Shown here in pieces: positions 1 through 64,000 of a stretch of DNA of 64,000 nucleotides (positions within the stretch are counted from its first letter, which is position 1; the number at the start of each line of letters is the position of its first letter). Origin of the DNA: Streptomyces tailanensis (GTDB lineage: Bacteria > Actinomycetota > Actinomycetes > Streptomycetales > Streptomycetaceae); contig NZ_VTHJ01000002.1 of NCBI RefSeq assembly GCF_008386495.1, positions 113,128 to 177,127 on the forward strand, in the 5' to 3' direction. The notes below the pieces were generated by a model that searched no databases, was not told the DNA's origin, and saw only the letters and a program-made list of their open reading frames with translations. The translations under genes were made by a program, and so were the position numbers.

Positions 1-1053
1 GTGGTGGCCGCCGCGGTGGAAGTCGCTCCCAAGGTCTCCGGCCGGGTACTCCTCTCGGTCCGGGAGCACTTCCACAACCGGGACCGGGAGACCGACGAAC
101 CCCGCATCTTCGTCAACCGCCGGGGCCGCGCCTGGGTGACGCCCGACCACCGCCCGGCCGTACCGGCCGCCGACCGCGACCGCCTGATCGCCGCGCTCGA
201 CGCCGAGACGCGCCGTCGGCTCCCGGCACCGGGCCGGCTGCTGATCGACCCCGACGTCCTCGACGTGGCGCTCCCGCTCAGCGGCAAGGCGACCGCGGCC
301 GGGCTCGGCGTACTGCCGCGGGGTTCGGTCTCGAAGGTCGACGGTGAACTGCTGCGCTTCTTCGTGTACTGGAAGGAGACCGAGGACCGGACCGACTACG
401 ACCTGTCGGCACTGCTTCTGCACCGCGACTACAGCACCGACTCCTGGCTCTCCTACACGTCCCTCACGACCGTCGGGGGCCGGCACTCGGGCGATGTCAC
501 CGAGGCGCCCGACGGGGCCTCGGAGTTCATCGACCTGACCTTGGACCGGGTGCGCAGCACGTTCATCGTTCCGCAGGTGAACATCTTCGCCGGCGAGGGC
601 TTCGACGAGGTCGAGGAGTCGTTCTTCGGGTTCATGGTGCGCGACGGCGAGCAGAAGGGCCGTCCGTTCGAGCCGCGCACGGTGCGGATGAAGTCGGAGA
701 TGCGCGGGCCGGGCAAGGTGGCGCTGCCGCTGGCGTTCCGGCGCGGGGACGACGGGCGCTGGCACGCGAAGTGGCTGCACCTGTATCTGAAGGGCATCTC
801 GTCGGGCAACCGGGTCGAGGAGAACCAGGTGTCGGTGTCCAAGGTGGTGCGCGCCCTCGTGGAGCGCGAGCAATTGACGGTGCGGTACCTGATCGACCTG
901 ATGTCCGGCGACACCACGGCCGTGGATCTGTGGGACGGCGGGCCGGTCCCGGACGAGCCCGTGACGTACATCGGTCTCGAACGCCCGGAAGGGCTGCACC
1001 AGGACTCCCGGATCATCACCCTCGAAAATCTGCGCGACTTGATCCCGGGCTGA
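1..1053 (+). CDS. C-terminal part of a large TerD-like-domain protein (5' end outside window)
   Basis: The reading frame is open to the left edge, so the true start lies upstream and only about 350 residues are visible. Residues ~90-270 resemble a TerD/tellurium-resistance beta-sandwich. There is an acidic DLSALLLH segment, then SYTSLTTVGGRHSGD, then VNIFAGEGFDEVEESFFGF, matching the 'colour/non-neutral pair' and 'VNIY' landmarks of TerD proteins. The tail (ENQVSVSKVVRALVE...) is unlike TerD itself. From memory, large actinobacterial MXAN_6230/SCO0854-type RING-domain proteins end in this way. The RING part would lie outside the window and cannot be checked. Function is unknown; a calcium-binding or stress role is only inferred from TerD relatives. 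Confidence 0.7.
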   Translation: MVAAAVEVAPKVSGRVLLSVREHFHNRDRETDEPRIFVNRRGRAWVTPDHRPAVPAADRDRLIAALDAETRRRLPAPGRLLIDPDVLDVALPLSGKATAAGLGVLPRGSVSKVDGELLRFFVYWKETEDRTDYDLSALLLHRDYSTDSWLSYTSLTTVGGRHSGDVTEAPDGASEFIDLTLDRVRSTFIVPQVNIFAGEGFDEVEESFFGFMVRDGEQKGRPFEPRTVRMKSEMRGPGKVALPLAFRRGDDGRWHAKWLHLYLKGISSGNRVEENQVSVSKVVRALVEREQLTVRYLIDLMSGDTTAVDLWDGGPVPDEPVTYIGLERPEGLHQDSRIITLENLRDLIPG

Positions 1054-1200
1054 GTGCTAGCGTTGCCCACGGCGAGGCCATGAAGGGGCTTCCTTCTCAA
1101 TTCCTTTCCCTGAAAAAAGTTCCTTCGCTTTCCTCGCCGCCGACTTCGAACGGGGAGGCGCCACCACGGCGCCTTCCGGTTTTGTCGTACGAGCCGTGAC

Positions 1201-2079
1201 TCACGACGAGAGCGCCGCCCGCGCCACCGTCAGCGCCTGTTCCGCGTACCCCCGCCCGAACAGCACCGCGTGCACCAACAGCGGGAAGAGCTGGTGGAGT
1301 CCGATCCGGTCCGCCCAGCCGTCGGCGAGTGGCACGGCCTGCTCATAACCCCGCAGCACCGCATCCAGATGAGGGCAGCCGAAGAGGGCGAGCATCGCGA
1401 GGTCGGTCTCGCGGTGGCCGCCGTGTGCCGCCGGGTCGATGAGCCAGGCGTGGCCGTCGGCGCCCCACAGCACGTTGCCGTTCCACAGGTCGCCGTGGAG
1501 TCGGGCGGGCGGCTCGGCGGGGCCCGCGAGGTCGGGCAGCCGTTCACAGACCCGCTCGACCACGGTCGCCTCGGCCGGGCGGATCGTGCCGTCGTCGACC
1601 GCGCGGCGCAGATAGGGCAGCACCCGGTGTTCGGCGTACCAGACGGGCCAGTCGGCGCCGTGGACATTGCGCATGGGGGCGCGCCCGATGTACGCCTCCC
1701 TCGGACCGCCGGGCGGCGCGGCGCCGAAGGCGGGGGCGCCGGCGGCGTGCAGGGCGGCCAGGGCGCCCCCGAAGCGGACCGCGGCCCGGGCGTCGGGTGA
1801 CCCTTGCGACACCCGGTCGATCACCAGGCGGCGCTCGTCGTGGCCGTACACGGTCGGCAGGCGGACCGAGCCGGCGTCGGCCAGCCAGCGCAGCCCCGCC
1901 GCCTCTGCCCGGGCCGCGCCGGGGCCGTCGCCGAGCTTGACCATCACCGTCCGGCCGTCGTCGAGGGTGACCTCGGCGAGTGTTCCGGAGAGCCGACGCT
2001 CGCCGGTGGCCGGGCGGCCGGTGAGCCGTGCGGCCAAGGCGCCGGGTGCCGTGCGTTCGGTCACGGCGACCACCTCCAT
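1201..2079 (-). CDS. fructosamine kinase family protein
   Basis: About 292 residues, the usual size for bacterial fructosamine/ketosamine-3-kinase family members. These phosphorylate sugar-amine adducts on proteins or small molecules (deglycation). The kinase-like fold is visible: a VMVKLGD strand with the ATP-contacting lysine near residue 48, the catalytic loop LHGDLWNGNVLW (~residues 193-204), and a metal-binding IDPAAHGG segment that replaces DFG. Several upstream start codons are in frame. The ATG at 2079 is preferred because conserved sequence begins there and the upstream residues look non-coding. It is transcribed divergently from the sugar ABC operon. Substrate specificity cannot be read from sequence. 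Confidence 0.88.
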   Translation of the reverse strand: MEVVAVTERTAPGALAARLTGRPATGERRLSGTLAEVTLDDGRTVMVKLGDGPGAARAEAAGLRWLADAGSVRLPTVYGHDERRLVIDRVSQGSPDARAAVRFGGALAALHAAGAPAFGAAPPGGPREAYIGRAPMRNVHGADWPVWYAEHRVLPYLRRAVDDGTIRPAEATVVERVCERLPDLAGPAEPPARLHGDLWNGNVLWGADGHAWLIDPAAHGGHRETDLAMLALFGCPHLDAVLRGYEQAVPLADGWADRIGLHQLFPLLVHAVLFGRGYAEQALTVARAALSS

Positions 2080-2162
2080 CCCATGTCCCGCATCTCTTGC
2101 AGACGCCGAACAGGATCCCGTACGGGCCGGGTGTGGCACCGGTGAAATCTCGGACTCATGTC

Positions 2163-2192
2163 TTGACATGCGAACGACATGCTCCGTAGCTT
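2163..2192 (+). promoter_or_regulatory. sigma-70-type promoter of the glucarate operon
   Basis: TTGACA (2163-2168), an 18-bp spacer and TAGCTT (2187-2192) form a near-consensus housekeeping promoter about 95 bp upstream of the solute-binding protein start. Its orientation suits the transport-catabolic operon. Confidence 0.55.
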
Positions 2193-2210
2193 GGCCGATC
2201 ATTTAGATGC

Positions 2211-2235
2211 GTGAAGTGAGTTCACGTATATGAAC
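2211..2235. promoter_or_regulatory. palindromic operator candidate upstream of glucarate operon
   Basis: GTGAAGTGAGTTCAC (2211-2225) overlaps GTTCACGTATATGAAC (2220-2235). Both are inverted repeats and lie 20-45 bp downstream of the predicted -10 element, a good position for a repressor site. The cognate regulator is not in this window. The GTTCA half-sites would suit a GntR- or LacI-type protein. Confidence 0.45.
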
Positions 2236-2285
2236 ACGACCGGGTGTACCGGATGTACGGCCCGGATGACCAACGGAGTGTGCCC

Positions 2286-3614
2286 ATGGGCGTTCGCCAA
2301 CGAAGTCGCCGCCTAACCGCCATGCTCACCGTCGCGGGACTCACGTTCGGGACGGCCGCTTGCGGATCAGGGTCCGACAGTGCCGGAAGCAGTGATCCGA
2401 ACACGCTGGAGGTCTGGACCCGGAGCAATCCGGATCCGGCAGCCACGTACGAGCGGGTGTTCGCCGCCTTCACCGAGAAGACCGGCATCAAGATCGACTA
2501 CCAGCCCGTCATCAACTTCGACCAGCAGCTCCAGAGCCGGGCGTCCACCAAGGACCTGCCGGACGTGATGATCAACGACACGGCGCTGATGGGCAGTTAC
2601 CAGGGCCAGGGCCTGCTCAAGCCCATCGACCCGGACTCCATCGCGGGCCACGACCAGATCACCGACAAGACCTGGTCCTCCACCGTGGGCCTCGACGGCA
2701 GGCACTACGGCATCCCGTACTCCCGCCAGGCCCAGGCCCTGATGATCCGCAAGGACTGGCTGACGAAGCTCGGCCTGAAGGCGCCCACCACCTGGCAGGA
2801 GATGCTCGGCGTCGCGAAGGCTTTCGCCACCCGGGACCCGGACGGCAACGGCAAGGACGACACCTACGGCATGGTCGTCCCCGGCAGCGCCCAGAACGGC
2901 TATGTCGCCTGGTGGGGCTCCAGCTTCCTCTGGTCCGGCGGCGCGCAGATCATCGAGCCCGACGGCGACGGCGGCTACCGTCCCACCATGGACTCGGCGG
3001 CCGCCGTACGCACGGTCACCTGGATGAAGGACAACCTCTTCTGCGGTGACAACGCTGTCATCCAGCCCTCCGCGATCACCGCCATCACCGGCACCGCCAC
3101 CAACTTCCAGGACGGCAACGCCGGGATGTACCTCACCGGCCCGTACAACATCGCCACATACGACGCCACGCCCGGCAAGGACAAGTACGAGGTCGTCCCG
3201 TTCCCCGCGGGCGCGGCCGGGTCCACCGTGCTGGCCGACGGCGAGAACATCTACTTCGGCGCCAGGACCGGCAAGACGAAGCAGGAACAGGCGCTCGCCG
3301 CGTTCCTCATCTCCCCCGAGGGTCAAAAGATCGCCATGACCGGCGAGAACCAGCCCGTGGTCCGTATCCCCGTCAACTCCACGCTGGACGCGGCCCAGGT
3401 GCGGGACGACCCCCGCTGGAGCGTCGTGCAGAAGGCGTACGAGGACGCCTCCCAGCAGTTCCCCAACGCGCCCGACTTCGCGCCGATCAAGCAGGACACC
3501 GCCGACGCCCTCAACGCGATCTTCACGTACTGCGGCAGCGACGTCCGCGCCGGCCTCAAGGAACTCAACGACACCCTCGCCGGTGACCTCAAGGACCAGG
3601 ACCTGTACTCATGA
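2286..3614 (+). CDS. sugar ABC transporter solute-binding lipoprotein
   Basis: A 442-residue extracellular binding protein of the family 1 (CUT1, maltose-type) class. A basic N-terminus, a hydrophobic stretch and a lipobox ending TAAC near residue 25 indicate a lipoprotein signal, so the mature protein is tethered outside the membrane. The start at 2286 has a GGAG Shine-Dalgarno 7 nt upstream and gives a normal signal peptide; an upstream in-frame ATG at 2244 does not. It is the first gene of a tightly coupled operon with two permeases, kdgD and gudD. The ligand is therefore inferred to be glucarate or a related aldarate, but sequence alone cannot fix it. No ATPase gene is present; in Streptomyces the shared MsiK ATPase usually serves such systems. 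Confidence 0.9.
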   Translation: MGVRQRSRRLTAMLTVAGLTFGTAACGSGSDSAGSSDPNTLEVWTRSNPDPAATYERVFAAFTEKTGIKIDYQPVINFDQQLQSRASTKDLPDVMINDTALMGSYQGQGLLKPIDPDSIAGHDQITDKTWSSTVGLDGRHYGIPYSRQAQALMIRKDWLTKLGLKAPTTWQEMLGVAKAFATRDPDGNGKDDTYGMVVPGSAQNGYVAWWGSSFLWSGGAQIIEPDGDGGYRPTMDSAAAVRTVTWMKDNLFCGDNAVIQPSAITAITGTATNFQDGNAGMYLTGPYNIATYDATPGKDKYEVVPFPAGAAGSTVLADGENIYFGARTGKTKQEQALAAFLISPEGQKIAMTGENQPVVRIPVNSTLDAAQVRDDPRWSVVQKAYEDASQQFPNAPDFAPIKQDTADALNAIFTYCGSDVRAGLKELNDTLAGDLKDQDLYS

Positions 3615-4549
3615 CCGCGACCACCGTCGCGCCCGAGCGGCGCGGAGGGCTCGCCAAGCGGGTCCTCGCCAGGAAGACCGTCCTCGCCAGGAAGGCCTTC
3701 CTCCCCTGGCTGTTCCTCGCCCCCGGACTGCTGCTCGCCCTCGTCTTCAAGTTCGTGCCGATGGGCAAGGGCGTCTGGCTCAGCTTCTTCGACGTACGGC
3801 CGTTCCTCGGTGACCAGTGGATCGGCCTCGACAACTACACCCGTGTCCTGTCCGACCACCGCTTCCAGGACGCGGTCGGGCACACCCTCGTCCTCGGCAT
3901 CGGCCAGTCGCTCGGCGCGATCGTCGTCGGCTTCGTCCTCGCGCTGCTGCTGGAGGGACAGACCCGTTCGCTGAAGATCATGCGCACGGCTGTCTTCCTG
4001 CCGGTCGTCACCGCGACCGCGGTGGTCGGTGAGCTGTGGCGGCTGATGTACTACCCGACCTCCGACGGCCTCGTGAACAGCGCGCTGGGCTTCCTCGGGC
4101 TCGGACCGACGCCGTTCCTCGACAACCCGGACACCGCGCTCTGGGCGACGATGGCCATGGGCATCTGGATGGTCGCCCCGTACAACATGGTGATCATCCT
4201 CGCCGGACTCGCGGGCGTGGACCGGACGTTGTACGAGGCCGCCGCGATGGACGGAGTGTCCCTGTGGCAGCGGCTGCGGTACGTCACGCTGCCCGCGATC
4301 CGGCCGGCCATCGGGATCGTGCTCACGCTGGCCGCCATCCGTGGTCTGCGCGTGTTCACGGAGGTGTACGTCCTCACGGGCGGCGGCCCGGCCGGGTCGA
4401 CCGAGGTGTGGATGACCCGCGCGTACACGCTCGGCTTCACCCGCAACGACATCGGGGGCGCGTCGGCGGCCTCCGTCGTGCTGCTCGCGGTGACACTGCT
4501 GCTCACCGTCACCGTCAACTACTTCCGCAAGAGGGGAGACGTGCGATGA
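3611..4549 (+). CDS. sugar ABC transporter permease (MalF-type)
   Basis: 312 residues with about six membrane helices. The EAAxxDG cytoplasmic loop is present as EAAAMDGVSLWQRL, about residues 208-221, and docks the ATPase. The start overlaps the binding-protein stop (ATGA at 3611), indicating translational coupling. The N-terminal ~30 residues are unusually basic with a repeated 'ARK' pattern before the first helix. It forms the transmembrane pore with the next gene. Confidence 0.92.
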   Translation: MTATTVAPERRGGLAKRVLARKTVLARKAFLPWLFLAPGLLLALVFKFVPMGKGVWLSFFDVRPFLGDQWIGLDNYTRVLSDHRFQDAVGHTLVLGIGQSLGAIVVGFVLALLLEGQTRSLKIMRTAVFLPVVTATAVVGELWRLMYYPTSDGLVNSALGFLGLGPTPFLDNPDTALWATMAMGIWMVAPYNMVIILAGLAGVDRTLYEAAAMDGVSLWQRLRYVTLPAIRPAIGIVLTLAAIRGLRVFTEVYVLTGGGPAGSTEVWMTRAYTLGFTRNDIGGASAASVVLLAVTLLLTVTVNYFRKRGDVR

Positions 4550-5499
4550 GCGCACCCGCCCTCGACCCCGTCCGGACGCCGTCGTCCGACGAGGCCGCCG
4601 CTGCGTCCAGAAGAGCCGACAAGCAGGCCCGGACGACCCCCGCCCGCTTCGACACCGCGCTCGGCTGGAACGACAGGCCCGGCGTCTCCTGGGTCCTGCG
4701 GATCCTGCTGTGCGCGATCGCGCTCGGCATCTTCGCCGCGCCCTTCCTGACGATCCTCTCGGGCTCGCTCAGCACCCACCCGAGCGGCTCGTCGCTGTCG
4801 TTCCTCCCGCACGACTCCACGCTGACGAACTTCCGGGTGGCCGGAGAGCGCGGCATCTGGGACTACTTCACCAACTCGCTCGTCATAGCGGGCGGTGGGC
4901 TGCTCCTGCAGCTCGTGGTGTGCGTGCTCGCCGCGTACGCGCTGGCCCGGCACCGGTTCCGTGGCCAGGCGATCGTCATGACGCTGTTCATGCTGACGAT
5001 GATGCTGCCGGAGGAGGTCATCGCCATCCCGCTGTCCCTGGTCCTCGGCGACGTCCCCGTGGTGGGTCTGGATCTGAAGGGCACGGTGTGGGGTGTGATC
5101 CTGCCGCTGGGTGCCTGGGGCTTCTCGGTGATGCTGCTGACCGAGTTCATGAAGGACATACCGAGCGAGATCGAGGAGGCCGCCCGGCTCGACGGCGTGG
5201 GTGAGCTGCGGATGCTGTGGCAGGTCATCCTGCCGCTGTGCAAGCCCGCCCTCGGCGTGGCCGGGGTCCTCGGCTTCATCATGATCTGGGACCAGTACCT
5301 GCTGCCGCTGATCGCCGCCAAGGACCCGACCGACTACACGGTGACCGTGGCCCTCTCCATCCTGCGCACCGACCCCGAGGTCGGCTCGGGCGTCGTCCTC
5401 GCAGGCGCGGTCATCGCGCTCGTCCCCAGCCTTGTCGTCTACCTGCTCCTCCAGCGCTCACTGGTCACCGGCATCGCGGCCGGCGCCACCAAGGGCTAG
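4546..5499 (+). CDS. sugar ABC transporter permease (MalG-type)
   Basis: 317 residues. It starts at the ATG of an ATGA overlap at 4546; the much longer upstream open frame only shadows the preceding permease. A ~45-residue hydrophilic N-terminus precedes six predicted helices. The EAAxxDG loop appears as EEAARLDGVGELRML around residue 208. It is the second half of the transmembrane heterodimer. The operon then runs through a repeat-bearing spacer into the catabolic genes. Confidence 0.92.
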   Translation: MSAPALDPVRTPSSDEAAAASRRADKQARTTPARFDTALGWNDRPGVSWVLRILLCAIALGIFAAPFLTILSGSLSTHPSGSSLSFLPHDSTLTNFRVAGERGIWDYFTNSLVIAGGGLLLQLVVCVLAAYALARHRFRGQAIVMTLFMLTMMLPEEVIAIPLSLVLGDVPVVGLDLKGTVWGVILPLGAWGFSVMLLTEFMKDIPSEIEEAARLDGVGELRMLWQVILPLCKPALGVAGVLGFIMIWDQYLLPLIAAKDPTDYTVTVALSILRTDPEVGSGVVLAGAVIALVPSLVVYLLLQRSLVTGIAAGATKG

Positions 5500-5719
5500 G
5501 GCCTGCCCGGCGGATCAGGCCTGGGACGCGGGGCCTGGCACGCACATCTGCGGCGTTGTCGTCGGTTGCCGACTCCCCCACTCTCGACTGCGCCCGAGCG
5601 GGAGGGGCCCCCATCGCGTCGACGCCCTCCTCCGCCTTGCAGCTGCACGCACCAGGCCCCGCTCACCGGTGCCCATCCGGCACCCCTTCCCGAAATCGGC
5701 CTGATCCGCCGGACAGGCC
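5500..5719. repeat. foldback repeat element with 22-bp terminal inverted repeats
   Basis: The ends, 5500-5521 and 5698-5719, are inverted repeats matching at 21 of 22 positions. A nested inverted pair GCGGGGCCTGG/CCAGGCCCCGC lies at 5528-5538 and 5652-5662. No protein-coding content is visible. From memory, very similar sequence recurs between genes in many Streptomyces genomes. It abuts the permease stop codon and sits in the middle of an operon, so it may act as an attenuator or RNA-processing structure as well as a mobile repeat (MITE-like). Confidence 0.7.
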
Positions 5720-5743
5720 CAACCCCCCACATTTGAGGGAGAC

Positions 5744-6652
5744 ATGAAGTTCCAAGGAGTGCTGTTCTTCCCGGTCACGCCGTTCGGCTCGGACGGCTCG
5801 CTGGACGAGGAACGGCTCGCGCAGCACATCGAGGCCGGGGTCGCGGCCGGTGCCGGAGGCGTGTTCGTCGCCTGCGGTACCGGGGAGTTCCACGCGCTGA
5901 CGCCCGACGAGATCGAGCGGGCCACGCGGGTGGCGGTCGAGGCGACGGCCGGACGGGTTCCCGTCCTGGCCGCCGCCGGGGGTCCGCCCCTGGTCGTCCG
6001 GGACCAGGCCGCCCGGGTCGAACGCGCCGGTGCCGACGGCATCCTGCTGCTGCCGCCGTATCTGGTGAGCGCACCGCAGCAGGGGCTGGTGCGGTACGTC
6101 AAGGAAGTCACGGAGGCCACCGGTCTGCCCGTGGTCTTCTACCAGCGCGGTACGGCACGGCTCACCGCCTACACGGCCGCCGAGATCGCCGCCCTGCCCG
6201 GGGTCGTCGGGCTCAAGGACGGCATCGGTGACATCGAGCGTATGCACCGCATCGTGCGCGCGGTACGGGCCGTACCGGGCACGGACGGCTTCCAGTTCTT
6301 CAACGGGCTGCCCACCGCCGAGATGACCGCACCCGCGTACCAGGGCATCGGCGTCGCCCTGTACTCCTCCGCCGTGTTCGCCTTCGCCCCCGAGATCGCC
6401 CTCGCCTTCCACCGGGCACTCGGGGCGGGCGACGAGGCGCTGGTCGACACGCTCCTCGACGAGTTCTACGGCCCGCTCGTCGAACTCCGCGACGAGGTGC
6501 CGGGATACGCCGTGTCGCTGATCAAGGCCGGGGTGACCCTCCGCGGCCTGGACGTCGGCGGTGTACGGGCGCCGCTCGTCGATCCGGCGCCGGAGCATGT
6601 CGCCCGGCTGGCGAAGCTGATCGACCACGGCCTGGAGGTGGTCGGCGCATGA
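5744..6652 (+). CDS. kdgD: 5-dehydro-4-deoxyglucarate dehydratase
   Basis: 302 residues, DHDPS/NAL superfamily (class I aldolase TIM barrel). It converts 5-dehydro-4-deoxy-D-glucarate to 2,5-dioxopentanoate with loss of water and CO2, the second step of the glucarate route to 2-oxoglutarate. The Schiff-base lysine is in VVGLKDGIGD (~residue 158), the tyrosine in VVFYQRG (~134) and the substrate-binding loop is ACGTGEF (~44). GAGGGAGA precedes the ATG. The stop overlaps the gudD start (ATGA). The next enzyme, 2,5-dioxopentanoate dehydrogenase, is not encoded nearby. Confidence 0.93.
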   Translation: MKFQGVLFFPVTPFGSDGSLDEERLAQHIEAGVAAGAGGVFVACGTGEFHALTPDEIERATRVAVEATAGRVPVLAAAGGPPLVVRDQAARVERAGADGILLLPPYLVSAPQQGLVRYVKEVTEATGLPVVFYQRGTARLTAYTAAEIAALPGVVGLKDGIGDIERMHRIVRAVRAVPGTDGFQFFNGLPTAEMTAPAYQGIGVALYSSAVFAFAPEIALAFHRALGAGDEALVDTLLDEFYGPLVELRDEVPGYAVSLIKAGVTLRGLDVGGVRAPLVDPAPEHVARLAKLIDHGLEVVGA

Positions 6653-7899
6653 GTCCCACCAGGATCAAGGAGCTGATCGTCACCCCGATCGCCTTCCGCG
6701 ACCCGCCGCTGCTCAACTCGAACGGCGTCCACGAGCCCCTCGCCCTGCGGGTCGTCCTCCAACTCGTCCTGGAGGACGGCACGGTGGGGCTCGGCGAGTC
6801 GACGGGCGGCACCGTACGGCTGGAGCGGCTCGCGGCCGCCGCGAAGGTCGTCGCCGGTATGGACGTGTTCGACACCACCGCCGTCACGGCCGCGATCGAC
6901 GGCGCCCTGCTGCCGACCGTGCCCAGCTCGCACGAGCGCGGCTGGACCACCTCGGCCGTCGAGGTGGCCTGCCTCGACGCCCAGGGCAAACTGCTCGGCC
7001 GCCCGGTCAGCGATCTGCTCGGCGGCCGGGTTCGTGACACCGTGCCCTTCGCCGCGTACCTCTTCTACAAGTGGGCCGAGCACCCGGCGCTCGACGGCCG
7101 CCCGGCGGTCGGGGACGACTGGGGCGAGGCCCTGGACCCGGCCGGGGTCGTCGAGCAGGCGCGGCTGATGCGACAGCGGTACGGGTTCCGCTCGTTCAAG
7201 CTCAAGGGCGGTGTCTTCCCGCCGGACGAGGAGATCGCGGCGATCAAGGCGCTCGCGGAAGCCTTTCCCGGGGAGCCCCTGCGCCTCGACCCCAACACGG
7301 CCTGGACGGTGGAGACCTCGAAGTACGTGGCCCGTGAACTGGACGGCGTACTGGAGTACTTGGAGGATCCGACCGCCACGATTCCCGGCATGGCGGAGGT
7401 GGCGAAGGACTCGCCGATGCCGCTGGCCACCAACATGTGTGTGGTCGCCTGGGAGCATCTGAAGCCGGCCATCGAGCAGAACGCGATCCAGGTGCTGCTC
7501 ACCGACCACCACTACTGGGGCGGGCTGCGCCGTACCCGTGAACTGGCCGCCGTCTGCGAGGCGTTCGGGATCGCGCTGTCCATGCACTCCAACTCGCACC
7601 TGGGCATCAGCCTCGCCGCGATGACCCATGTCGCGGCGGCCATCCCGAACCTCGACCACTCCTGCGACACGCACTACCCGTGGAACTCGGCGGACGACGT
7701 GATCGTCCCCGGCGTACTGGAGTTCCGGGACGGGGAGGTCGCGGTCCCCACGGGCCCCGGGCTGGGCGTGGAGCTGAACCATGACGCCCTCGAACGGCTG
7801 CACAGGTTGTATGTGGACTCGGGGGTACGTGCGCGGGACGACACCGGGTACATGCGCCGGATCCAGCCGGGGTACGAGCGGAGGCTTCCACGCTGGTGA
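6649..7899 (+). CDS. gudD: glucarate dehydratase (enolase superfamily)
   Basis: 416 residues, of the enolase-superfamily glucarate-dehydratase type. Visible catalytic landmarks are the KxK motif SFKLKGG (~residues 181-187), metal ligands in LRLDPNT (~D213) and LEDPT (~E238), an LTDHHYWGG Asp (~285) and the catalytic His in MHSNSHLGI (~312). It dehydrates D-glucarate (and L-idarate in relatives) to 5-dehydro-4-deoxyglucarate, the KdgD substrate, so the two genes form a complete two-step module. It is translationally coupled to kdgD and followed by a hairpin terminator. Confidence 0.93.
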   Translation: MSPTRIKELIVTPIAFRDPPLLNSNGVHEPLALRVVLQLVLEDGTVGLGESTGGTVRLERLAAAAKVVAGMDVFDTTAVTAAIDGALLPTVPSSHERGWTTSAVEVACLDAQGKLLGRPVSDLLGGRVRDTVPFAAYLFYKWAEHPALDGRPAVGDDWGEALDPAGVVEQARLMRQRYGFRSFKLKGGVFPPDEEIAAIKALAEAFPGEPLRLDPNTAWTVETSKYVARELDGVLEYLEDPTATIPGMAEVAKDSPMPLATNMCVVAWEHLKPAIEQNAIQVLLTDHHYWGGLRRTRELAAVCEAFGIALSMHSNSHLGISLAAMTHVAAAIPNLDHSCDTHYPWNSADDVIVPGVLEFRDGEVAVPTGPGLGVELNHDALERLHRLYVDSGVRARDDTGYMRRIQPGYERRLPRW

Positions 7900-7912
7900 C
7901 CCGGCAGTGACC

Positions 7913-7936
7913 AGGGGCCGTCCTCGGGCGGCCCCT
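7913..7936 (+). terminator. hairpin terminator of the glucarate operon
   Basis: AGGGGCCG (7913-7920) and CGGCCCCT (7929-7936) form a perfect 8-bp G+C stem with an 8-nt loop just after the gudD stop. The rest of 7900-8208 shows no convincing gene. Confidence 0.6.
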
Positions 7937-8208
7937 CGGCGTTGCGCGCCCTCCGCGCCGGGGGCCGGGGCAGGCACCCGGCGTGGGCGCGCATCGTGGC
8001 CGTCCGTCTGCCTCAGCCGGTGGTTTCCGCATCTCCAGGACGCGAAGACGCCCCGTTCACGCCGTGCCCGGCGCACCCCGGTACCTGCTTGGCTTGAACC
8101 TGCGCCGCGTGCCGCACAGCCGCTCGCGCCGCCTCACAGTCGCCGTTCCGGCGTCCATCGCCTCGGAATCCGCAACCGCGTTCTGATCCACCACCTCATG
8201 CGGTGGTG

Positions 8209-9485
8209 TCACGGCATTCCGACGGCGGGCGCGAGCTTTCCGAGAGGGATGTCCCGCAGACCGCGCAGCGGTGAGAAGAACAGCCACAGTCCCGCACAAC
8301 AGCCGCCTGCGACGGCGATCCACAGCGTGGTCCGGACGCCGAGGGTGGTGGCGAGCGCGCCGCCGACCAGACCGCCCAACGGCAGAGTGCCCAGGTGATC
8401 CAGCGGGCGGCGGCGCTGACCCGGCCGAGCATGTCCGGCGGGCAGGCGGCCTGGCGGTAACTGGTCAGCGAGACACCCGCGACGGTGGATGAGAAGGTCC
8501 ACGAGATCCAGCCGATGCCGAACAGCAGCACCCACCAGCCGGGCCCGGCCAGCGGGATGAGGAGTCCGGGCAGCGACAGCACGGTCATCGCGATCCAGCT
8601 GATCCGCGCCGAGCCGACCTTCCGGGCGAGGTACTGTGCCGCCACACCACCGGCCACCCCTCCGACGGCCCCCAGCGCCAGCAGCAGCCCGACCATGCCC
8701 GGCCGCAGGTGCAGGGTGCGGATGAGGAACAGCGGGCCGAGGGTCTCCACCATGATCACGAAGAAGTTGGCGGTGCCGTTGAAGGCCACCGAGTTGCGCA
8801 GGATGGGGTCGCGGGTCACGTAGGTGAGCCCCTCGCGGATCTGCGACCGCAGTGTGGGCCGTCGGTCGGGTTCGCTCCGCGGTCGGCGCGGCTCGCGGGT
8901 ACGGATCGCCGTCAGCGAGCCCGCTGACACCGCGAAGGAGAGCGCGTCGACCGTCATCGCCCCCGCGGGGCCGACCAGCGTCACCAGGCCCGCGCCCGCC
9001 CCGGGTCCGGCGATCTGTGCGACGGACTGCGAGGCGGCGAGCTTGCTGTTGCCGTCCATGAGTTGATCACGATCGAGCAGCACCGGCAGATAACTCTGGT
9101 ACGCCACCGTGAAGAACACGGACAGCACGCTGGAGACCGATGCCACGGCGTAGAGCTGAGCGAGCGTCAGTGCCTCGACGGCGTGGGCCAGCGGCACCGA
9201 GCCGATCACCAGGAGCAACGCGAGGTTGCACCAGATCATCAGCCGGCGCTTGGCGACCCGGTCCACGATCGCCCCGGTCGGCAGCGCGACGAGCAGATAC
9301 GCGCTGGTCTCCGCCGCGGCCAGCAGACCGACCTGGAACGCGGAGGCGTCCAGCAGCACGAGGGCGACCAACGGCAGTGCGAGAACGGTGACGTGGGAGC
9401 CCATCTCGCTGACCGTCTGGCCACCCCACAACAGCAGGAACTCCCGATGGCGCCAGACGGAGGAACGCTCACCTGCATCAACCAT
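8209..9485 (-). pseudogene. MFS transporter, frameshifted near its C-terminus
   Basis: An MFS permease with about 12 helices. It starts at the ATG at 9485 (MVDAGERSS...), followed by motif-A-like PTGAIVDRVAKRR. The protein reads correctly until ...AARWITW. The frame then breaks at the CCC run 8390-8392 on the plus strand. One added base would continue into GTLPLGGLVGGAL...LFFSPLRGLRDIP, a convincing last two helices that end at 8209. As written, the frame instead runs into a cysteine/arginine-rich non-membrane tail to 8196. This is either a true frameshift mutation or a one-base sequencing error. Substrate is unknown; the best guess is a drug or metabolite exporter. Confidence 0.75.
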
Positions 9486-9498
9486 CCGTCCGATGGTG

Positions 9499-9774
9499 TC
9501 ACCGGCCGCCTCTCCTGGCCAGACGACGACAGCTCCGCGCTGTCGCGAGCGCCCGATCCCCGCAGCCGCGCAACTGGCCGCGCGACATCTTGGCCCGCTG
9601 CCCGCCACCTGTGATCAGGGCGTTGACCGAGGCCATCGGGTCGCCGCCGGCCGTACGGGCCACCAGCGCCCCGACCACCAGGGGCAGCAGCGCCACCGCG
9701 AGGGCCGAACCGGTGGCGGTGGCCGTGGCGGTGACGTTTCGCAGGGGTCGGGGCCTCGTGGTCTGCGTCTTCAT
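9499..9774 (-). CDS. hypothetical small membrane protein or gene remnant
   Basis: 91 residues. A basic N-terminus (MKTQTTRPRPLRN) leads into one clear hydrophobic helix (~residues 20-41, ALAVALLPLVVGALVA). The C-terminal third is arginine-rich and looks non-native. The first ~57 residues read like the start of a larger membrane protein, so this may be the 5' stump of a deleted gene. No good Shine-Dalgarno sequence is seen. It lies between the frameshifted MFS gene and a foldback repeat, an area that appears to be decaying. I do not recognise a family. Confidence 0.35.
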   Translation of the reverse strand: MKTQTTRPRPLRNVTATATATGSALAVALLPLVVGALVARTAGGDPMASVNALITGGGQRAKMSRGQLRGCGDRALATARSCRRLARRGGR

Positions 9775-9857
9775 GATGACAGTCCATCAGCGGACCCGGG
9801 GCGGGGTATCGGACTACATACTCAGTCGATCCGTCCGGAGTACTCAGAGCACCGCCA

Positions 9858-10143
9858 CAGCGTCTCTGATCAGCTAAGCGATCCTATGCAAGACGTGGTG
9901 TCTGGCACGGGTCGTGTCCACCTGGGTGGGGTGGCGTGGGCGTGCAGGTGGAAGCCCACGCCCAGTGCCGCCCCTCTGGGCCGGTGTCGGCGGGTGGGGG
10001 GACCCCCATCCCGCCGACACCGGCCACAAGGGGCAGTACTGGGCGCGGGATTCAACCTCCACACCCATGTCACCCCGCCACGGTGGGAAACGATCCCTGA
10101 AACTCAATCCGACTCAGGATCGCTTAGCTGATTAGAGACGCTG
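9858..10143. repeat. 286-bp foldback (MITE-like) element
   Basis: Terminal inverted repeats of 28 bp, 9858-9885 and 10116-10143, match at 27 of 28 positions. The interior is also self-complementary: the left arm ~9905-10005 pairs imperfectly with ~10005-10105, so the whole element is one long hairpin. Because of this, conceptual translations of the two strands look alike (both contain GRCRRxGGPPxRRHRP). No transposase is encoded and no clear target duplication is seen. It lies in the gap between the decayed MFS region and the CebR-controlled gene. Confidence 0.75.
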
Positions 10144-10275
10144 AGGCCGACCGGGACTCGAACTCCACTCGAAGTGGGAGTGTCGCTGGTGGTGCGGGTG
10201 CGGGTGCGAATGAAGTAGCGCGTGAAAGATACCGAAAAGGTGATCGTTTCTTAAGAGCTCAACTTCCCTTTGGCG

Positions 10276-10304
10276 CAAGTGCGTTGGGTCCGTCGGCGCA
10301 CTTG
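10276..10304. promoter_or_regulatory. inverted repeat upstream of SGNH hydrolase promoter
   Basis: CAAGTGCG (10276-10283) and CGCACTTG (10297-10304) are a perfect 8-bp inverted repeat with a 13-nt spacer, directly abutting the predicted -35 element. It could be a second regulator site or a small hairpin; no T-run follows. Confidence 0.35.
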
Positions 10305-10306
10305 TC

Positions 10307-10336
10307 TTGACGCGTTAATGACAACAGTGGCATGTT
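10307..10336 (+). promoter_or_regulatory. promoter of the SGNH hydrolase gene
   Basis: TTGACG (10307-10312) and CATGTT (10331-10336) are separated by 18 bp. The CebR operator begins 4 nt after the -10, so bound CebR would overlap the transcription start. Confidence 0.5.
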
Positions 10337-10340
10337 CCGA

Positions 10341-10354
10341 TGGGAGCGCTCCCA
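10341..10354. promoter_or_regulatory. CebR operator (cello-oligosaccharide repressor box)
   Basis: TGGGAGCGCTCCCA is a perfect 14-bp palindrome identical to the published Streptomyces CebR box. CebR is a LacI-family repressor released by cellobiose/cellotriose. Its position just downstream of a predicted -10 and 23 bp before the start codon predicts cello-oligosaccharide-inducible expression of the secreted esterase. The downstream mannanase may be included. Confidence 0.85.
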
Positions 10355-10377
10355 TCTCACTCGGGGAAGGGAACATC

Positions 10378-11499
10378 ATGCACAGCACCGGACTCTCACG
10401 CTTACTGATCATTCCGTTTCTCGGCCTGCTGGCCGCTCTGCTCGCGCCCTTGACTCTCGCGTCGCCCGCCGCAGCCGCGCCGAGGGCGGTGGATACGGCG
10501 GCGGACCCGGTGCGCGTCATGCCGCTGGGCGACTCGATCACCGGCTCGCCCGGCTGCTGGCGGGCCGCGCTGTGGAACCAGTTGCAGAACGCCGGTTACA
10601 CGAACATCGACTTCGTCGGCACCCTCGGCCCCCAGGGCTGCGGGGTGGCGCACGACGGCGACAACGAGGGGCACGGCGGCGAGTTGGTGACCAATGTGGC
10701 CGACCAGGACCTGCTGCCCGGGCGGCTCGCCGCGACGCTTCCGGACATCGTTGTCATGCACTTCGGTACGAACGATGTGTGGAGCAGCATCGCCCCCGAC
10801 CGCATCCTCGCCGCCTACACCAAGCTGGTTGGGCAGATGCGGGCCTCCAACCCGGACATGCGGATCCTCGTCGCGCAGATCATCCCGATGAACCCCAGCA
10901 GTTGTGCGGGCTGCGCGCAGCGTGTCGTGGACTTCAACGCGCGGATCCCGGACTGGGCCCGGGCGACGTCCACGAGCCGCTCGCCGGTGACTGTCGTCGA
11001 CCAGTGGACGGGATTCAGTACGGCCACGGACACGTACGACGGGGTGCATCCGAACGCCTCCGGGGACGACAAGATCGCCGCGCGCTGGTATCCGGCACTG
11101 AGCGCGACGCTGGACGCGGGGATTCCGGAGGATCCGGACGACCCCGGTGACCCCGACGACCCCGGTGAGGGCGAGCCTTCCTGCACGGCTGCCTTCCGGG
11201 CCGTGAACGTCTGGCAGGGCGGTTACCAGGGTGAGGTGACCGTGACCAACACGTCCGCCTCTTCCGTCTCGGGCTGGACCGTGACCGTCGTACCGGCCGA
11301 CGGCGCGCGGCTCACCCAGGTCTGGAACGGCACGCTCGGTTCAGCGTCCGACGGCACCACCACTGTCTCCAACGCCGGCTGGAACGGCACCCTCGCACCC
11401 GGTGCGAGCGCCGCGTTCGGCTTCGTCGCCACCACTTCGTCGACGGCCGGGACGCCGTCGGTAACTGTCGGCTGCACGGCGCGGGCCGCCACCTCCTGA
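10378..11499 (+). CDS. secreted SGNH/GDSL hydrolase with CBM2 module
   Basis: 373 residues. A Sec signal peptide (hydrophobic core, cleavage near ASPAAAAPRA, ~residue 36) precedes an SGNH hydrolase domain (~residues 45-245) of the carbohydrate acetyl-esterase (CE3-like) type. It has GDSITGS with the nucleophile Ser (~52), block III GTNDVW (~122) and DGVHPNASG with the Asp-His pair (~221-224). An acidic Asp-Pro-Gly linker leads to a cellulose-binding CBM2 (~268-373) with paired cysteines. The start at 10378 gives the signal peptide and follows GGGAAGGGAA. With the CebR box, a plant cell-wall deacetylase role is inferred. The actual ester substrate is unknown. Confidence 0.87.
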   Translation: MHSTGLSRLLIIPFLGLLAALLAPLTLASPAAAAPRAVDTAADPVRVMPLGDSITGSPGCWRAALWNQLQNAGYTNIDFVGTLGPQGCGVAHDGDNEGHGGELVTNVADQDLLPGRLAATLPDIVVMHFGTNDVWSSIAPDRILAAYTKLVGQMRASNPDMRILVAQIIPMNPSSCAGCAQRVVDFNARIPDWARATSTSRSPVTVVDQWTGFSTATDTYDGVHPNASGDDKIAARWYPALSATLDAGIPEDPDDPGDPDDPGEGEPSCTAAFRAVNVWQGGYQGEVTVTNTSASSVSGWTVTVVPADGARLTQVWNGTLGSASDGTTTVSNAGWNGTLAPGASAAFGFVATTSSTAGTPSVTVGCTARAATS

Positions 11500-11578
11500 C
11501 GACCGGTGCGGAGCTCGACCGGCCGCTGCCCACACGCGTGACCGGCCTCCTCCCCAACTCCCCTCTCCTGGAGCCACC

Positions 11579-13216
11579 ATGAGATCCCGTACCCCGGCCA
11601 TCCCCCATGTGACCGCGGTCGCCGCGGCCCTTCTGGGGCTGCTCCTCCCCCTGTTCGCCCTCGGTCCGCCGGCCCAGGCGGCGCCCACCGGTTTCCGTGT
11701 CGAGAACGGACGGCTGCTGGAGCGGTCGGGCAACGACTTCGTGATGCGGGGCGTCAACCACGCCCACACCTGGTACGCGGGCCGGATCAGCTCCCTGTCC
11801 CACATCAAGGCCAAGGGCGCCAACACCGTCCGCGTGGTCCTCTCCAGCGGCGACCGGTGGACCCGTAACGACACCGCCGACGTGGCGAACGTCGTCGCGG
11901 AGTGCAAGCGGAACCGGCTGATCTGCGTCCTTGAGGTGCACGACACGACGGGGTACGGCGAGCAGAGCGGTGCCGTCACGCTCTCGCGCGCCGCCGACTA
12001 CTGGATCAGTGTGCAGAGCGCGCTGACCGGTCAGGAGGACTACGTCATCGTCAACATCGGCAACGAGCCGTACGGCAACAACAATTACGCGAGCTGGACG
12101 GCCGACACGAAGGCGGCGATCCAGAAGCTGCGCACGGCCGGTTTCGACCACACGCTCATGGTCGACGCGCCCAACTGGGGCCAGGACTGGGCGTTCACGA
12201 TGCGCGACAACGCGGCTTCCGTCTTCGCCGCCGATCCGGACGCCAACACCGTCTTCTCCATCCACATGTACGGCGTCTTCGACACGGCCGCCGAGATCAG
12301 CGACTACCTGGGCCGCTTCGTCACCGCGAAACTCCCCATCGTGGTTGGCGAGTTCGGGCACGACCACTCCGACGGCAACCCCGACGAGGAAGCCGTCCTG
12401 GCCACCGCCCAGCGGCTCGGCCTCGGTTACCTCGGCTGGTCCTGGAGCGGCAACGGCGGTGGCGTCGAGTATCTGGACATGGTCACGAACTTCGACCCGA
12501 ACCAGCTCACCAGCTGGGGTCAGCGGCTCTTCAACGGCGCGAACGGTATCGCCGCGACCGCCAGGGAGGCCGCGATCTACTCCTCGTCCGGCGGCGGGGA
12601 CACCACTCCCCCGACCGCCCCCGGAACCCCGAGCACCTCGGCGGTGACCTCCTCGTCCGCCACGCTGACCTGGGCCGCCGCGACGGACGCGACCGGTGTC
12701 TCGGGCTACGACGTGGTCCGCGTCAACGGCACGAGCGAGACCGCCGCGACGACCACGACGGGCACCTCCGCCACGCTGACCGGCCTTACCCCGGCCACGT
12801 CGTACGTCTTCGCTGTGTACGCCCGTGACTCGGCCGGCAACCGCTCCCCGCGCTCCGGCACGGTGACCGTCACCACCACTTCCGGCGGCTCGATGGCGGC
12901 CTGCGCGGTCGGCTACCGGGTGACGAGCGAGTGGTCCGGCGGCTTCCAGGGCGAGATCGTCGTCCGCAACACCGGCACCTCGGCGATCAACGGCTGGACC
13001 CTGCGTTGGACGTTCCCCGACAGTCAGCGCGTCACCAACCTGTGGGGCGGCACCGCGACCCAGTCCGGCGCCGAGGTGAGCGTCACGGCCGCGTCGTACA
13101 CGGCGAACATCCCGGCGGCCGGCTCGGTGACTCTCGGCTTCACGGCGAGTCGGGGAAGCACGAACCCCAGTCCCACGGCGTTCGCCCTCAACGGCTCGAC
13201 CTGCACGGTGTCCTGA
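11579..13216 (+). CDS. secreted GH5 beta-mannanase with FN3 and CBM2 modules
   Basis: 545 residues. A signal peptide (cleavage near PPAQAAP, ~residue 37) is followed by a GH5 (subfamily-8-like) catalytic barrel, ~40-335. The acid/base Glu is in NIGNEPYG (~163) and the nucleophile Glu in VVGEFGHD (~259). An FN3 module (~340-437) and a C-terminal CBM2 with terminal cysteines (~442-545) follow. It is expected to hydrolyse beta-1,4-mannans while anchored to cellulose. It lies 79 bp downstream of the esterase gene in the same direction, without an evident own CebR box. Co-transcription and CebR control are plausible but not proven. Confidence 0.9.
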   Translation: MRSRTPAIPHVTAVAAALLGLLLPLFALGPPAQAAPTGFRVENGRLLERSGNDFVMRGVNHAHTWYAGRISSLSHIKAKGANTVRVVLSSGDRWTRNDTADVANVVAECKRNRLICVLEVHDTTGYGEQSGAVTLSRAADYWISVQSALTGQEDYVIVNIGNEPYGNNNYASWTADTKAAIQKLRTAGFDHTLMVDAPNWGQDWAFTMRDNAASVFAADPDANTVFSIHMYGVFDTAAEISDYLGRFVTAKLPIVVGEFGHDHSDGNPDEEAVLATAQRLGLGYLGWSWSGNGGGVEYLDMVTNFDPNQLTSWGQRLFNGANGIAATAREAAIYSSSGGGDTTPPTAPGTPSTSAVTSSSATLTWAAATDATGVSGYDVVRVNGTSETAATTTTGTSATLTGLTPATSYVFAVYARDSAGNRSPRSGTVTVTTTSGGSMAACAVGYRVTSEWSGGFQGEIVVRNTGTSAINGWTLRWTFPDSQRVTNLWGGTATQSGAEVSVTAASYTANIPAAGSVTLGFTASRGSTNPSPTAFALNGSTCTVS

Positions 13217-13229
13217 GAGTGTCCTGAGG

Positions 13230-14783
13230 TCAGACCTGGCCGGGCCCCGTCCCGCCCTTGAGGCGGTCCAGGTCGGACTCCCGGACCTGGATGGCCAGGA
13301 GGGCGATCAGCGCGGCGATCACGGTGAAGATGGCCGCCATGATGAAGGCGGCCGAGACCCCGGCGGTGAGGATCTCGTCGGACCAGGGCGGCGGGAGCTG
13401 CCCGGTGCGTTCGAAGAGCAGGCGCTCGGCCGGGGTCGCCTGGGACAGGAAGCGGGGGATCTGCTCCGCGGCCTCGTTGGTGCTGGCCGTGCCGAACATG
13501 GTGACGAGGATGGACAGACCGAGTGAACCGCCGACCTGCTGGGTGGCGTTGAGGAGCCCGGAGGCCGCGCCGGTCTCCTGGGTGCGGACGTTGGACAGCG
13601 CCATCAGGGTCAGCGAGACGAACTCCATGCCCATGCCCAGGCTGAAGACGAGGATCGGGCCGAGGACGCTGCCGGTGTAGGTGGAGTGGACATCGGTCAG
13701 CGTCAGCCAGGCCAGTCCTGCCGCGGACAGGATCGCGCCCACCACCATGAACGGCTTGGGCCCGTACACGGGCAGGAACCGCGACGCCAGCCCGGCGCCG
13801 ACCGCGATGACCGCGCTGACCGGCAGGAACGCGAACCCGGTGGCCAGGGGGCTGAAGTCCAGCACGTTCTGCACGAAGAGCGTCAGGAAGAAGAACATAC
13901 CGAAGATCGCGGCGGCCAGGCACAGCATGATGCCGTACGTGCCCGCGCGATTGCGGTCGGCGAACATGTGCAGCGGGGTGATCGGCTGCCGGGAGCGCCT
14001 CTCCACCAGCACGAACACCGCGAGGAGGACGACGGCCCCGGCGAACGAGGCCAGCGTCACCGCGTCCCGCCAGCCGTCCTGGGCGGCCCGGATGAACCCG
14101 TAGACCAGCAGGACCATGCCCGCGGTGGAGGTGAGCGCGCCGGTGATGTCGAAGTGCCCGGGGTGCCGTTCGGACTCGCGGATCCAGCGGGGCGTGGCGA
14201 GGACGATGAGCAGTCCGATCGGTACGTTGACGAAGAGCACCCAGCGCCAGTTCAGCCACTCCACGAGCACTCCGCCCGCGAGCAGCCCGATCGCGCCGCC
14301 GCCGGCCGAGACCGCGGCGAACACCCCGAACGCCCGGTTGCGTTCCGGGCCTTCGCGGAAGGTCGTGCTGATCAGCGCGAGGGAGGTCGGGGACGCGATG
14401 GCGCCGCCGACGCCCTGGAGGGCGCGGGCGGCGAGCAGTTGACCCGAGTTCTGGGCGAAGCCGCCGAGCAGGGACGCCAGGACGAAGAGCAGGACACCGA
14501 AGATGAAGACCCGCCGCCGCCCTAGGATGTCCCCGGCCCGGCCGCCGAGCAGCAACAGACCGCCGAACGTCAGGGTGTACGCGTTGACCACCCAGGACAG
14601 GCTCGTGGTCGAGAAGTCCAGGGACCTCTGGATGTTCGGAAGCGCGATGTTCACGATGGTGATGTCCAGCACCACCATCAGCTGGCACGACGCGATGACC
14701 AGCAACGCCATCGCACTCCCGCCACCACCCGATTCCTGGGTGGTGGTCCCGGCCGGAGAACTCGGCTGCGGGCTGCTGCTCAT
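13230..14783 (-). CDS. DHA2-family (14-TM) MFS multidrug efflux transporter
   Basis: 517 residues and about 14 hydrophobic helices. Motif D1 is visible as LVVLDITIVNIALP, motif A as GGRAGDILGRRR, and the antiporter motif C as ALQGVGGAIASPTSLALI. These mark the proton-coupled drug/H+ antiporter DHA2 group (EmrB/QacA-like). A Gly/Ser-rich hydrophilic N-terminus of ~25 residues precedes the first helix. It is convergent with the mannanase, with only 13 bp between stops. No TetR/MarR regulator is adjacent. Substrates may include antibiotics or toxic metabolites but cannot be predicted. Confidence 0.92.
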   Translation of the reverse strand: MSSSPQPSSPAGTTTQESGGGGSAMALLVIASCQLMVVLDITIVNIALPNIQRSLDFSTTSLSWVVNAYTLTFGGLLLLGGRAGDILGRRRVFIFGVLLFVLASLLGGFAQNSGQLLAARALQGVGGAIASPTSLALISTTFREGPERNRAFGVFAAVSAGGGAIGLLAGGVLVEWLNWRWVLFVNVPIGLLIVLATPRWIRESERHPGHFDITGALTSTAGMVLLVYGFIRAAQDGWRDAVTLASFAGAVVLLAVFVLVERRSRQPITPLHMFADRNRAGTYGIMLCLAAAIFGMFFFLTLFVQNVLDFSPLATGFAFLPVSAVIAVGAGLASRFLPVYGPKPFMVVGAILSAAGLAWLTLTDVHSTYTGSVLGPILVFSLGMGMEFVSLTLMALSNVRTQETGAASGLLNATQQVGGSLGLSILVTMFGTASTNEAAEQIPRFLSQATPAERLLFERTGQLPPPWSDEILTAGVSAAFIMAAIFTVIAALIALLAIQVRESDLDRLKGGTGPGQV

Positions 14784-14913
14784 GGCGATCGCCGCGTGTC
14801 ACTCGACAGAGGTCACAGAAGGTCACACAGGTCGGCGAACGGTCCCGTCCACTCCTGCGTCCACTGTTCGACGGTACGCCCGTGCCCCGGCCGTCACCAC
14901 TCGAACGGCGGCA

Positions 14914-15180
14914 TCACGCGAGCCGCCCGTCCCGTTGGGCCTCGCCGCGCAGCTCCCGCAGGGACAGGCGGCGTCCGTCGTCCAGAGCGACGTGCCAGAA
15001 GGCCATGCCGGAACAGCTCCTGGTGCCCCGCACCACCTTCCCCGCCTCGTCCGCGGTGTTGTAACGGTCACCGCTGGGCAGGGTGAGATACTCGTCCGCG
15101 TCCACCGTCACGGTATGGCGGCCACCGCGGTACTCCGCCTCCAACTCGGCGCCCGGCGGCAGCACGGCCGCGCGCATCAT
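14914..15180 (-). CDS. small RAMA-like domain protein or remnant
   Basis: 88 residues. The pattern LPPGAELEAEYRGGRHTVTV, then SGDRYNTADEAGKVVRGTRSCSGMAFWHV resembles the RAMA (restriction-system modified-DNA reader) fold: a small beta-domain with a GxxFW core. RAMA domains usually form the C-terminus of larger proteins. In-frame reading upstream of 15180 gives no plausible extension, whereas a neighbouring frame does (KLDKVITDSASAAP...). I therefore suspect a larger gene broken by frameshifts. Function is unassigned. Confidence 0.45.
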   Translation of the reverse strand: MMRAAVLPPGAELEAEYRGGRHTVTVDADEYLTLPSGDRYNTADEAGKVVRGTRSCSGMAFWHVALDDGRRLSLRELRGEAQRDGRLA

Positions 15181-15197
15181 GCGCGCCAGGTCGGTGT

Positions 15198-15704
15198 TCA
15201 GGGGCCGCCGACGCGGAGTCGGTGATCACCTTGTCGAGCTTGCTCGTCACCGAGGAAGAACACCTCCGCATCCCGCCGGTACACCCTCCCCTCGCGCACC
15301 AGCCGGTCGAAGGCCTCGAACAGGTCCGTCACCAGGATGCGTACGTCCTCGGCCGTCCAGGCGTACTCCTGCTGGTAGTACTCGATGTGATACCTGGCCT
15401 GCCCGAACGGGCACCGCCGTCGCCGAGGGCGGCGACCGGCAGGCGGTCGGGGCGGGCGAGTACCGCGCCGATGGTGGTGGCTGGCCCAGTTCAGCCAGGA
15501 GACGGCCGGATCGGGAGAGCCCGCGGTCAGGCGCTGGTAGCGCGACCGCAGGGCTTGCGGAGTGTCCGGGGTGCCGCCGATGAAGGCGTGCAGGGCCGGA
15601 TCGGACAGCACCGCGGCCATCTCCTCGGCGTGCTCGACGTGCAGCGGCAGCAGGTCCAGCCGCCGGGTGCTGATGGCCTGGGCCGTGAGGGGGTTCATGG
15701 GCAC
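15198..15704 (-). pseudogene. chimeric remnant: GNAT N-terminus joined to an unrelated C-terminal piece
   Basis: The first ~68 residues (ISTRRLDLLPLHVEHAEEMAAVL...SRYQRLTAGSPD...WLNW) are the typical start of a GNAT N-acetyltransferase. After WLNW the sequence becomes Arg/Pro-rich and out of frame. The acetyl-CoA-binding half is missing. From about residue 100 a different well-formed segment appears (YHIEYYQQEYAWTAEDVRILVTDLFEAFDRLV...DAEVFFLGDE) that I do not recognise. The frame ends just before the RAMA-like fragment and may originally have continued into it. The simplest reading is a deletion joining two genes, followed by frameshifts. Confidence 0.55.
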
Positions 15705-15825
15705 ATGGTTTCCTCGCTCGCCTCGAAAACCTGTGTGCGATCGAGGCGGTGGGCGTTATGATCACCGCGATGATGACTCACTCCATTGACAGATCGGGGG
15801 TTCCGTCCGCGCAAGGTGAGTGCTG

Positions 15826-17232
15826 ATGCTCACTCACATCGCGAACGGGGATTCCCGCCTTTCCTACTGGTTGCGCGTGCGCGAGTTCGCCGTGCCGCCG
15901 TCGATGATCGAGACCGCCACCGCTCGCCGTGCTGTCGGCGACTGGGCGGGGGCGTGTGCTGCCGCAGGCATCGATGTCGACCTCAATCCGCGTACCGTGG
16001 CACACGAATACGGCCAGGATGTCGCGGCCCGGCTTCGGGACGACCTACGGCATTTGGCGCCCGATCTGCTGCGCTGGCACATGCCGAGGGTCGCTCCCGA
16101 CGGGCTGTTGCGGCCGGGCCTGACCGTCACTCTGGCCCGGTACGAGGCCGCCGGACGCGACGGGCCGTATCCCGTGCATCTCGTGGTCCGGACCCCGCCC
16201 GCGTGGGCGGACGCCGGTCAGCGGATCGGCCTCGCGCTGTGGGACGGGTCCCGCGGCGAGGTCGACAGGTGTCGGCATCCGCGTCCTCGTCCCAGTCGGC
16301 GGTTCCGTTTCGATCTGCACCGGCATCTGTGGGACGCGCGCAGGGCGGGTGAACTGCGGATCCGGGCGGGGGCCGAGGTGCCGCCCTCCACCGCCGAACC
16401 TTCCGTACGGGACCCGGAGTTGTCGGGGCTCGTGCCGCCGGAGCGGGGCTGTGCCGTCGGCCGGTGGGCGGAGGAGGCGGGGATCGTGCTGCGTGCCGAG
16501 GGGCGGTCCGGGGGTGCCGTCCTGGTGCGGTTCGGGGTCCGGCGGCGGCTGGTGCTGCATGTGGCGCTGGGCGTCGGGCTCGGGCCGCCCGGGCCGCGCA
16601 TCGTGGGGGTGAACGGCGACGACAGGGCTTGCAGTTCGCTGCCGGTGCTGCCCGACGCGGCGACCTGGGTGCTGCCCGACCTGGAACTGATCCGTTCCGG
16701 TGCGATCGAGGTCGACCGGCTGCATCCGCTGGTCGCCTCCGCGCTCGTACCCGATCATGTTCCGTCGGCTTCGGCCCGGGCGCGGGAACGGGCAGGGCAG
16801 CCGCGGTTCGTGGACTGCCGGGGAGTTCAGCATCGGATCGGCCTGGTCGACGGCGTTCTGGCCCCGCTGGACCACGACCCGGCCGAGCTCCGGCGGGAGG
16901 AACTGCTGGTCGCGTTGACCGGTACACCGCTCCCCTGCTTGCAGGCCATCGACGAGGCGCACCGCCGCCCGGACTGCCTGTCCGGTGTGCGGGAACGCCT
17001 CGACCACGGCGACATCGCCGGAGCGCTGGCCGTCGTCGAGGGTCTGCTGGGCCCCGACGCACTGCTGCGCGACGGCGCGCTGCGGGACGAGTTGGAGGAG
17101 GCCGCGCGCCGGCGGATCACCTACGGGTTGTACAGGTCGGGCCTGACCGGCCCCGGCCCACGCCGTATCCGCCTCAGCGACCGCCGTCGCCCTTCCCGCG
17201 AGCTCCGCTCACGCAACGCCACGTTCTTCTGA
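15826..17232 (+). CDS. hypothetical protein of a MoxR/VWA locus
   Basis: 468 residues, no signal peptide or membrane segment, Arg-rich (especially ~150-170 and the last 30 residues). I recognise no domain. The ATG at 15826 is favoured over the GTG at 15820 because AAGG lies about 9 nt upstream. It is followed 111 bp later by a MoxR ATPase and a VWA/HEXXH protein in the same direction. MoxR-VWA pairs commonly act as chaperone-like systems on a third partner. This protein could be that partner or an accessory factor; that is inference from position only. Confidence 0.75.
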   Translation: MLTHIANGDSRLSYWLRVREFAVPPSMIETATARRAVGDWAGACAAAGIDVDLNPRTVAHEYGQDVAARLRDDLRHLAPDLLRWHMPRVAPDGLLRPGLTVTLARYEAAGRDGPYPVHLVVRTPPAWADAGQRIGLALWDGSRGEVDRCRHPRPRPSRRFRFDLHRHLWDARRAGELRIRAGAEVPPSTAEPSVRDPELSGLVPPERGCAVGRWAEEAGIVLRAEGRSGGAVLVRFGVRRRLVLHVALGVGLGPPGPRIVGVNGDDRACSSLPVLPDAATWVLPDLELIRSGAIEVDRLHPLVASALVPDHVPSASARARERAGQPRFVDCRGVQHRIGLVDGVLAPLDHDPAELRREELLVALTGTPLPCLQAIDEAHRRPDCLSGVRERLDHGDIAGALAVVEGLLGPDALLRDGALRDELEEAARRRITYGLYRSGLTGPGPRRIRLSDRRRPSRELRSRNATFF

Positions 17233-17343
17233 CCCGGGGCTGTCCCACACACACAAATACCCGTTCGCATCGCTTCACGGCGGGGGCCTGCCTCCGCGCT
17301 CCTTCACCCACGCGTTTCCTCACACACCCAAAGGTGATCAAAC

Positions 17344-18618
17344 ATGCCCACTTGCACTCCGTTCGCCCTGCCCAGCGCCCTCTCCGCCCCTGACACCGAC
17401 CAGGTCCACTCCTCCCAACTCGACGTCGCGGGCGACCTGTTGAGCCTGTTGCGTACGACCACCACCGAGCCTCGCCCCGACACACAGTTGGAGGCGTTGA
17501 CCCTGGCCGTCGCCGCCGATCTGCCCGTACTGCTGTGGGGTGAGCCGGGAATCGGCAAGACCGCGGCGTTGACGCAGCTCGCCGCGGCGCTGAACCTTCC
17601 GCTGACCACCGTGATCGCGAGCGTGCACGAGCCGTCCGACTTCTCGGGGCTGCCCATCGTGGGAGACGACCCGGCGGAGCAGGGGGTGCCGATGGCGCCG
17701 CCGGACTGGGCGGTGCGGCTGGTGCGGGCCGGGCGGGGGCTGCTGTTCCTGGACGAGTTGTCGACCGCGCCCCCGGCCGTACAGGCCGCGCTGCTCCGGC
17801 TGGTGCTGGAGCGGCGGATCGGCGCGCTGCAACTGCCGCCCGGCGTCCGGATCGTGGCCGCAGCCAATCCGCGGTCCTCGGCCGCCGACGGCTGGGAGCT
17901 GAGCCCGCCGCTCGCCAACCGGTTCGTACACCTTCAGTGGACCCACGACCACGAGGTCGTCGTACGCGGCCTCGGCGGGACCTGGCCCAGGGCCACTCTG
18001 CCACGGCTCGACCCGGAACGGCTCGCGGAAGCCGTCGACTTCGCCCGTCGCGCGGTGTGCGGGCTGCTCGCCGCCCGCCCCAAACTCGTACACCAGCTGC
18101 CCAGCAGCGAAAGCCGCCGGGGCGGCCCTTGGCCGTCGCCGCGCAGCTGGGAGATGACCCTGCACCTGATAGCCTTCGCCACCGCCTCCGGGGTCTCCCG
18201 GAACGTACTCTCCCTGCTGGTCAGGGGCACCGTGGGAGACGGGCCGGGGCTGGAGTTGCTGGCCAGTCTGGACCGGTTGGACCTCCCGGATCCCGAGGAC
18301 CTGCTCGCCGACCCGACCGGTGCCGTACTGCCCGAGCGGGGGGATCTGCGCCAGGCCGTGCTCGACGGGGTCGTAGCGGCGGTGCGCAACCGCCCCGAGA
18401 AGTCCCGCTGGGACGCCGCGTGGGCGTTGCTCGTCCACGCGGTAAAGACAGGCGCCCCGGACCTGGTGGTCGTCCCCGCGACCACCCTCGCCGCACTGCG
18501 CCGAGAGGACTGGGACGTCCCCGAGTCGATCGAGAAGCTCGCCGGAGTCGTCTCCCTGTCCCGCCGAGCGGACGAGGCCGCGGCCCGGGCCAAGAGCGCG
18601 GCGAGGGCGGCGCGATGA
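17344..18618 (+). CDS. MoxR-type AAA+ ATPase
   Basis: 424 residues. Walker A GEPGIGKTA (~residues 66-74), Walker B LLFLDELST (~132-140), sensor-1 AAANPRSS (~180) and an arginine-finger-like NRFVHLQW segment identify the AAA+ core of MoxR-like ATPases. These remodel or activate partner proteins, typically together with a VWA protein. The stop overlaps the start of just such a VWA protein (ATGA at 18615), strong evidence of a working pair. The C-terminal ~150 residues form a helical lid that is not family-diagnostic. Confidence 0.9.
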   Translation: MPTCTPFALPSALSAPDTDQVHSSQLDVAGDLLSLLRTTTTEPRPDTQLEALTLAVAADLPVLLWGEPGIGKTAALTQLAAALNLPLTTVIASVHEPSDFSGLPIVGDDPAEQGVPMAPPDWAVRLVRAGRGLLFLDELSTAPPAVQAALLRLVLERRIGALQLPPGVRIVAAANPRSSAADGWELSPPLANRFVHLQWTHDHEVVVRGLGGTWPRATLPRLDPERLAEAVDFARRAVCGLLAARPKLVHQLPSSESRRGGPWPSPRSWEMTLHLIAFATASGVSRNVLSLLVRGTVGDGPGLELLASLDRLDLPDPEDLLADPTGAVLPERGDLRQAVLDGVVAAVRNRPEKSRWDAAWALLVHAVKTGAPDLVVVPATTLAALRREDWDVPESIEKLAGVVSLSRRADEAAARAKSAARAAR

Positions 18619-19940
18619 GCACGGACGAGACGAGGACCGCCGAGGCCAGAGCGGCCGAGACAAGGACGTGCGGGACAAAGACAAACAAGACCAGGCCGCC
18701 CGCGACGACACCGGCGCGACCCCTGGACCGCGACAAGTTGTTCACCGCCCGATTGCAGGCGGCCCGGGCCCGGCCCTATCTGGCGTCGGCGTTGTTCGCG
18801 CTGCACCCCGTCGAGGACCGGCAGGTGCTGACGATGGCCGTGGACAGGTACTGGCGGTGTTATGTCTCACCGGTCTTCGTGGACCGGACGCCGGTGGAGG
18901 AGTTGGCGGGCGTATGGGTGCACGAGGTGTCGCATCTGCTGCGCGACCATCACGGGCGTGGCGACCGGGTCGCCCGGGAGCGCGGGCTGACCGGTGCCGG
19001 GGTACGGCTGCGGATGAACATCGCCGCGGACTGCGAGATCAACGACGACGTGTACGGCGACGGGCTGGTGAAGCCCAAGGGCGTGGTCATGCCTTCGACC
19101 TTCCGGCTGGCCGAGGGGCAGCTCATGGAGGAGTATCTGGACGACATCCGGCTGGGGCCGCGTATGCAGGCACTGGCCTGGCTGGACTGCGGCAGCGGCG
19201 CCGACGGGCTGGAACGGGAGTGGGACCTCGGCCCGGACGGTGCGCACGGTCTGAGCGAGCAGGAACGGGACGCGGTCCGGTTCCGGGTGGCGCAGGGCAT
19301 CAAGGGCCGGCCGGGAAGCGCCCCGGAGGGCTGGCAGCGGTGGGCGGAGGAGGCGTTCCATCCGCCTCAGCCGTGGCGGGAGTTGCTGGGCGCGGCCGTC
19401 CGCTCGGCAGCGTCCGGCTCCGGCGCGGGCGAGGACTACACCTACGGGCGGCCGGCGCGGCGCTCGGCCGGGGTGCCCGGGGTCGTCCTGCCGAGCCTGC
19501 GGCGCAGGCCGCCCCGGGTCTCCGTGGTCATCGACACCTCGGGGTCGGTCAGTGACGCCGAACTGGGCAGCGCGCTCCTGGAGGTCACCGCGATCTCCGC
19601 TGCCCTGGGCGGCCGGCGCGACCTGGTCACCGTGGTGCCGTGCGACGCGGATGCCCGGATCGCCCATCCGCTGTGCCGGGCCCAGGGCATCCCCCTGGTG
19701 GGTGGCGGCGGCACGGATCTGCGTACGGGTTTCCGCGCGGCCCTGCGCGCCCAGTCCCCGCCCGACGTCATCGTCGTCCTCACCGACGGACAGACCCCCT
19801 GGCCCGCCACCCGACCGCCGTGCCGGACCGTGGTCGGCCTGTTCTCACGGCCGCACTCGGACGACTCGTGGGACGAGAACGACCCCGACTACGTACCGGA
19901 CTCACCGCCCGACTGGGCCCGCGTGGTCGAGATCGGATAG
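18615..19940 (+). CDS. VWA-like protein with N-terminal HEXXH domain (DUF2201 type)
   Basis: 441 residues. After a Thr/Arg-rich disordered start (~35 residues) comes a metallopeptidase-like domain with HEVSHLL (~residues 102-108, HEXXH) and a following acidic stretch. The C-terminal von Willebrand A-like domain has the MIDAS motif DTSGSVSD (~306), a conserved Thr in GGGGTDLR (~365) and VLTDGQTPW (~392). This matches the DUF2201 family, which pairs with MoxR ATPases. The start at 18615 is fixed by the overlap; longer upstream open sequence shadows the ATPase gene. Proteolytic activity is possible but unproven. Confidence 0.88.
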   Translation: MSTDETRTAEARAAETRTCGTKTNKTRPPATTPARPLDRDKLFTARLQAARARPYLASALFALHPVEDRQVLTMAVDRYWRCYVSPVFVDRTPVEELAGVWVHEVSHLLRDHHGRGDRVARERGLTGAGVRLRMNIAADCEINDDVYGDGLVKPKGVVMPSTFRLAEGQLMEEYLDDIRLGPRMQALAWLDCGSGADGLEREWDLGPDGAHGLSEQERDAVRFRVAQGIKGRPGSAPEGWQRWAEEAFHPPQPWRELLGAAVRSAASGSGAGEDYTYGRPARRSAGVPGVVLPSLRRRPPRVSVVIDTSGSVSDAELGSALLEVTAISAALGGRRDLVTVVPCDADARIAHPLCRAQGIPLVGGGGTDLRTGFRAALRAQSPPDVIVVLTDGQTPWPATRPPCRTVVGLFSRPHSDDSWDENDPDYVPDSPPDWARVVEIG

Positions 19941-19981
19941 CGACCTCGAACTCCCCCACACAGCCCACACACAACAACCAC

Positions 19982-20010
19982 ATGACAATGAAAATGATTA
20001 TCGATAAGGT
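19982..20010 (+). promoter_or_regulatory. promoter with embedded Zur/Fur-type box
   Basis: A -35-like ATGACA (19982-19987) and -10-like TAAGGT (20005-20010) are 17 bp apart. Between them lies TGAAAATGATTATCG (19989-20003), which matches the actinobacterial Zur box TGAAAATGATTTTCA at 13 of 15 positions. The stretch 19984-20002 also matches the classical 19-bp Fur box at 16 of 19. A Fur-family repressor bound here would block RNA polymerase. In Streptomyces iron control is by DtxR-type proteins with a different box, so Zur (zinc) is the likelier regulator. Confidence 0.75.
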
Positions 20011-20094
20011 GGGGGTGTCAAGCCGGTCGCCTCCTCGTCGAAGCTTCGTCGGGCTGCCCTGACGCCTGAACCGCACCGCACGAAAAGGGGAGCT

Positions 20095-21225
20095 GTGGCT
20101 CATCTGCTGGTGGTCGAGAGCTGGGTCGGATCGATGAGCAGGCTGCTGCCACGCGCGATTCGGGAGGGCGGGCACGAGTTCACCTTCCTCACCCGCGACC
20201 TGCACCACTATCTGCGCTCGGCCCCGGAGGGAACGGCACATCCGCTGCTCGGCGCGCGGAACGTGGTCACCGCGGACACCAACGACACCGAGACCCTCCT
20301 CCCGGAGGTCGCCCGGCTGCACTCGGTCCTCGGGTTCGACGGGGTGATCTCGTCCTGCGACTACTACCTGCCGACGGTGGCGCGGATCGCCGGTCACCTC
20401 GGGCTGCCCGGCCCGGGTCCGGAGGCGGTCCACGACGCCTGCCGCAAGGACGCCACCCGCCGCGTACTCGCCGACGCGGGGGTGCCGGGACCGCGTTTCG
20501 CCCTCCATGAGGAGTGGGCCGACCTCGCCCGGGCGGCGCGGGAGATCGGCTATCCGCTGGTCGTGAAGCCCGTCGACCTGTGCGCGGGCATGTACGTACG
20601 GCGGGTGGAGGACGAGGCCGAACTCGCGGCAGCCGTATGGGCGTTGGCCGACTTTCCGCTCAACGCGCGCGGTCAGCGGCGGGTGCCCGCCGTGCTGCTC
20701 GAGGAGCTGCTGACCGGTCCCGAGGTGAGTGTCGAGACCGTGTCGTACGCGGGGGCGGTCCAGGTCGTGGGCGTGACCGACAAGAGCATCGGCGGGGCGC
20801 CGGCGTTCATCGAGACCGGGCACATGTTCCCCGCCGCTCTGACGGCGGCCGACAGGGGGGCCGCCGAGCAGACCGCGCTGAGCGCGCTGAAGGCGCTCGG
20901 GCTGACCGACGGTGTCGTGGCGCACACCGAGATCAAGCTGACCCCGGCCGGGCCGCGCGTCGTCGAGGTCAACCCCCGGCCCGCCGGGAACCGCATCACC
21001 GAGCTGATCCGCCATGTCACCGGCATCGACCTGGCCGCGGCCGCCGTCGAGGTGGCCCTCGGCCGCGAGCCCGACCTGCGGCGCCGGGAGACCGGCCTGC
21101 GCAGTGCCGCCGTCGGCTTCCTCGTACCGGAGACATCGGGCACCCTCGAAGCGCTCGACAATAGACAACTCACCGCCACACCAGGCGTGTCGCCCAGTCG
21201 ATCGAGGGCAGCGGGACGGAGCTGA
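20095..21225 (+). CDS. ATP-grasp carboxylate-amine ligase, apparently frameshifted at the C-terminus
   Basis: 376 residues as read, starting at the GTG after AAAAGGGGAG. An N-terminal Rossmann-like pre-ATP-grasp region (~1-110) precedes the ATP-grasp domain, with PLVVKPVDLCAGMYV (ATP-binding lysine ~158) and the Mg-binding EVNPRPAGNR (~291-300). Such enzymes ligate carboxylates to amines through acyl-phosphates, building small peptides or amino-acid conjugates. After ...TATPGV (near 21190) the frame shifts. A one-base correction continues as VAQSIEGSGTELM into the fragment ending at 21437. The catalytic core is intact. It is the first gene of a Zur-box operon with exporter, methyltransferase and importer; product unknown. 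Confidence 0.85.
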   Translation: MAHLLVVESWVGSMSRLLPRAIREGGHEFTFLTRDLHHYLRSAPEGTAHPLLGARNVVTADTNDTETLLPEVARLHSVLGFDGVISSCDYYLPTVARIAGHLGLPGPGPEAVHDACRKDATRRVLADAGVPGPRFALHEEWADLARAAREIGYPLVVKPVDLCAGMYVRRVEDEAELAAAVWALADFPLNARGQRRVPAVLLEELLTGPEVSVETVSYAGAVQVVGVTDKSIGGAPAFIETGHMFPAALTAADRGAAEQTALSALKALGLTDGVVAHTEIKLTPAGPRVVEVNPRPAGNRITELIRHVTGIDLAAAAVEVALGREPDLRRRETGLRSAAVGFLVPETSGTLEALDNRQLTATPGVSPSRSRAAGRS

Positions 21226-21437
21226 TGCTGGGCTGTCTGACCGCAAGCAGCCTCGGGCTGGCACCCGCCGTGCATCTCGCCGACCGCGCCCGCTGGGTCG
21301 ACCTCGACGGGCATCTGCTGCTGGCCCACGACCCGTGGACCGGTATCGGGGGCGGCGACGGGTTCGTACGGACAAGTGGGCTGCCCGGTCTGGGAGTTCG
21401 GCCGAGAAAGGAGGCGCGCCGTGAAGACGTGGCATGA
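21225..21437 (+). pseudogene. detached C-terminal piece of the ATP-grasp ligase
   Basis: About 70 residues (MLGCLTASSLGLAPAVHLADRARWVDLDGHLLL...) read like the C-terminal tail of ATP-grasp ligases, in a frame offset from the main gene. If rejoined by a single-base change near 21190, the ligase would end at 21437, overlapping the exporter start at 21421. A stop-start overlap is the norm for this operon. This supports a recent mutation or a sequencing error rather than a separate gene. Confidence 0.6.
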
Positions 21438-22683
21438 GATGCGCAGCTTCCCGTTCGCCGTCCGCCTCCTGCTGGTCAACCAGCTCGGCGTCAACATCGG
21501 CTTCTATCTCCTCATCCCCTATCTCGCCACCCATCTGACCGAGAACCTGGGTATGTCGGCGGCGGTCGTCGGCATCGTCCTCGGCGTCCGGAACCTCAGC
21601 CAGCAGGGGCTGTTCATCATCGGCGGATCGGCCTCCGACCGGCTCGGGGCACGCGGCGTCATCATCGCCGGATGCGCGCTGCGGACGGTCGGGTTCGGGT
21701 TGTTCGCGCTGGGCGACGGGCCGGCGGTACTGCTGGCCGCGTCCGTGCTGAGCGGGCTCGCGGGCGCGCTGTTCAATCCGGCCGTGCGGGCGTATCTCGC
21801 GCAGGAGGCCGGTGAGCGCAAGGCGGAGGCGTTCGCGCTGTTCAACGTGTTCGCGACGACGGGTGCCCTGATCGGTCCGCTGCTGGGCAGTGTGCTGCTG
21901 CTCGTGGACTTCCGTACGTCCGCGCTGACCGCCGCCGGGATCTTCGCGGTCCTCACCGTCGCGCAGGCCCTGGTGCTGCCCGCGCGGAAGGTGGAGCCGA
22001 GCGGCAGCGGTGTCCTCGGGGACTGGCGCGAGGTGCTCGGCAACCGGGCCTTCCTGGCGTTCGCGCTCGCCATGGTCGGCATGTTCACCCTGGAGAACCA
22101 GCTGTACCTGCTGCTGCCCGCCGGGGCCCGCGCGGCCACCGGCTGGGACGGCGCCGCCGGTCTGGTCTTCCTCGTCGGGACCCTCGCCAACCTGGCGCTT
22201 CAGCTGCGCATCACCAAGTCGCTCAAGTCCCGTGGTAATAGGGCGCGTTGGATCGCGCTCGGGCTCGCCGTCACGGGGCTGGCGTTCCTGCCGGCGGCCC
22301 TGGGGGCGGGTGCCGGGTCCGCCGGGTGGCTCGACGCCGTACCCGTCCTGCTCGGCGCGCTGCTGCTCTACCTGGGGCTCATGGTCGCCTCGCCGTTCGT
22401 CATGGAGCTGATCCCCCGCTTCGGCCGGCCGGAGCTGACCGGCACGTACTTCGGGATCTTCTACGTCGTCTCCGGCGTCGCCGCGGCCGTCGGGAACACC
22501 CTCGTCGGGTGGGCCATGGACGCCGGGGAACGCGGCGGCCACGCCTGGCTGCCATGGGCGTGCTGCGCCCTGTTCGGCCTGGCCTCGGCGGGCGGGGTGG
22601 CCTGGCTGCACCGGCTCGGCGCGCTCCCCGCGGATCCGGCGCCGGTCGCGTCCGCTCCCGCCGGTGAGAGGAGCAGCGCATGA
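21421..22683 (+). CDS. MFS transporter, candidate metallophore exporter
   Basis: 420 residues, about 12 helices. Motif A is visible as GGSASDRLGARG after helix 2 and a motif-C-like GALIGPLLGSVLL in helix 5. The GTG start at 21421 is fixed by a very strong AAAGGAGG Shine-Dalgarno 7 nt upstream. It overlaps the restored ATP-grasp end and the next start (ATGA at 22680). Its position between a small-molecule ligase and a methyltransferase, in a Zur-box operon that also encodes an Opp-type importer, parallels CntE of staphylopine systems. Export of the operon's product is therefore inferred. Confidence 0.88.
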   Translation: MKTWHEMRSFPFAVRLLLVNQLGVNIGFYLLIPYLATHLTENLGMSAAVVGIVLGVRNLSQQGLFIIGGSASDRLGARGVIIAGCALRTVGFGLFALGDGPAVLLAASVLSGLAGALFNPAVRAYLAQEAGERKAEAFALFNVFATTGALIGPLLGSVLLLVDFRTSALTAAGIFAVLTVAQALVLPARKVEPSGSGVLGDWREVLGNRAFLAFALAMVGMFTLENQLYLLLPAGARAATGWDGAAGLVFLVGTLANLALQLRITKSLKSRGNRARWIALGLAVTGLAFLPAALGAGAGSAGWLDAVPVLLGALLLYLGLMVASPFVMELIPRFGRPELTGTYFGIFYVVSGVAAAVGNTLVGWAMDAGERGGHAWLPWACCALFGLASAGGVAWLHRLGALPADPAPVASAPAGERSSA

Positions 22684-23471
22684 CGACCGGCAACCCCCTC
22701 ACCGACAACCCCGAGCTGTACGAGGCCCGGTTCCCCGACCCCGACCGGCTCGCCGGACGCTGGGCCGAGGACTGTCTGCGCCGCCACGGCGCCGGACCGC
22801 GCGTGCTGGACATGGGCTGCGGCACCGGCCGTGACGCCGCCCATCTGCACGGCGCCGGCCGTACGGTGACGGGCGCCGACCTCTCCGAGGCGATGCTGGC
22901 CCACGCCCGTGCCCAGCACCCCGGGCCGGCGTACGTGCGGGTCGACCTGCACGGCTTCGACCTCGGCCGGGCCGCCTTCGACGTGGTCGTCTGCCTGGAC
23001 AGCTCCCTGCTGTACTGCCACACCGACGACCAGCTCGACGGCTTCCTCGCCTCCTGCCGCCACGCGCTCGCCCCCGGCGGGCTGCTGGTCGCGGAGATGC
23101 GCAACGGCGCCTACTTCCTGGGCCGCACCGACCTGCTCGACACCCCGACCGTCAACGCCTTCATCTGGCAGGGCACCGCCTACCGGTCCACCACCACCCT
23201 GACGGTGGACCGCACCGCCCAACTCCTGCGCCGCATGCGCGTCTGGACCTCGGACGACGGAGCACCGCCCGTCGAACAGCGGTCCGCCTGGCGGCTGTTG
23301 TTTCCGCTGGAACTGCGCCACGTCCTGGCCGCGCACGGCTTCGAGGTCCTGGAACTGCACGACGGTCCGGGGCCTCGTACCGAACCGCCCTGGCAGGAGG
23401 GCGAGTTGCCCGGCCAGGTGACCGATGCCGACCGACTCCACCTCGTCGCGCGCCTGCGCACCACCCGCTGA
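22680..23471 (+). CDS. class I SAM-dependent methyltransferase
   Basis: 263 residues with a seven-strand Rossmann core: motif I VLDMGCGTGRDAAHL (~residues 42-56), an acidic residue in GADLSEAML (~68), and FDVVVCLDSSLLY as motif II/post-II (~100-112). The substrate-binding C-terminus (~150-263) is of the small-molecule type. It is translationally coupled to the MFS gene. The likely role is methylation of the ATP-grasp product, or of a precursor, in the same pathway; no substrate can be named. The adjacent importer starts 26 bp downstream. Confidence 0.88.
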   Translation: MTTGNPLTDNPELYEARFPDPDRLAGRWAEDCLRRHGAGPRVLDMGCGTGRDAAHLHGAGRTVTGADLSEAMLAHARAQHPGPAYVRVDLHGFDLGRAAFDVVVCLDSSLLYCHTDDQLDGFLASCRHALAPGGLLVAEMRNGAYFLGRTDLLDTPTVNAFIWQGTAYRSTTTLTVDRTAQLLRRMRVWTSDDGAPPVEQRSAWRLLFPLELRHVLAAHGFEVLELHDGPGPRTEPPWQEGELPGQVTDADRLHLVARLRTTR

Positions 23472-23496
23472 TCCATCACACTCCAAAGGGACTGTC

Positions 23497-25077
23497 ATGT
23501 ACGACGAACGCTTTTCCGGGCTGCGCCGGCGCGGCTTCCTCGCCGCCACCACCGGGGCCGCCGCCCTCGCCCTCGTCGGCTGCGGCGGCACGGAGAACAC
23601 GGCCGACCAGAGCGGCGGCGACGGCACCCCCAAGCGCGGCGGACGGCTGCGTGCCGCGTTCGCTGGCGGCGGTGCCAGCGAGACCCTCGACCCGCACCTC
23701 GCCAACCTGTTCGCCGATGTCGCCCGCGCCAAGGCGCTGTACGACAAGCTCGCCGACTACGGCGCCGATCTGTCCGCCCAGCCGCGCCTCGCCGCGAAGT
23801 GGGAGTCGAACAAGGCGCTGGACCGCTGGCAGGTCACCCTGCGCGAGGCCACCTTCCACGACGGCAAGCCGGTCACCGCGAAGGACGTGCTCTACAGCTA
23901 CCGGCGGATCTCCGACCCCGAGAAGGCATTCCGCGCCAAGGCCTCCCTGGAACCCATCGACCTCAACGCGAGCCGGGCCACCGGTGAGCGGAGCATCGAG
24001 TTCGTGCTCAAGCGGCCGACGGCCGAATTCCCCAACGTGCTGGCCGCGTTCGGCGCGTACATCGTCCCGGAGAACGCCGGGGAGAACGCCTCCGACTTCG
24101 ACAAGAAGCCGATCGGCTCCGGCCCCTTCCGCTTCGTGTCCTTCTCCCCCGGCCGCTCGGCGGTCTTCCGCCGCTACGACGCGTACTGGGAGGGCGCCCC
24201 GCACCTCGACGAGCTCGAATTCGTCGTCGCCAACGAGGAGTCGGCCCGCGCCAACGCGCTTCTCGGCGGCCAGGTCGAGTACGCCCACGAGCTGAACCCG
24301 ACCACCGCCCGGGCCCATGAGGGCAAGGGGCAGATCGAGATCGTCCGGCTGCGCAACAGCGCCATGCAGGCGTTCTGTATGAAGACCGACCGGGCGCCCT
24401 TCGACGACAAGCGGGTGCGTGAGGCGTTCTTCCTCATCGTCGACCGGAAGGAGCTCGTCGACGGCGCGCTCTCGGGGGCGGGCGTGGTCGGCAACGACCT
24501 GTTCGGCAAGGGCTACGAGTACTACGCCGCCGATCTCCCGCAGCGCGAGCAGGACCTCGACCGCGCCAAGGCCCTGCTGGAGCAGGCCGGTGCCGAGAAG
24601 CTGAAGGTCACGCTGGACACGTCGGCCGTGGCCGCCGGGTTCACGGAGGCGGCCAGCATCTTCCGCGACCAGGCCGCGAAGGCCGGTGTCACGATCGACG
24701 TGAAGATGGGCAGCAAGGACTCGTACTGGGCCGACATCCTCGACGGCGGCACCCTGGCCTGCTACCGCTCCGGCGCCATGCCCATCGAGGCGCACATCTC
24801 GCAGCGGCTGCTCACGGACTCCACCACCAACGCCACCCACTGGAAGCACAAGGACTTCGACGCGCTGTACCAGCAGGCGCAGTCCACCCGGGACAAGACG
24901 GAGCGGGCCGCCGTCTACAAGCGCATGCAGCGCCGGCTGTACGCGGAGGGCGGCTTCCTGATCTGGGGCTTCGCCGACTGGATTCTCGGAACGGCCCGCA
25001 ATGTGAAGGGAGTGGAGACCAAGGCCCCCGCCAACACGCTCGACTGGGCGCGCTTCGACAAGGTGTGGCTCGCGTGA
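23497..25077 (+). CDS. Opp/Nik-type ABC transporter solute-binding lipoprotein
   Basis: 526 residues, SBP_bac_5 family (peptide/nickel/opine-metallophore binding). The N-terminus carries a twin-arginine signal (RRRGFLAATTG) ending in a lipobox LVGC (~residue 36), so it is exported folded via Tat and lipid-anchored. Family landmarks are LDPHLANLF, the YSYRRISDP and GSGPFRF segments and the C-terminal GGFLIWGFADWIL. The ATG at 23497 follows AAAGGGA. In the Zur-box operon context it is inferred to capture a metal-loaded ligand, as CntA does for staphylopine. A peptide or free-metal ligand is the alternative. Confidence 0.9.
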   Translation: MYDERFSGLRRRGFLAATTGAAALALVGCGGTENTADQSGGDGTPKRGGRLRAAFAGGGASETLDPHLANLFADVARAKALYDKLADYGADLSAQPRLAAKWESNKALDRWQVTLREATFHDGKPVTAKDVLYSYRRISDPEKAFRAKASLEPIDLNASRATGERSIEFVLKRPTAEFPNVLAAFGAYIVPENAGENASDFDKKPIGSGPFRFVSFSPGRSAVFRRYDAYWEGAPHLDELEFVVANEESARANALLGGQVEYAHELNPTTARAHEGKGQIEIVRLRNSAMQAFCMKTDRAPFDDKRVREAFFLIVDRKELVDGALSGAGVVGNDLFGKGYEYYAADLPQREQDLDRAKALLEQAGAEKLKVTLDTSAVAAGFTEAASIFRDQAAKAGVTIDVKMGSKDSYWADILDGGTLACYRSGAMPIEAHISQRLLTDSTTNATHWKHKDFDALYQQAQSTRDKTERAAVYKRMQRRLYAEGGFLIWGFADWILGTARNVKGVETKAPANTLDWARFDKVWLA

Positions 25078-26027
25078 GCGGACTGCGTTCCTTCGTCGCC
25101 CGGCGGCTGCTCCTCGGCGTCGCGCAGACCGTGGCCGTGGTGCTGCTGGTCTTCGCGCTCACCGAGGCGCTGCCGGGCGACGCCGCGGTCGCCCTCGCCG
25201 GGGACCAGCCTGACCCGGCGCGTATCGCCGCCATCCGCGAGGCGATGCAGCTGGACCGGCCGGTGCACGAGCGGCTGGCCGACTGGGCGATCGGGCTGCT
25301 GCACGGCGATTTCGGTACCTCCCTGGCCTCCGGCCGCCCGGTCGGCCAGTACATCGCCGACGGCTTCGGGCCGACCCTGCTGCTGGCCGCGCTCACCGTG
25401 GCGCTGCTCGTGCCGATCGGTTTCGGGCTCGGCGTGCTGGCGGCCCGTCACGAGGGCGGGCTCGTCGACCGCCTGGTCAGTTCCGTCACGCTGGCCGTGT
25501 ACGCGGTCCCCGAGTTCGCCCTCGGGGTGCTGCTGGTGACCGTGTTCGCGCTGAAGCTGGGCTGGCTGCCGCCGACCGCCGTCGGCTACGGCACCGACCT
25601 GCTCGCCCACCCGGCCGCGCTGGTCCTGCCCATTCTCGTCCTGCTGTCCCGGCCGGTCTGCTCCCTGGTCCGCCTCGTGCGCGCCGGCATGGTCGACGCC
25701 CTCGCCTCGCCGTACGTCGCCCACGCCCGCCGGTACGGCCTCGCGGACGCCCGGGTCCGTTATCTGCACGCGCTCCCGGGCGCCGTCGCCCCGGCCGCCC
25801 AGCAACTCGCCCGCACCGTCGACTGGTTGCTGTGCGGCGTCATCGTCGTGGAGGCCCTCTACGTGATCCCCGGACTCGGCACCGTCCTCCTCAACGCCGT
25901 CGCGGAACGCGACGTACCCGTCGTCCAGGGCCTCGCCGTGGTGTTCGGCGTGCTCACCGTCGTCCTCAACCTGGGCGCCGACGTGGTGGCCCGGCGCTTC
26001 GCGCCTCGGGCGGGGGTGGCGGCGTGA
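25074..26027 (+). CDS. ABC transporter permease (DppB/OppB type)
   Basis: 317 residues with six helices and the typical OppB N-terminus (FVARRLLLGVAQTVAVVLLVF). The family stretch LHGDFGTSLASGRPV and the C-terminal YVIPGLGTVLLNAVAERD are clear. It starts at the GTG of a GTGA overlap with the binding-protein stop. The first helix is followed by the extracellular region, as in peptide and nickel permeases. It pairs with the next gene as the membrane channel. Confidence 0.9.
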   Translation: MSGLRSFVARRLLLGVAQTVAVVLLVFALTEALPGDAAVALAGDQPDPARIAAIREAMQLDRPVHERLADWAIGLLHGDFGTSLASGRPVGQYIADGFGPTLLLAALTVALLVPIGFGLGVLAARHEGGLVDRLVSSVTLAVYAVPEFALGVLLVTVFALKLGWLPPTAVGYGTDLLAHPAALVLPILVLLSRPVCSLVRLVRAGMVDALASPYVAHARRYGLADARVRYLHALPGAVAPAAQQLARTVDWLLCGVIVVEALYVIPGLGTVLLNAVAERDVPVVQGLAVVFGVLTVVLNLGADVVARRFAPRAGVAA

Positions 26028-26887
26028 CGGCCGGTACGGTCACGGAGGCCGGCACGGCCGCCGCTGCCGGGCGGCGGCGTACGGGCCGTTTCGCGCTCGG
26101 CGTCGCGGTCATCGCCGTACCTCTCGTCCTCGCCCTGCTGGGACCGGTGTTCGCGGGCGAACCGGGCCCACGGACGGCGTCGTTCACGCTCGGCGACGGG
26201 CACTGGCTCGGCACCGACTTCGTGGGCCGGGACGTGTGGCGGCAGGTACTGCACGGCGGTCGGCCGGTCGTCCTGACCGCGCTCGGCGCGGGTGCGCTCG
26301 CGTATCTCGTCGCGCTGCCGGTCGGTCTGGCCGCCGCGCTGACGCATCGGCGCTGGCTTGAGGAGCTGCTGATGCGGCCCCTGGACGTGCTGATCGCCGT
26401 ACCGTCGCTGCTGCTGATCCTGCTGGTCGCCTCGGTGTTCTCCCCCGGCGCCATCGGCCTCGCCCTCCTCGTGGCGCTGGTGAATGTGCCGGACGCGGCC
26501 CGTCTGGTGCGGGCCGCCGCCACGGAGGCCGCCGCCCGGCCGGTCGTGGAGGCGCTGCGGCTCCAGGGTGAGAGCTGGTGGCGGGTGGCCGTCGGTTATG
26601 TGGGCCGCTCCATCCTGCGCACCCTGGGCGCGGACGCCGGCACCCGGCTGACCGGTGTGCTGTATCTGGTCGCCACAGCCGCGTTCCTCGGTGTCGGGGT
26701 CGCGCCGGACGCCGCGGACTGGGCGGTGATGGTCGACCGCAACCGTACGGGCCTGTTCGTGCAGCCGTGGGCCGTGGTGGTGCCCGCGCTGCTGATCGTC
26801 GCCCTCACCACGGGCACCAACCTCCTCTTCGACGCCGCACTGGAGAAACCCGGCGGGCGCCGGGGACGGAAGGAACGACGGGCGTGA
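26024..26887 (+). CDS. ABC transporter permease (DppC/OppC type)
   Basis: 287 residues with six helices. The DppC signature LGTDFVGRDVWRQVLHGGRP is close to the N-terminus (~residues 60-80). It starts at the GTG of a GTGA overlap at 26024; the upstream open sequence shadows the previous permease. The EAA-like loop is EALRLQGESWWRVAV (~residue 175). It is the second half of the import channel of the candidate metallophore system. Confidence 0.9.
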   Translation: MTAGTVTEAGTAAAAGRRRTGRFALGVAVIAVPLVLALLGPVFAGEPGPRTASFTLGDGHWLGTDFVGRDVWRQVLHGGRPVVLTALGAGALAYLVALPVGLAAALTHRRWLEELLMRPLDVLIAVPSLLLILLVASVFSPGAIGLALLVALVNVPDAARLVRAAATEAAARPVVEALRLQGESWWRVAVGYVGRSILRTLGADAGTRLTGVLYLVATAAFLGVGVAPDAADWAVMVDRNRTGLFVQPWAVVVPALLIVALTTGTNLLFDAALEKPGGRRGRKERRA

Positions 26888-28479
26888 CGCAGCAGAACGA
26901 CAGCGCCGGCCGGGATGCCGTGGCAGCGGAACCCGTGGCCGAGATCGCGGACCTGCGGGTCGAGGTCGGTGGTCGGGCGATCGTCGACGGGGTGAGCCTG
27001 AGGGTGCTGCCCGGCAAGGTCACCGCGCTGGTGGGCGCCACGGGCAGCGGCAAGACCACGACCGGGCTGGCCCTGCTCGGCGAGTACCCGCCCGGCGCCC
27101 ATGTGACCGGCGATGTCCGCGTGGCGTCCGACGACCTGGTCGGCTATGTGCCGCAGCACCCCGCGGCCGTCCTCAACCCCGCCCGCCGTGTCACCGCGCT
27201 CCTCACCGACATCGCCCGCGCCCACGTGCGCCGACTGCCCCGGGGGCAGCGCCGGGCGGCGGCCCGCGCGAGCGTTCTCCAGGCCCTCGCCGATGCCCAA
27301 CTCCCGGACGCCGAGCATCTGTTGCGCCGCTACCCGCACCAGCTCTCCGGCGGACAGCAGCAGCGTGTCGTCCTCGCCCAGGCGCTCCTGCTCGGTGCCC
27401 GCGTCATCGTCGCCGACGAGCCCACCACGGGCCAGGACGCCCTGACCAAGAGCCGTATCGTCGACCAGTTGGCGGCGGTCGCGGCACGCGGCATCGCGGT
27501 CGTCCTGCTCAGCCATGACCTCGACGTCGTGCGGGCGCTCGCCGACGAGGTCCATGTCATGCGGGAAGGGCGCGTCGTTGAGTCGGGTCCGGCACAAAGA
27601 CTATGGCTCGCGCCCCAGCACGAGTGGACCCGCCGACTCCTCGACGCCCGACCATCGTTCGCCGAGGCCCACGACCGGCCCGACCCGGCGACCACCGAGC
27701 CCGTACTGCGCGTACGCGGCCTCACCGCCCGCCACCGCGACGGCGCACGCGGCACCATCGTGGCCGTGCGCGCCCCCGAACTCGCGCTGCGCGCCGGGGA
27801 GTGCCTGGCCGTCGTCGGCCGCTCGGGCAGCGGCAAGACCACCCTCGCCCGGTGCCTCGCCGGGCTCCACCGCGACCACGACGGCGAGATCCTCCTCGAC
27901 GGCACTCCCCTGCCCCGCAGTCTGCGCGACCGCGGCCGGGAGCGGTTGGCGGCCGTGCAGTACGTCTTCCAGGACGCCCGCGCCGCCTTCGACGAGCACC
28001 GCCCGATCCTGCACCAGGTGGCCCGCACGGCGATCCGGCTGCGCGGCGCCGACGACCGCGCGGCCGAGTCCGAGGCGCTGACCACGCTCACGCGCCTCGG
28101 ACTCTCCGAGGAGCTGGTACGCCGGCGCCCCGCGCAGCTCTCCGGCGGCGAACTCCAGCGCGCCGCCCTGGCCCGCGCCCTCCTCGCCCGGCCCCGGGTG
28201 CTCATCTGCGACGAGATCACCTCCGGGCTCGACACGGTGACCCGCAGGGGCATCCTCGACGTCCTGCTGTCGCTGCTCCGCGACCGCGACGACCTGTCGC
28301 TGGTGCTGATCACCCACGACCTGGACACAGCGGCCGTCGCCCACCGCATCGCCGTCCTGGACGCCGGGGAACTCGTCGAACAGGGCCCGGCCCAAGAGAT
28401 CCTGACCGCGCCACGGCACCCGTTCGCCGTCTCACTCATGGCGACCACGGCGCGTCTGGAGGCAGGGACGGGCTCCTGA
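26884..28479 (+). CDS. fused double ABC ATPase (DppD-DppF type)
   Basis: 531 residues: two complete ABC ATPase domains in one chain, roughly residues 20-250 and 280-525. Domain 1 has GATGSGKTT, LSGGQQQR and VIVADEPTT. Domain 2 has GRSGSGKTT, LSGGELQR and LICDEITSG. Both keep their Walker and signature residues, so both should be active. The GTG start overlaps the permease stop (GTGA at 26884); earlier in-frame sequence shadows the permease. It powers uptake by the preceding binding protein and permeases. It is the last gene of the operon; a pyrimidine-rich spacer follows. Confidence 0.92.
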   Translation: MTQQNDSAGRDAVAAEPVAEIADLRVEVGGRAIVDGVSLRVLPGKVTALVGATGSGKTTTGLALLGEYPPGAHVTGDVRVASDDLVGYVPQHPAAVLNPARRVTALLTDIARAHVRRLPRGQRRAAARASVLQALADAQLPDAEHLLRRYPHQLSGGQQQRVVLAQALLLGARVIVADEPTTGQDALTKSRIVDQLAAVAARGIAVVLLSHDLDVVRALADEVHVMREGRVVESGPAQRLWLAPQHEWTRRLLDARPSFAEAHDRPDPATTEPVLRVRGLTARHRDGARGTIVAVRAPELALRAGECLAVVGRSGSGKTTLARCLAGLHRDHDGEILLDGTPLPRSLRDRGRERLAAVQYVFQDARAAFDEHRPILHQVARTAIRLRGADDRAAESEALTTLTRLGLSEELVRRRPAQLSGGELQRAALARALLARPRVLICDEITSGLDTVTRRGILDVLLSLLRDRDDLSLVLITHDLDTAAVAHRIAVLDAGELVEQGPAQEILTAPRHPFAVSLMATTARLEAGTGS

Positions 28480-28599
28480 CGGTTCCCTCCCCCTCGGTTC
28501 CCTCCCCCACGCGAAGTGTTTCCGGCGCTGTCCCACAACCTCTACTCATGGGGACGTCTGATGCAGGCTCAGGGCAGAAGCTGCGAACTGATCGCCACA

Positions 28600-28626
28600 C
28601 GCAGTAGTTTCACTCGCAGTAGTTTC
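28600..28626. repeat. tandem 12-bp direct repeats upstream of kinase gene
   Basis: CGCAGTAGTTTC occurs at 28600-28611 and again at 28615-28626, a 15-bp period, about 60-85 bp before the kinase start. It could be a regulator site or chance duplication. Confidence 0.4.
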
Positions 28627-28683
28627 GGGTTCACGCGCGCGGCCGGGCGGGTGCGCGCGCCGTGCACTGGGTAAGGGGGAACT

Positions 28684-30702
28684 GTGCGTTCCGGGGAAGA
28701 GTTCGCGAGTCGCTTCGTCCTCAAGGAGATCATCGGGGCGGGGCGAAGCGGTGATGTGTGGCTGGCCCACGACACGCTGGTCGGGCAGGACGTCGCGCTG
28801 AAGCCCGAGCCGATCAGGGGCGACCGCGAGACCGCCGTACGCCGACTGCTCGGCGAACCACGCGCCATGGCCAAGTTCCGCGACCACCCGCACGTCGTGA
28901 CCCTGTTCGACGTCGTGACCGTCCCGCACGGCGGCAAGACCGTCCCGCACAGCGGCGAAGAGGGCGCGGACGCGGAGGACGGCGCACCGGAGACGTACTG
29001 GTTCATCACGGAGTACGTGCCCGGCGGCGACCTGAACGGGCAGCCGCCGATGACTCCCGTGCACGCGGCCCGTATCGGTGCCGAACTCGCCGACGCGCTC
29101 GTCGCCCTGCACGAGGCGGGGATCGTCCACTGCGACATCAAACCCGCCAACATCGGCCTCACCCGCAGGGGCGCGGCCAAGTTACTGGACTTCGGAGCCG
29201 CGTACCGGGTCGGTGGCACCGAGACCATCACGGCCAACGGCCCCTTCAGCTTCACCCCGGACTTCGCCGCCCCCGAGCTGGCCCGGGGGAACGTGCCCCG
29301 CCCCGCCTCGGACGTGTTCTGCCTGGGAACGACGCTCTACGCGCTGGTCACCGGCTCGCCCCCGCGCGGCGGCGGGCGCGAGGACGACGACGGCCGCCGG
29401 GAGCCGGGCGACACGGAGGACAGCGAGCGCCTGCGGTACTGGAAGGCCGAGCAGGGCGTCGTGGAACTGGACGCGGAGGCCGTGGGGCCGCTGTATCCCG
29501 TGCTCACGGCCATGCTGCGGCGCGATCCGGGGCAGCGCCCCGACGCCGCCGAGGTCAAGCGGCTCCTGGAGGCCGTCGCCGCACCCGAGTCGACCACATC
29601 GGTCACGCCGGTCGAGCCGCCGCCCGGGTCTCCTGAGCCGGATGTCCCGCCGCCGCCCGGGCACACCCGTCGCCCGCGGCGGCGCCTTGCGCTGCTCGCC
29701 ACCGCCCTCGGCGTCTGCGCCGCAGTCGCCCTGGGCCTGGTGCTCATCCCCGACGACAGCGACGGCGGCGACGACGGAACCGGCCGCGAGTCCGGCCGGG
29801 GCAGCATCCAGCAGAACTTCGAGAACGGCGAATCGCGGGCCCTGATCGGCGATCCGTACACCGCCGATGTGTGCGCCCTGGCCGACCGTAACGCGCTCAG
29901 CCGGTTCGGCAAGGTCGAAGTGGACGCGGACTACGGGAACTTCGACCAGTGCGACGTGCTCGTCCACTCCGACGACGAGACGCGGATCGATGTGTCGTTC
30001 CAGCTCCGCCCGGGCTCGTCGTCCGAGACGTCCGAGCCCACCGATTTCGTCGGCAGGATCGGTATCACGGAGTCGCCGGAGAGCGACGACGAGTGCATCC
30101 TGCTGCTGGCGCCCGACGGCACCACCGACGGGATCGTCGGAGTGCGCGTCAACATGGGCGATGGCGAGGTGACCGGGGGTCAGGCCACGTTGTGCACGGT
30201 CGCCCAGGCGGCCGCCAAGAGCGCGGCCGAGACCCTGGACGAGGGCCCGGTCCCCCGCCGTGCCGAGGCCTACCCCTCCTCGTCGCTGGCCTGGGCGAAC
30301 GCCTGCAAGCTGCTCGACGACGAGGTGCTGTCCGCCGTCCCCGGCCTCAAGGTTGACCAGCCGGAGGTCGGCGTCGCGAACTGGAACTGCGAATGGTCCA
30401 GCACCGTCGACGATCTGGAGGCCGAGGTGGACTTCCACCGCGATCAGCCGAAGTCCGAGGAAGAGGGCACCCCCGTCGAACTCAGCGGATACAAGGGCCT
30501 CGTCGAGCCGGATGACGACGACTGCCGGGTCTTCGTCGAGTACCGCCCGTACAGCGGTGAGAACGCGGAGACGTACGCCGAGATGGTGCGCCTGCGCGTC
30601 GGCGGGGAACGGCCCACGGACGAGCTCTGCGAGATGGCCACCGCCCTCGCCCGCTCCGCAGCCGCCGAACTGCGCGCACAACACCCTGAGACCTCCTCGT
30701 GA
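28684..30702 (+). CDS. transmembrane Ser/Thr protein kinase with duplicated outer domain
   Basis: 672 residues. The cytoplasmic kinase domain (~residues 9-300) has a glycine loop IGAGRSGDVW, the VALK lysine (~39), catalytic HCDIKPAN (~147), DFG (~164) and an APE segment. The catalytic motif is HCD rather than HRD, marking a 'non-RD' kinase. A proline-rich linker leads to one membrane helix (~337-356). The external part (~370-672) has two related cysteine-containing modules (YTADVCALADRNALSRFG.. and LAWANACKLLDDEVLSAV..), probably ligand-sensing. GTG start with AAGGGGGAA. It is convergent with an FHA gene whose stop lies 3 bp away, a likely phosphothreonine-reading partner. Confidence 0.9.
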   Translation: MRSGEEFASRFVLKEIIGAGRSGDVWLAHDTLVGQDVALKPEPIRGDRETAVRRLLGEPRAMAKFRDHPHVVTLFDVVTVPHGGKTVPHSGEEGADAEDGAPETYWFITEYVPGGDLNGQPPMTPVHAARIGAELADALVALHEAGIVHCDIKPANIGLTRRGAAKLLDFGAAYRVGGTETITANGPFSFTPDFAAPELARGNVPRPASDVFCLGTTLYALVTGSPPRGGGREDDDGRREPGDTEDSERLRYWKAEQGVVELDAEAVGPLYPVLTAMLRRDPGQRPDAAEVKRLLEAVAAPESTTSVTPVEPPPGSPEPDVPPPPGHTRRPRRRLALLATALGVCAAVALGLVLIPDDSDGGDDGTGRESGRGSIQQNFENGESRALIGDPYTADVCALADRNALSRFGKVEVDADYGNFDQCDVLVHSDDETRIDVSFQLRPGSSSETSEPTDFVGRIGITESPESDDECILLLAPDGTTDGIVGVRVNMGDGEVTGGQATLCTVAQAAAKSAAETLDEGPVPRRAEAYPSSSLAWANACKLLDDEVLSAVPGLKVDQPEVGVANWNCEWSSTVDDLEAEVDFHRDQPKSEEEGTPVELSGYKGLVEPDDDDCRVFVEYRPYSGENAETYAEMVRLRVGGERPTDELCEMATALARSAAAELRAQHPETSS

Positions 30703-30705
30703 ACC

Positions 30706-31494
30706 TCAGCGCGCGCAGTCCGGCCAGGCGCTGTCGTCCTCCATCAGGTCCAGGTCCGGCGGTACGAGGGTCGTGGACTCGACCAGGCCTTTGAGGAGGT
30801 TGTGGAGGAGCCTGTTGTCGGAGGGGCGGCCCTCGGACATGTCGTGCATCAGCCGGTCCTTGAAGCCGGTCCTGTTCAGGCGTCGGCGTACGGCCTCGAT
30901 CCGGTGCTCGACCTTGCGCGGGGTCCAGCCCGCGTCCGTGCGCAGGAACTTGAGCTGCTTGGCGGCCATGGAGTACGTCAGAGGGCGGGGGTCCTCCTCG
31001 TAGAGCAGGTAGCGCTGGCCGAGTACGACCAGCAGCAGCCGTTCGTCGTCGTCGAGCGGCCAGATGTTCGGCCGTACGGTCTCGGCGTGCCGGCGCGACA
31101 CCGGGCCCTGGTCGTCGTGGTCGGCGACGTACAGCTCGACCAGGTGCTCGCGGTAGCCGGAGCCCTTCACGAACAGCGGGGTGTAGCCGGTGGTGAGGGG
31201 GATCGGCTCGGTGGTGGTGTGCATCATCCGGCCACGGGGCAGCCGTACGAGCTGCTGCCCGGTGTTGCGGAGCCACCAGTGACCCTGCCGGTACGTCAAC
31301 TCGCCGTGCCGTCGGCTCACGCTCAGATCGTCCACGCCGACGCCGAGGTCGGCCTCCGGCTTCTTGCCGCGTCCGAAGCTGACCGTCAGGCCCGTCCGGG
31401 GTGGGGCGCTGAGGTCTCCGGTGACCGTGCGGGCGTGCAGCGTGCCTGGTGCGGCGGGCGCGACACCACGCGCGAGGCTGGTGGAGAGGGGCAT
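30706..31494 (-). CDS. FHA-domain-type protein
   Basis: 262 residues. The first ~90 residues fit an FHA phosphothreonine-binding fold: LTVSFGRGK (GR turn), DDLSVSRRHGELTY (SxxH turn), and GHWWLRNTG (N-G turn). The remainder is alpha-helical with a possible winged-helix character (TYSMAAKQLKFLRTDAGWTPRKVEHRIEAVRRRL, given here in part only as positions ~170-205). The ATG at 31494 has GAGGAG 7 nt upstream. FHA proteins bind substrates of Ser/Thr kinases, and a transmembrane kinase is encoded immediately opposite. They probably form one signalling unit. Confidence 0.8.
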   Translation of the reverse strand: MPLSTSLARGVAPAAPGTLHARTVTGDLSAPPRTGLTVSFGRGKKPEADLGVGVDDLSVSRRHGELTYRQGHWWLRNTGQQLVRLPRGRMMHTTTEPIPLTTGYTPLFVKGSGYREHLVELYVADHDDQGPVSRRHAETVRPNIWPLDDDERLLLVVLGQRYLLYEEDPRPLTYSMAAKQLKFLRTDAGWTPRKVEHRIEAVRRRLNRTGFKDRLMHDMSEGRPSDNRLLHNLLKGLVESTTLVPPDLDLMEDDSAWPDCAR

Positions 31495-31705
31495 CGCGGT
31501 TCTCCTCGGTTCGGTGCTTTCTCGGCACGTGGTAAGGACTCTGCCATCAGGATCCGCACTCACGCCGGGACCCCTCCCCAAAAGGGGCCCGTATAAAGGG
31601 ACATGCCCGGTCTTCGGGGCTCAACGGCGCCTGATGGCGTACGAGTTGAGGTGGGCGACGGCTCCGGGGAGGGGCGGAGCCGTCGTCCACGTCGCGTGTC
31701 TGATG

Positions 31706-33145
31706 TCACCGGACGACCAGCGGCCGGAACGCGTCCCGTATATCGGACTTCGACACCTCGACGGAGTCGTCCTGCGGCGGGTCCGCGTCGTCGTAGCCGT
31801 ATTCGTAGTACGTGATGATCGCAGGGCAGCTGGAGCCGTTGATCTGGATCTCGCGGTCCGAGACGAGCTTGCCGGTGCGCAGTTCGTACACCTTCACCGG
31901 GATCTCGATCTTGTGGAACCTCACGTACGTGGTGGAGCCGGAGTCGGTTACGTACGGGCACGTCCGCACGGGGTCGCCGTAGCCCTCATTGCCCATACAG
32001 ACCACCAGCGCGGCGTCCTCGGCGTTGTCGGCCCGCCAGGAGCCGGGAAGTTTGTCGGAGTACTCGTCGGCGCCGTCATAGGCGCCGAAGTACAGCGCCC
32101 GGTTGGCACCTTTGCCCATGGGCTCGGCGCCGCTGTACTCGGCCGGCTTCGAGCAGTACTTGGGCTGGTCGCCGTCCACCGGTGCGAGCAGGTCGCGGAT
32201 GGTGTCCCGCTCGATGTTCCGCGTGGCCTTCGTGACGCCCTTGCGTGCCCTGCCCGCGAGGTCGTCGCCGGGATACCGGTCGAGCACCCGCTCGTACTGC
32301 TCCCGGGCGTCCTTCCAGCGGTTCTGCCACATGAGGTCGTCACCGCATCCGACGAGGGAAGCGGGCGCGGACCGGTCGGCCGCAGCGGCGGTTCGGTCCA
32401 GAGGGTCGTCGCCGAGTTTGCGGTCGCGGAGCCAGTCGATGACGGTGACGGTGGCGCAGGAGTCGGCGGTGGGCAGGTCGCCGAGGAACTCGTCCAGCGT
32501 CCCCTCGACCGTCTTCTCGTTGCCGGGTGACGCGAGGACCGAGTCGAGTGTCCGAAAGCCCCTTTTCAGGGCGGCGAGATCGCCGACCAGCGCGATGTCC
32601 AACTCACCCCCGGCCAACCGCACCCGGTCACACATCCTTACGACCTCGTCGCCGTCGGCGGTCGACCGGGCATCGACGACACGGTGCCCGAACGACACCC
32701 AGCCCTGCGCTCTCGCCACCTCCGCGCAGTCACCGCGTTCGCGGGCCTCGGAGACACTCCGCTCGATCCCGGCGGCCTCGACGCGCAGGTACGCCACGGT
32801 CAGCAGCACCGGCAGCGTGACACCGAGGGCCACCAGGCGCTGCCCGAGCCTCGTGCCCCGGGGTGCGCGCCGGCGCGCCAGGAACCATCCGTGGGCGGTG
32901 ACGGCGACCCACCACAGGAGCATGACGACCTCGTCCGACGGCGAGGCTCCCACGCCGAGCCTGACGACGAGCACGAGCGTGACGGCCAGGGCGGCGACCG
33001 CGAGCCAACGCCTTCGTCTCACCATCAGGTAGCCGACGCCGAGCAGGGAGGCGTTACCGAGGGCGACGGCCAAGGGGTCGCTCGCCCTGACCTCGGCAGG
33101 CTCGGGCTCCGGTACGGCGGACGGGGCATGCGTCGGGTCGTTCAT
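31706..33145 (-). CDS. membrane protein with large soluble C-terminus
   Basis: 479 residues. A short proline/glutamate-rich N-terminus is followed by about four helices within residues ~30-150. A long soluble region comes next, including a tetratricopeptide-like segment (WQNRWKDAREQYERVLDRYPGDDLAGRARKG, described at ~290-320). The C-terminal ~150 residues have cysteines at spaced positions (YCSKPAEY, VVCMGNEG, RTCPYVTD, SCPAIITYY), suggesting a disulfide-bonded extracytoplasmic domain. The start at 33145 follows GGGGGATCAGG. It lies downstream of the FHA/kinase pair and may belong to that module. No enzyme function is recognised. Confidence 0.72.
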   Translation of the reverse strand: MNDPTHAPSAVPEPEPAEVRASDPLAVALGNASLLGVGYLMVRRRRWLAVAALAVTLVLVVRLGVGASPSDEVVMLLWWVAVTAHGWFLARRRAPRGTRLGQRLVALGVTLPVLLTVAYLRVEAAGIERSVSEARERGDCAEVARAQGWVSFGHRVVDARSTADGDEVVRMCDRVRLAGGELDIALVGDLAALKRGFRTLDSVLASPGNEKTVEGTLDEFLGDLPTADSCATVTVIDWLRDRKLGDDPLDRTAAAADRSAPASLVGCGDDLMWQNRWKDAREQYERVLDRYPGDDLAGRARKGVTKATRNIERDTIRDLLAPVDGDQPKYCSKPAEYSGAEPMGKGANRALYFGAYDGADEYSDKLPGSWRADNAEDAALVVCMGNEGYGDPVRTCPYVTDSGSTTYVRFHKIEIPVKVYELRTGKLVSDREIQINGSSCPAIITYYEYGYDDADPPQDDSVEVSKSDIRDAFRPLVVR

Positions 33146-33295
33146 CCTGATCCCCCGGTCGCAGAACGGGTCTGACACCCGCATGGTGCCGCCGACCCTT
33201 CGGGACCCCTCCCGCGCCGACCGCAGTCACGCGGACGCGGGCGGCACCGATCCGGAGAACCCGGTCGTGGTGCCGCCCGCGAGCCTCAGACGTTC

Positions 33296-36200
33296 TCAGA
33301 CGATTTCGACGAGCAGGTCGCCGCCCTCCACCTGCTGGATCTTGTTGATGGCGAGCCTGGAGACGCGGCCGGCCTTCGGGGCGGTGATCGCGGCCTCCAT
33401 CTTCATGGCCTCGATGGTGGCCACGGTGGCCCCGGACTCCACCTCGTCGCCTTCGGTGACCGCGAGGGTGACCACTCCGGCGAACGGGGCCGCGACATGG
33501 CCGGGGTCGGCGCGGTCGGCCTTCTCCGTCACCGGGATGTCGGAGGAGGCGGCGGCGTCGCGTACCTGGATGGGCCGCAGCTGGCCGTTGAGGGTGGACA
33601 TCACCGTACGCATGCCGCGCTCGTCGGCCTCGCCCACGGCTTCAAGGCCGATGAGGAGCCGTACGCCGGGTTCGAGGTCGACGGTGTACTCCTGGCCGGG
33701 GCCGAGACCGTAGAAGAAGTCCTTGCTGTCGAGGACGCTGGTGTCGCCGTAGGTCTGGCGGTGGGTCTCGAACTCGCGCGTCGGGCCGGGGAACAGCAGC
33801 CGGTTGAGGGTGGCGCGCCGGTCCTTCTCCAGGCCCGTACGGTCCTCGGCGCTCAGCTCCTGGACGGGCTTGGCCTCGCCGCGGCCCTGGAGGGCCTTGG
33901 TGCGGAACGGCTCGGGCCAGCCACCGGGCGGGGTGCCGAGCTCGCCGCGCAGGAAGCCGATGACGGAGTCGGGGATGTCGAACCGGTCCGGGGTGGCCTC
34001 GAAGTCGGCGGGGGCGACTCCGGCGCCGACCATGTGGAGGGCGAGGTCGCCGACGACCTTGGACGACGGGGTGACCTTGACCAGGTGGCCGAGGATGCGG
34101 TCGGCGGCGGTGTACATCGCCTCGATGTCCTCGAAGCGGTCGCCGAGGCCCAGGGCGACGGCCTGGGTGCGGAGGTTGGAGAGCTGGCCGCCGGGGATCT
34201 CGTGGTCGTAGACGCGGCCGGTCGGGGAGGCGAGGCCCGCCTCGAAGGGGGCGTAGATCCTGCGGACGCTCTCCCAGTACGGCTCCAGGTCGCCCACGGC
34301 GCGCAGGTCGAGGCCGGTGGGCCGGTCGGAGTGGTCGGTGGCGGCGACGATCGCCGACAGGGAGGGCTGTGAGGTGGTGCCGGCCATCGACGCCACCGCC
34401 CCGTCCACGGCGTCGGCGCCGGCCTGGATCGCGGCGAGGTAGGTGGCGAGCTGGCCGCCCGCCGTGTCATGGGTGTGGATGTGGACCGGCAGGTCGAACT
34501 CGCGGCGCAGGGCCGTCACGAGCTTGGTGGCGGCGGGGGCCCGGAGCAGTCCCGCCATGTCCTTCACGGCCAGGACATGGGCGCCGGCCTCGACGATCTG
34601 CTCGGCGAGACGCAGGTAGTAGTCGAGGGTGTAGAGCCGCTCGGCCGGGTTCGACAGGTCGGAGGTGTAGCAGAGGGCCACTTCGGCGACGGCCGTTCCG
34701 GTCGCGCGTACGGCGTCGATGGCGGGCCGCATCTGGCCGACGTCGTTGAGCGCGTCGAAGATGCGGAAGATGTCGATGCCGGTGTCCGTGGCCTCCTGGA
34801 CGAAGGCGTCGGTCACCTCGGTCGGGTAGGGCGTGTACCCGACGGTGTTGCGGCCGCGCAGCAGCATCTGGAGGCAGATGTTCGGGGTGGCGGTGCGGAA
34901 CGCGGCCAGCCGCTCCCAGGGGTCCTCGGCGAGGAAGCGCAGGGCGACGTCGTAGGTGGCGCCGCCCCAGCACTCCAGGGAGAGCAGTTGCGGCAGGGTG
35001 CGGGCCACCACGGGGGCGACGGCGAGCATGTCCTTCGTACGGACCCGGGTGGCGAGCAGCGACTGGTGGGCGTCGCGGAACGTGGTGTCGGTGACCCCGA
35101 TGGTCGGGGACTCGCGCAGCCACCGGGCGAAGCCCTCGGGGCCGAGTTCGACGAGCTTCTGCTTGGAGCCGGCCGGGGGTTCGGCGACGTCCACGGCCGG
35201 GATCTTGGTGGACGGGTCGCTCAGCGCGGGGCGCTCGCCGTGGGGCTTGTTCACCGTCACGTCGGCCAGGTAGGTGAGCAGCTTGGTGCCGCGGTCGGCG
35301 GAGTGGCGGGCGGTGAGCAGGTGCGGGCGCTGCTCGATGAACGACGTGGTGACCTGGCCCGCCTGGAAGTCCGGGTCGTCGAGGACTGCCTGCAGGAACG
35401 GGATGTTCGTGACCACGCCGCGGATGCGGAACTCGGCGACGGCGCGCCGGGCGCGATTGACGGCGGTGGTGAAGTCCCGGCCCCGGCAGGTGAGTTTGAC
35501 CAGCATGGAGTCGAAGTGGGCGCTGATCTCCGTACCGGCGTGGGTGGTTCCGCCGTCGAGGCGGATGCCCGAGCCGCCGGGTGAGCGGTAGGCGCTGATG
35601 CGGCCGGTGTCCGGGCGGAAGCCGTTGGCGGGGTCCTCGGTGGTGATACGGCACTGGAGTGCGGCGCCGCGCAGGGTGACGGTCTCCTGGGAGAGCCCGA
35701 GGTCGGCGAGGGTGGCCCCGGCGGCGATGCGCAGCTGCGACTGGACCAGGTCGACGTCGGTGACCTCCTCGGTGACCGTGTGCTCGACCTGGATGCGGGG
35801 GTTCATCTCGATGAAGACGTGGTTGCCGTCGCGGTCGAGGAGGAACTCGACGGTGCCGGCGTTGCGGTAGCCGATCTCCCGGGCGAACCGTACGGCGTCG
35901 GCGCAGATCCGCTCGCGCAGTTCGGGGTCGAGGTTGGGCGCGGGCGCCAGCTCGATGACCTTCTGGTGGCGGCGCTGCACCGAACAGTCGCGCTCGAAGA
36001 GGTGGATGACGTCGCCGTGGCCGTCGGCGAGGATCTGCACCTCGATGTGGCGGGGCTCGACGACGGCCTTCTCCAGGAAGACGGTCGGGTCGCCGAACGC
36101 GGACGCGGCCTCGCGGGACGCCGCCTCGATCGACTCGCGCAGGACGGCACGATCCTCGACGCGGCGCATACCGCGTCCGCCGCCGCCCGCGACCGCCTTG

Positions 36201-36670
36201 ACGAACACGGGGAAGCCGATCTCCTCGGCCGCACGCACCAGTTCGTCCACATCGGTGGACGGCTCGGAGGAGCCCAGCACCGGTACGCCGGCCGCGCGGG
36301 CGGCGGCGACCGCCCGCGCCTTGTTGCCCGTCAGCTCCAGGATCTGGGCGCTCGGGCCGACGAACGTGATGCCCGCCTCCTCGCACGCCCGCGCCAGCTC
36401 CGGGTTCTCGGAGAGGAACCCGTAGCCCGGATACACGGCGTCGGCACCGGCCTGGCGGGCGGCGCGCATGATCTCGTCGACGGAGAGGTAGGCCCGCACG
36501 GGATGCCCCGGCTCACCGATCTCATAGGCCTCGTCGGCCTTCAGCCTGTGCAGCGAGTTGCGATCCTCGTGCGGGAAGACGGCGACCGTGCGCGCGCCCA
36601 CCTCGTACCCGGCGCGGAACGCGCGGATCGCGATCTCGCCACGGTTGGCGACCAGTACCTTGCGGAGCAT
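33296..36670 (-). CDS. pyc: pyruvate carboxylase
   Basis: 1124 residues, full length for the single-chain enzyme. The N-terminal biotin carboxylase (~1-450) carries a glycine-rich ATP loop (GGGGRGMRRVED). The carboxyltransferase TIM barrel (~530-800) opens with TFRDAHQSLLATRVRT. The C-terminal biotinyl domain has EAMKM, with the biotinylated Lys at about residue 1090. It carboxylates pyruvate to oxaloacetate using bicarbonate and ATP (anaplerosis). The ATG at 36670 is the family-typical start (MLRKVLVANRGEIA) with AAGGGATCAGGA upstream. A tandem operator-like repeat lies 70-110 bp upstream. Confidence 0.96.
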   Translation of the reverse strand: MLRKVLVANRGEIAIRAFRAGYEVGARTVAVFPHEDRNSLHRLKADEAYEIGEPGHPVRAYLSVDEIMRAARQAGADAVYPGYGFLSENPELARACEEAGITFVGPSAQILELTGNKARAVAAARAAGVPVLGSSEPSTDVDELVRAAEEIGFPVFVKAVAGGGGRGMRRVEDRAVLRESIEAASREAASAFGDPTVFLEKAVVEPRHIEVQILADGHGDVIHLFERDCSVQRRHQKVIELAPAPNLDPELRERICADAVRFAREIGYRNAGTVEFLLDRDGNHVFIEMNPRIQVEHTVTEEVTDVDLVQSQLRIAAGATLADLGLSQETVTLRGAALQCRITTEDPANGFRPDTGRISAYRSPGGSGIRLDGGTTHAGTEISAHFDSMLVKLTCRGRDFTTAVNRARRAVAEFRIRGVVTNIPFLQAVLDDPDFQAGQVTTSFIEQRPHLLTARHSADRGTKLLTYLADVTVNKPHGERPALSDPSTKIPAVDVAEPPAGSKQKLVELGPEGFARWLRESPTIGVTDTTFRDAHQSLLATRVRTKDMLAVAPVVARTLPQLLSLECWGGATYDVALRFLAEDPWERLAAFRTATPNICLQMLLRGRNTVGYTPYPTEVTDAFVQEATDTGIDIFRIFDALNDVGQMRPAIDAVRATGTAVAEVALCYTSDLSNPAERLYTLDYYLRLAEQIVEAGAHVLAVKDMAGLLRAPAATKLVTALRREFDLPVHIHTHDTAGGQLATYLAAIQAGADAVDGAVASMAGTTSQPSLSAIVAATDHSDRPTGLDLRAVGDLEPYWESVRRIYAPFEAGLASPTGRVYDHEIPGGQLSNLRTQAVALGLGDRFEDIEAMYTAADRILGHLVKVTPSSKVVGDLALHMVGAGVAPADFEATPDRFDIPDSVIGFLRGELGTPPGGWPEPFRTKALQGRGEAKPVQELSAEDRTGLEKDRRATLNRLLFPGPTREFETHRQTYGDTSVLDSKDFFYGLGPGQEYTVDLEPGVRLLIGLEAVGEADERGMRTVMSTLNGQLRPIQVRDAAASSDIPVTEKADRADPGHVAAPFAGVVTLAVTEGDEVESGATVATIEAMKMEAAITAPKAGRVSRLAINKIQQVEGGDLLVEIV

Positions 36671-36740
36671 TCCTGATCCCTTCGCCCTGCGATGAGGAAC
36701 ACCATGGTCCCGGCAATCAGGCCTCCATGCCATGAGAGTC

Positions 36741-36778
36741 ATGTCACTCAGTGCCGGAGATAAATGTCACTGAGTGCC
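36741..36778. promoter_or_regulatory. tandem operator-like repeat upstream of pyc
   Basis: ATGTCACTCAGTGCC (36741-36755) and ATGTCACTGAGTGCC (36764-36778) are direct repeats differing at one base with a 23-bp period. Each core is a near-palindrome (CACTSAGTG). Two helical turns of spacing suits cooperative binding of a dimeric regulator controlling pyc. Confidence 0.55.
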
Positions 36779-36855
36779 ACGAGTCGGGGTGGCTGCCGGA
36801 CCGACCGAGTCGACGGATGCTCGCCGAGTACAGCGTCGCCCTCCCTGGCGAGCTG

Positions 36856-37887
36856 TCAAGCGTGCCCGCCCGCGCCCGCGCGGCCGGTACGGCCCGCCCG
36901 GTCGGCACGGCCGGCCACCGGGCCGGTGGAGCCCCGGACGACGAGTTGGGTGGGCAGGCGCAGGGTGCGTGGCTCCCGGCGTTCACCGGCGAGGGATTGC
37001 GTCAGCAGTTCCAGGCCGAGCGAACCAGCCCGGTCCATCGGTACGGCGACGCTGGTCAGGGACGGGTGGGCGGTCTCGGCGAGCGGCGTGTCATCGATGC
37101 CTACGACACCGAGGTCGTCCGGGACGCGGACACCGAGCCCCCGTGCTCCGGCGATCACACCGAGGGCGACGAGGTCGTTGTGCGCGATGACCGCGGACGC
37201 GCCGGAGGCGACCACGCCCGCCGCGGCGGCGACACCCCCGGCCACCGACTCGGACTGCCGGCCCAGCACCTCCAGGACGAGATCCGCCGCCTCGGCCTTG
37301 GCCCTGGCCACGCCGAGGCGGTGCTCACCGGACCAGGAGTGCTGTGGGCCCGGGACGTACGTGATATGGGTGTGGCCCAGTGCCGCCAGGTACTCGATGG
37401 TCTGGCGGAGGCCGTCGGTCGCGTCGGCGAGGACGCAGTCGGCGCTCGTGGTCTCGCGGTCGACGAGGACGACGGGGGTGTCACCGCACAGGGCGAGCAC
37501 GTCCTCGGCGGAGAGCCGGGGCGCGCACACGAGGAGCCCGGCGGAACCGCCGGCGAGCCGTGTGATCACCTCCCGCTCACGGTCCGGGTCGAAGTCGGTG
37601 TCGGCCGGCACGATCGTCTGCCGACGATGCCAGCCCTGCGCTTGCACGGCCTTGACGAAGGTGCCGTAGACCGGGTTCGCGATGTCGGGGACGACCACGC
37701 CAACGGTCGCCGTGTCGGTGCCGGTGTCCGGCTCGGATCGCCATACCGCCTGCCGGGGCGGCGGCTCGTAACCCAGTTCTTGCGCGGCTTCCCGAACCTT
37801 GCGCAAGGTTTCCGTGCCCAGCCGCTCGGGTTCGCTGAACGCCCGGGAGGCCGTGGAGAGGGCGACATTCGCCTGCTTGTGGCGACG
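36856..37887 (-). pseudogene. LacI-family regulator lacking an intact DNA-binding domain
   Basis: The sugar-binding core (~residues 30-300 of the readable frame) is well preserved: VGVVVPDIANPVYGTFVKAV, GLLVCAPRL, VVLVDRE, VIAHNDLVALGV and GVVGIDDTPLAETAHPSLTSV. The readable frame begins after a stop at 37888-37890 with HKQANVALSTASRAFSEPERLGTETLRKV. This keeps helix 3 and the hinge of the LacI headpiece but not helices 1-2. The expected 'DVA..AGVS' start is visible only in another frame (GDVATS). The first usable start codon in frame is a TTG at 37806, which would leave no headpiece. It is probably non-functional as a DNA-binding repressor unless the break is a sequencing error. Confidence 0.7.
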
Positions 37888-37978
37888 TCACCGCTCAGGG
37901 CGCTGCCTTCGTCCCGGGCATCTGGAACGGCGGACGACAGCAGAGGTGGCCCGTGACCAGGCTCCGCTGAGCCGGCTT

Positions 37979-38078
37979 TCGCACACGGGGCGCCCGGACC
38001 GCAGCCGGGCCCGGTAGACCGTGGCGAACCCGCCCCGGCCCAGGGCCTCCTGGATCTCGTGACCGGCAGTTCAGTCAC
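37979..38078 (-). pseudogene. remnant of a Ser/Thr kinase N-terminus
   Basis: In one minus-strand frame this encodes HEIQEALGRGGFATVYRARLRSGRPV, the glycine-rich ATP loop of a bacterial Ser/Thr kinase. The neighbouring frame gives a plausible start (VTELPVT). The two are out of register, and nothing of the kinase lies beyond. The sequence then runs toward the broken LacI gene. It is a short gene fossil. The rest of 37888-38219 shows nothing else. Confidence 0.6.
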
Positions 38079-38219
38079 GCCTGCTCAGGACTCCGCCAAC
38101 GGCTCCCATCCCGCAGTGCACAACCCCTGGGCAGGACGTCCGCCCGAGGATGAGGCGAGACTCTAGCCGAGGGCTCTGACACCGGTACGCCCGGTTGGGC
38201 CCGTTGTGCGCTCCGACGG

Positions 38220-39602
38220 CTACACGGCGGGGCCGAGGTCGCCTTCGAGGCGGATCCGGGTGATCGGCGGGCGGTCCCAGAGGGCGAGGATCTCGTTGGC
38301 GAGGTCCACGGTCGGGAGCGGGGAACGGTCGCCGCGCACCTCGATGCCCGCGGCCAGCAGGCTGCGCGGGACAGCCCCCGCGTCGAGGAGGACCCGCCAG
38401 TACTCCGGCGGGAGTTCGAGGTACTCAAGGCCGCTCAGCCGGTCGATCTCCAGCGGGTCGACGAGCGTACCGGGGTAGGCGGTCAGGGTTCGCAGCCGGG
38501 GCAACCCGATGACGGGGGCGAGGCTGAACGGCTCCTCGTCCCATACGCCGATGTTCAGGACCTCAAGGCCGGGGTGGGCGGCGGCCTCGATGCTCCGCAG
38601 GCTTCGGTGGTGGACCCAGGCCACCGCCGAGGGCTCCTCGTTCCCGCGACGGCCGCGGCGCTCCCTCTTGCCGTGCAGTACGAGGTCTGTGAGGGAGTCG
38701 GCGACGAAGCACGCGCCGATGTTCTCCTCGTGGCTGAGGATGATGATCTGCCCTACGTGGCCGTGCGGGCCCGGGGTCAGGTCGACCGCGAGCCGGTCGC
38801 CGCCGCCGTTGTCGCCGAAGGCGATCCAGCCGGGTGAGCCGACCAGTCCCTGCACGGCGGCGTCGGGCGGGGTGACGACCGCCTCCTTCGCCGCGAACCG
38901 CCACAGGGACGGGCGGGACGCCACATCGGCGATGTACAAGGCGTCCAGGGAGAAGAGCTCGCAGCCGACCGCCATGACCTCACGCTCGGCCGCCTCGTGG
39001 TCCCCGTCCCAGTCCTCCCACCGCGCCCGCGTCACCCGGTACAGCGCCTGTAGCTCGTCGGGCAGCTTGACACCGAGGCGCGCCTCCGCGGCGGCGATCT
39101 CTTCCTCGGTGGCGCCGATGGCGCCGGGTATCCGCTCGCGGAGCGTCCGTTCCAGCAGGGCGAGATCGACGCTCGGGGCAGGTACGGCGTCGGGCACCGG
39201 CTCGGGCAGGCGGCGCCAGGGCTCGGGGAGGGCACCCTCGACCAGGATCAGCGAACCGGGATGCGGACTGCCGACGCTGGACTCGACGGCGGGGCTGGGG
39301 CCCAGGAGCCGGAGTACGGTCCTCCCGGTCGGTTCGATCTTCACCGTGAACGAGACGCCCTCGATGCCGAGGTCCACGAGCGCGCCCCGCACGCGCTGCA
39401 CGGCGTCGAACTCGGCCTTCAGCTTGCCCTCGATCACAGATGCCTGGCCCGGCTGCGGCACCGGCCGCCTCAGGGGCACGCTCCACGCGCCTTGGCTGAT
39501 CTGTCCCGCCACCTGGCTGCCGGTGGCGAAGGTCTCCGCCTTGCCGGCCCGCAGAAGCCTCAACAGCGGCTCCCAGGTGGCGAAGTCGTGCAGCGGGGAC
39601 AA
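38220..39602 (-). CDS. SUKH (SMI1/KNR4) family protein with leucine-rich-like tail
   Basis: 460 residues. The N-terminal ~130 residues are unassigned. The SUKH/SMI1 domain starts near residue 160 with the typical ATEEEIAAAEARLGVKLPDEL and continues to VGSPGWIAFGDNGGGDRLAVDL (~270). The C-terminal ~120 residues have leucine-rich-repeat-like spacing (LEVLNIGVWD.. LRTLTAYPGT.. LEYLELPPEY). The TTG start at 39602 is supported by GGAGGT 7 nt upstream; no ATG or GTG fits. SUKH proteins are often immunity proteins of contact-dependent or polymorphic toxins, but no toxin gene is visible here, so the role is open. Confidence 0.8.
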   Translation of the reverse strand: MSPLHDFATWEPLLRLLRAGKAETFATGSQVAGQISQGAWSVPLRRPVPQPGQASVIEGKLKAEFDAVQRVRGALVDLGIEGVSFTVKIEPTGRTVLRLLGPSPAVESSVGSPHPGSLILVEGALPEPWRRLPEPVPDAVPAPSVDLALLERTLRERIPGAIGATEEEIAAAEARLGVKLPDELQALYRVTRARWEDWDGDHEAAEREVMAVGCELFSLDALYIADVASRPSLWRFAAKEAVVTPPDAAVQGLVGSPGWIAFGDNGGGDRLAVDLTPGPHGHVGQIIILSHEENIGACFVADSLTDLVLHGKRERRGRRGNEEPSAVAWVHHRSLRSIEAAAHPGLEVLNIGVWDEEPFSLAPVIGLPRLRTLTAYPGTLVDPLEIDRLSGLEYLELPPEYWRVLLDAGAVPRSLLAAGIEVRGDRSPLPTVDLANEILALWDRPPITRIRLEGDLGPAV

Positions 39603-39694
39603 CGGGACCTCCGGTGGTTCCGGCGAACGTGGCGCAGTGATTATGCGCGAGCGACGTGACCTGGTTGCGGCCCAGCCGCGCCCTACTCCGCAGG

Positions 39695-39708
39695 TTAAAT
39701 CGTTTCAT
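39695..39708. promoter_or_regulatory. LacI-type operator candidate, distal
   Basis: TTAAATCGTTTCAT matches the LacI-family palindrome TTGAAACGTTTCAA at 11 of 14 positions. It lies ~110 bp before the rhamnosidase start and may pair with the proximal site by looping. Confidence 0.35.
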
Positions 39709-39780
39709 TCGTGCGGGATCGAATCCCGGACCACCCATTGACCGAATTCGACCCGGAACCCTAACCTCCGGGCAATCGAT

Positions 39781-39794
39781 TTGAAACCTTTCAC
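39781..39794. promoter_or_regulatory. LacI-type operator candidate, proximal
   Basis: TTGAAACCTTTCAC matches TTGAAACGTTTCAA at 12 of 14 positions and lies 26 bp before the rhamnosidase ATG. Such sites commonly control Streptomyces glycoside-hydrolase genes through LacI-family repressors. Confidence 0.45.
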
Positions 39795-39819
39795 GAACCG
39801 AGCGAACCGAAGGTGCACC

Positions 39820-42800
39820 ATGGCGCGGGACTTCTCACGGCGAAGACTTCTCCAGCTCGGCGGCACCGTGGCCGCCTCCGTCATCCTGTCCGGGCCCCGG
39901 GCCTTCGCCGCCCCCGGCACGGGCAGCGCGGCCGCCGCGGCCGGGAAGCCGCCCGTGCCGACCGGGATGCTCGCCGATCTGCTGCCGCAGGCCCTCGGGA
40001 CGAGCGCGGGGCAGCGCCCCAGGTTCAGCTGGCAGGTGCCCGACTTCGGTGCGGGTACCGTGCAGCGCGCCTACCAGTTGCAGGTGGCGGCCACTCCGGG
40101 CGGCTTCGAGGACGACCAGCTGGTCTGGGACTCCGGGAAGCGGACGTCCGCCGACTCCACCGCCGTACCGTACGGCGGGCCCGCGCTGGAGCCCCGTACT
40201 GCCTACTGGTGGCGGGTCAGCAGCTGGGGTGAGACGCGTTCGGCCTGGTCGGAGCCGGTCCTGCTGGCCACGTCGGTCGAGGACGAGTGGGAGGCGAAGC
40301 CGATCTGGGTGCCGGCCGGGCCGGTCATGACGGACGGGACCCTCACCGCCCGGTTGAAGATCACCACCGTGGCCGCCGGGCTGTGGTTCCGGGCCACGAA
40401 CACCGCCAACAACTACATGTGGCAGCTGCGCGCGGGCAGCCCCGGAGTGCTGCGCAAGCACGTCTGCGTGAACGGGACGTACAGCGTGCTCGGCGAGGTC
40501 AAGCTGCCGTTCGCGGTGACCACCGGGGAGTGGGTGGACCTCGCCGTCACGATGACCGGCACCACCTTCACCACCACCGTCAACGGCACCGTCGTGGACA
40601 CCACCACCGACAGCCGTTACGCCTCCGGCAACATCGGTCTGCGCAACGGGCTCTCCGAGTCCCAGGTCTACGACCGGATCACCTTCACCGCCGCCGACGG
40701 CACGGTCCTGCTCGACGACGACTTCGCCTCCGACAAGGGCACCTTCTCCGCCGGCACCGTCTCCGGCGGCGTCCTCACCTTCCCCACCGGTGCCTCCTCG
40801 CTCTCCTCCTACGGGGCCGACGACACCTGGGCGCTGCTGCGGCACGAGTACGACGCGTTGGCCGGCAAGGAGATAGCCGCCGCGATCCTCTACGTCGCCG
40901 CGACCTCGCCCGATCCGGCCCGGCAGTACGTCGCGAAGGTGTGGAGCAACGGCACCGCGGTCGGCTACGCCTCGGTCCGCTCCGGCGAGGGGACCGCCTA
41001 CCAGGCCTTCGACATCACCTCCACCCTGCGGGCCGACGGGAAGGCCAACGCGCTGGCGGCGCTGTGCTGGACGACGTCGCAGCAGAAGTTCCTGGCCCAG
41101 CTGGAGATCACATACGCCGACGGCAGCCGGTCCACGGTCTCGTCCGGGGACCACTGGAAGGCGCGCCGTCAGGCCGGGATGCTGCCGTCGAAGGGCAGCG
41201 CGGGCAGCAGCTACTTCACCGTTCCGCAGGAGTACTGGGACCTGCGCCGTGAGCCCGTGGGCTGGACGAAGCCCGGCTTCGACGACGGCGACTGGCTCAC
41301 GCCGGTCGTCCGTACCGCGATCAGCGGCCTCATGCCCGCGCTGATCGAGGCGATACGGCCGCACGACGTCACCCCCGCCTCCGTCACCAAGGTCGCCGAC
41401 GGCCGCTGGCTGGTCGACCTCGGCCGGGAGATCGTCGGCGGACTGTCGCTGGAGGTCACCGGCAGCGCGGGCGACACCGTCGAGGTGCGGCTCGGCGAGG
41501 AGCTGAACTCCGACGGCACGGTCAAGTACCAGCTGCGCGCCACCAACACATACCGCGAGGTGTGGACCCTGCGCGACGGCGAGCAGCGCTTCGAGCACTG
41601 GGGCTACCGGGGCTTCCGCTGGGCCGAACTGCGCACGACGCTCGACCTGTCGAAGGCGGTCGTCAAGGGCCGCGCCTGGAAGCTCGACTGGGACGACTCC
41701 CACGCCTCGTTCCGCAGCTCGGACGCCGACCTGGACCGGGTCTGGGAGCTGTGCCGCTACTCCATCGAGGCCACCCGGGGCGACCTCTACACGGACACCC
41801 CGACCCGTGAGCGCGGCCCGTACGAGGGCGACGCGCTGATCAACCAGCTCTCCGAGTACGGCACTCAGCGGTCGTACGCCCTCGCCCGCTGGTCGAACGA
41901 CTATCTGGCCCGCAAGGGGACCTGGCCCACCGAGTATCGGCTGATGTGCGCGATCTCCGCGTGGGAGGACTATCTCGCCACCGGCGACGACCGGCAGCTC
42001 GCCAAGGACTACGACCTGCTCACCGCCAAGAACCTCACCTCCTACCTGGACTCGGAGGGCCTGGTCCGCAAGGCGCCCGGCAGCAGCAGCCAGAACCTCG
42101 GCGACCTGGTCGACTGGCCCACCGCGAGCCGCGACGGCTATGTCTTCACCAACGTCAACACGGTCGTCAACGCCTTCCAGTACGCGGCCTTCGAGGCCCT
42201 CGCCAAGTGCGCCACGGCCCTCGGCAAGGACGATGACGCGACCACGCTGCACGGCCGGGCCGGCACCCTCGCCAAGGCCATGCGGGCCACCCTGCTCGAC
42301 TCGTCGGCCGGGCGCTTCCGCGACGGCGTCGGCACGACCCACAGCGCGCAGCACGCCACCGCCTTCCCGGTGGCGCTCGGGGTCGCGGACGGCCTGGACA
42401 AGGACGTGCTCGCCAAGCTGGGCGACACCCTGGCGGCAGGCGGCATGAAGGTGAGCGTGTACGGGTCGCAGTTCCTGCTCGACGCGCTGTTCCGGCTCGG
42501 CCGCTCCGACGCGGCGCTCGCGCTGCTCACCTCGACGGCCACCAACTCGTGGCTGCACATGCTCGACGCGCTGAAGGCCACGATCGTCACGGAGGCGTGG
42601 GACCCCGCGCTGAAGTCCAACATGACGCTCTCCCACGCCTGGGCGTCCGCGCCCGCCAACGCGGTGGCCCGGCACGTCCTCGGCGTCCAGGTCAGCGGGC
42701 CCGGCGCGGCCGAGTTCCTGGTCCGCCCCCGTACCGGCTCGCTGACCGAGGCCGAGGGAACGGTTCCCTCGGTGCGTGGGCCGGTCTCGGTCCGGGTGCG

Positions 42801-43023
42801 CCGCTCTGCGGACACGCACACGACACGGGTGACCGTGCCGCCGAACTCCCGTGCCGTCCTTGAGGTGGAGATCGGCGATGCCGATCCGGCGGCGTACCGG
42901 GTGACGGGGACGGCACCCGGCGGCCGGGAGAAGGTGGAGGTCGAGTCGTTCACCGACCTCACGGGCACCGTGCTGCGGATCGGCCCGGTCGGCTCGGGCA
43001 CGACGGAGGTGGTGCGGAAGTGA
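39820..43023 (+). CDS. secreted GH78 alpha-L-rhamnosidase
   Basis: 1067 residues. A Tat signal (SRRRLLQLGG, cleavage near AFAAPG) sends the folded enzyme outside. An FN3-like N-domain (~40-150) precedes a LamG/DUF1080-like beta-sandwich insert (~165-310, with VTTGEWVDLAVTMTGTTF). The Bac_rhamnosid_N lectin-like domain (~330-500) and the (alpha/alpha)6 catalytic barrel (~640-960) follow. The barrel has the GH78 motif DTPTRERGPYEGD (~660-672) and a candidate base Glu in IVTEAWDP (~925). It removes alpha-linked rhamnose from plant glycans or flavonoids. The ATG at 39820 follows CGAAGGTG and begins the Tat signal. Two LacI-type operator candidates lie upstream. Confidence 0.93.
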   Translation: MARDFSRRRLLQLGGTVAASVILSGPRAFAAPGTGSAAAAAGKPPVPTGMLADLLPQALGTSAGQRPRFSWQVPDFGAGTVQRAYQLQVAATPGGFEDDQLVWDSGKRTSADSTAVPYGGPALEPRTAYWWRVSSWGETRSAWSEPVLLATSVEDEWEAKPIWVPAGPVMTDGTLTARLKITTVAAGLWFRATNTANNYMWQLRAGSPGVLRKHVCVNGTYSVLGEVKLPFAVTTGEWVDLAVTMTGTTFTTTVNGTVVDTTTDSRYASGNIGLRNGLSESQVYDRITFTAADGTVLLDDDFASDKGTFSAGTVSGGVLTFPTGASSLSSYGADDTWALLRHEYDALAGKEIAAAILYVAATSPDPARQYVAKVWSNGTAVGYASVRSGEGTAYQAFDITSTLRADGKANALAALCWTTSQQKFLAQLEITYADGSRSTVSSGDHWKARRQAGMLPSKGSAGSSYFTVPQEYWDLRREPVGWTKPGFDDGDWLTPVVRTAISGLMPALIEAIRPHDVTPASVTKVADGRWLVDLGREIVGGLSLEVTGSAGDTVEVRLGEELNSDGTVKYQLRATNTYREVWTLRDGEQRFEHWGYRGFRWAELRTTLDLSKAVVKGRAWKLDWDDSHASFRSSDADLDRVWELCRYSIEATRGDLYTDTPTRERGPYEGDALINQLSEYGTQRSYALARWSNDYLARKGTWPTEYRLMCAISAWEDYLATGDDRQLAKDYDLLTAKNLTSYLDSEGLVRKAPGSSSQNLGDLVDWPTASRDGYVFTNVNTVVNAFQYAAFEALAKCATALGKDDDATTLHGRAGTLAKAMRATLLDSSAGRFRDGVGTTHSAQHATAFPVALGVADGLDKDVLAKLGDTLAAGGMKVSVYGSQFLLDALFRLGRSDAALALLTSTATNSWLHMLDALKATIVTEAWDPALKSNMTLSHAWASAPANAVARHVLGVQVSGPGAAEFLVRPRTGSLTEAEGTVPSVRGPVSVRVRRSADTHTTRVTVPPNSRAVLEVEIGDADPAAYRVTGTAPGGREKVEVESFTDLTGTVLRIGPVGSGTTEVVRK

Positions 43024-43111
43024 CGGAAACCCAGAACCTTGGCCTGAGCTGAGCTAGCCTCGACACCCTGGGGGCGAACTGGCGTACGTAGGAAGTCAAT
43101 TCGGGGGTGTT

Positions 43112-44833
43112 GTGTCAGACCAGCGGCCGGTGCCATCGCGCTCGACGGCAGGCGGGACTCCGGCGCTGCGACAGACGGGTGCCCTGCCGCTGCGCCCCGG
43201 CGACCCGGACCGGATAGGTCCGTATGTGTCGCTGGGGCTGCTCGGCAGCGGCGGCATGGGGCGCGTCTATCTGGCGCGCCCCGCCGACGGCGACCCGGAT
43301 CTCGTCGCGGTGAAGGTGATCAGGCCGGAGTACGCCGAGGACGTCAGGTTCCGGCGCCGGTTCGAGCGTGAGGCGTCGGTCCACGGCCGCGTCCTGACCC
43401 CGCACATGCCGAGGCTGTGCGGCACGGGTTTCGAGGACGAACTGCTGTGGATGGCCACCGAGTACGTGCCGGGGCTCGATCTGGCGGACGCCGTGCAGGA
43501 GGACGGTGCCCTCGGGGTGGCGGCCGTCTGGCGGCTTGTGGCGGAGCTCGGGCGGGCGCTCGCCGACCTGTCCGCCGCGGGGATCGTGCACCGGGATCTC
43601 AAGCCGTCCAACGTCCTGCTGTCCGCCCGGGGCGCGCATGTGATCGACTTCGGTATCTCGAAGGCCGCCGACGCGAGCGCGATCACGGGCACGGGCAACC
43701 GGGTGGGCACTCCCGCGTACATGTCGCCGGAGTACCTGCGGACCGGCGAGTGCGACACCGCGTCGGACGTGTTCTCGCTGGCCTGCACGCTGGTCTACGC
43801 GGCGACCGGGAGCGCCCCGTTCGGCGACGGTACCGGTGTCGACGTGATGCACCGGGTGGCGTTCGAGGAGCCCAACGCGAAGGTGATCGGCGAGATCTCG
43901 GCGGCCGACGAGGCGCTCGCTGCGCTGCTGTCCGCCTGCCTGGGCAAGGAGCCCGGGACGCGGCCGACTCCGCGGGAGCTGATCGAGGCGGCCGGGACGC
44001 AGGCCGGCGCGGCCGGCTGGTCTGAGCCGCTCGGTGGCAGGGTGCTCGCCCGGCAGCAGGCGTACGAGGCGCTGTGCCGGCTGCCCCTGGCAGAGCCCTC
44101 GCCCGAGGCCGCCGCGCCCCCTTCCGCACCACCGGAGCCATCCGCGGACGCGGCCGGACAGGCGCCTCCGGCGCAGGCCCGCAATCGGACACGGCGGAAG
44201 CGGGTGCTGGTGGGTGCCGCGGGCGTGGCCCTCTGCGCGACGGTGGCCGCCGGTGTCTTCGTACTCACGCGCCCCGGCACTGCCACCAGTGCCTCGCCGG
44301 AGACGGGTACGTCGACCGCGGCGGGCGGTGCGCCCGGTGAGAATGCCTCCTCGACGGCACCCAGGGCCTCGGGCGGCGCGCCCGTGCCGGACGGCGGCTC
44401 CTCCGTCTCGGAGGTGTCCGGCAAGGATGACAGCGTTGCCACCGGCGACGACACCGCGCGCCCTGACGCCTCCGCCGACGACGACCGGCGCACCACCGCC
44501 CCGTCCGCTCCCGCCACGGAGTCCGTCGGCCCGACCGAGGCCGCCCCGTCCCCGAGCAGCGCGCCCCCCGATTCCGGGACCCCGGCCTGGATCTCGGACT
44601 GCACGTACTACGCGGGCAACGGCCGCACCCGGCTGGGCAACAGCGGCAAACGCGTGCTCCAGGTGCAGTGCATCCTGACGAAGCGCGGGTACGGCGTGGG
44701 CGCCTCCGGCATGGACGGCGAGTTCGGCGCCGACACGGAGGCGGCGGTTCAGTCCTTCCAGAGCGACAAGGGGCTGGCCGCCGACGGAGTCGTCGGCCAA
44801 GGCACCTGGGTGGCGTTACGCGCCTCGGAGTGA
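43112..44833 (+). CDS. transmembrane Ser/Thr kinase with peptidoglycan-binding domain
   Basis: 573 residues. The kinase domain (~30-290) has LLGSGGMGRVYLA, the VAVKVI lysine, HRDLKPSN (~161), DFG (~179) and a GTPAYMSPE activation segment, all canonical. A Pro/Ala-rich linker, one membrane helix (~366-384) and a long Ser/Thr/Ala-rich outer stalk lead to a C-terminal PG_binding_1-like domain (~512-573, VLQVQCILTKRGYG...DGEFGADTEAAVQSFQ). The usual PASTA repeats of cell-wall-sensing kinases are absent, so wall sensing by a different module is inferred. The GTG at 43112 follows a GGGGGTG site. A hairpin region terminates it. Confidence 0.92.
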   Translation: MSDQRPVPSRSTAGGTPALRQTGALPLRPGDPDRIGPYVSLGLLGSGGMGRVYLARPADGDPDLVAVKVIRPEYAEDVRFRRRFEREASVHGRVLTPHMPRLCGTGFEDELLWMATEYVPGLDLADAVQEDGALGVAAVWRLVAELGRALADLSAAGIVHRDLKPSNVLLSARGAHVIDFGISKAADASAITGTGNRVGTPAYMSPEYLRTGECDTASDVFSLACTLVYAATGSAPFGDGTGVDVMHRVAFEEPNAKVIGEISAADEALAALLSACLGKEPGTRPTPRELIEAAGTQAGAAGWSEPLGGRVLARQQAYEALCRLPLAEPSPEAAAPPSAPPEPSADAAGQAPPAQARNRTRRKRVLVGAAGVALCATVAAGVFVLTRPGTATSASPETGTSTAAGGAPGENASSTAPRASGGAPVPDGGSSVSEVSGKDDSVATGDDTARPDASADDDRRTTAPSAPATESVGPTEAAPSPSSAPPDSGTPAWISDCTYYAGNGRTRLGNSGKRVLQVQCILTKRGYGVGASGMDGEFGADTEAAVQSFQSDKGLAADGVVGQGTWVALRASE

Positions 44834-44865
44834 CAGCAGGGCGTCGCACAGCGCTCGACAGGAAG

Positions 44866-44945
44866 GGCGCGTCCGCGGTCTGCCGGACCAGGCCGTGCGC
44901 GATGCGGCGGCCTTCGGTGAGCCGCCGCAGCCGTGCGGACGCGCC
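44866..44945. terminator. nested inverted repeats, bidirectional terminator candidate
   Basis: The outer stem is GGCGCGTCCGC/GCGGACGCGCC (44866-44876 with 44935-44945). The inner stem is TGCGGCGGC/GCCGCCGCA (44903-44911 with 44921-44929, 9-nt loop). Both are perfect and lie between convergent genes. Confidence 0.65.
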
Positions 44946-44966
44946 GTTCGTGTGATCCCCTGCCGG

Positions 44967-45893
44967 TCAGCTCACCAGGCCGGCCTTCGTCAGCCATTCC
45001 TCGGCGACGGTGTCGGCGTCCTCCTTGTCGTTGACGAGCTTTTTCATCATGTCGAGCAGGTCCTGGGTGGTGAGCTTGGCCGAGACGGCGTTGAGCGCTT
45101 CCTTGGCCGTGTCGTTCACCGCGTCCTTGAAGACGAGGGGCGTGACGTTCTGGGAGGAGAAGAGGTTCTCCGGGTCCTCCAGGACGACCAACTTGTCGGC
45201 GACGATGGCGGGATCGGTGGTGTAGAGGTTGGCGGCCTGCACCTCGTCGTCCTTCAGCAGCTTCACCAGGGTGGTCTGGGCGCCTCCGTCGAGCGGCTGG
45301 AACTTGCCGAACTCGACGCCGTAGACCTTCTTCAGACCGACCACGCCCTGGGCGCGGGTCTTGAACTCGGAGCCGGCCCCGAGCGTCATGTCGCCCGCGA
45401 CCGGCTTGAGGTCGGCGAGGCTCTTGAGGTTGTACTCGGCGGCGGTCTCGGCGGTGACCGTGACGGAGTCCTTGTCCTCGGCCTGGGACGAGTCGAGGAT
45501 CTCCACCGACGAGGGGAGTTTCTCCTTCAGTTCGGCGTTGATCTCCTCCGTACTGGTCGCGGTGCTGTTCTGGTCGACCGCCACAGACAGCAGGGCGCCG
45601 TTGTATTCGGGGAAGACGCCGATGCCGCCCTTGACCACCTGGTCGTAGTAGACCTCGCGGGCCCCGATGTCGAACTTGCGGGTCACCTTCAGGCCCTTGC
45701 CCTCCAGGGCCTGCGAGTAGATCTCGGCGAGGAGTTGGTTCTCGGGGAAGTTCGCCGAGCCGACGACGATGGACTTGCCGTCGCCGCCGGTGTCGCCCGT
45801 CAGTGGGTTGTCGTCACTGTCGCCGCCGCCGCAGGCGGTCAGGGTGAGTGCGGTGATCAGGCCGAACGCGGCGCCTCGGTACATGCCTCGCAT
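44967..45893 (-). CDS. osmoprotectant (glycine betaine/choline-type) ABC binding lipoprotein
   Basis: 308 residues, OpuAC/QAT family. The lipobox LTAC is near residue 21. Mature-domain landmarks are IVVGSANFPENQLLAEIY and the ligand-cage region GAREVYYDQVVKGGIGVFPEYNGAL. It is the last gene of a four-gene operon, after ATPase and two permeases. Uptake of quaternary ammonium osmolytes is the family role; which one is unknown. Its 3' end faces the kinase gene across a bidirectional terminator. Confidence 0.92.
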   Translation of the reverse strand: MRGMYRGAAFGLITALTLTACGGGDSDDNPLTGDTGGDGKSIVVGSANFPENQLLAEIYSQALEGKGLKVTRKFDIGAREVYYDQVVKGGIGVFPEYNGALLSVAVDQNSTATSTEEINAELKEKLPSSVEILDSSQAEDKDSVTVTAETAAEYNLKSLADLKPVAGDMTLGAGSEFKTRAQGVVGLKKVYGVEFGKFQPLDGGAQTTLVKLLKDDEVQAANLYTTDPAIVADKLVVLEDPENLFSSQNVTPLVFKDAVNDTAKEALNAVSAKLTTQDLLDMMKKLVNDKEDADTVAEEWLTKAGLVS

Positions 45894-45917
45894 GGGTGTT
45901 TCCTCTCTGGTCAGAAC

Positions 45918-46607
45918 TCAGGATTTCGTCGCCGCGGCCCTGAGGCCCGGCGAGACGACGACGCGCCGCAGTGCGGTGAACACGGCCTGGACGACCAGCG
46001 CGAGGACGACGACGACCGTGGAGCCGCCGATGACCAACTCGTAGTCGTTGCGGGAGAGTCCGTCGACGATGAAGCGGCCGAGGCCCCCGAGGCCGGGGTA
46101 AGCGGCGACGGTCGCGGTGGCCACGACCTGGATCGCGGCGACCCGCAGCCCGAGGAGGATCAGGGGCAGCGCCATCGGCACCTCCACCCGGGTCAGGACC
46201 TCCCACCCGGTCATGCCGACCCCGCGTGCCGCGTCCCGGGTGGCGGGGTCCACGCCCCGTACGCCCTCGAAGGTGTTGATGAGGATCGGCGGGACTGCGA
46301 GCGCGACCAGGGCGATCAGTACGGGTGTGGAGCTGAGCCCGGCGAGCGTGACGACGAGGACGACCAGGCCGAAGGTGGGGATCGCCCGGGCGAGGTTCGC
46401 CACGCTGGCCACGGCGAACGCGCCACGGCCGGTGTGTCCGACGAGCAGCCCGAACGTCAGCCCGATCAGGGCGGCGAACAGCAGCGACAGCCCACTGTAG
46501 GTGAGGTGTTCCAGGAGGCGCCGGGGGATTCCCTCGTCGCCGTGCCACTGGGACGAGGACGTCAGCCAGTCCCCCACGAGCTGGATCTGGTTCAGGAAGT
46601 CGTTCAC
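45918..46607 (-). CDS. osmoprotectant ABC transporter permease
   Basis: 229 residues with five or six helices, BPD_transp_1 fold of the OpuCB/OpuCD type (LTFGLLVGHTGRG, GVGMTGWEVLTRVEVPMALPLI as the EAA-like loop). The GTG at 46607 is fixed by a GTGA overlap with the upstream permease stop; longer upstream open sequence shadows that gene. It forms the channel with its partner. Confidence 0.92.
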   Translation of the reverse strand: MNDFLNQIQLVGDWLTSSSQWHGDEGIPRRLLEHLTYSGLSLLFAALIGLTFGLLVGHTGRGAFAVASVANLARAIPTFGLVVLVVTLAGLSSTPVLIALVALAVPPILINTFEGVRGVDPATRDAARGVGMTGWEVLTRVEVPMALPLILLGLRVAAIQVVATATVAAYPGLGGLGRFIVDGLSRNDYELVIGGSTVVVVLALVVQAVFTALRRVVVSPGLRAAATKS

Positions 46608-47269
46608 GCCGCCGTCACCTTGCTCCGGGACCAGGGGGTGAGCAGCCGTTGCGCCAGGACCAGCAGGGCGTCGGTGGTGAGCGCGAGCAGCATGATCAGC
46701 ACCATCGCGGTGACGATGGGGGTGGGGAAGTCGAGTTGGAGGCCGCGGGTGATGTAGTAGCCGAGGCCGCCCTGGCCGATCAGCTGTCCTACGGCGACGA
46801 GGCTGATGGAGGAGACGGCGGCGACGCGTACGCCGGCGATGACGACGGGCACGGCGATCGGCAGTTCGACCTGCACGACCCGGCGTACCGTGCCGAATCC
46901 CATCGCGGTGGCCGCGAGCCGCACCGGTTCGGGGACCGAGGCGAGGCCGTCCACGACGTTGGGCACCAGGACCGACAGGGTGTAGAGCGTCAGCGGGATC
47001 ATCACCGTCTGTTCGGTCAGCCCCGTGTAACGGACGAAGATCATGAACAGGGCGAGGGACGGGATCGAGTACAGGATGTTGGCCACGGTCAGCACCGGCG
47101 GGTACAGCCGGCGCAGCCGGTGGCACAGGATCCCGAGCGGCACGGAGATGATCAGGCCGAACAGGACCGGGAGCAGGCCGAGTCTCAGATGGACGGCGGT
47201 GTAGTCGGCCAGTTCGGCGGCGTGGTCGGCTATCCACTGCCACCGCACCAGCGGTTCGTCGTCGTTCAC
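46604..47269 (-). CDS. osmoprotectant ABC transporter permease
   Basis: 221 residues, homologous in layout to the following permease. A ~20-residue amphipathic N-terminus, about five helices, and a GFGTVRRVVQVELPIAVPVVIAG coupling loop (~residue 120) are visible. It starts at the GTG of a stop-start overlap with the ATPase gene (47266-47269). Typical of two-permease OpuC/Osm-type importers. Confidence 0.92.
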   Translation of the reverse strand: MNDDEPLVRWQWIADHAAELADYTAVHLRLGLLPVLFGLIISVPLGILCHRLRRLYPPVLTVANILYSIPSLALFMIFVRYTGLTEQTVMIPLTLYTLSVLVPNVVDGLASVPEPVRLAATAMGFGTVRRVVQVELPIAVPVVIAGVRVAAVSSISLVAVGQLIGQGGLGYYITRGLQLDFPTPIVTAMVLIMLLALTTDALLVLAQRLLTPWSRSKVTAA

Positions 47270-48360
47270 CGGTCACCACCGCCCGGGCTGCCGGTGATCT
47301 CGTGCACGTCCGCGGCGCCGACGACCGCGCCGTCCGCGTCGACGCCCACCGCGAGCCGGGCGGGCGACAGCAGCGCCGAGTCGAGGGCGGCCCGTGCGGA
47401 GTCGCCGACGAGGCTGAAGGTGTGGCCGAGGGGCGCCAGTTGTACGTCCACGAGCGTGCCGCTGTCCGGGAGTTCGGCGACAGGGGCCCAGCCGAGCGGT
47501 CGTCGGGCGTCGTCGACCACGAGGACCCAGGGCTCCTTCACCGCCCTGGCCTCCGCCACCGGGGAGGTCGCCGACAGCACGGGTCCCTCGCGCAGGGGGA
47601 CCTCGGCCGCCTTGACGAAGGACAGCCGTCGGATGCCGCGGTCGTGTCCCACGAAGTCGGCCACGAACTCGTCGGCGGGGCTGGTGAGCAGCCGCTCGGG
47701 GGTGTCGAACTGGGCGAGCCTGCCGCCCGTGCGGAACACCGCGATGTTGTTGCCGAGTTTGATCGCCTCGTCGATGTCGTGGGTGACGAACACGATGGTC
47801 TTGTGCAGCTCCTTCTGCAGCCGGATGAACTCCGCCTGCAGCTCCGCCCGCACGATCGGGTCGACCGCGCTGAACGGCTCGTCCATCAGCAGCACCGGCG
47901 GATCGGCGCCCAGCGCCCTGGCCACGCCGACGCGCTGCTGCTGCCCGCCGGAGAGCTGGTTCGGGTAGCGCTTGGCCATCTCGGCCGGCAGCCCCACCAG
48001 TTCTAGCAGCTCGGCCGCCCGCGCCCGCGCCTTCTTCCGGCTCCAGCCGAGCAGCAGGGGGACGGTCGCGATGTTGTCGAGGACGGTACGGTGCGGGAAC
48101 AGCCCCGCGTGCTGGATCACATACCCGATGCCCCGCCTCAACTCGGGGGCGTTGACCTCCCGGATGTCCCGGCCGCGCAGGCTCACCGTCCCGGTCGTCG
48201 GCTCCACCATGCGGTTGATCATGCGCAGCGTCGTGGTCTTGCCGCAGCCGGAGGGACCGACCAGGACCGTGATGCCACCCTCGGCCAACTCCAGGGACAG
48301 ATCGTCCACCGCTGTCGTACCGTTCGGATAATTCTTGCTCACCGCGTCGAATCTGATCAA
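47266..48360 (-). CDS. osmoprotectant ABC transporter ATP-binding protein
   Basis: 364 residues. Walker A GPSGCGKTT (~residues 36-44), signature LSGGQQQRVGVARAL (~138), Walker B VLLMDEPFSAVDP (~158) and a switch His in VFVTHDIDEAI. The C-terminal ~120 residues resemble a CBS-type regulatory tail (VLVVDDARRPLGWAPVAEL.., VGVDADGAVVGAADVHE), used in relatives to sense ionic strength. It is the first gene of the operon; the upstream intergenic region holds several inverted repeats. Confidence 0.93.
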   Translation of the reverse strand: MIRFDAVSKNYPNGTTAVDDLSLELAEGGITVLVGPSGCGKTTTLRMINRMVEPTTGTVSLRGRDIREVNAPELRRGIGYVIQHAGLFPHRTVLDNIATVPLLLGWSRKKARARAAELLELVGLPAEMAKRYPNQLSGGQQQRVGVARALGADPPVLLMDEPFSAVDPIVRAELQAEFIRLQKELHKTIVFVTHDIDEAIKLGNNIAVFRTGGRLAQFDTPERLLTSPADEFVADFVGHDRGIRRLSFVKAAEVPLREGPVLSATSPVAEARAVKEPWVLVVDDARRPLGWAPVAELPDSGTLVDVQLAPLGHTFSLVGDSARAALDSALLSPARLAVGVDADGAVVGAADVHEITGSPGGGDR

Positions 48361-48386
48361 AGCTGCCCCTCACCCGACTGCATATG

Positions 48387-48453
48387 GCCATTCAGCGTTG
48401 TCCGTGACTGAATGGCAGTCAATGGTCTGACGTGAACGGCACGTTACGTTCAC
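48387..48453. promoter_or_regulatory. cluster of inverted repeats between osmoprotectant operon and amidohydrolase
   Basis: Three perfect inverted repeats overlap in 67 bp: GCCATTCAG/CTGAATGGC (48387-48395, 48408-48416), TGACTG/CAGTCA (48405-48410, 48416-48421) and GTGAACG/CGTTCAC (48432-48438, 48447-48453). They sit in the divergent promoter region and probably bind one or more regulators. Confidence 0.55.
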
Positions 48454-48537
48454 AGGAAACCAGGCTCCGGATGCCTGGAATGATCAGGTTCCACGGCTGA
48501 TGCGCCTCTCATCATGGGCCGTGGTGGGAGGAGCGTC

Positions 48538-49440
48538 ATGACCAGCGTCGACGTGCACCAGCATCTGTGGACCCCTTCATTGGTGGCGGCCCTGCGGTCC
48601 CGCCGTGAGCCGCCGTTCCTGGACGGCTGGACCCTGTTCCTGCACGGTGAGCCGCCGTACGAGATCCGGCCCGCCGACCACGACGTCGCCCGGCGCACGG
48701 AACTCGCCGCCGCGGACGGACTCGGCCGGGTGCTCGTGTCGATGTCCGCCCCGATCGGCGTCGAGTGGCTGCCGGCGGCCGAGGCCCGGCCCCTGCTCGA
48801 CGCCTATCACGAGGGCGCGGCCGCGCTGCCCGAGCCGTTCGGCGCCTGGGCGGCCGCCTGCGTCCGGGACATCGACGCGAGCGCGACGGCCGAGGACCTC
48901 GACCAGGGTTTCGCCGGCCTCCAGCTCCCGGCGAACGCCCTTGCCGACGCGACCGGTTACACGCGCTGCGCCCCGCTGCTCGAACTGCTCGAAGAGCGGG
49001 ACCTCCCGCTGTTCGTCCACCCGGGGCCCGCGGCCGGCGCGCCCGAAGGTCCCGGCTGGTGGCCCGCGATGGTCCCCTATGTACAGCAGATGCACGCCGC
49101 CTGGTTCGCGTTCCGGGCCTTCGGCCGGCCCCGTCATCCGCGCCTGCGGGTGTGCTTCGCCCTGCTGTCCGGGCTCGCCCCGCTGCACGGGGAGCGGTTC
49201 GCCGCCCGGGGCGACGGGGACACGGCCGGGGTCGACCCGGACGTGTTCGTCGAGACCTCCTCGTACGGCCCGACCGCCGTCGACGCGGTCGTCCGCGCCC
49301 TGGGTGTGGGCGCCGTCGTCCAGGGCTCGGACCGGCCCTACGCGCAGCCGCCGCACCACCCCGGGTTCGGCCTGGGCGGCGCCGCGGCGTACGCCTTCCG
49401 CATCGCCAATCCCCGGCGGCTGCTCACAGGACGGGATTGA
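48538..49440 (+). CDS. amidohydrolase family protein
   Basis: 300 residues, amidohydrolase-2 type TIM barrel. The metal-binding VDVHQHLW (~residues 4-11) is at the N-terminus, LPLFVHPGPA (~160) supplies a further His, and VVQGSDRPYAQPPH (~263) the Asp. The ATG at 48538 has GGGAGGAG 6 nt upstream; an in-frame ATG at 48514 is less well placed. It is divergent from the osmoprotectant operon and convergent with the P450 gene, 14 bp apart. Substrate unknown; relatives act as decarboxylases or lactone hydrolases. Confidence 0.85.
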   Translation: MTSVDVHQHLWTPSLVAALRSRREPPFLDGWTLFLHGEPPYEIRPADHDVARRTELAAADGLGRVLVSMSAPIGVEWLPAAEARPLLDAYHEGAAALPEPFGAWAAACVRDIDASATAEDLDQGFAGLQLPANALADATGYTRCAPLLELLEERDLPLFVHPGPAAGAPEGPGWWPAMVPYVQQMHAAWFAFRAFGRPRHPRLRVCFALLSGLAPLHGERFAARGDGDTAGVDPDVFVETSSYGPTAVDAVVRALGVGAVVQGSDRPYAQPPHHPGFGLGGAAAYAFRIANPRRLLTGRD

Positions 49441-49454
49441 ACAATGGTCGGCTG

Positions 49455-50891
49455 TCAGCGGCCGGGGCGGATCAGTCCCGTCAGGTAGCGCCACAGCGAT
49501 GAGCGCTGGCGGGCGGACGAGTCCGGCACCACGCTCTCGGCCGACTCCGCATCCGGCTTCGCCGCAGCCTCCGGCGCCGCTGCCGGGCCGTCGACCGGCG
49601 GTCGCTCGGGGGTGGCGGCCAGTTCATACCGTACGGGCAGCGAGCGCAGGCCCCGCATGAACGGGGAGGAGCGCCACGGGAGTTGGTCGACGGGGAGGGC
49701 GAGGTCCAGATGCGCGAACCGTTCGAAGAGGCGGCCGACGCCGACCGCCGCGACCGTCGAGGCGAGCTCGCGCGCCGGGCACTGGCGGCGGCCGGCGCCC
49801 CAGGAGAGGTGGGCCCGGGTGCTGACGGTGGTGCTCGGCGCCACATGGTCGGCGAACAGGGGGTCGGCGTGCGCGGCGGCGGAGGAGACCCACACCGGGT
49901 CGCCCGCGCGGATCGTGTAGTTGCCGAGCGGGGTGTCCTCGGCCGCGAAGCGCGGGACGAAGTTCACCAGCGGCGGCTTGCGCATGACGACGCGGTTCAT
50001 GGTCTCCCGGACCATCCCGGCGGACAGGCTGGCGCGCACGCTGCTCTCGCCGGAGAGGACCTCGACGACCGTGTTGGAGATGAGGATGCCGACGTGGTCG
50101 GAGGTCATGCCCAGCAGCATGAACAGCTCGCGGGCCAGCTCGTCGAGCGAGAGGTCGGGGTGGGCGGCCAGCAGATAGGAGGGGAAGTCCTCCCCCGGTG
50201 TCTTCAGCTTCGTCGCCGCGAGTTCGGCCAGCGCCGCCAGCAGCCGTTGCAGGGCGGGTTCGGCGTCCGGGCCCGCGTCCAGCACGCGCCACATGTCCAT
50301 GAGCGCGTCGTCGCCCTGGGAACCGGGGAAGCCGAGCAGATGGCTGGCCACCATCAGCGGCAGCGGCCGGGAGAACTGGGCGGACAGATCCGCGTGCCCC
50401 GTGGTGCCGGCCTGCCCGACCAGGGTGATCAGATCGTCGGCGTAGGCGGTGACGGCCGTCTTCAGCCGCTTCGCCTGCGGATGGCGCGGGTCCTGGAACG
50501 GCTTCAGAGCCGCGTCCCATGCCGTGCGCAGCGTCCCGTATCCGGGGCCGCCCTGGATCAGTACGTGGTTGACCTCCAGGGACGGCCCGAGCGGCCAGTC
50601 GGCGGGCACCCGGCCCTCGGTGCGGGCCCGCCAGTTCTCCAGGCCCTTCGGCCACGCGTCGTCGTCCTGGAGCACCTGGAGCGCCTCGCGGTAGCCGAGG
50701 ACCAGCCAGGCGGGTACGCCCAGCAGGTCGACCGGCGCCACCGCGCCGTGCCGCTGCCTCAGCCGCTCATAGACGAGGGAGGGGCGCATCTCGTAGTCCC
50801 GCGTCAGCAGCGGCTGGGGATCCAGCTCCTCCAACCGTGTGTCGTCCGTGTTCACGGACCCGCTCTCGCCCCACCGGGATTCCACCGCCAT
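49455..50891 (-). CDS. cytochrome P450 of conservon-like type, lacking ExxR
   Basis: 478 residues. The heme-ligand loop is LSWGAGRRQCPAREL, with the Cys in a WGAGxxxCPA context rather than FGxGxHxCxG. The I-helix reads FMLLGMTSDHVGIL and lacks the usual AGxxT acid-alcohol pair. In the K-helix region (RETMNRVVMRKPPLVNFVPR) no ExxR can be aligned. These features recall the CvnE/CYP157-like P450s of Streptomyces conservons, which also lost ExxR. No conservon GTPase or roadblock genes are adjacent here. The start could be the ATG at 50891 or the GTG ~36 nt further in. The C-terminal ~50 residues are an Ala/Pro-rich extension. Confidence 0.88.
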   Translation of the reverse strand: MAVESRWGESGSVNTDDTRLEELDPQPLLTRDYEMRPSLVYERLRQRHGAVAPVDLLGVPAWLVLGYREALQVLQDDDAWPKGLENWRARTEGRVPADWPLGPSLEVNHVLIQGGPGYGTLRTAWDAALKPFQDPRHPQAKRLKTAVTAYADDLITLVGQAGTTGHADLSAQFSRPLPLMVASHLLGFPGSQGDDALMDMWRVLDAGPDAEPALQRLLAALAELAATKLKTPGEDFPSYLLAAHPDLSLDELARELFMLLGMTSDHVGILISNTVVEVLSGESSVRASLSAGMVRETMNRVVMRKPPLVNFVPRFAAEDTPLGNYTIRAGDPVWVSSAAAHADPLFADHVAPSTTVSTRAHLSWGAGRRQCPARELASTVAAVGVGRLFERFAHLDLALPVDQLPWRSSPFMRGLRSLPVRYELAATPERPPVDGPAAAPEAAAKPDAESAESVVPDSSARQRSSLWRYLTGLIRPGR

Positions 50892-51043
50892 GCCGCCGCC
50901 CCTCCGACACTCCCCGTACCGGCACACCTTCAGCCGGTAGCCGGAAACCGTGGGGACCCTACCCCAGGCCCCACCGTGCGGTGAACGATGGGGGCGCTAC
51001 TGGCACGGGGACTCCACCCACCTGTCCCGATGTGCCGGGAAGG

Positions 51044-51673
51044 TCAGTTCCCGCCGCGGGCGGCCTTGACGAACGCGGCGATCAGGGCGGGGTCCTTGAC
51101 GCCTCGGCTCTGTTCCACGCCGCTGGAGACGTCGACGCCCCAGGGCCGGGTGGCGTCGACGGCGTCCCGTACGTTGTCCGGGGTGAGGCCGCCGGCGAGG
51201 ATCCACCTCTCCCCGGCGCCGGCCAGCGTCTTCCTGGACCAGTCCCAGGCGATGCCGGAGCCCGGCACGGGGGCGTCGAGGAGGAGCATGTCCTCGCCCA
51301 TCTCCCCGTACCGCGGCACGGAGTCGCCGAAGGCCGCGGCACGGATCAGCGTCCAGCCGCCGGTCGCGAGGTCGTCGTAGTAACCGCGGTCCTCCGGGCC
51401 GTGCAGCTGGACGGCCCGGATGCCCGAGTCGGTGGCCAGGGAGCGTACGTCGTCGAGGGGTTCGTTACGGAAGACGCCGACCGTCAGGACATGCTCCGGC
51501 ACGCGATCGCAAAGCCTTGCGGCCGTGCCCGCATCGATACGGCGCGGGCTGGCCGAGAAGACGAACCCGATGGCGTCGGCGCCCGCCTCGACGGCCGTGT
51601 CGACGTCGCGCTCGGTCTTCAGTCCGCAGATCTTGACGAAAAGGTGGTCAAGGGGGTCATGGGAATCGCTCAC
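51044..51673 (-). CDS. trpF: phosphoribosylanthranilate isomerase
   Basis: 209 residues, full-length TrpF TIM barrel. FVKICGLKT has the catalytic Cys near the N-terminus, GFVFSASPRRI and GIRAVQLHG follow, and the C-terminal phosphate-binding AGGLTPDNV and GVDVSSGVEQSRGVKDP are clear. It converts phosphoribosylanthranilate to CdRP in tryptophan synthesis. The GTG at 51673 gives the normal length; the upstream open frame shadows the PucR gene. It stands alone, away from other trp genes. Many Streptomyces use the bifunctional PriA instead, so a dedicated TrpF is notable. Confidence 0.93.
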   Translation of the reverse strand: MSDSHDPLDHLFVKICGLKTERDVDTAVEAGADAIGFVFSASPRRIDAGTAARLCDRVPEHVLTVGVFRNEPLDDVRSLATDSGIRAVQLHGPEDRGYYDDLATGGWTLIRAAAFGDSVPRYGEMGEDMLLLDAPVPGSGIAWDWSRKTLAGAGERWILAGGLTPDNVRDAVDATRPWGVDVSSGVEQSRGVKDPALIAAFVKAARGGN

Positions 51674-51737
51674 GGCCCTAGCCTGCCGCATCGGGCGGCG
51701 GGAGGCACGGGCGTCCCGCGGTATCGGCTCCTTGGCG

Positions 51738-52979
51738 TCAGTGCCACGCCCCCGACAAGCGCCGGGTGACGATGGCGCTGAGGGCCCGTACACCGTGCGT
51801 CGAGCCCGGGTCGATGCCCGTGAGTTCCCGTACCCGGCGCAGGCGGTAGTCCAGGGTGCGGGCGTGGACGTTGAGGGCCGCCGCCGTGGCCCCGCGGTGC
51901 ATGTCGTGGAGGTAGTACGCGTCGAGCGTGAGGAGGAGGTCCGGCCCCTGTTCGAGGCGCCCGGCCACCGCGCGGAGCCACTCGTCGACGAACGGCGCGT
52001 CCGCGACGGCGAGTTCGACAAACACATCGGCCACCGTGTGCGATCGCAATCCGGCGGACGCCCGGCGCAGCGGGGCCGCCCTGCTGATCCGCCGGGCCCG
52101 GTCGAGGGCGTCGGCGAGCTCGGACCACTGTGCGGTGGCGGTGCCGACGGCACAGGGCCGGCCCAGGGTTCCGGCGAAGTCCCGTACAAGATCGGATACG
52201 GCGTCGGGGGCGACGTAAGGAGGCACGATTTCCGCCGGGTCGGTCTCCGCCGGGTCGGTCTCCAGGGGCACGAGGGCGATCAGTTCGCCGCCCCGCTCTC
52301 CGCCCTCCGGGCACCACATGACCGGCACCCGATGCGTTTTCACCAACGCCTCTATATCGTTTTCCAGGGCACGATCGCCGGCGGGGCGGTCCGGTATCCG
52401 GATCACGGTCACCGCGTAGCATTCGGGTAATTCCATGCCCACGGCCGTCGCGAGTTCCGCCGCCATGGAGTCTCCGGTCAGGAGCGCTCGGGTCAGCAGG
52501 GCGATCTGTTCGACATACGGCAGCCGACGCCGCAGTACCGTCACGTATCCCTGGCTGTAGGCGCTGATTCCGCGTTCGCCCTGCGGGGCGAACCAGCCCA
52601 TCATCCGCATGAGCTCGTCGACGCCGCCGCCCCGCTGGGCCGCGGTCGCCTCGTTGATCTCGCGCAGCATGAGCTCGGTGTGCAGCCGCAGGACCCGCTG
52701 CCGGGCGTCGAGCGACATCCCGGCCCCGGCCCGCTGCTCGCCGATCGCGGCGATGTAGCCGAGATCGTCCACGCTCAACTCGGTGTTGTCCGGGGAGAGT
52801 TCGATGGTACGGCGGCGCAACCACACCGCGTACTCCAGCGTCTCGTCCCGCGCCCGGCGATTCGCCTCCAGGAAGGCGAACTCCGGGATCTCACGTCTGT
52901 ATGTCTCGACCTCCCGGCGGGCGTTGGTCGGCGCCTGCCGGGCCAGTTCGGCGAAGAGGGTCCCCATGGGCGCGAGCAT
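51738..52979 (-). CDS. PucR-family transcriptional regulator
   Basis: 413 residues. The C-terminal helix-turn-helix of PucR/CdaR type (ALNVHARTLDYRLRRVRELTGIDP, ~residues 365-388) is preceded by a GGDEF-like/central region with EWLRAVAGRL and LLLTLDAYY. The N-terminal ~130 residues are helical, with an RsbT-like appearance. Its signal is unknown. A small hairpin CCCGT-N3-ACGGG (52986-52998) lies just before the start and overlaps the ribosome-binding region, which may damp translation. The upstream 300 bp to the next gene show no other clear feature. Confidence 0.87.
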   Translation of the reverse strand: MLAPMGTLFAELARQAPTNARREVETYRREIPEFAFLEANRRARDETLEYAVWLRRRTIELSPDNTELSVDDLGYIAAIGEQRAGAGMSLDARQRVLRLHTELMLREINEATAAQRGGGVDELMRMMGWFAPQGERGISAYSQGYVTVLRRRLPYVEQIALLTRALLTGDSMAAELATAVGMELPECYAVTVIRIPDRPAGDRALENDIEALVKTHRVPVMWCPEGGERGGELIALVPLETDPAETDPAEIVPPYVAPDAVSDLVRDFAGTLGRPCAVGTATAQWSELADALDRARRISRAAPLRRASAGLRSHTVADVFVELAVADAPFVDEWLRAVAGRLEQGPDLLLTLDAYYLHDMHRGATAAALNVHARTLDYRLRRVRELTGIDPGSTHGVRALSAIVTRRLSGAWH

Positions 52980-53293
52980 GTCATTCCCGTCGAACGGGTC
53001 GACAGGCGAAAACCGGACGGCCTCTTTATCACTTCGCGTAAATCGACGACGAACATGTTGCCCGCACTTTTGTCACTGTGCGCAAAATTCCCGGATCGAG
53101 GCTTTCCCATCGTTAGCTCCGCTTGTGGAGGGAGTGTGAAGTGGGCTTAATGGGACCGCGTCCACGCCCGAGGGGGAACACCGCAGTCGGCATTCCGGCA
53201 GGACCGGCGGTCGACGGTATGGGCGGAGGTACGCGAATTCCTCATCTGCGCGCCACCAGGGGTGGCGTTTCTTCAAACGGGAGGGAAAGACAG

Positions 53294-54181
53294 ATGAAAT
53301 CAGGTATGCGAAAGAGAATCGCGGCGGCGTTCGCGGTCATGGCCACGTCGACGGCGCTCCTGCTGAGCGCCCCGGGCTCCGCCTCGGCTGCGCCCGCCGC
53401 CACCCCCAGCCTGCGCGCCTTCGGGATCAGCGGTGACGGCACCCTGATGGCCACGTTCACGACCGACCGGCCGGACACGCTGAACTGGGTCCGGGTCATC
53501 AAGGGTCTCGTCGGCGACACGGGCCTGGTCGGCATCGACTTCCGGGTCCAGGACGGCCTGCTGTACGGCGTCGGCAACAAGGGCGGCATCTACACGATCA
53601 AGATTCCGACGGGCACCCAGGACGTCGTGGTCACCAAGGTGTCCCAGCTCCAGTACGCGCTGTGGGGCACGAACTTCGGCGTCGACTTCAACCCGGCGGC
53701 CGACCGACTGCGTGTGATCAGCGACCAAGGCCAGAACCTGCGGCACAACCTGAACGACCACTCGACCATCCAGGACCTGAACCTCACCACCCCGCCGATC
53801 GAGGGCACGACCAAGGGTGTCTCCGCGGCCGCGTACACGAACAACGACCTCAACTCGGCCACCGCGACCACCCTGTTCGACATCAACACGACCAGCGACC
53901 AGGTCGTCATCCAGTCCCCGGCCAACAACGGCACCCTCGCCCCGACCGGCAACCTCGGCATCGACGCCCAGATCAACGCCGGCATGGACATCTACAGCAC
54001 CCTGAGCGGCGGCAAGACGGTCAACAACACCGCCTTCGCCAGCCTCACCCCGTACGGCGCCGGTACACCGTCGCTGTACACGATCAACCTCTTCACCGGC
54101 GAGGCCACCCTCGTGGACGCCCAGTACGCCCAGTTCCCCCTGAACATCACGGACGTGGCGATCTCCCTCACCGGCAGCTGA
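53294..54181 (+). CDS. secreted DUF4394-type protein
   Basis: 295 residues. A Sec signal (MKSGMRKRIAAAFAVMATS..., cleavage near ASAAPAA, ~residue 33) precedes a beta-rich domain of repeated short strands (FGISGDGTLMAT.., GIDFRVQDGLLYGVGNKG, GVDFNPAADRLRVISDQGQN, LFDINTTSDQVV). This is typical of DUF4394, a propeller-like family of unknown function. The ATG at 53294 follows GGGAGGGA; upstream in-frame sequence is not coding-like. It is followed by a strong 13-bp-stem terminator. Confidence 0.87.
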   Translation: MKSGMRKRIAAAFAVMATSTALLLSAPGSASAAPAATPSLRAFGISGDGTLMATFTTDRPDTLNWVRVIKGLVGDTGLVGIDFRVQDGLLYGVGNKGGIYTIKIPTGTQDVVVTKVSQLQYALWGTNFGVDFNPAADRLRVISDQGQNLRHNLNDHSTIQDLNLTTPPIEGTTKGVSAAAYTNNDLNSATATTLFDINTTSDQVVIQSPANNGTLAPTGNLGIDAQINAGMDIYSTLSGGKTVNNTAFASLTPYGAGTPSLYTINLFTGEATLVDAQYAQFPLNITDVAISLTGS

Positions 54182-54204
54182 GCCCCGCCGACAGGCTCAC
54201 TCCT

Positions 54205-54235
54205 CGCCGCGGCCCGGCCACCCCGGGCCGCGGCG
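54205..54235. terminator. bidirectional hairpin terminator
   Basis: CGCCGCGGCCCGG (54205-54217) pairs perfectly with CCGGGCCGCGGCG (54223-54235) across a 5-nt loop, between convergent genes, with TTGT following on the plus strand. Confidence 0.75.
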
Positions 54236-54256
54236 TTGTCATGGCCGGCGGGTACG

Positions 54257-55204
54257 TCACGCCGGTCGGCGTCCCTCCGCCGTGGCCACGGCGAACCCGG
54301 CGATCCACACCGGGATGGCCTCGTAGAAGCGGGACGTCATCTCGTACGGCCCGGTGGCGGCGAGGGACGCGAACGCGGCGATCCACGTACGGACCTCGTG
54401 CGCGGAGCCGCCGCCCTCCCTGGCCATGCCCTCCACGGTCCACGAGTCGAACTCGGCCAGCTCGCCGCGCTCCAGGTGGTCGAGGAGACGGTTGTCCCAG
54501 ACGGGGTTGATGGGGATCATCGCGGTCGACCCGGCGGCGTAGTCGCGGCCCGCCTGGACGACCCGCTGCTCGCCCTTCGCCCGCTGCTCGGGCGTCGGGG
54601 GCCTGCCCTCAATCAGCGCGTCGGCGACCCGGGGCGGTGCCCCGTCCAGGACCGGTACCGGCGGATCGTGCGAGAGGCCGCCGGAGCCGAGGAACAGCAC
54701 CCGGCGGTCTAGTTCGGCGGCCACCTGCCCCAGCGCCGTACCCAGCGCCCTGATCCGGCTCACCGGCCCCAGGGGCGTGGCCACGCCGTTGACGAAGACG
54801 GGCACGACCGGCACCTGGTCGATACCGCCGAACAGGACCTCCAGCGGCTGTGCGAAGCCGTGGTCGACGGTCATCCGGGCGGAGACTGTGAGGTCGACAC
54901 CGCGGTCGAGCGCGCCCTGGGCCAGCGCCTTCGCGGCGGCCGTGTCGACCGACAGCTCTCCGGCCTGCGAGCCGAAGTCACCGACCGCGTGCGCCTCGGT
55001 GGCCAGGCAGAACGGTGGCATCTCCTTGTAGAAGAAGCCGTTGTAGTGGTCGGGCGCGTAGAGCACGACCAGATCGGGGGCGAAGGAGCGGATGAAGGTC
55101 CGCGCGGTGTCGACGGCCGCGTCCACGCGGGCCAGGACCTCCGGGTCCGGGTCGTTCTTGCCGATGAGCGGCGAGTGGGACAACCCGACGGCTGCTACGG
55201 GCAT
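54257..55204 (-). CDS. mhpB: 3-carboxyethylcatechol 2,3-dioxygenase (extradiol, LigB superfamily)
   Basis: 315 residues, the MhpB length. Type II extradiol dioxygenase landmarks are AVGLSHSPLIG (Fe-ligand His ~9), LYAPDHYNGFFYKEMPPF (~50-67), SARMTVDHGFAQP (~109-121, His at ~116) and GSGGLSHDPP (~170). The enzyme cleaves 2,3-dihydroxyphenylpropionate-type catechols next to the diol, giving a ring-opened product for the MhpC-like hydrolase encoded upstream in the same operon. It is the last gene of the aromatic operon, just before a bidirectional terminator. Confidence 0.92.
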   Translation of the reverse strand: MPVAAVGLSHSPLIGKNDPDPEVLARVDAAVDTARTFIRSFAPDLVVLYAPDHYNGFFYKEMPPFCLATEAHAVGDFGSQAGELSVDTAAAKALAQGALDRGVDLTVSARMTVDHGFAQPLEVLFGGIDQVPVVPVFVNGVATPLGPVSRIRALGTALGQVAAELDRRVLFLGSGGLSHDPPVPVLDGAPPRVADALIEGRPPTPEQRAKGEQRVVQAGRDYAAGSTAMIPINPVWDNRLLDHLERGELAEFDSWTVEGMAREGGGSAHEVRTWIAAFASLAATGPYEMTSRFYEAIPVWIAGFAVATAEGRRPA

Positions 55205-55213
55205 GAGGGTTCC

Positions 55214-56212
55214 TTATCGAGTGGGGTGAGGCCGGGAATCCGACGGGTGGATGACGAGTTTTCCGGTGAGACCGCCGTCGATCATGAGCTGGAAGCCCTT
55301 GTGGATGTCCGTCAGCGGCAGGGTCCGGTCGATCACCGGGCGGACGCCGGTCGCGTCGAGCATGCGGAGCATGGCGACCAGTTCGGCGCGGGTGCAGCCG
55401 GTGGAGCCGAGGATGCGCTGCTGGAGGTAGAAGACGCGGCCCAGATCGGCGGGCGGGTTGGTGCCGCTGGTGGCGCCGGCGATCACGACCGTGCCGCCGG
55501 GGCGCAGCGACTTCAGCGAATGCGACCAGGTTGCCTCGCCGACCGTCTCGATGACGACGTCGACCTTCTCGGGCAGCCGCTCTCCGGTGGGTACGGCGGC
55601 CCGGGCGCCCCAGGCGACCGCCTCGGCACGCTTGTCCGCGCTGCGGCTGGTGGCGTACACGACGGCGCCCGCCGCCACCGCGAGCAGAATCGCGGCGGAG
55701 GCGACACCGCCGCCGGCGCCCTGGACGAGGACACGGTCGCCGGCGGTGATCCGGGCCTGCGTGAACAGCATGCGGTAGGCCGTGGTCCAGGCGACCGGCA
55801 GACAGGCCGCCTCGTCGAACGACAGCCAGGCGGGCTTGGGGACCAGGTTGCGGGTGGGGACCGTAAGCCACTCGGCGAACGACCCGTCGTGCCGCTCCGA
55901 CAGCAGCGCCCGGTTCGGGTCCAGCGTCTCGTCGCCGCGGCCGGCGTCCGGGTCGCCCAGCACGGGGTGGACGATCACCTCGTTGCCGTCCTCGTCGTAT
56001 CCGGCCGCGTCGCAGCCGAGGATGATCGGGAGCCGCTCGGGTGGGTGGCCGACACCGCGGAGGGTCCACAGGTCGTGCATGTTGAGCGAGGAGGCCACGA
56101 CCCGTACCCGGGTCCAGCCGGGCTTCGGCTCGGGCTGCGGCACGTTGTCGCGCAGCGCGAGCCCGGAGAGGGGGTCGGTGGCGCTCTGGGAGATGGCGAT
56201 AGCGGCGATCAC
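55214..56212 (-). CDS. MDR-superfamily oxidoreductase (quinone-oxidoreductase-like)
   Basis: About 332 residues from the GTG at 56212. The GroES-like N-domain (DNVPQPEPKPGWTRVRVVASSLNMHDLWT) is followed by a Rossmann fold with VLVQGAGGGVASAAILLA (~160-177). The cysteine-rich structural-zinc loop of classical alcohol dehydrogenases is not seen, so a zinc-less enoyl or quinone reductase is more likely. The start is uncertain: the frame stays open upstream through a dispersed repeat, and the ribosome-binding site at 56212 is weak. It lies inside the aromatic operon, 9 bp before mhpB, and may reduce a pathway or side-chain intermediate. Confidence 0.82.
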   Translation of the reverse strand: MIAAIAISQSATDPLSGLALRDNVPQPEPKPGWTRVRVVASSLNMHDLWTLRGVGHPPERLPIILGCDAAGYDEDGNEVIVHPVLGDPDAGRGDETLDPNRALLSERHDGSFAEWLTVPTRNLVPKPAWLSFDEAACLPVAWTTAYRMLFTQARITAGDRVLVQGAGGGVASAAILLAVAAGAVVYATSRSADKRAEAVAWGARAAVPTGERLPEKVDVVIETVGEATWSHSLKSLRPGGTVVIAGATSGTNPPADLGRVFYLQQRILGSTGCTRAELVAMLRMLDATGVRPVIDRTLPLTDIHKGFQLMIDGGLTGKLVIHPSDSRPHPTR

Positions 56213-56325
56213 GAGGGTTACGGTGACCGGGAGCTGGGGTTGAGCTCTAGCGCTTGTGCCACGGAGTAGCACGTACTGTGCATCAGGGGCTGCCACTTGA
56301 TGGCGTTGGGCGGCTGCGGCTTGGT

Positions 56326-56394
56326 TGTGGCTGGTCGCGCCCACGCGGCGGAGCCGCATATCGATACAGCCCCGCGCCCCTTTGGGGCGCGGGG
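56326..56394. repeat. dispersed Streptomyces repeat with terminator hairpin
   Basis: TGTGGCTGGTCGCGC (56326-56340) recurs inverted at 60793-60807. It is followed by a perfect 11-bp hairpin CCCCGCGCCCC-TTT-GGGGCGCGGGG (56370-56394). It lies downstream of the GNAT gene and may act as an internal terminator or RNA stabiliser. From memory, similar repeats are widespread in Streptomyces. Confidence 0.65.
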
Positions 56395-56402
56395 TGAATG
56401 CA

Positions 56403-56765
56403 TCAGTGGGGCATGTCATCCAGGGCCGTGGGGAGCTCGGCCAGCCAAGGCGGTTCCGTGGTGAAAAGGATTACCGTGCCGGTCGGCAGGTCTGCCTCGG
56501 TGACTCGGCGGAAGCCTCCTGTCTCGAAGGCGTCCTGGGCTGCGGCATCGTCCTCCGCCGGTGCTGCGACCACGCGGCGGCAGCGGGGGTCGGCGGTGAA
56601 GAGCGCGGTGACGAGGTCCTTGAGGAGGCGGCCGATCAGGGGGTTGGCGGTCTCCTCGGGGGCCAGCTCCACGGCGATGTCATGGCCGCCGTACGGGTAG
56701 CAGGCGCGCAATGGGTGGTCTTGCACGCGGTGGAGCCTCACCTCGATGGCAAGAGGTGTGATCAC
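56403..56765 (-). CDS. small GNAT-like protein
   Basis: 120 residues. The segment TADPRCRRVVAAPAEDDAAAQDAFETGGFRRV (~66-97, partly quoted) is the beta4-alpha4 region of GNAT acetyltransferases ('..A.R.FEK.GF'). The N-terminal strand pattern VELAPEETANPLIGRLLKDLV fits the acetyl-CoA half. At 120 residues it lacks the N-terminal third, as in some IucB/AlcB-like acyltransferases, so it may be minimal or truncated. It is transcribed with the CoA ligase (7-bp gap upstream) and followed by a strong hairpin. Confidence 0.6.
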   Translation of the reverse strand: MITPLAIEVRLHRVQDHPLRACYPYGGHDIAVELAPEETANPLIGRLLKDLVTALFTADPRCRRVVAAPAEDDAAAQDAFETGGFRRVTEADLPTGTVILFTTEPPWLAELPTALDDMPH

Positions 56766-56772
56766 GGCGGGC

Positions 56773-58332
56773 TCAGGTGCTCTCGGCCATGCGGCGGAGT
56801 TCGGCCTTGGCCAGCTTGCCGCTGGCGTTGCGGGGGAGTTCGCCGACCAGCAGGAGGCGGGTGGGGAGTTTGTAACGGGCGAGGTGGTGGCCGGCGAAGT
56901 CCCGTACCTCTTCCAAGGTGAGGGCCTTTCCCGGGGCGCAGGTGAGGACGGCCAGGACGGTCTCGCCCCACTTCGGGTCGGGGACGCCTATGACGGCCGC
57001 TTCCAGGACGCCGGGGCAGGCGGCGAGGACGCGTTCCACCTCGGCGGGGTAGATGTTCTCGCCACCGCTGATGATCATGTCCTTCAGGCGGTCGACGATG
57101 TAGTAGAAGCCGTCCTTGTCGCGGTGGGCGATGTCGCCGGAGTGGAACCAGCCTCCTTCGTCGAAGGCGGCGCCGGTGGCCTCCGGGTTGTTCCAGTAGC
57201 CGGCGGTGACGTTGGGGCCGCGTACGCAGATCTCGCCCCGGGTGTCGGCCTCGTCGATCCGGGCGCCGGTGACCGGATCGGTGAGACACACCTCGGTGTA
57301 CGGCATCGGGGCACCGGCGGAACCGGCTTTCTCCAGGGTCAGGGGGGCCGGGAGATACGTGGCGAAGGGGGCCGTCTCGGTGAGCCCCCAGGCCTGCTGG
57401 AGCAGGATGCCGTGCTCCGCGTAGTCCTTGATGAGCTGCGGTGGGACGGGCGCGCCCGCGACGACCGCCGACCTGAGCGCACCGAGGTCGGCCTCGGCGA
57501 AGCCGGGCACCCGGGCGACGGCCGCGCACATTGCGGGGACGGCGAAGAAGGAGGTCACCCGGTACTCGACGAGGTCGGACAGGAACTGGGCCGGGTCGAA
57601 GGCGCGGCGCAGGACGACGGTGCCGCCGCGCAGCAGGGTGCGCAGGGCGAGGGCGTTGAGGCCGCCGATGTGGAAGAGGGGGGCGACGGCCAGGTTCACG
57701 TCGTCGGAGCGGGTGTCGACCATGCTGTCGACGTTGACCGCGTTCCACCACAGGTTGCCGTGGGTGAGCATGACGCCTTTGGGGCGCCCGGTGGTGCCGG
57801 AGGTGTACATGAGGGCGGCGAGGTCGTCCTCGTGCAGCGGCACCGGCTCCCGGGTGGGCCGGTCGGCGCCGAGCAGCCGGGAGAGGGGGATCCATACGGC
57901 CGCGGTCGCCTCGGCGGCGGGGCAGACGAGGTCGGTGTCGACCAGGAGGTGGCGCCGGGCGGGGATGTCGTCGAGGACGGACTCGACGATCTCGCGGTGT
58001 CCCTCCTCGACGACCACGGTGTGGACTCCGCTGTCGGTGAGGATGTGGCGTACCTCGTCGGCGGCGAGCCGGAAGTTGACGGGGACGAAGACGGCGCCGA
58101 GGTGGGCGGCGGCGAACAGTGTCTGGAGGAAGGTGACGCTGTTGAAGCCGAGGTAGCCGATCCGGTCGCCGCGGCGCAGCCCCTGTTCGGCGAGTCCGGC
58201 GGCCAACTCGACCGCGGTGCGGCTGAGGTGGGCGGCGGAGAACTCCTGGCCCTCGTAGACGACGGCGGTGGGCGTGGGGTACGTGGCTCTGCGGTGCAGG
58301 GCGGCTGCGGGGCTGATGTCGACGGCGGCCAT
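56773..58332 (-). CDS. acyl-CoA synthetase (AMP-forming)
   Basis: 519 residues, ANL superfamily. The P-loop YTSGTTGRPKGV (~167-178), A5 motif QAWGLTETAP (~305), A7/A8 GGWFHSGDIAHRDKDGF.YIVDRLKDMI (~390-415) and the C-terminal lysine in RNASGKLAKAEL (~505) are all present, so it should be active. The ATG at 58332 has AAGGAG upstream; an earlier ATG is less well placed. In this operon it probably activates an aromatic or side-chain carboxylate, or a downstream acid, to a CoA thioester. Classical hca/mhp pathways lack such a gene. Confidence 0.9.
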   Translation of the reverse strand: MAAVDISPAAALHRRATYPTPTAVVYEGQEFSAAHLSRTAVELAAGLAEQGLRRGDRIGYLGFNSVTFLQTLFAAAHLGAVFVPVNFRLAADEVRHILTDSGVHTVVVEEGHREIVESVLDDIPARRHLLVDTDLVCPAAEATAAVWIPLSRLLGADRPTREPVPLHEDDLAALMYTSGTTGRPKGVMLTHGNLWWNAVNVDSMVDTRSDDVNLAVAPLFHIGGLNALALRTLLRGGTVVLRRAFDPAQFLSDLVEYRVTSFFAVPAMCAAVARVPGFAEADLGALRSAVVAGAPVPPQLIKDYAEHGILLQQAWGLTETAPFATYLPAPLTLEKAGSAGAPMPYTEVCLTDPVTGARIDEADTRGEICVRGPNVTAGYWNNPEATGAAFDEGGWFHSGDIAHRDKDGFYYIVDRLKDMIISGGENIYPAEVERVLAACPGVLEAAVIGVPDPKWGETVLAVLTCAPGKALTLEEVRDFAGHHLARYKLPTRLLLVGELPRNASGKLAKAELRRMAEST

Positions 58333-58388
58333 GGCGTCGGCTCCTTCGATGGCTGTCGTACGCAAACGGAAGCGGAAGCGGAAGGTTT

Positions 58389-59240
58389 CTAGTACAGACC
58401 GATGCCGCCGGCGGCGGTGCGGAAACCGCGGACGGCGATACCGCCGTCGGCGGGGAGGACCGCTCCGGTGACGGTGCCGCTGTTGGCGCGGGAGGCGAGC
58501 AGAACGTAGGGGCCGGTGAAATCCTCCGGCTCGACGCTGGAGTCGTACAGGGGGATGAGTGGGGGACTTTTCTCGCCGAACGCCTCGTTCTTCTCGTTCT
58601 TCGCGAACGAGGCCTCCAGGGTCCGGTTCTGCAGGCCGAGGCTCTCGGGGCCGCTCAGCTTGGTGCGCATACCGCCGGTGGCGACGCCGTTGACGCGGAC
58701 CTTGGGGGCCAGCTCGTAGGCGAACTGGCGCAGCAGGCCGAGGCAGGCGTGTTTGCTGGCGGTGTAGAGGGAGCCGCCGCCGTCGGTGTGGAAGGAGGCG
58801 TTGGAGAGGGTCATGACGATGCTCCCGCGCGTACGGACCAGCTCGCGCCAGGAGGCCTCCACGGCCAGCAGATAGCCCTTGACGTTGATGGCGAACAGTT
58901 CGTCGAACGCCGCGGAGAGCTCCCTGCCGGACAGTCGGGTGACGCTGCGGTGATAGTCCCAGATTCCGGCGTTCGGGACGAGAGCGTCGAGCTTTCCGAA
59001 CCGCTCCACGGTGGCCTCGACCGCCCGGTGCAGATCCTCCGGGGAGCGCACGTCGCCGGTGACGGTCAGCACCCGTTCCCCCAGCTCCCCGGCGGCCTTG
59101 ACGACCTCACGGAGTTGCTCGGCGTCCCGTCCGAAGACGGCGACGCATCCGCCCTCGGCGAGGTAGCGCAGGGCGACCGCGCGGCCGATGCCGGAGCCGC
59201 CGCCGGTGATCAGGGCGACGTCGCCTTCCAGCCAGCCCAT
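58389..59240 (-). CDS. cis-dihydrodiol dehydrogenase (SDR; HcaB/BphB type)
   Basis: 283 residues. The NAD-binding TGGGSGIGRA (~13-22), NAG in PNAGIWDY (~89) and the catalytic Tyr-Lys in YTASKHACLG (~155-163) are typical of SDR cis-2,3-dihydrodiol dehydrogenases, and GNAGIWDY-like sequence is a BphB/HcaB hallmark. It oxidises the dioxygenase product to a catechol. The ATG at 59240 follows the hydrolase stop by 4 bp. Confidence 0.9.
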   Translation of the reverse strand: MGWLEGDVALITGGGSGIGRAVALRYLAEGGCVAVFGRDAEQLREVVKAAGELGERVLTVTGDVRSPEDLHRAVEATVERFGKLDALVPNAGIWDYHRSVTRLSGRELSAAFDELFAINVKGYLLAVEASWRELVRTRGSIVMTLSNASFHTDGGGSLYTASKHACLGLLRQFAYELAPKVRVNGVATGGMRTKLSGPESLGLQNRTLEASFAKNEKNEAFGEKSPPLIPLYDSSVEPEDFTGPYVLLASRANSGTVTGAVLPADGGIAVRGFRTAAGGIGLY

Positions 59241-59244
59241 GAGA

Positions 59245-60087
59245 TCAGTGCTCCTTGAGGAAGTCGGTGACCAGCCGCTCGAACTCGGCCTGCCGCTCCA
59301 GCTGCACCCAGTGGCCGCAGCCGCCGAAGACATGCAGCTGGACGTCGCGGATCTGCTTGAGCATGAGCTGGGCGCCGTCGAGGGTGATGGTGCGGTCGTC
59401 GCGGCCCCAGAGCAGCAGTGTGGGCGCCTTGATCTTGTGGACGCGCTGCCAGAGCGGGTCCATGCCGTGGCGCTTGGCGAAGGCCGCGTTGTAGGCGTGG
59501 TAGAAGGCGATGTGGGACTCGTCGAGGGATGCCTCGTAGCGGGCCTGGACGGTGTCCTCCCAGCGCTTCGGCTCGGCGGTCATGACGCGGATGAAGTCCC
59601 GCATCTTCTTCACCGTCGGGCCTTCCCCGTGGTAGTAGCGGAACATGGCCTTCTGCCCCTCGGTCGGCGTCGGTCCGAACGGCAGCCAGCCGCCACCGGG
59701 TGCCATCAGCACCAACTTCACCACCCGGTCGGGGACTTCGAGCGCGGTGGCGATGGCGGCCGCTCCGCCGAGGCTGTTGCCCAGCAGATGGAACCGGTCG
59801 ACACCGAGCGCGTCCAGCGTCTGGAGCAGCGCGTCGACGGTGATCTCGGTGATGCTGCGGGCGTCGAGGTCGGCCTCGGTGGGCCGGTAACTGCCGCCGA
59901 AACCCGGCTGGTCGGGCAGCACGACACGGAAGTGCGGGGTGAGGGCGGGCAGGTTCTGGTGGTAGTTGGCCACCGCGCCGGCGCCGGGGCCGCCGCCGTG
60001 CAGCATCACCAGCACGGGTCCTTCCCCGGCCTCGGAGACCGCGATCGGGCCGAGGGTGGTCTGCACGGTGTGCTCTTTCAACGTCAC
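59245..60087 (-). CDS. meta-cleavage product hydrolase (MhpC/BphD type)
   Basis: 280 residues, alpha/beta hydrolase. HGGGPGAGAVANYHQNLPAL (~30-49) is the oxyanion region, GNSLGGAAA carries the nucleophile Ser (~107), LLLWGRDDRTI the Asp (~228) and GGCGHWVQLE the His (~256). It hydrolyses 2-hydroxy-6-oxo-dienoates produced by extradiol cleavage. The GTG at 60087 follows GGAG; the longer upstream open frame shadows the beta-subunit gene. Confidence 0.92.
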   Translation of the reverse strand: MTLKEHTVQTTLGPIAVSEAGEGPVLVMLHGGGPGAGAVANYHQNLPALTPHFRVVLPDQPGFGGSYRPTEADLDARSITEITVDALLQTLDALGVDRFHLLGNSLGGAAAIATALEVPDRVVKLVLMAPGGGWLPFGPTPTEGQKAMFRYYHGEGPTVKKMRDFIRVMTAEPKRWEDTVQARYEASLDESHIAFYHAYNAAFAKRHGMDPLWQRVHKIKAPTLLLWGRDDRTITLDGAQLMLKQIRDVQLHVFGGCGHWVQLERQAEFERLVTDFLKEH

Positions 60088-60110
60088 GTGAGGCTCCGGG
60101 TACGCAGTGC

Positions 60111-60662
60111 TTACAGGAAGGTGCTGATGTTCTTGGCGAGCAGGACGTTCTGGTCGAGCAGGATCGTGCGGCGGGCGATCAGCAGACCGCCGTCCTCGGT
60201 GCGGCGCAGCACGTCGGTGCGCCCGCCGGCGTAGACGTCGACCTCGCGCTCCAGACGGTTGCGGTAACAGAGGAAGGCCGACTCGGCGACGTACTCGCCG
60301 GGCTGCTCGCCCGCCCAGACCAGCACGTTGGTGATCAGATGCCGGGTCCGTGAGGGCGGATCCTCCGCCCAGGCCATCCCCGAGTCGAACCGCCGGATCC
60401 GCCAGGCCAGACTGGCCTTCGTCTCGTCGAAGATCGCCACCTCCCCCGGCGAACCGTCCGCCAACGCCTGCTGCCGACGCAGCCGGTTGGTACGCACCGG
60501 CGCCCAGTAGTGCAGATCGTCGGCGAACAACTCCAGCCAGTCGGCATACCGGTGCTGATCCAGCAACTGCGCCTCGACGGCATACATCCGCTGCACCTCG
60601 AAGTGCAGCCGAATGTCGTCGTCGACGACCGAGGGGGCCGTGTCGGGGGGGTGAGTGGTCAT
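60111..60662 (-). CDS. ring-hydroxylating dioxygenase beta subunit
   Basis: 183 residues, NTF2-like fold (VQRMYAVEAQLLDQHRYADWLELFADDLHYWAPV, starting near residue 25; C-terminal ARRTILLDQNVLLAKNISTFL). It is the structural partner of the alpha subunit in an alpha3beta3 oxygenase. The ATG at 60662 follows GGAGGACC. Its gene is separated from the alpha-subunit gene by the ferredoxin and reductase genes, not the usual alpha-beta adjacency. Confidence 0.92.
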   Translation of the reverse strand: MTTHPPDTAPSVVDDDIRLHFEVQRMYAVEAQLLDQHRYADWLELFADDLHYWAPVRTNRLRRQQALADGSPGEVAIFDETKASLAWRIRRFDSGMAWAEDPPSRTRHLITNVLVWAGEQPGEYVAESAFLCYRNRLEREVDVYAGGRTDVLRRTEDGGLLIARRTILLDQNVLLAKNISTFL

Positions 60663-60731
60663 CGTGGGTCCTCCTGCGGGGCCGCGCTCGGCTGTCATTC
60701 CAGCGAAAGGGGGTGGGTTCGGGGGAGGGCA

Positions 60732-60807
60732 TGTGCCGCTGAACGGCACAACTGGGGGCGCGGGACGCGCCCCTATAGGGGCGCGGGGAACTGCGCGACC
60801 AGCCACA
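60732..60807. repeat. dispersed repeat with two hairpins
   Basis: TGTGCCG/CGGCACA (60732-60738, 60744-60750) and GCGCCCC-TATA-GGGGCGC (60767-60784) are perfect stems. The adjacent GCGCGACCAGCCACA (60793-60807) is an inverted copy of 56326-56340. It lies between the reductase and beta-subunit genes and might act as an internal terminator or RNA-processing site. Confidence 0.6.
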
Positions 60808-60849
60808 GACGGTCCGCAGACGCCAACAATCCCTCACCAGGCAGACGAA

Positions 60850-62061
60850 TCAGCGAAGCACCGCCCTCAGATCCGCGCTCTCGTCGGTCAGCACACCCGC
60901 CTCGACGGCGACCCCGCGGTCGATGATCCGCCGCGCGGCCTTGATGTCACGAGGCCGGTCGATCCCAGCCGCGGCCACCACACGGTCGCCGCACAGACCG
61001 AAAACGGTGAAGGAACCGCCGTGGGGGTCACCCCGCAACACCATCCGCTCGGCCTGCCCCATCGTGCCGACCACTTCCAGACGAACCCCATACCGGTCGG
61101 ACCAGAACCACGAAGCCCCGCGCCGCGGAACACCGCGCCCGAGAATGCCATGGGCGGCGGCCTCGCCACCCCACTGCGCGGCCTCCCAGTGCTCGTGCCG
61201 CACACGATGCCCCTCCCGGCGCGCCACCTCCCCGACGGCGAAGACATGCGGGTGAGAGGTGTGCTGCCCCTCCTGCACCACAACCCCGTTGTCCACGGCA
61301 AGCCCGGCGGCCTCGGCCAACTCCGTGGCCGGCCGGATCCCGATCCCGACAACCACCGTGTCGGCGACGACGACCCCGCCGCCCCCACCGAGGTGCAGCG
61401 CGACCTCTCCATCCCGACGCTCGACACGCTCGACCCCTGCCGTGATCACCTCAATGCCCTCGGCGGTGTGCCGCTCATGCAGGGCACGAGCCACGGCATC
61501 GCCGACCACCGCGGCCAACGGCACTGGCACCGGGTCGACGAGAGTGACCCGGCACCCCATCGCCAGGGCGACCGCCGCGGTCTCGGCGCCGATCAGCCCG
61601 GCCCCGACCACCGCCACCCGGGCGCCCGGCAACAGCCGTTCCCGCAGCCGCTCGGCGTCCTCCCAGGTCCGCAGGAGATGTACGGCGGGATCGTCACCGC
61701 CGGGCACGGGCAGGGCGCGCGGTGTCCCCCCGGTGGCCAGCACGACCCGGTCGGCGGTCACGACCGCCCCGTCGGCCAACTCCAGGCCCCCCTCGTATGG
61801 ACGGATCACCCGAACCGGGGTGCCCTCACGCAGGTCGACGCGCTGCTCGCCGTACCAGGCCTCCGGCCGCAGCAGGATGTCCTCGCGCCGGGCCTTGCCG
61901 AGCAGGACGTCCTTGCTGAGCGGCGGCCGGTCGTACGGCAGGCCGTGCTCGGCGGAGTACAGGACGAGCTCCCCGTCGTAGCCCTGGGCGCGCAGAGCGT
62001 CGCAGGTGGAGACGGCTGCCAGGCCCGCCCCGACGACGGCGACGCTCCGTGGGACGCTCAT
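60850..62061 (-). CDS. ferredoxin-NAD(P)H reductase of the dioxygenase
   Basis: 403 residues with two Rossmann folds. FAD binding: VAVVGAGLAAVSTCDALR (~7-24) with YDRPPLSK (~45-52). NAD binding: VAVVGAGLIGAETAA (~145-159). FAVGEVAR (~275) is the second FAD motif. HcaD/BphA4 type: it transfers electrons from NADH to the Rieske ferredoxin. The ATG at 62061 overlaps the ferredoxin stop (ATGA). Confidence 0.92.
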   Translation of the reverse strand: MSVPRSVAVVGAGLAAVSTCDALRAQGYDGELVLYSAEHGLPYDRPPLSKDVLLGKARREDILLRPEAWYGEQRVDLREGTPVRVIRPYEGGLELADGAVVTADRVVLATGGTPRALPVPGGDDPAVHLLRTWEDAERLRERLLPGARVAVVGAGLIGAETAAVALAMGCRVTLVDPVPVPLAAVVGDAVARALHERHTAEGIEVITAGVERVERRDGEVALHLGGGGGVVVADTVVVGIGIRPATELAEAAGLAVDNGVVVQEGQHTSHPHVFAVGEVARREGHRVRHEHWEAAQWGGEAAAHGILGRGVPRRGASWFWSDRYGVRLEVVGTMGQAERMVLRGDPHGGSFTVFGLCGDRVVAAAGIDRPRDIKAARRIIDRGVAVEAGVLTDESADLRAVLR

Positions 62062-62402
62062 CCGGCGGCCTCCTGACCGGGGTGCAGCCAGACGCCGCCG
62101 TCGCGGACCTCGACCCGATGGGTGCGCACGGCGACGGTGGCGGGCATGCACTGCGGTTCCCCGGACTTGAGGCAGAAACGGGCGCTGTGCAGCGGGCACT
62201 CCACCTCCCCGTCCTCGATCCAGCCGTCGGAGAGCGAGGCCTGGCCGTGCGAACAGGTGTCGTCCAGGGCGTAATAGGCGCCGCCGTCGTGGAAGACGGC
62301 GATGGCATCGCCGTGCCCGGTCGTCTCGGCGGGCACCTTCAGCGCCTCGCCGTCCTCGATGTCACCGATGGCGGCGACACGAACAGCGCTGTTGGTCATC
62401 AT
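62058..62402 (-). CDS. Rieske ferredoxin
   Basis: 114 residues. DTCSHGQASLSDG (C-x-H, ~44-47) and CPLHSARF (C-x2-H, ~64-67) ligate the [2Fe-2S] cluster. It carries electrons from the reductase to the oxygenase. The first ATG (62402) overlaps the alpha-subunit stop and has GAAGGA upstream. Confidence 0.94.
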   Translation of the reverse strand: MMTNSAVRVAAIGDIEDGEALKVPAETTGHGDAIAVFHDGGAYYALDDTCSHGQASLSDGWIEDGEVECPLHSARFCLKSGEPQCMPATVAVRTHRVEVRDGGVWLHPGQEAAG

Positions 62403-63694
62403 CGTGTGTCCTTCTCGTGCCAGGCGGGCGTGTTCATCAGGTCGCGCCAGCGGGCGTAGAAACCGCGGGCGGCGCCGTCGCTGTAGAGACGGCCGGTGGT
62501 GCCGGGATGGACACCGTCCTCCTCCTGAAGGCCCAGCCCCATCTGGTAGTTGAGGGTCATCGAGCCGGCCACGAAGCCATGCGCGGTGGCCTGGCACTCC
62601 GACCAGTTCTCGCCGTCGTCCTGCTCGAAGATGCCGGTCGGCCCGAAGGTGCGCAGGTTGTAGATCCGCTGGGCGTCCTTGACCTCCTCCGGCATCGACT
62701 TGTCGACGAGCGTCCACGCCCACACCTCCATCCGGTCCGGGCCCTTGGGATGCCAGACACGGATGGAGCCGTTGACCGGCAGGTAGGAGAAGTTGGGGAA
62801 GACGGTGCCGTGGCCGGTCGTCATAGGACCCTCGACGCGGGCGTCGCCGAGGCGGTCGCGCAGGGCCTCGTAGTCGTACCAGTCGTGCACGACCCGGTCG
62901 TCGAAACGGCTCTTCGGGTGAGTGGGGAAGCCGTGGCCGTGGCCCAGCGGGTCGGTGTACTGCCGGCCCGGCGTCTGCACGATCTCCGTCTTGGGCCCCT
63001 TGCCGGTGGGTGACATGACCATCAGCGCGGAAGCGTGCGAGATGTTCACGTGGTACCAGTCGGAGGCGAACTGCTCGGCGGCGAGCTTCCAGTTGCCCTC
63101 CAGCACCCACTTGTGGACGCCGCCCACGACCTCGGTGCCCTCCGGGTCCCGTTCCAGCATGGCGTCCAGGTACCAGACCAGCCCGCCCAGCGCCTCCACC
63201 AGCGGCGGCGCCTCCGGGTTCCAGGTCGCGAACACGAGCCCCTTGTACGTATCCAGCTGCGCGACCTCGATCAGGCCCCACCGCTCCTGCTCGAAGTGGG
63301 CCGGATAGTCACCGCCGTTGGGCACGTTGATCAGTTTCCCGGAGGTGTCGTACGACCAGCCGTGGTAGCTGCAGGTGAACGCCTTCGTCGCGCCCGCGTC
63401 GGCCCGGCAGACCCGCATGCCCCGGTGGCGGCATGCGTTGAGGAAAGCCCGCAGCTTCCGGTCACGGCCCATCGTCACGATCACCGGATCCTCACCCATG
63501 TACGTGGTGAAGAAGTCCCCGGGCTTCTTGAACTGGCTCTCGTGCGCGAGGAACAGCCAGCTCGGCGCGAAGACACGACGCAGCTCCTGCCGGTAGAGGC
63601 CGGCGTCACTGAAGATCGTCCGGTTGATCAGGCCGTGGTCGAGGTCGAAGTAGGGGCCGACGTCGACGTACGGCTCACGGTGTCGCTGCTGCAT
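62399..63694 (-). CDS. ring-hydroxylating dioxygenase alpha subunit
   Basis: 431 residues. The N-terminal Rieske domain has CRHRGMRVC (~87-95) and CSYHGWSYD (~107-115). The catalytic domain has the bridging Asp and His ligands in FASDWYHVNISHAS (~206-219) and a further metal Asp near VHDWYDYEALRD or downstream. HcaE/BphA1 family: it inserts O2 into an aromatic ring to give a cis-dihydrodiol. It is the first gene of the operon, divergent from an IclR regulator. Phenylpropionate/cinnamate or biphenyl-like substrates are inferred from the downstream MhpB/MhpC homologues. Confidence 0.93.
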   Translation of the reverse strand: MQQRHREPYVDVGPYFDLDHGLINRTIFSDAGLYRQELRRVFAPSWLFLAHESQFKKPGDFFTTYMGEDPVIVTMGRDRKLRAFLNACRHRGMRVCRADAGATKAFTCSYHGWSYDTSGKLINVPNGGDYPAHFEQERWGLIEVAQLDTYKGLVFATWNPEAPPLVEALGGLVWYLDAMLERDPEGTEVVGGVHKWVLEGNWKLAAEQFASDWYHVNISHASALMVMSPTGKGPKTEIVQTPGRQYTDPLGHGHGFPTHPKSRFDDRVVHDWYDYEALRDRLGDARVEGPMTTGHGTVFPNFSYLPVNGSIRVWHPKGPDRMEVWAWTLVDKSMPEEVKDAQRIYNLRTFGPTGIFEQDDGENWSECQATAHGFVAGSMTLNYQMGLGLQEEDGVHPGTTGRLYSDGAARGFYARWRDLMNTPAWHEKDTR

Positions 63695-63795
63695 GGGCCC
63701 AGCAGACGTTGCCCGGCGACGTCCTGCCCAGTCGTCGTGCCGGGATGTGGAACGGGAGCCCGACCCGTTTACAACCCGAAAACGGTCACCTACAT

Positions 63796-63829
63796 TGGAC
63801 GCGCGTCCATTTTAATAGGACGCGGGTCG
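63796..63829. promoter_or_regulatory. palindromic operator in the divergent dioxygenase/IclR intergenic region
   Basis: TGGACGCGCGTCCA (63796-63809) is a perfect 14-bp palindrome. A partial copy, GGACGCGGGTCG, follows at 63818-63829, with AT-rich TTTTAATA between, the only AT-rich stretch nearby. It is the likely binding site of the adjacent IclR-family regulator. Confidence 0.65.
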
Positions 63830-63851
63830 TCGTGATCGTCATCGGAGCGCG

Positions 63852-64000
63852 CCATGCCACTCAACACCTCACCGGAACAGCAGACCGCCGTCGACAAGGC
63901 GCTCACCCTCCTGAAGTCCCTCGCCGAGCTGGAGGGGGAGATCGGTGTCAGCGAGCTGGCCCGCCGTAACCGGATGAGCAAGTCGACGACCTTCAGGCTG
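63852..64000 (+). CDS. IclR-family transcriptional regulator (3' end outside window)
   Basis: About 49 N-terminal residues are visible. VDKALTLLKSLAELEGEIGVSELARRNRMSKSTTFRL is the classical IclR winged helix-turn-helix (quoted here by positions ~13-49; the recognition helix begins at MSKSTTF). The ligand-binding domain lies beyond the window. It is divergent from the dioxygenase operon, so it probably controls that operon in response to an aromatic acid. Confidence 0.88.

Follow-up and report, generated by a model that had tools for sequence, protein, structure and literature searches.

The 284-bp imperfect palindrome at positions 9859–10142 of the window (the whole 64,000-nt stretch of Streptomyces tailanensis DNA analysed here, contig NZ_VTHJ01000002.1) is very probably a deletion scar, in which the right ends (REs) of two inverted TnpB transposons were left head to head. 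There is good evidence for this origin, while the mechanism proposed for it is a likely one and the evidence does not point to any present function, i.e. it seems to be a scar and nothing more.

The palindrome and its surroundings

The initial annotation had described one long 286-bp hairpin at 9858–10143, and this hairpin is real, apart from one base on either side: the transposon-derived part is 9859–10142, and the flanks begin with 9858 and 10143. Read by eye, the outermost 28 bp pair at 27 of 28 positions, and the complementarity indeed continues through the interior, with inverted repeats of 32 nt at 9854–9885/10116–10147 (94%) and of 84 nt in the inner arms at 9918–10001/10003–10086 (80%). 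Overall, the left and right arms are 77% identical over 145 alignment columns. As RNA, the 286 nt are predicted to fold into a single hairpin of −222.7 kcal/mol, compared to a mean of −123.0 (sd 5.8) for shuffled sequences (z −17.3; 0 of 200 shuffles equally stable), which agrees with the earlier expectation of a strongly folded RNA if the region is transcribed. The open reading frames that run through the element on both strands are the expected product of a GC-rich palindrome. In an Rfam search of the window every match stayed under its gathering score, the matches being hairpin look-alikes.

The palindrome sits between an MFS-type gene (minus strand, ORF 8196–9608, PF07690) and a GDSL-hydrolase/CBM2 gene (plus strand, ORF 10270–11499). 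A very stable hairpin between two genes that are both transcribed away from it could in principle be a structured DNA or RNA element kept for another role, e.g. as an insulator or terminator in front of the GDSL-hydrolase/CBM2 gene. This is very unlikely, however, as a close relative (genome G350) lacks the palindrome at this place, and as the origin of the palindrome by itself explains its structure. Also upstream of the GDSL-hydrolase/CBM2 gene, at window positions 10341–10354, is a perfect 14-bp palindrome, TGGGAGCGCTCCCA, of which this is the sole exact copy in the window and which resembles the CebR operator of Streptomyces cellulase genes.

Two right ends from two TnpB elements

The full elements to which the arms are related are ~2.2 kb long and have a single long ORF, encoded on the strand ending at the arm, the product of which matches PF07282 (Cas12f1-like_TNB; 36.1 bits vs a cut-off of 26.3) and falls under the cut-off for the NCBIfam model guided_TnpB (36.2 vs 100). 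Since the arms match the sequence shared by these full elements, and since the ORF is that of a TnpB, each arm is, as judged by homology, the RE of a tnpB-only, IS200/IS605-like element with the tip GATCAGAGACGCT. Members of IS200/IS605 that carry tnpB only are called IS1341-like. The parent family is frequent in the same genus and resembles the IS200/IS605 type in that the tnpB gene ends at the RE, and in that insertion occurs directly 3' of a short fixed motif, with no target duplication and with a variable base after the RE. A Y1 (HUH) transposase TnpA is not apparent among the ORFs of L034, nor is TnpA encoded in the full elements examined. L034 and L035 are REs in the S. tailanensis genome itself, and the elements they belong to show homology over 2 kb.

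The left arm (9859–9997, minus strand) is RE1, recognised as a truncated right end by its homology to the REs of full elements; its tip is at 9859, GGCGGGTGG ends at 9997, and its tnpB would have lain rightward, on the minus strand. The right arm (10006–10142, plus strand) is RE2, the truncated right end of a second, different element, homologous to L007, with its tip at 10142 and a tnpB that would have lain leftward, on the plus strand. At the junction lies GGGGACCCCCAT (9998–10009), half of a small dispersed hairpin repeat that is found in other loci and forms part of the right arm. The lack of a transposase, already noted in the initial annotation, is borne out. The 28-bp terminal repeats are two copies of the right tip that is conserved among the TnpB elements, whose left end has a different sequence.

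The left arm is closest to L005 (92% over 144 columns), and the right arm to L007 (86% over 139 columns, or 90% over the 125 nt that BLAST aligned). A tree of 33 arm sequences unites the left arm with L005 (support 98/83) and the right one with L007 (99/87), and forcing the two window arms into one clade costs 30.7 log-likelihood units (p-AU 0.0007). On this phylogeny, the arms stem from two different parent elements. Fold-back duplication of one element was considered as well and is ruled out by the tree, where the arms are in separate clades.

Two insertion sites in a close relative

In G350 the left flank of the palindrome is found at 90–95% identity and the right one at 91%, separated by 10.4 kb, and nothing in the locus matches the palindrome or the element of L034. 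At the left boundary (in element orientation), G350 has AGGCT followed by the sequence that follows RE1 in the window, i.e. the counterpart of 9839–9858 (minus strand), where the RE1 guide would be read. On the other side, the 15 bases after RE2, GAGGCCGACCGGGAC (10143–10157, plus strand; the start of the would-be RE2 guide), are found in G350 within a subtilase gene, directly after AGGCT. This match is only 15 nt long because it is ended by a second deletion at 10157/10158 (~1.94 kb relative to G350), which removed most of the remaining subtilase gene. Counting both strands, the 10.4-kb G350 region contains only 13 copies of AGGCT, and 2 of 2000 mononucleotide shuffles produced AGGCT together with 10 of the 15 right-flank bases. 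In G350 the two AGGCT sites, which are free of any element, point in opposite directions at a distance of 8,406 bp. A search for an empty site had been proposed in the initial annotation, and what it uncovers are two separate insertion sites, not one.

A left end was recognised by script in 9 of the 15 fetched loci (eight starting with AGGCT, one with AGGCC), with a pattern that favours AGGCT-like ends and leaves five of the 15 without a recognised left end; by eye, the left end of L035 reads CAGCT. Because AGGCT is present at both G350 sites and at nearly all of these recognised left ends, it is likely to be the insertion motif and TAM of the family. G248 has AGACT, not AGGCT, at the right site. 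Among 28 REs, all four letters occur as the base after the RE.

Misassembly through repeats was rejected, as the nearest REs in the own genome share 85% and 82% identity with the left arm and 77% with the right one, and as both flanks are syntenic in G350. The right flank also has the look of a tRNA 3' end, which was checked by a pattern search that led to the subtilase gene instead.

Putative guide-RNA features of the right ends

In ISDra2, as described in PMC8612924, the guide RNA of TnpB is derived from the 3' end of tnpB and the RE, while its last ~16 nt come from the flanking DNA. In 10 full elements of the present family, third-position divergence drops from 0.24–0.49 in the coding body to ~0.14–0.15 at 340–70 nt from the tip, and the last 70 nt before the tip vary strongly. 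The predicted fold of the L034 RE (z −6.4; no match in Rfam) has GATCAGC, at 153–159 nt from the tip, paired with GCTGATC in the tip. GATCAGC is exact in 25 of the 31 loci, always farther from the tip than the window arms extend; in L032 and L033 the GATCAGC/GCTGATC pairing is kept via changes on both sides, and L006, L007, L009 and L011 have, by eye, about one mismatch in this closing helix. With RNAalifold, both-side changes were found in 4 of 53 pairs (28 REs, leaving out the truncated loci L014, L025 and L030). For a hand-set terminal hairpin in 25 ungapped rows (leaving out, for length or subfamily, L005, L007, L009, L024, L026, L027, L030 and the right window arm), 74.5% of the cells are paired, which was reached by 22 of 500 shuffles, and the covariation score was reached by 23 of 500; this covariation is weak and only suggestive. 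The structure and conservation of the RE would fit a role of the RE transcript as TnpB guide RNA. In nine of the ten full elements (e.g. L034 512–2494) the tnpB frame continues without a stop until no more than 18 nt before the RE tip, and the gene therefore overlaps the presumed guide-RNA region.

The arms themselves are probably dead as guide RNAs, since the palindrome lacks GATCAGC, the predicted partner that closes the helix of the RE RNA; its right tip reads GCTGATT instead of GCTGATC, and guide activity of the arms seems unlikely. A case can be made for a retained two-headed guide cassette, with the guide RNAs of both arms directing a TnpB made elsewhere against insert-less alleles at both sites: the tips and ~140 nt of each RE have been retained, the arm length is near that of the ISDra2 reRNA (~150 nt, of which ~16 nt are guide; PMC8612924), and L034 and L035 are present as potential partners with homology over 2 kb. 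Still, this is highly improbable, not just for lack of GATCAGC and an intact right tip, but also because RE conservation reaches ~340 nt from the tip (of which the arms hold less than half), because a through-transcript would fold into one long hairpin, and because the right-hand target was destroyed by the second deletion. A broader idea, that TnpB insertions in inverted pairs would often be reduced to minimal two-headed RE cassettes, which would then serve as tnpB-less guide modules policing two neighbouring empty sites in trans, is very unlikely too.

Copies and relatives

In its own genome the entire palindrome occurs once, in addition to two loci that match single arms. With the best two candidates per genome considered, matches at E ≤ 0.001 were obtained in at least 71 of 392 same-genus genomes, where the weaker ones may be chance, and at E ≤ 1e-10 in at least 49 of those 71 (own count of the matches listed). 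Among the matches listed for these 392 genomes, again the best two per genome, there is no second palindrome with both halves, and a scan of genome contigs, from which the own genome is possibly absent, gave no exact-motif pair of similar size. Two plasmid records have a match, both from Streptomyces, and no plasmid record covers 80% of the query. In all 31 other loci fetched (L002–L033, leaving out the duplicate L004), both palindrome halves match one single place. The element sequence is shared beyond the arm for more than 1.4 kb in 24 of the 31 (including L002, which is the query itself), and seven (L008, L014, L018, L023, L025, L030 and L032) are truncated or rearranged. The relatives that the initial annotation had proposed to look for exist in abundance for each arm in the same genus, and not for the palindrome as a whole, which is single copy among the matches listed; its own counterargument, a single-copy sequence with no relatives and no expression, thus applies only in part. 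Likewise, elements with matching ends exist on one side, in that the tnpB elements share the right tip, while their left end is a different sequence.

MITEs and palindrome-associated elements related to IS200/IS605 are short, non-autonomous and palindromic. That the palindrome is such a foldback or MITE element, mobilised in trans as a unit via its 28-bp terminal repeats, is suggested by its small size, the near-perfect match of these repeats and the tnpB-bearing relatives in its own genome, but is extremely unlikely, given one complete copy among the matches listed (own genome and 392 relatives) instead of several, flanks that represent two distant sites in G350 instead of a precise single empty site, arms from two clades, and two right ends where a MITE would match both ends of its autonomous partner, the ends of the parent element here being different from each other. 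What remains of the mobile-element interpretation is that the palindrome was derived from mobile elements, very probably without moving as a unit.

Several further observations concern RE sequences elsewhere. Four of the 31 loci (L008, L014, L018 and L030) are RE-only remnants of 219–351 nt, beyond which nothing in the ~1.5 kb fetched matches the L002 element. Six more loci in the own genome (L099–L104) have an RE tip at one mismatch (five AGCCGATCAGAGACGCT, one AGCTGGTCAGAGACGCT), apparently belonging to a sister subfamily of TnpB elements. In G108, inverted RE copies lie ~40 kb inward of either end of a contig of 11.3 Mb (G108:C1:40605-40745 and 11287072-11287212), which is consistent with chromosomal terminal inverted repeats. 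The RE-tip motif search covered 295 genomes, and as chance matches are mixed in among the matches listed, it does not settle the frequency of inverted RE pairs.

Proposed formation of the scar

The deletion scar could have arisen as follows. Two different members of one tnpB-only, IS200/IS605-like family would have inserted beside AGGCT motifs, inverted and with their right ends outward, after which only the outermost ~140 bp of each would have survived, with the two tnpB genes, the two left ends and the intervening host DNA lost and RE1 and RE2 left head to head. In G350 terms, 8.4 kb is missing between the RE pieces, which in that genome encodes XdhC, molybdopterin-dehydrogenase subunits and a TetR regulator and includes the 3' portion of the subtilase gene. 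How far apart the sites originally were is uncertain, and some of the 'lost' DNA could instead have been gained by G350, because the middle segment is shorter by ~6.7 kb in G248, which also has the deviating motif at the right site. The presence of xdh-like relatives elsewhere in the own genome (the best being 81–86% at C96:237227-239496) is a further caveat. One exact-motif scan of other genomes, for the RE2 junction, gave no intermediate in which an element is still intact at one of the sites.

A GGCGGG(A)TGG motif marks both breaks, which lie 139 and 137 nt inward of the tips, and the right arm includes a few bases of a dispersed GGGGGTCCCCCC-type repeat, which L003 and L028 carry at exactly this point and L019 and L083 (about 2380–2410) at other places. 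Because the two breaks coincide in element position and adjoin a G-rich hairpin repeat, it seems most likely that the inverted elements paired into a stem, across which a polymerase jumped or a nuclease trimmed, although this is judged from one case. The small hairpin repeat itself (GGGGGTCCCCCC...GGGGGAG) is found inside some REs, is half-present at the palindrome centre, and occurs at many places in the own genome.

Comparison with known systems

Like the IS200/IS605 TnpB elements described in PMC8612924 (ISDra2), the parent elements have a TnpB-type gene with its 3' side at the RE and insert directly 3' of a short motif, AGGCT here and TTGAT in ISDra2. Unlike such elements, the window locus consists of two truncated REs only, lacking tnpB and left end, and both TAM and guide activity are putative. 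Elements of the IS607 family also combine TnpB with a right-end RNA, but according to PMC10711439 the base after the RE is fixed there by dinucleotide recombination and is variable in IS200/IS605, as it is among the present REs. Deletions between long inverted repeats, in which the intervening DNA is lost and a palindromic remnant is left, have been reported (e.g. PMC4319165); the outcome is similar here, except that the repeats are two diverged transposons. Among the papers listed in a literature search at the level of titles and abstract openings, none describes a head-to-head fusion of TnpB right ends in that part of its text. In resemblance to the IS200/IS605-related MITEs the palindrome is short and non-autonomous, the difference being that it is not a repeated mobile unit.

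What appeared to be a foldback element can thus be read as a deletion event, both ancestral insertion sites of which are still readable in a relative. For a TnpB family that is frequent in the genus, this leads to the testable prediction that AGGCT is the TAM and that the guide would begin right after GAGACGCT, and it shows that paired TnpB insertions can accompany the loss of neighbouring host genes.
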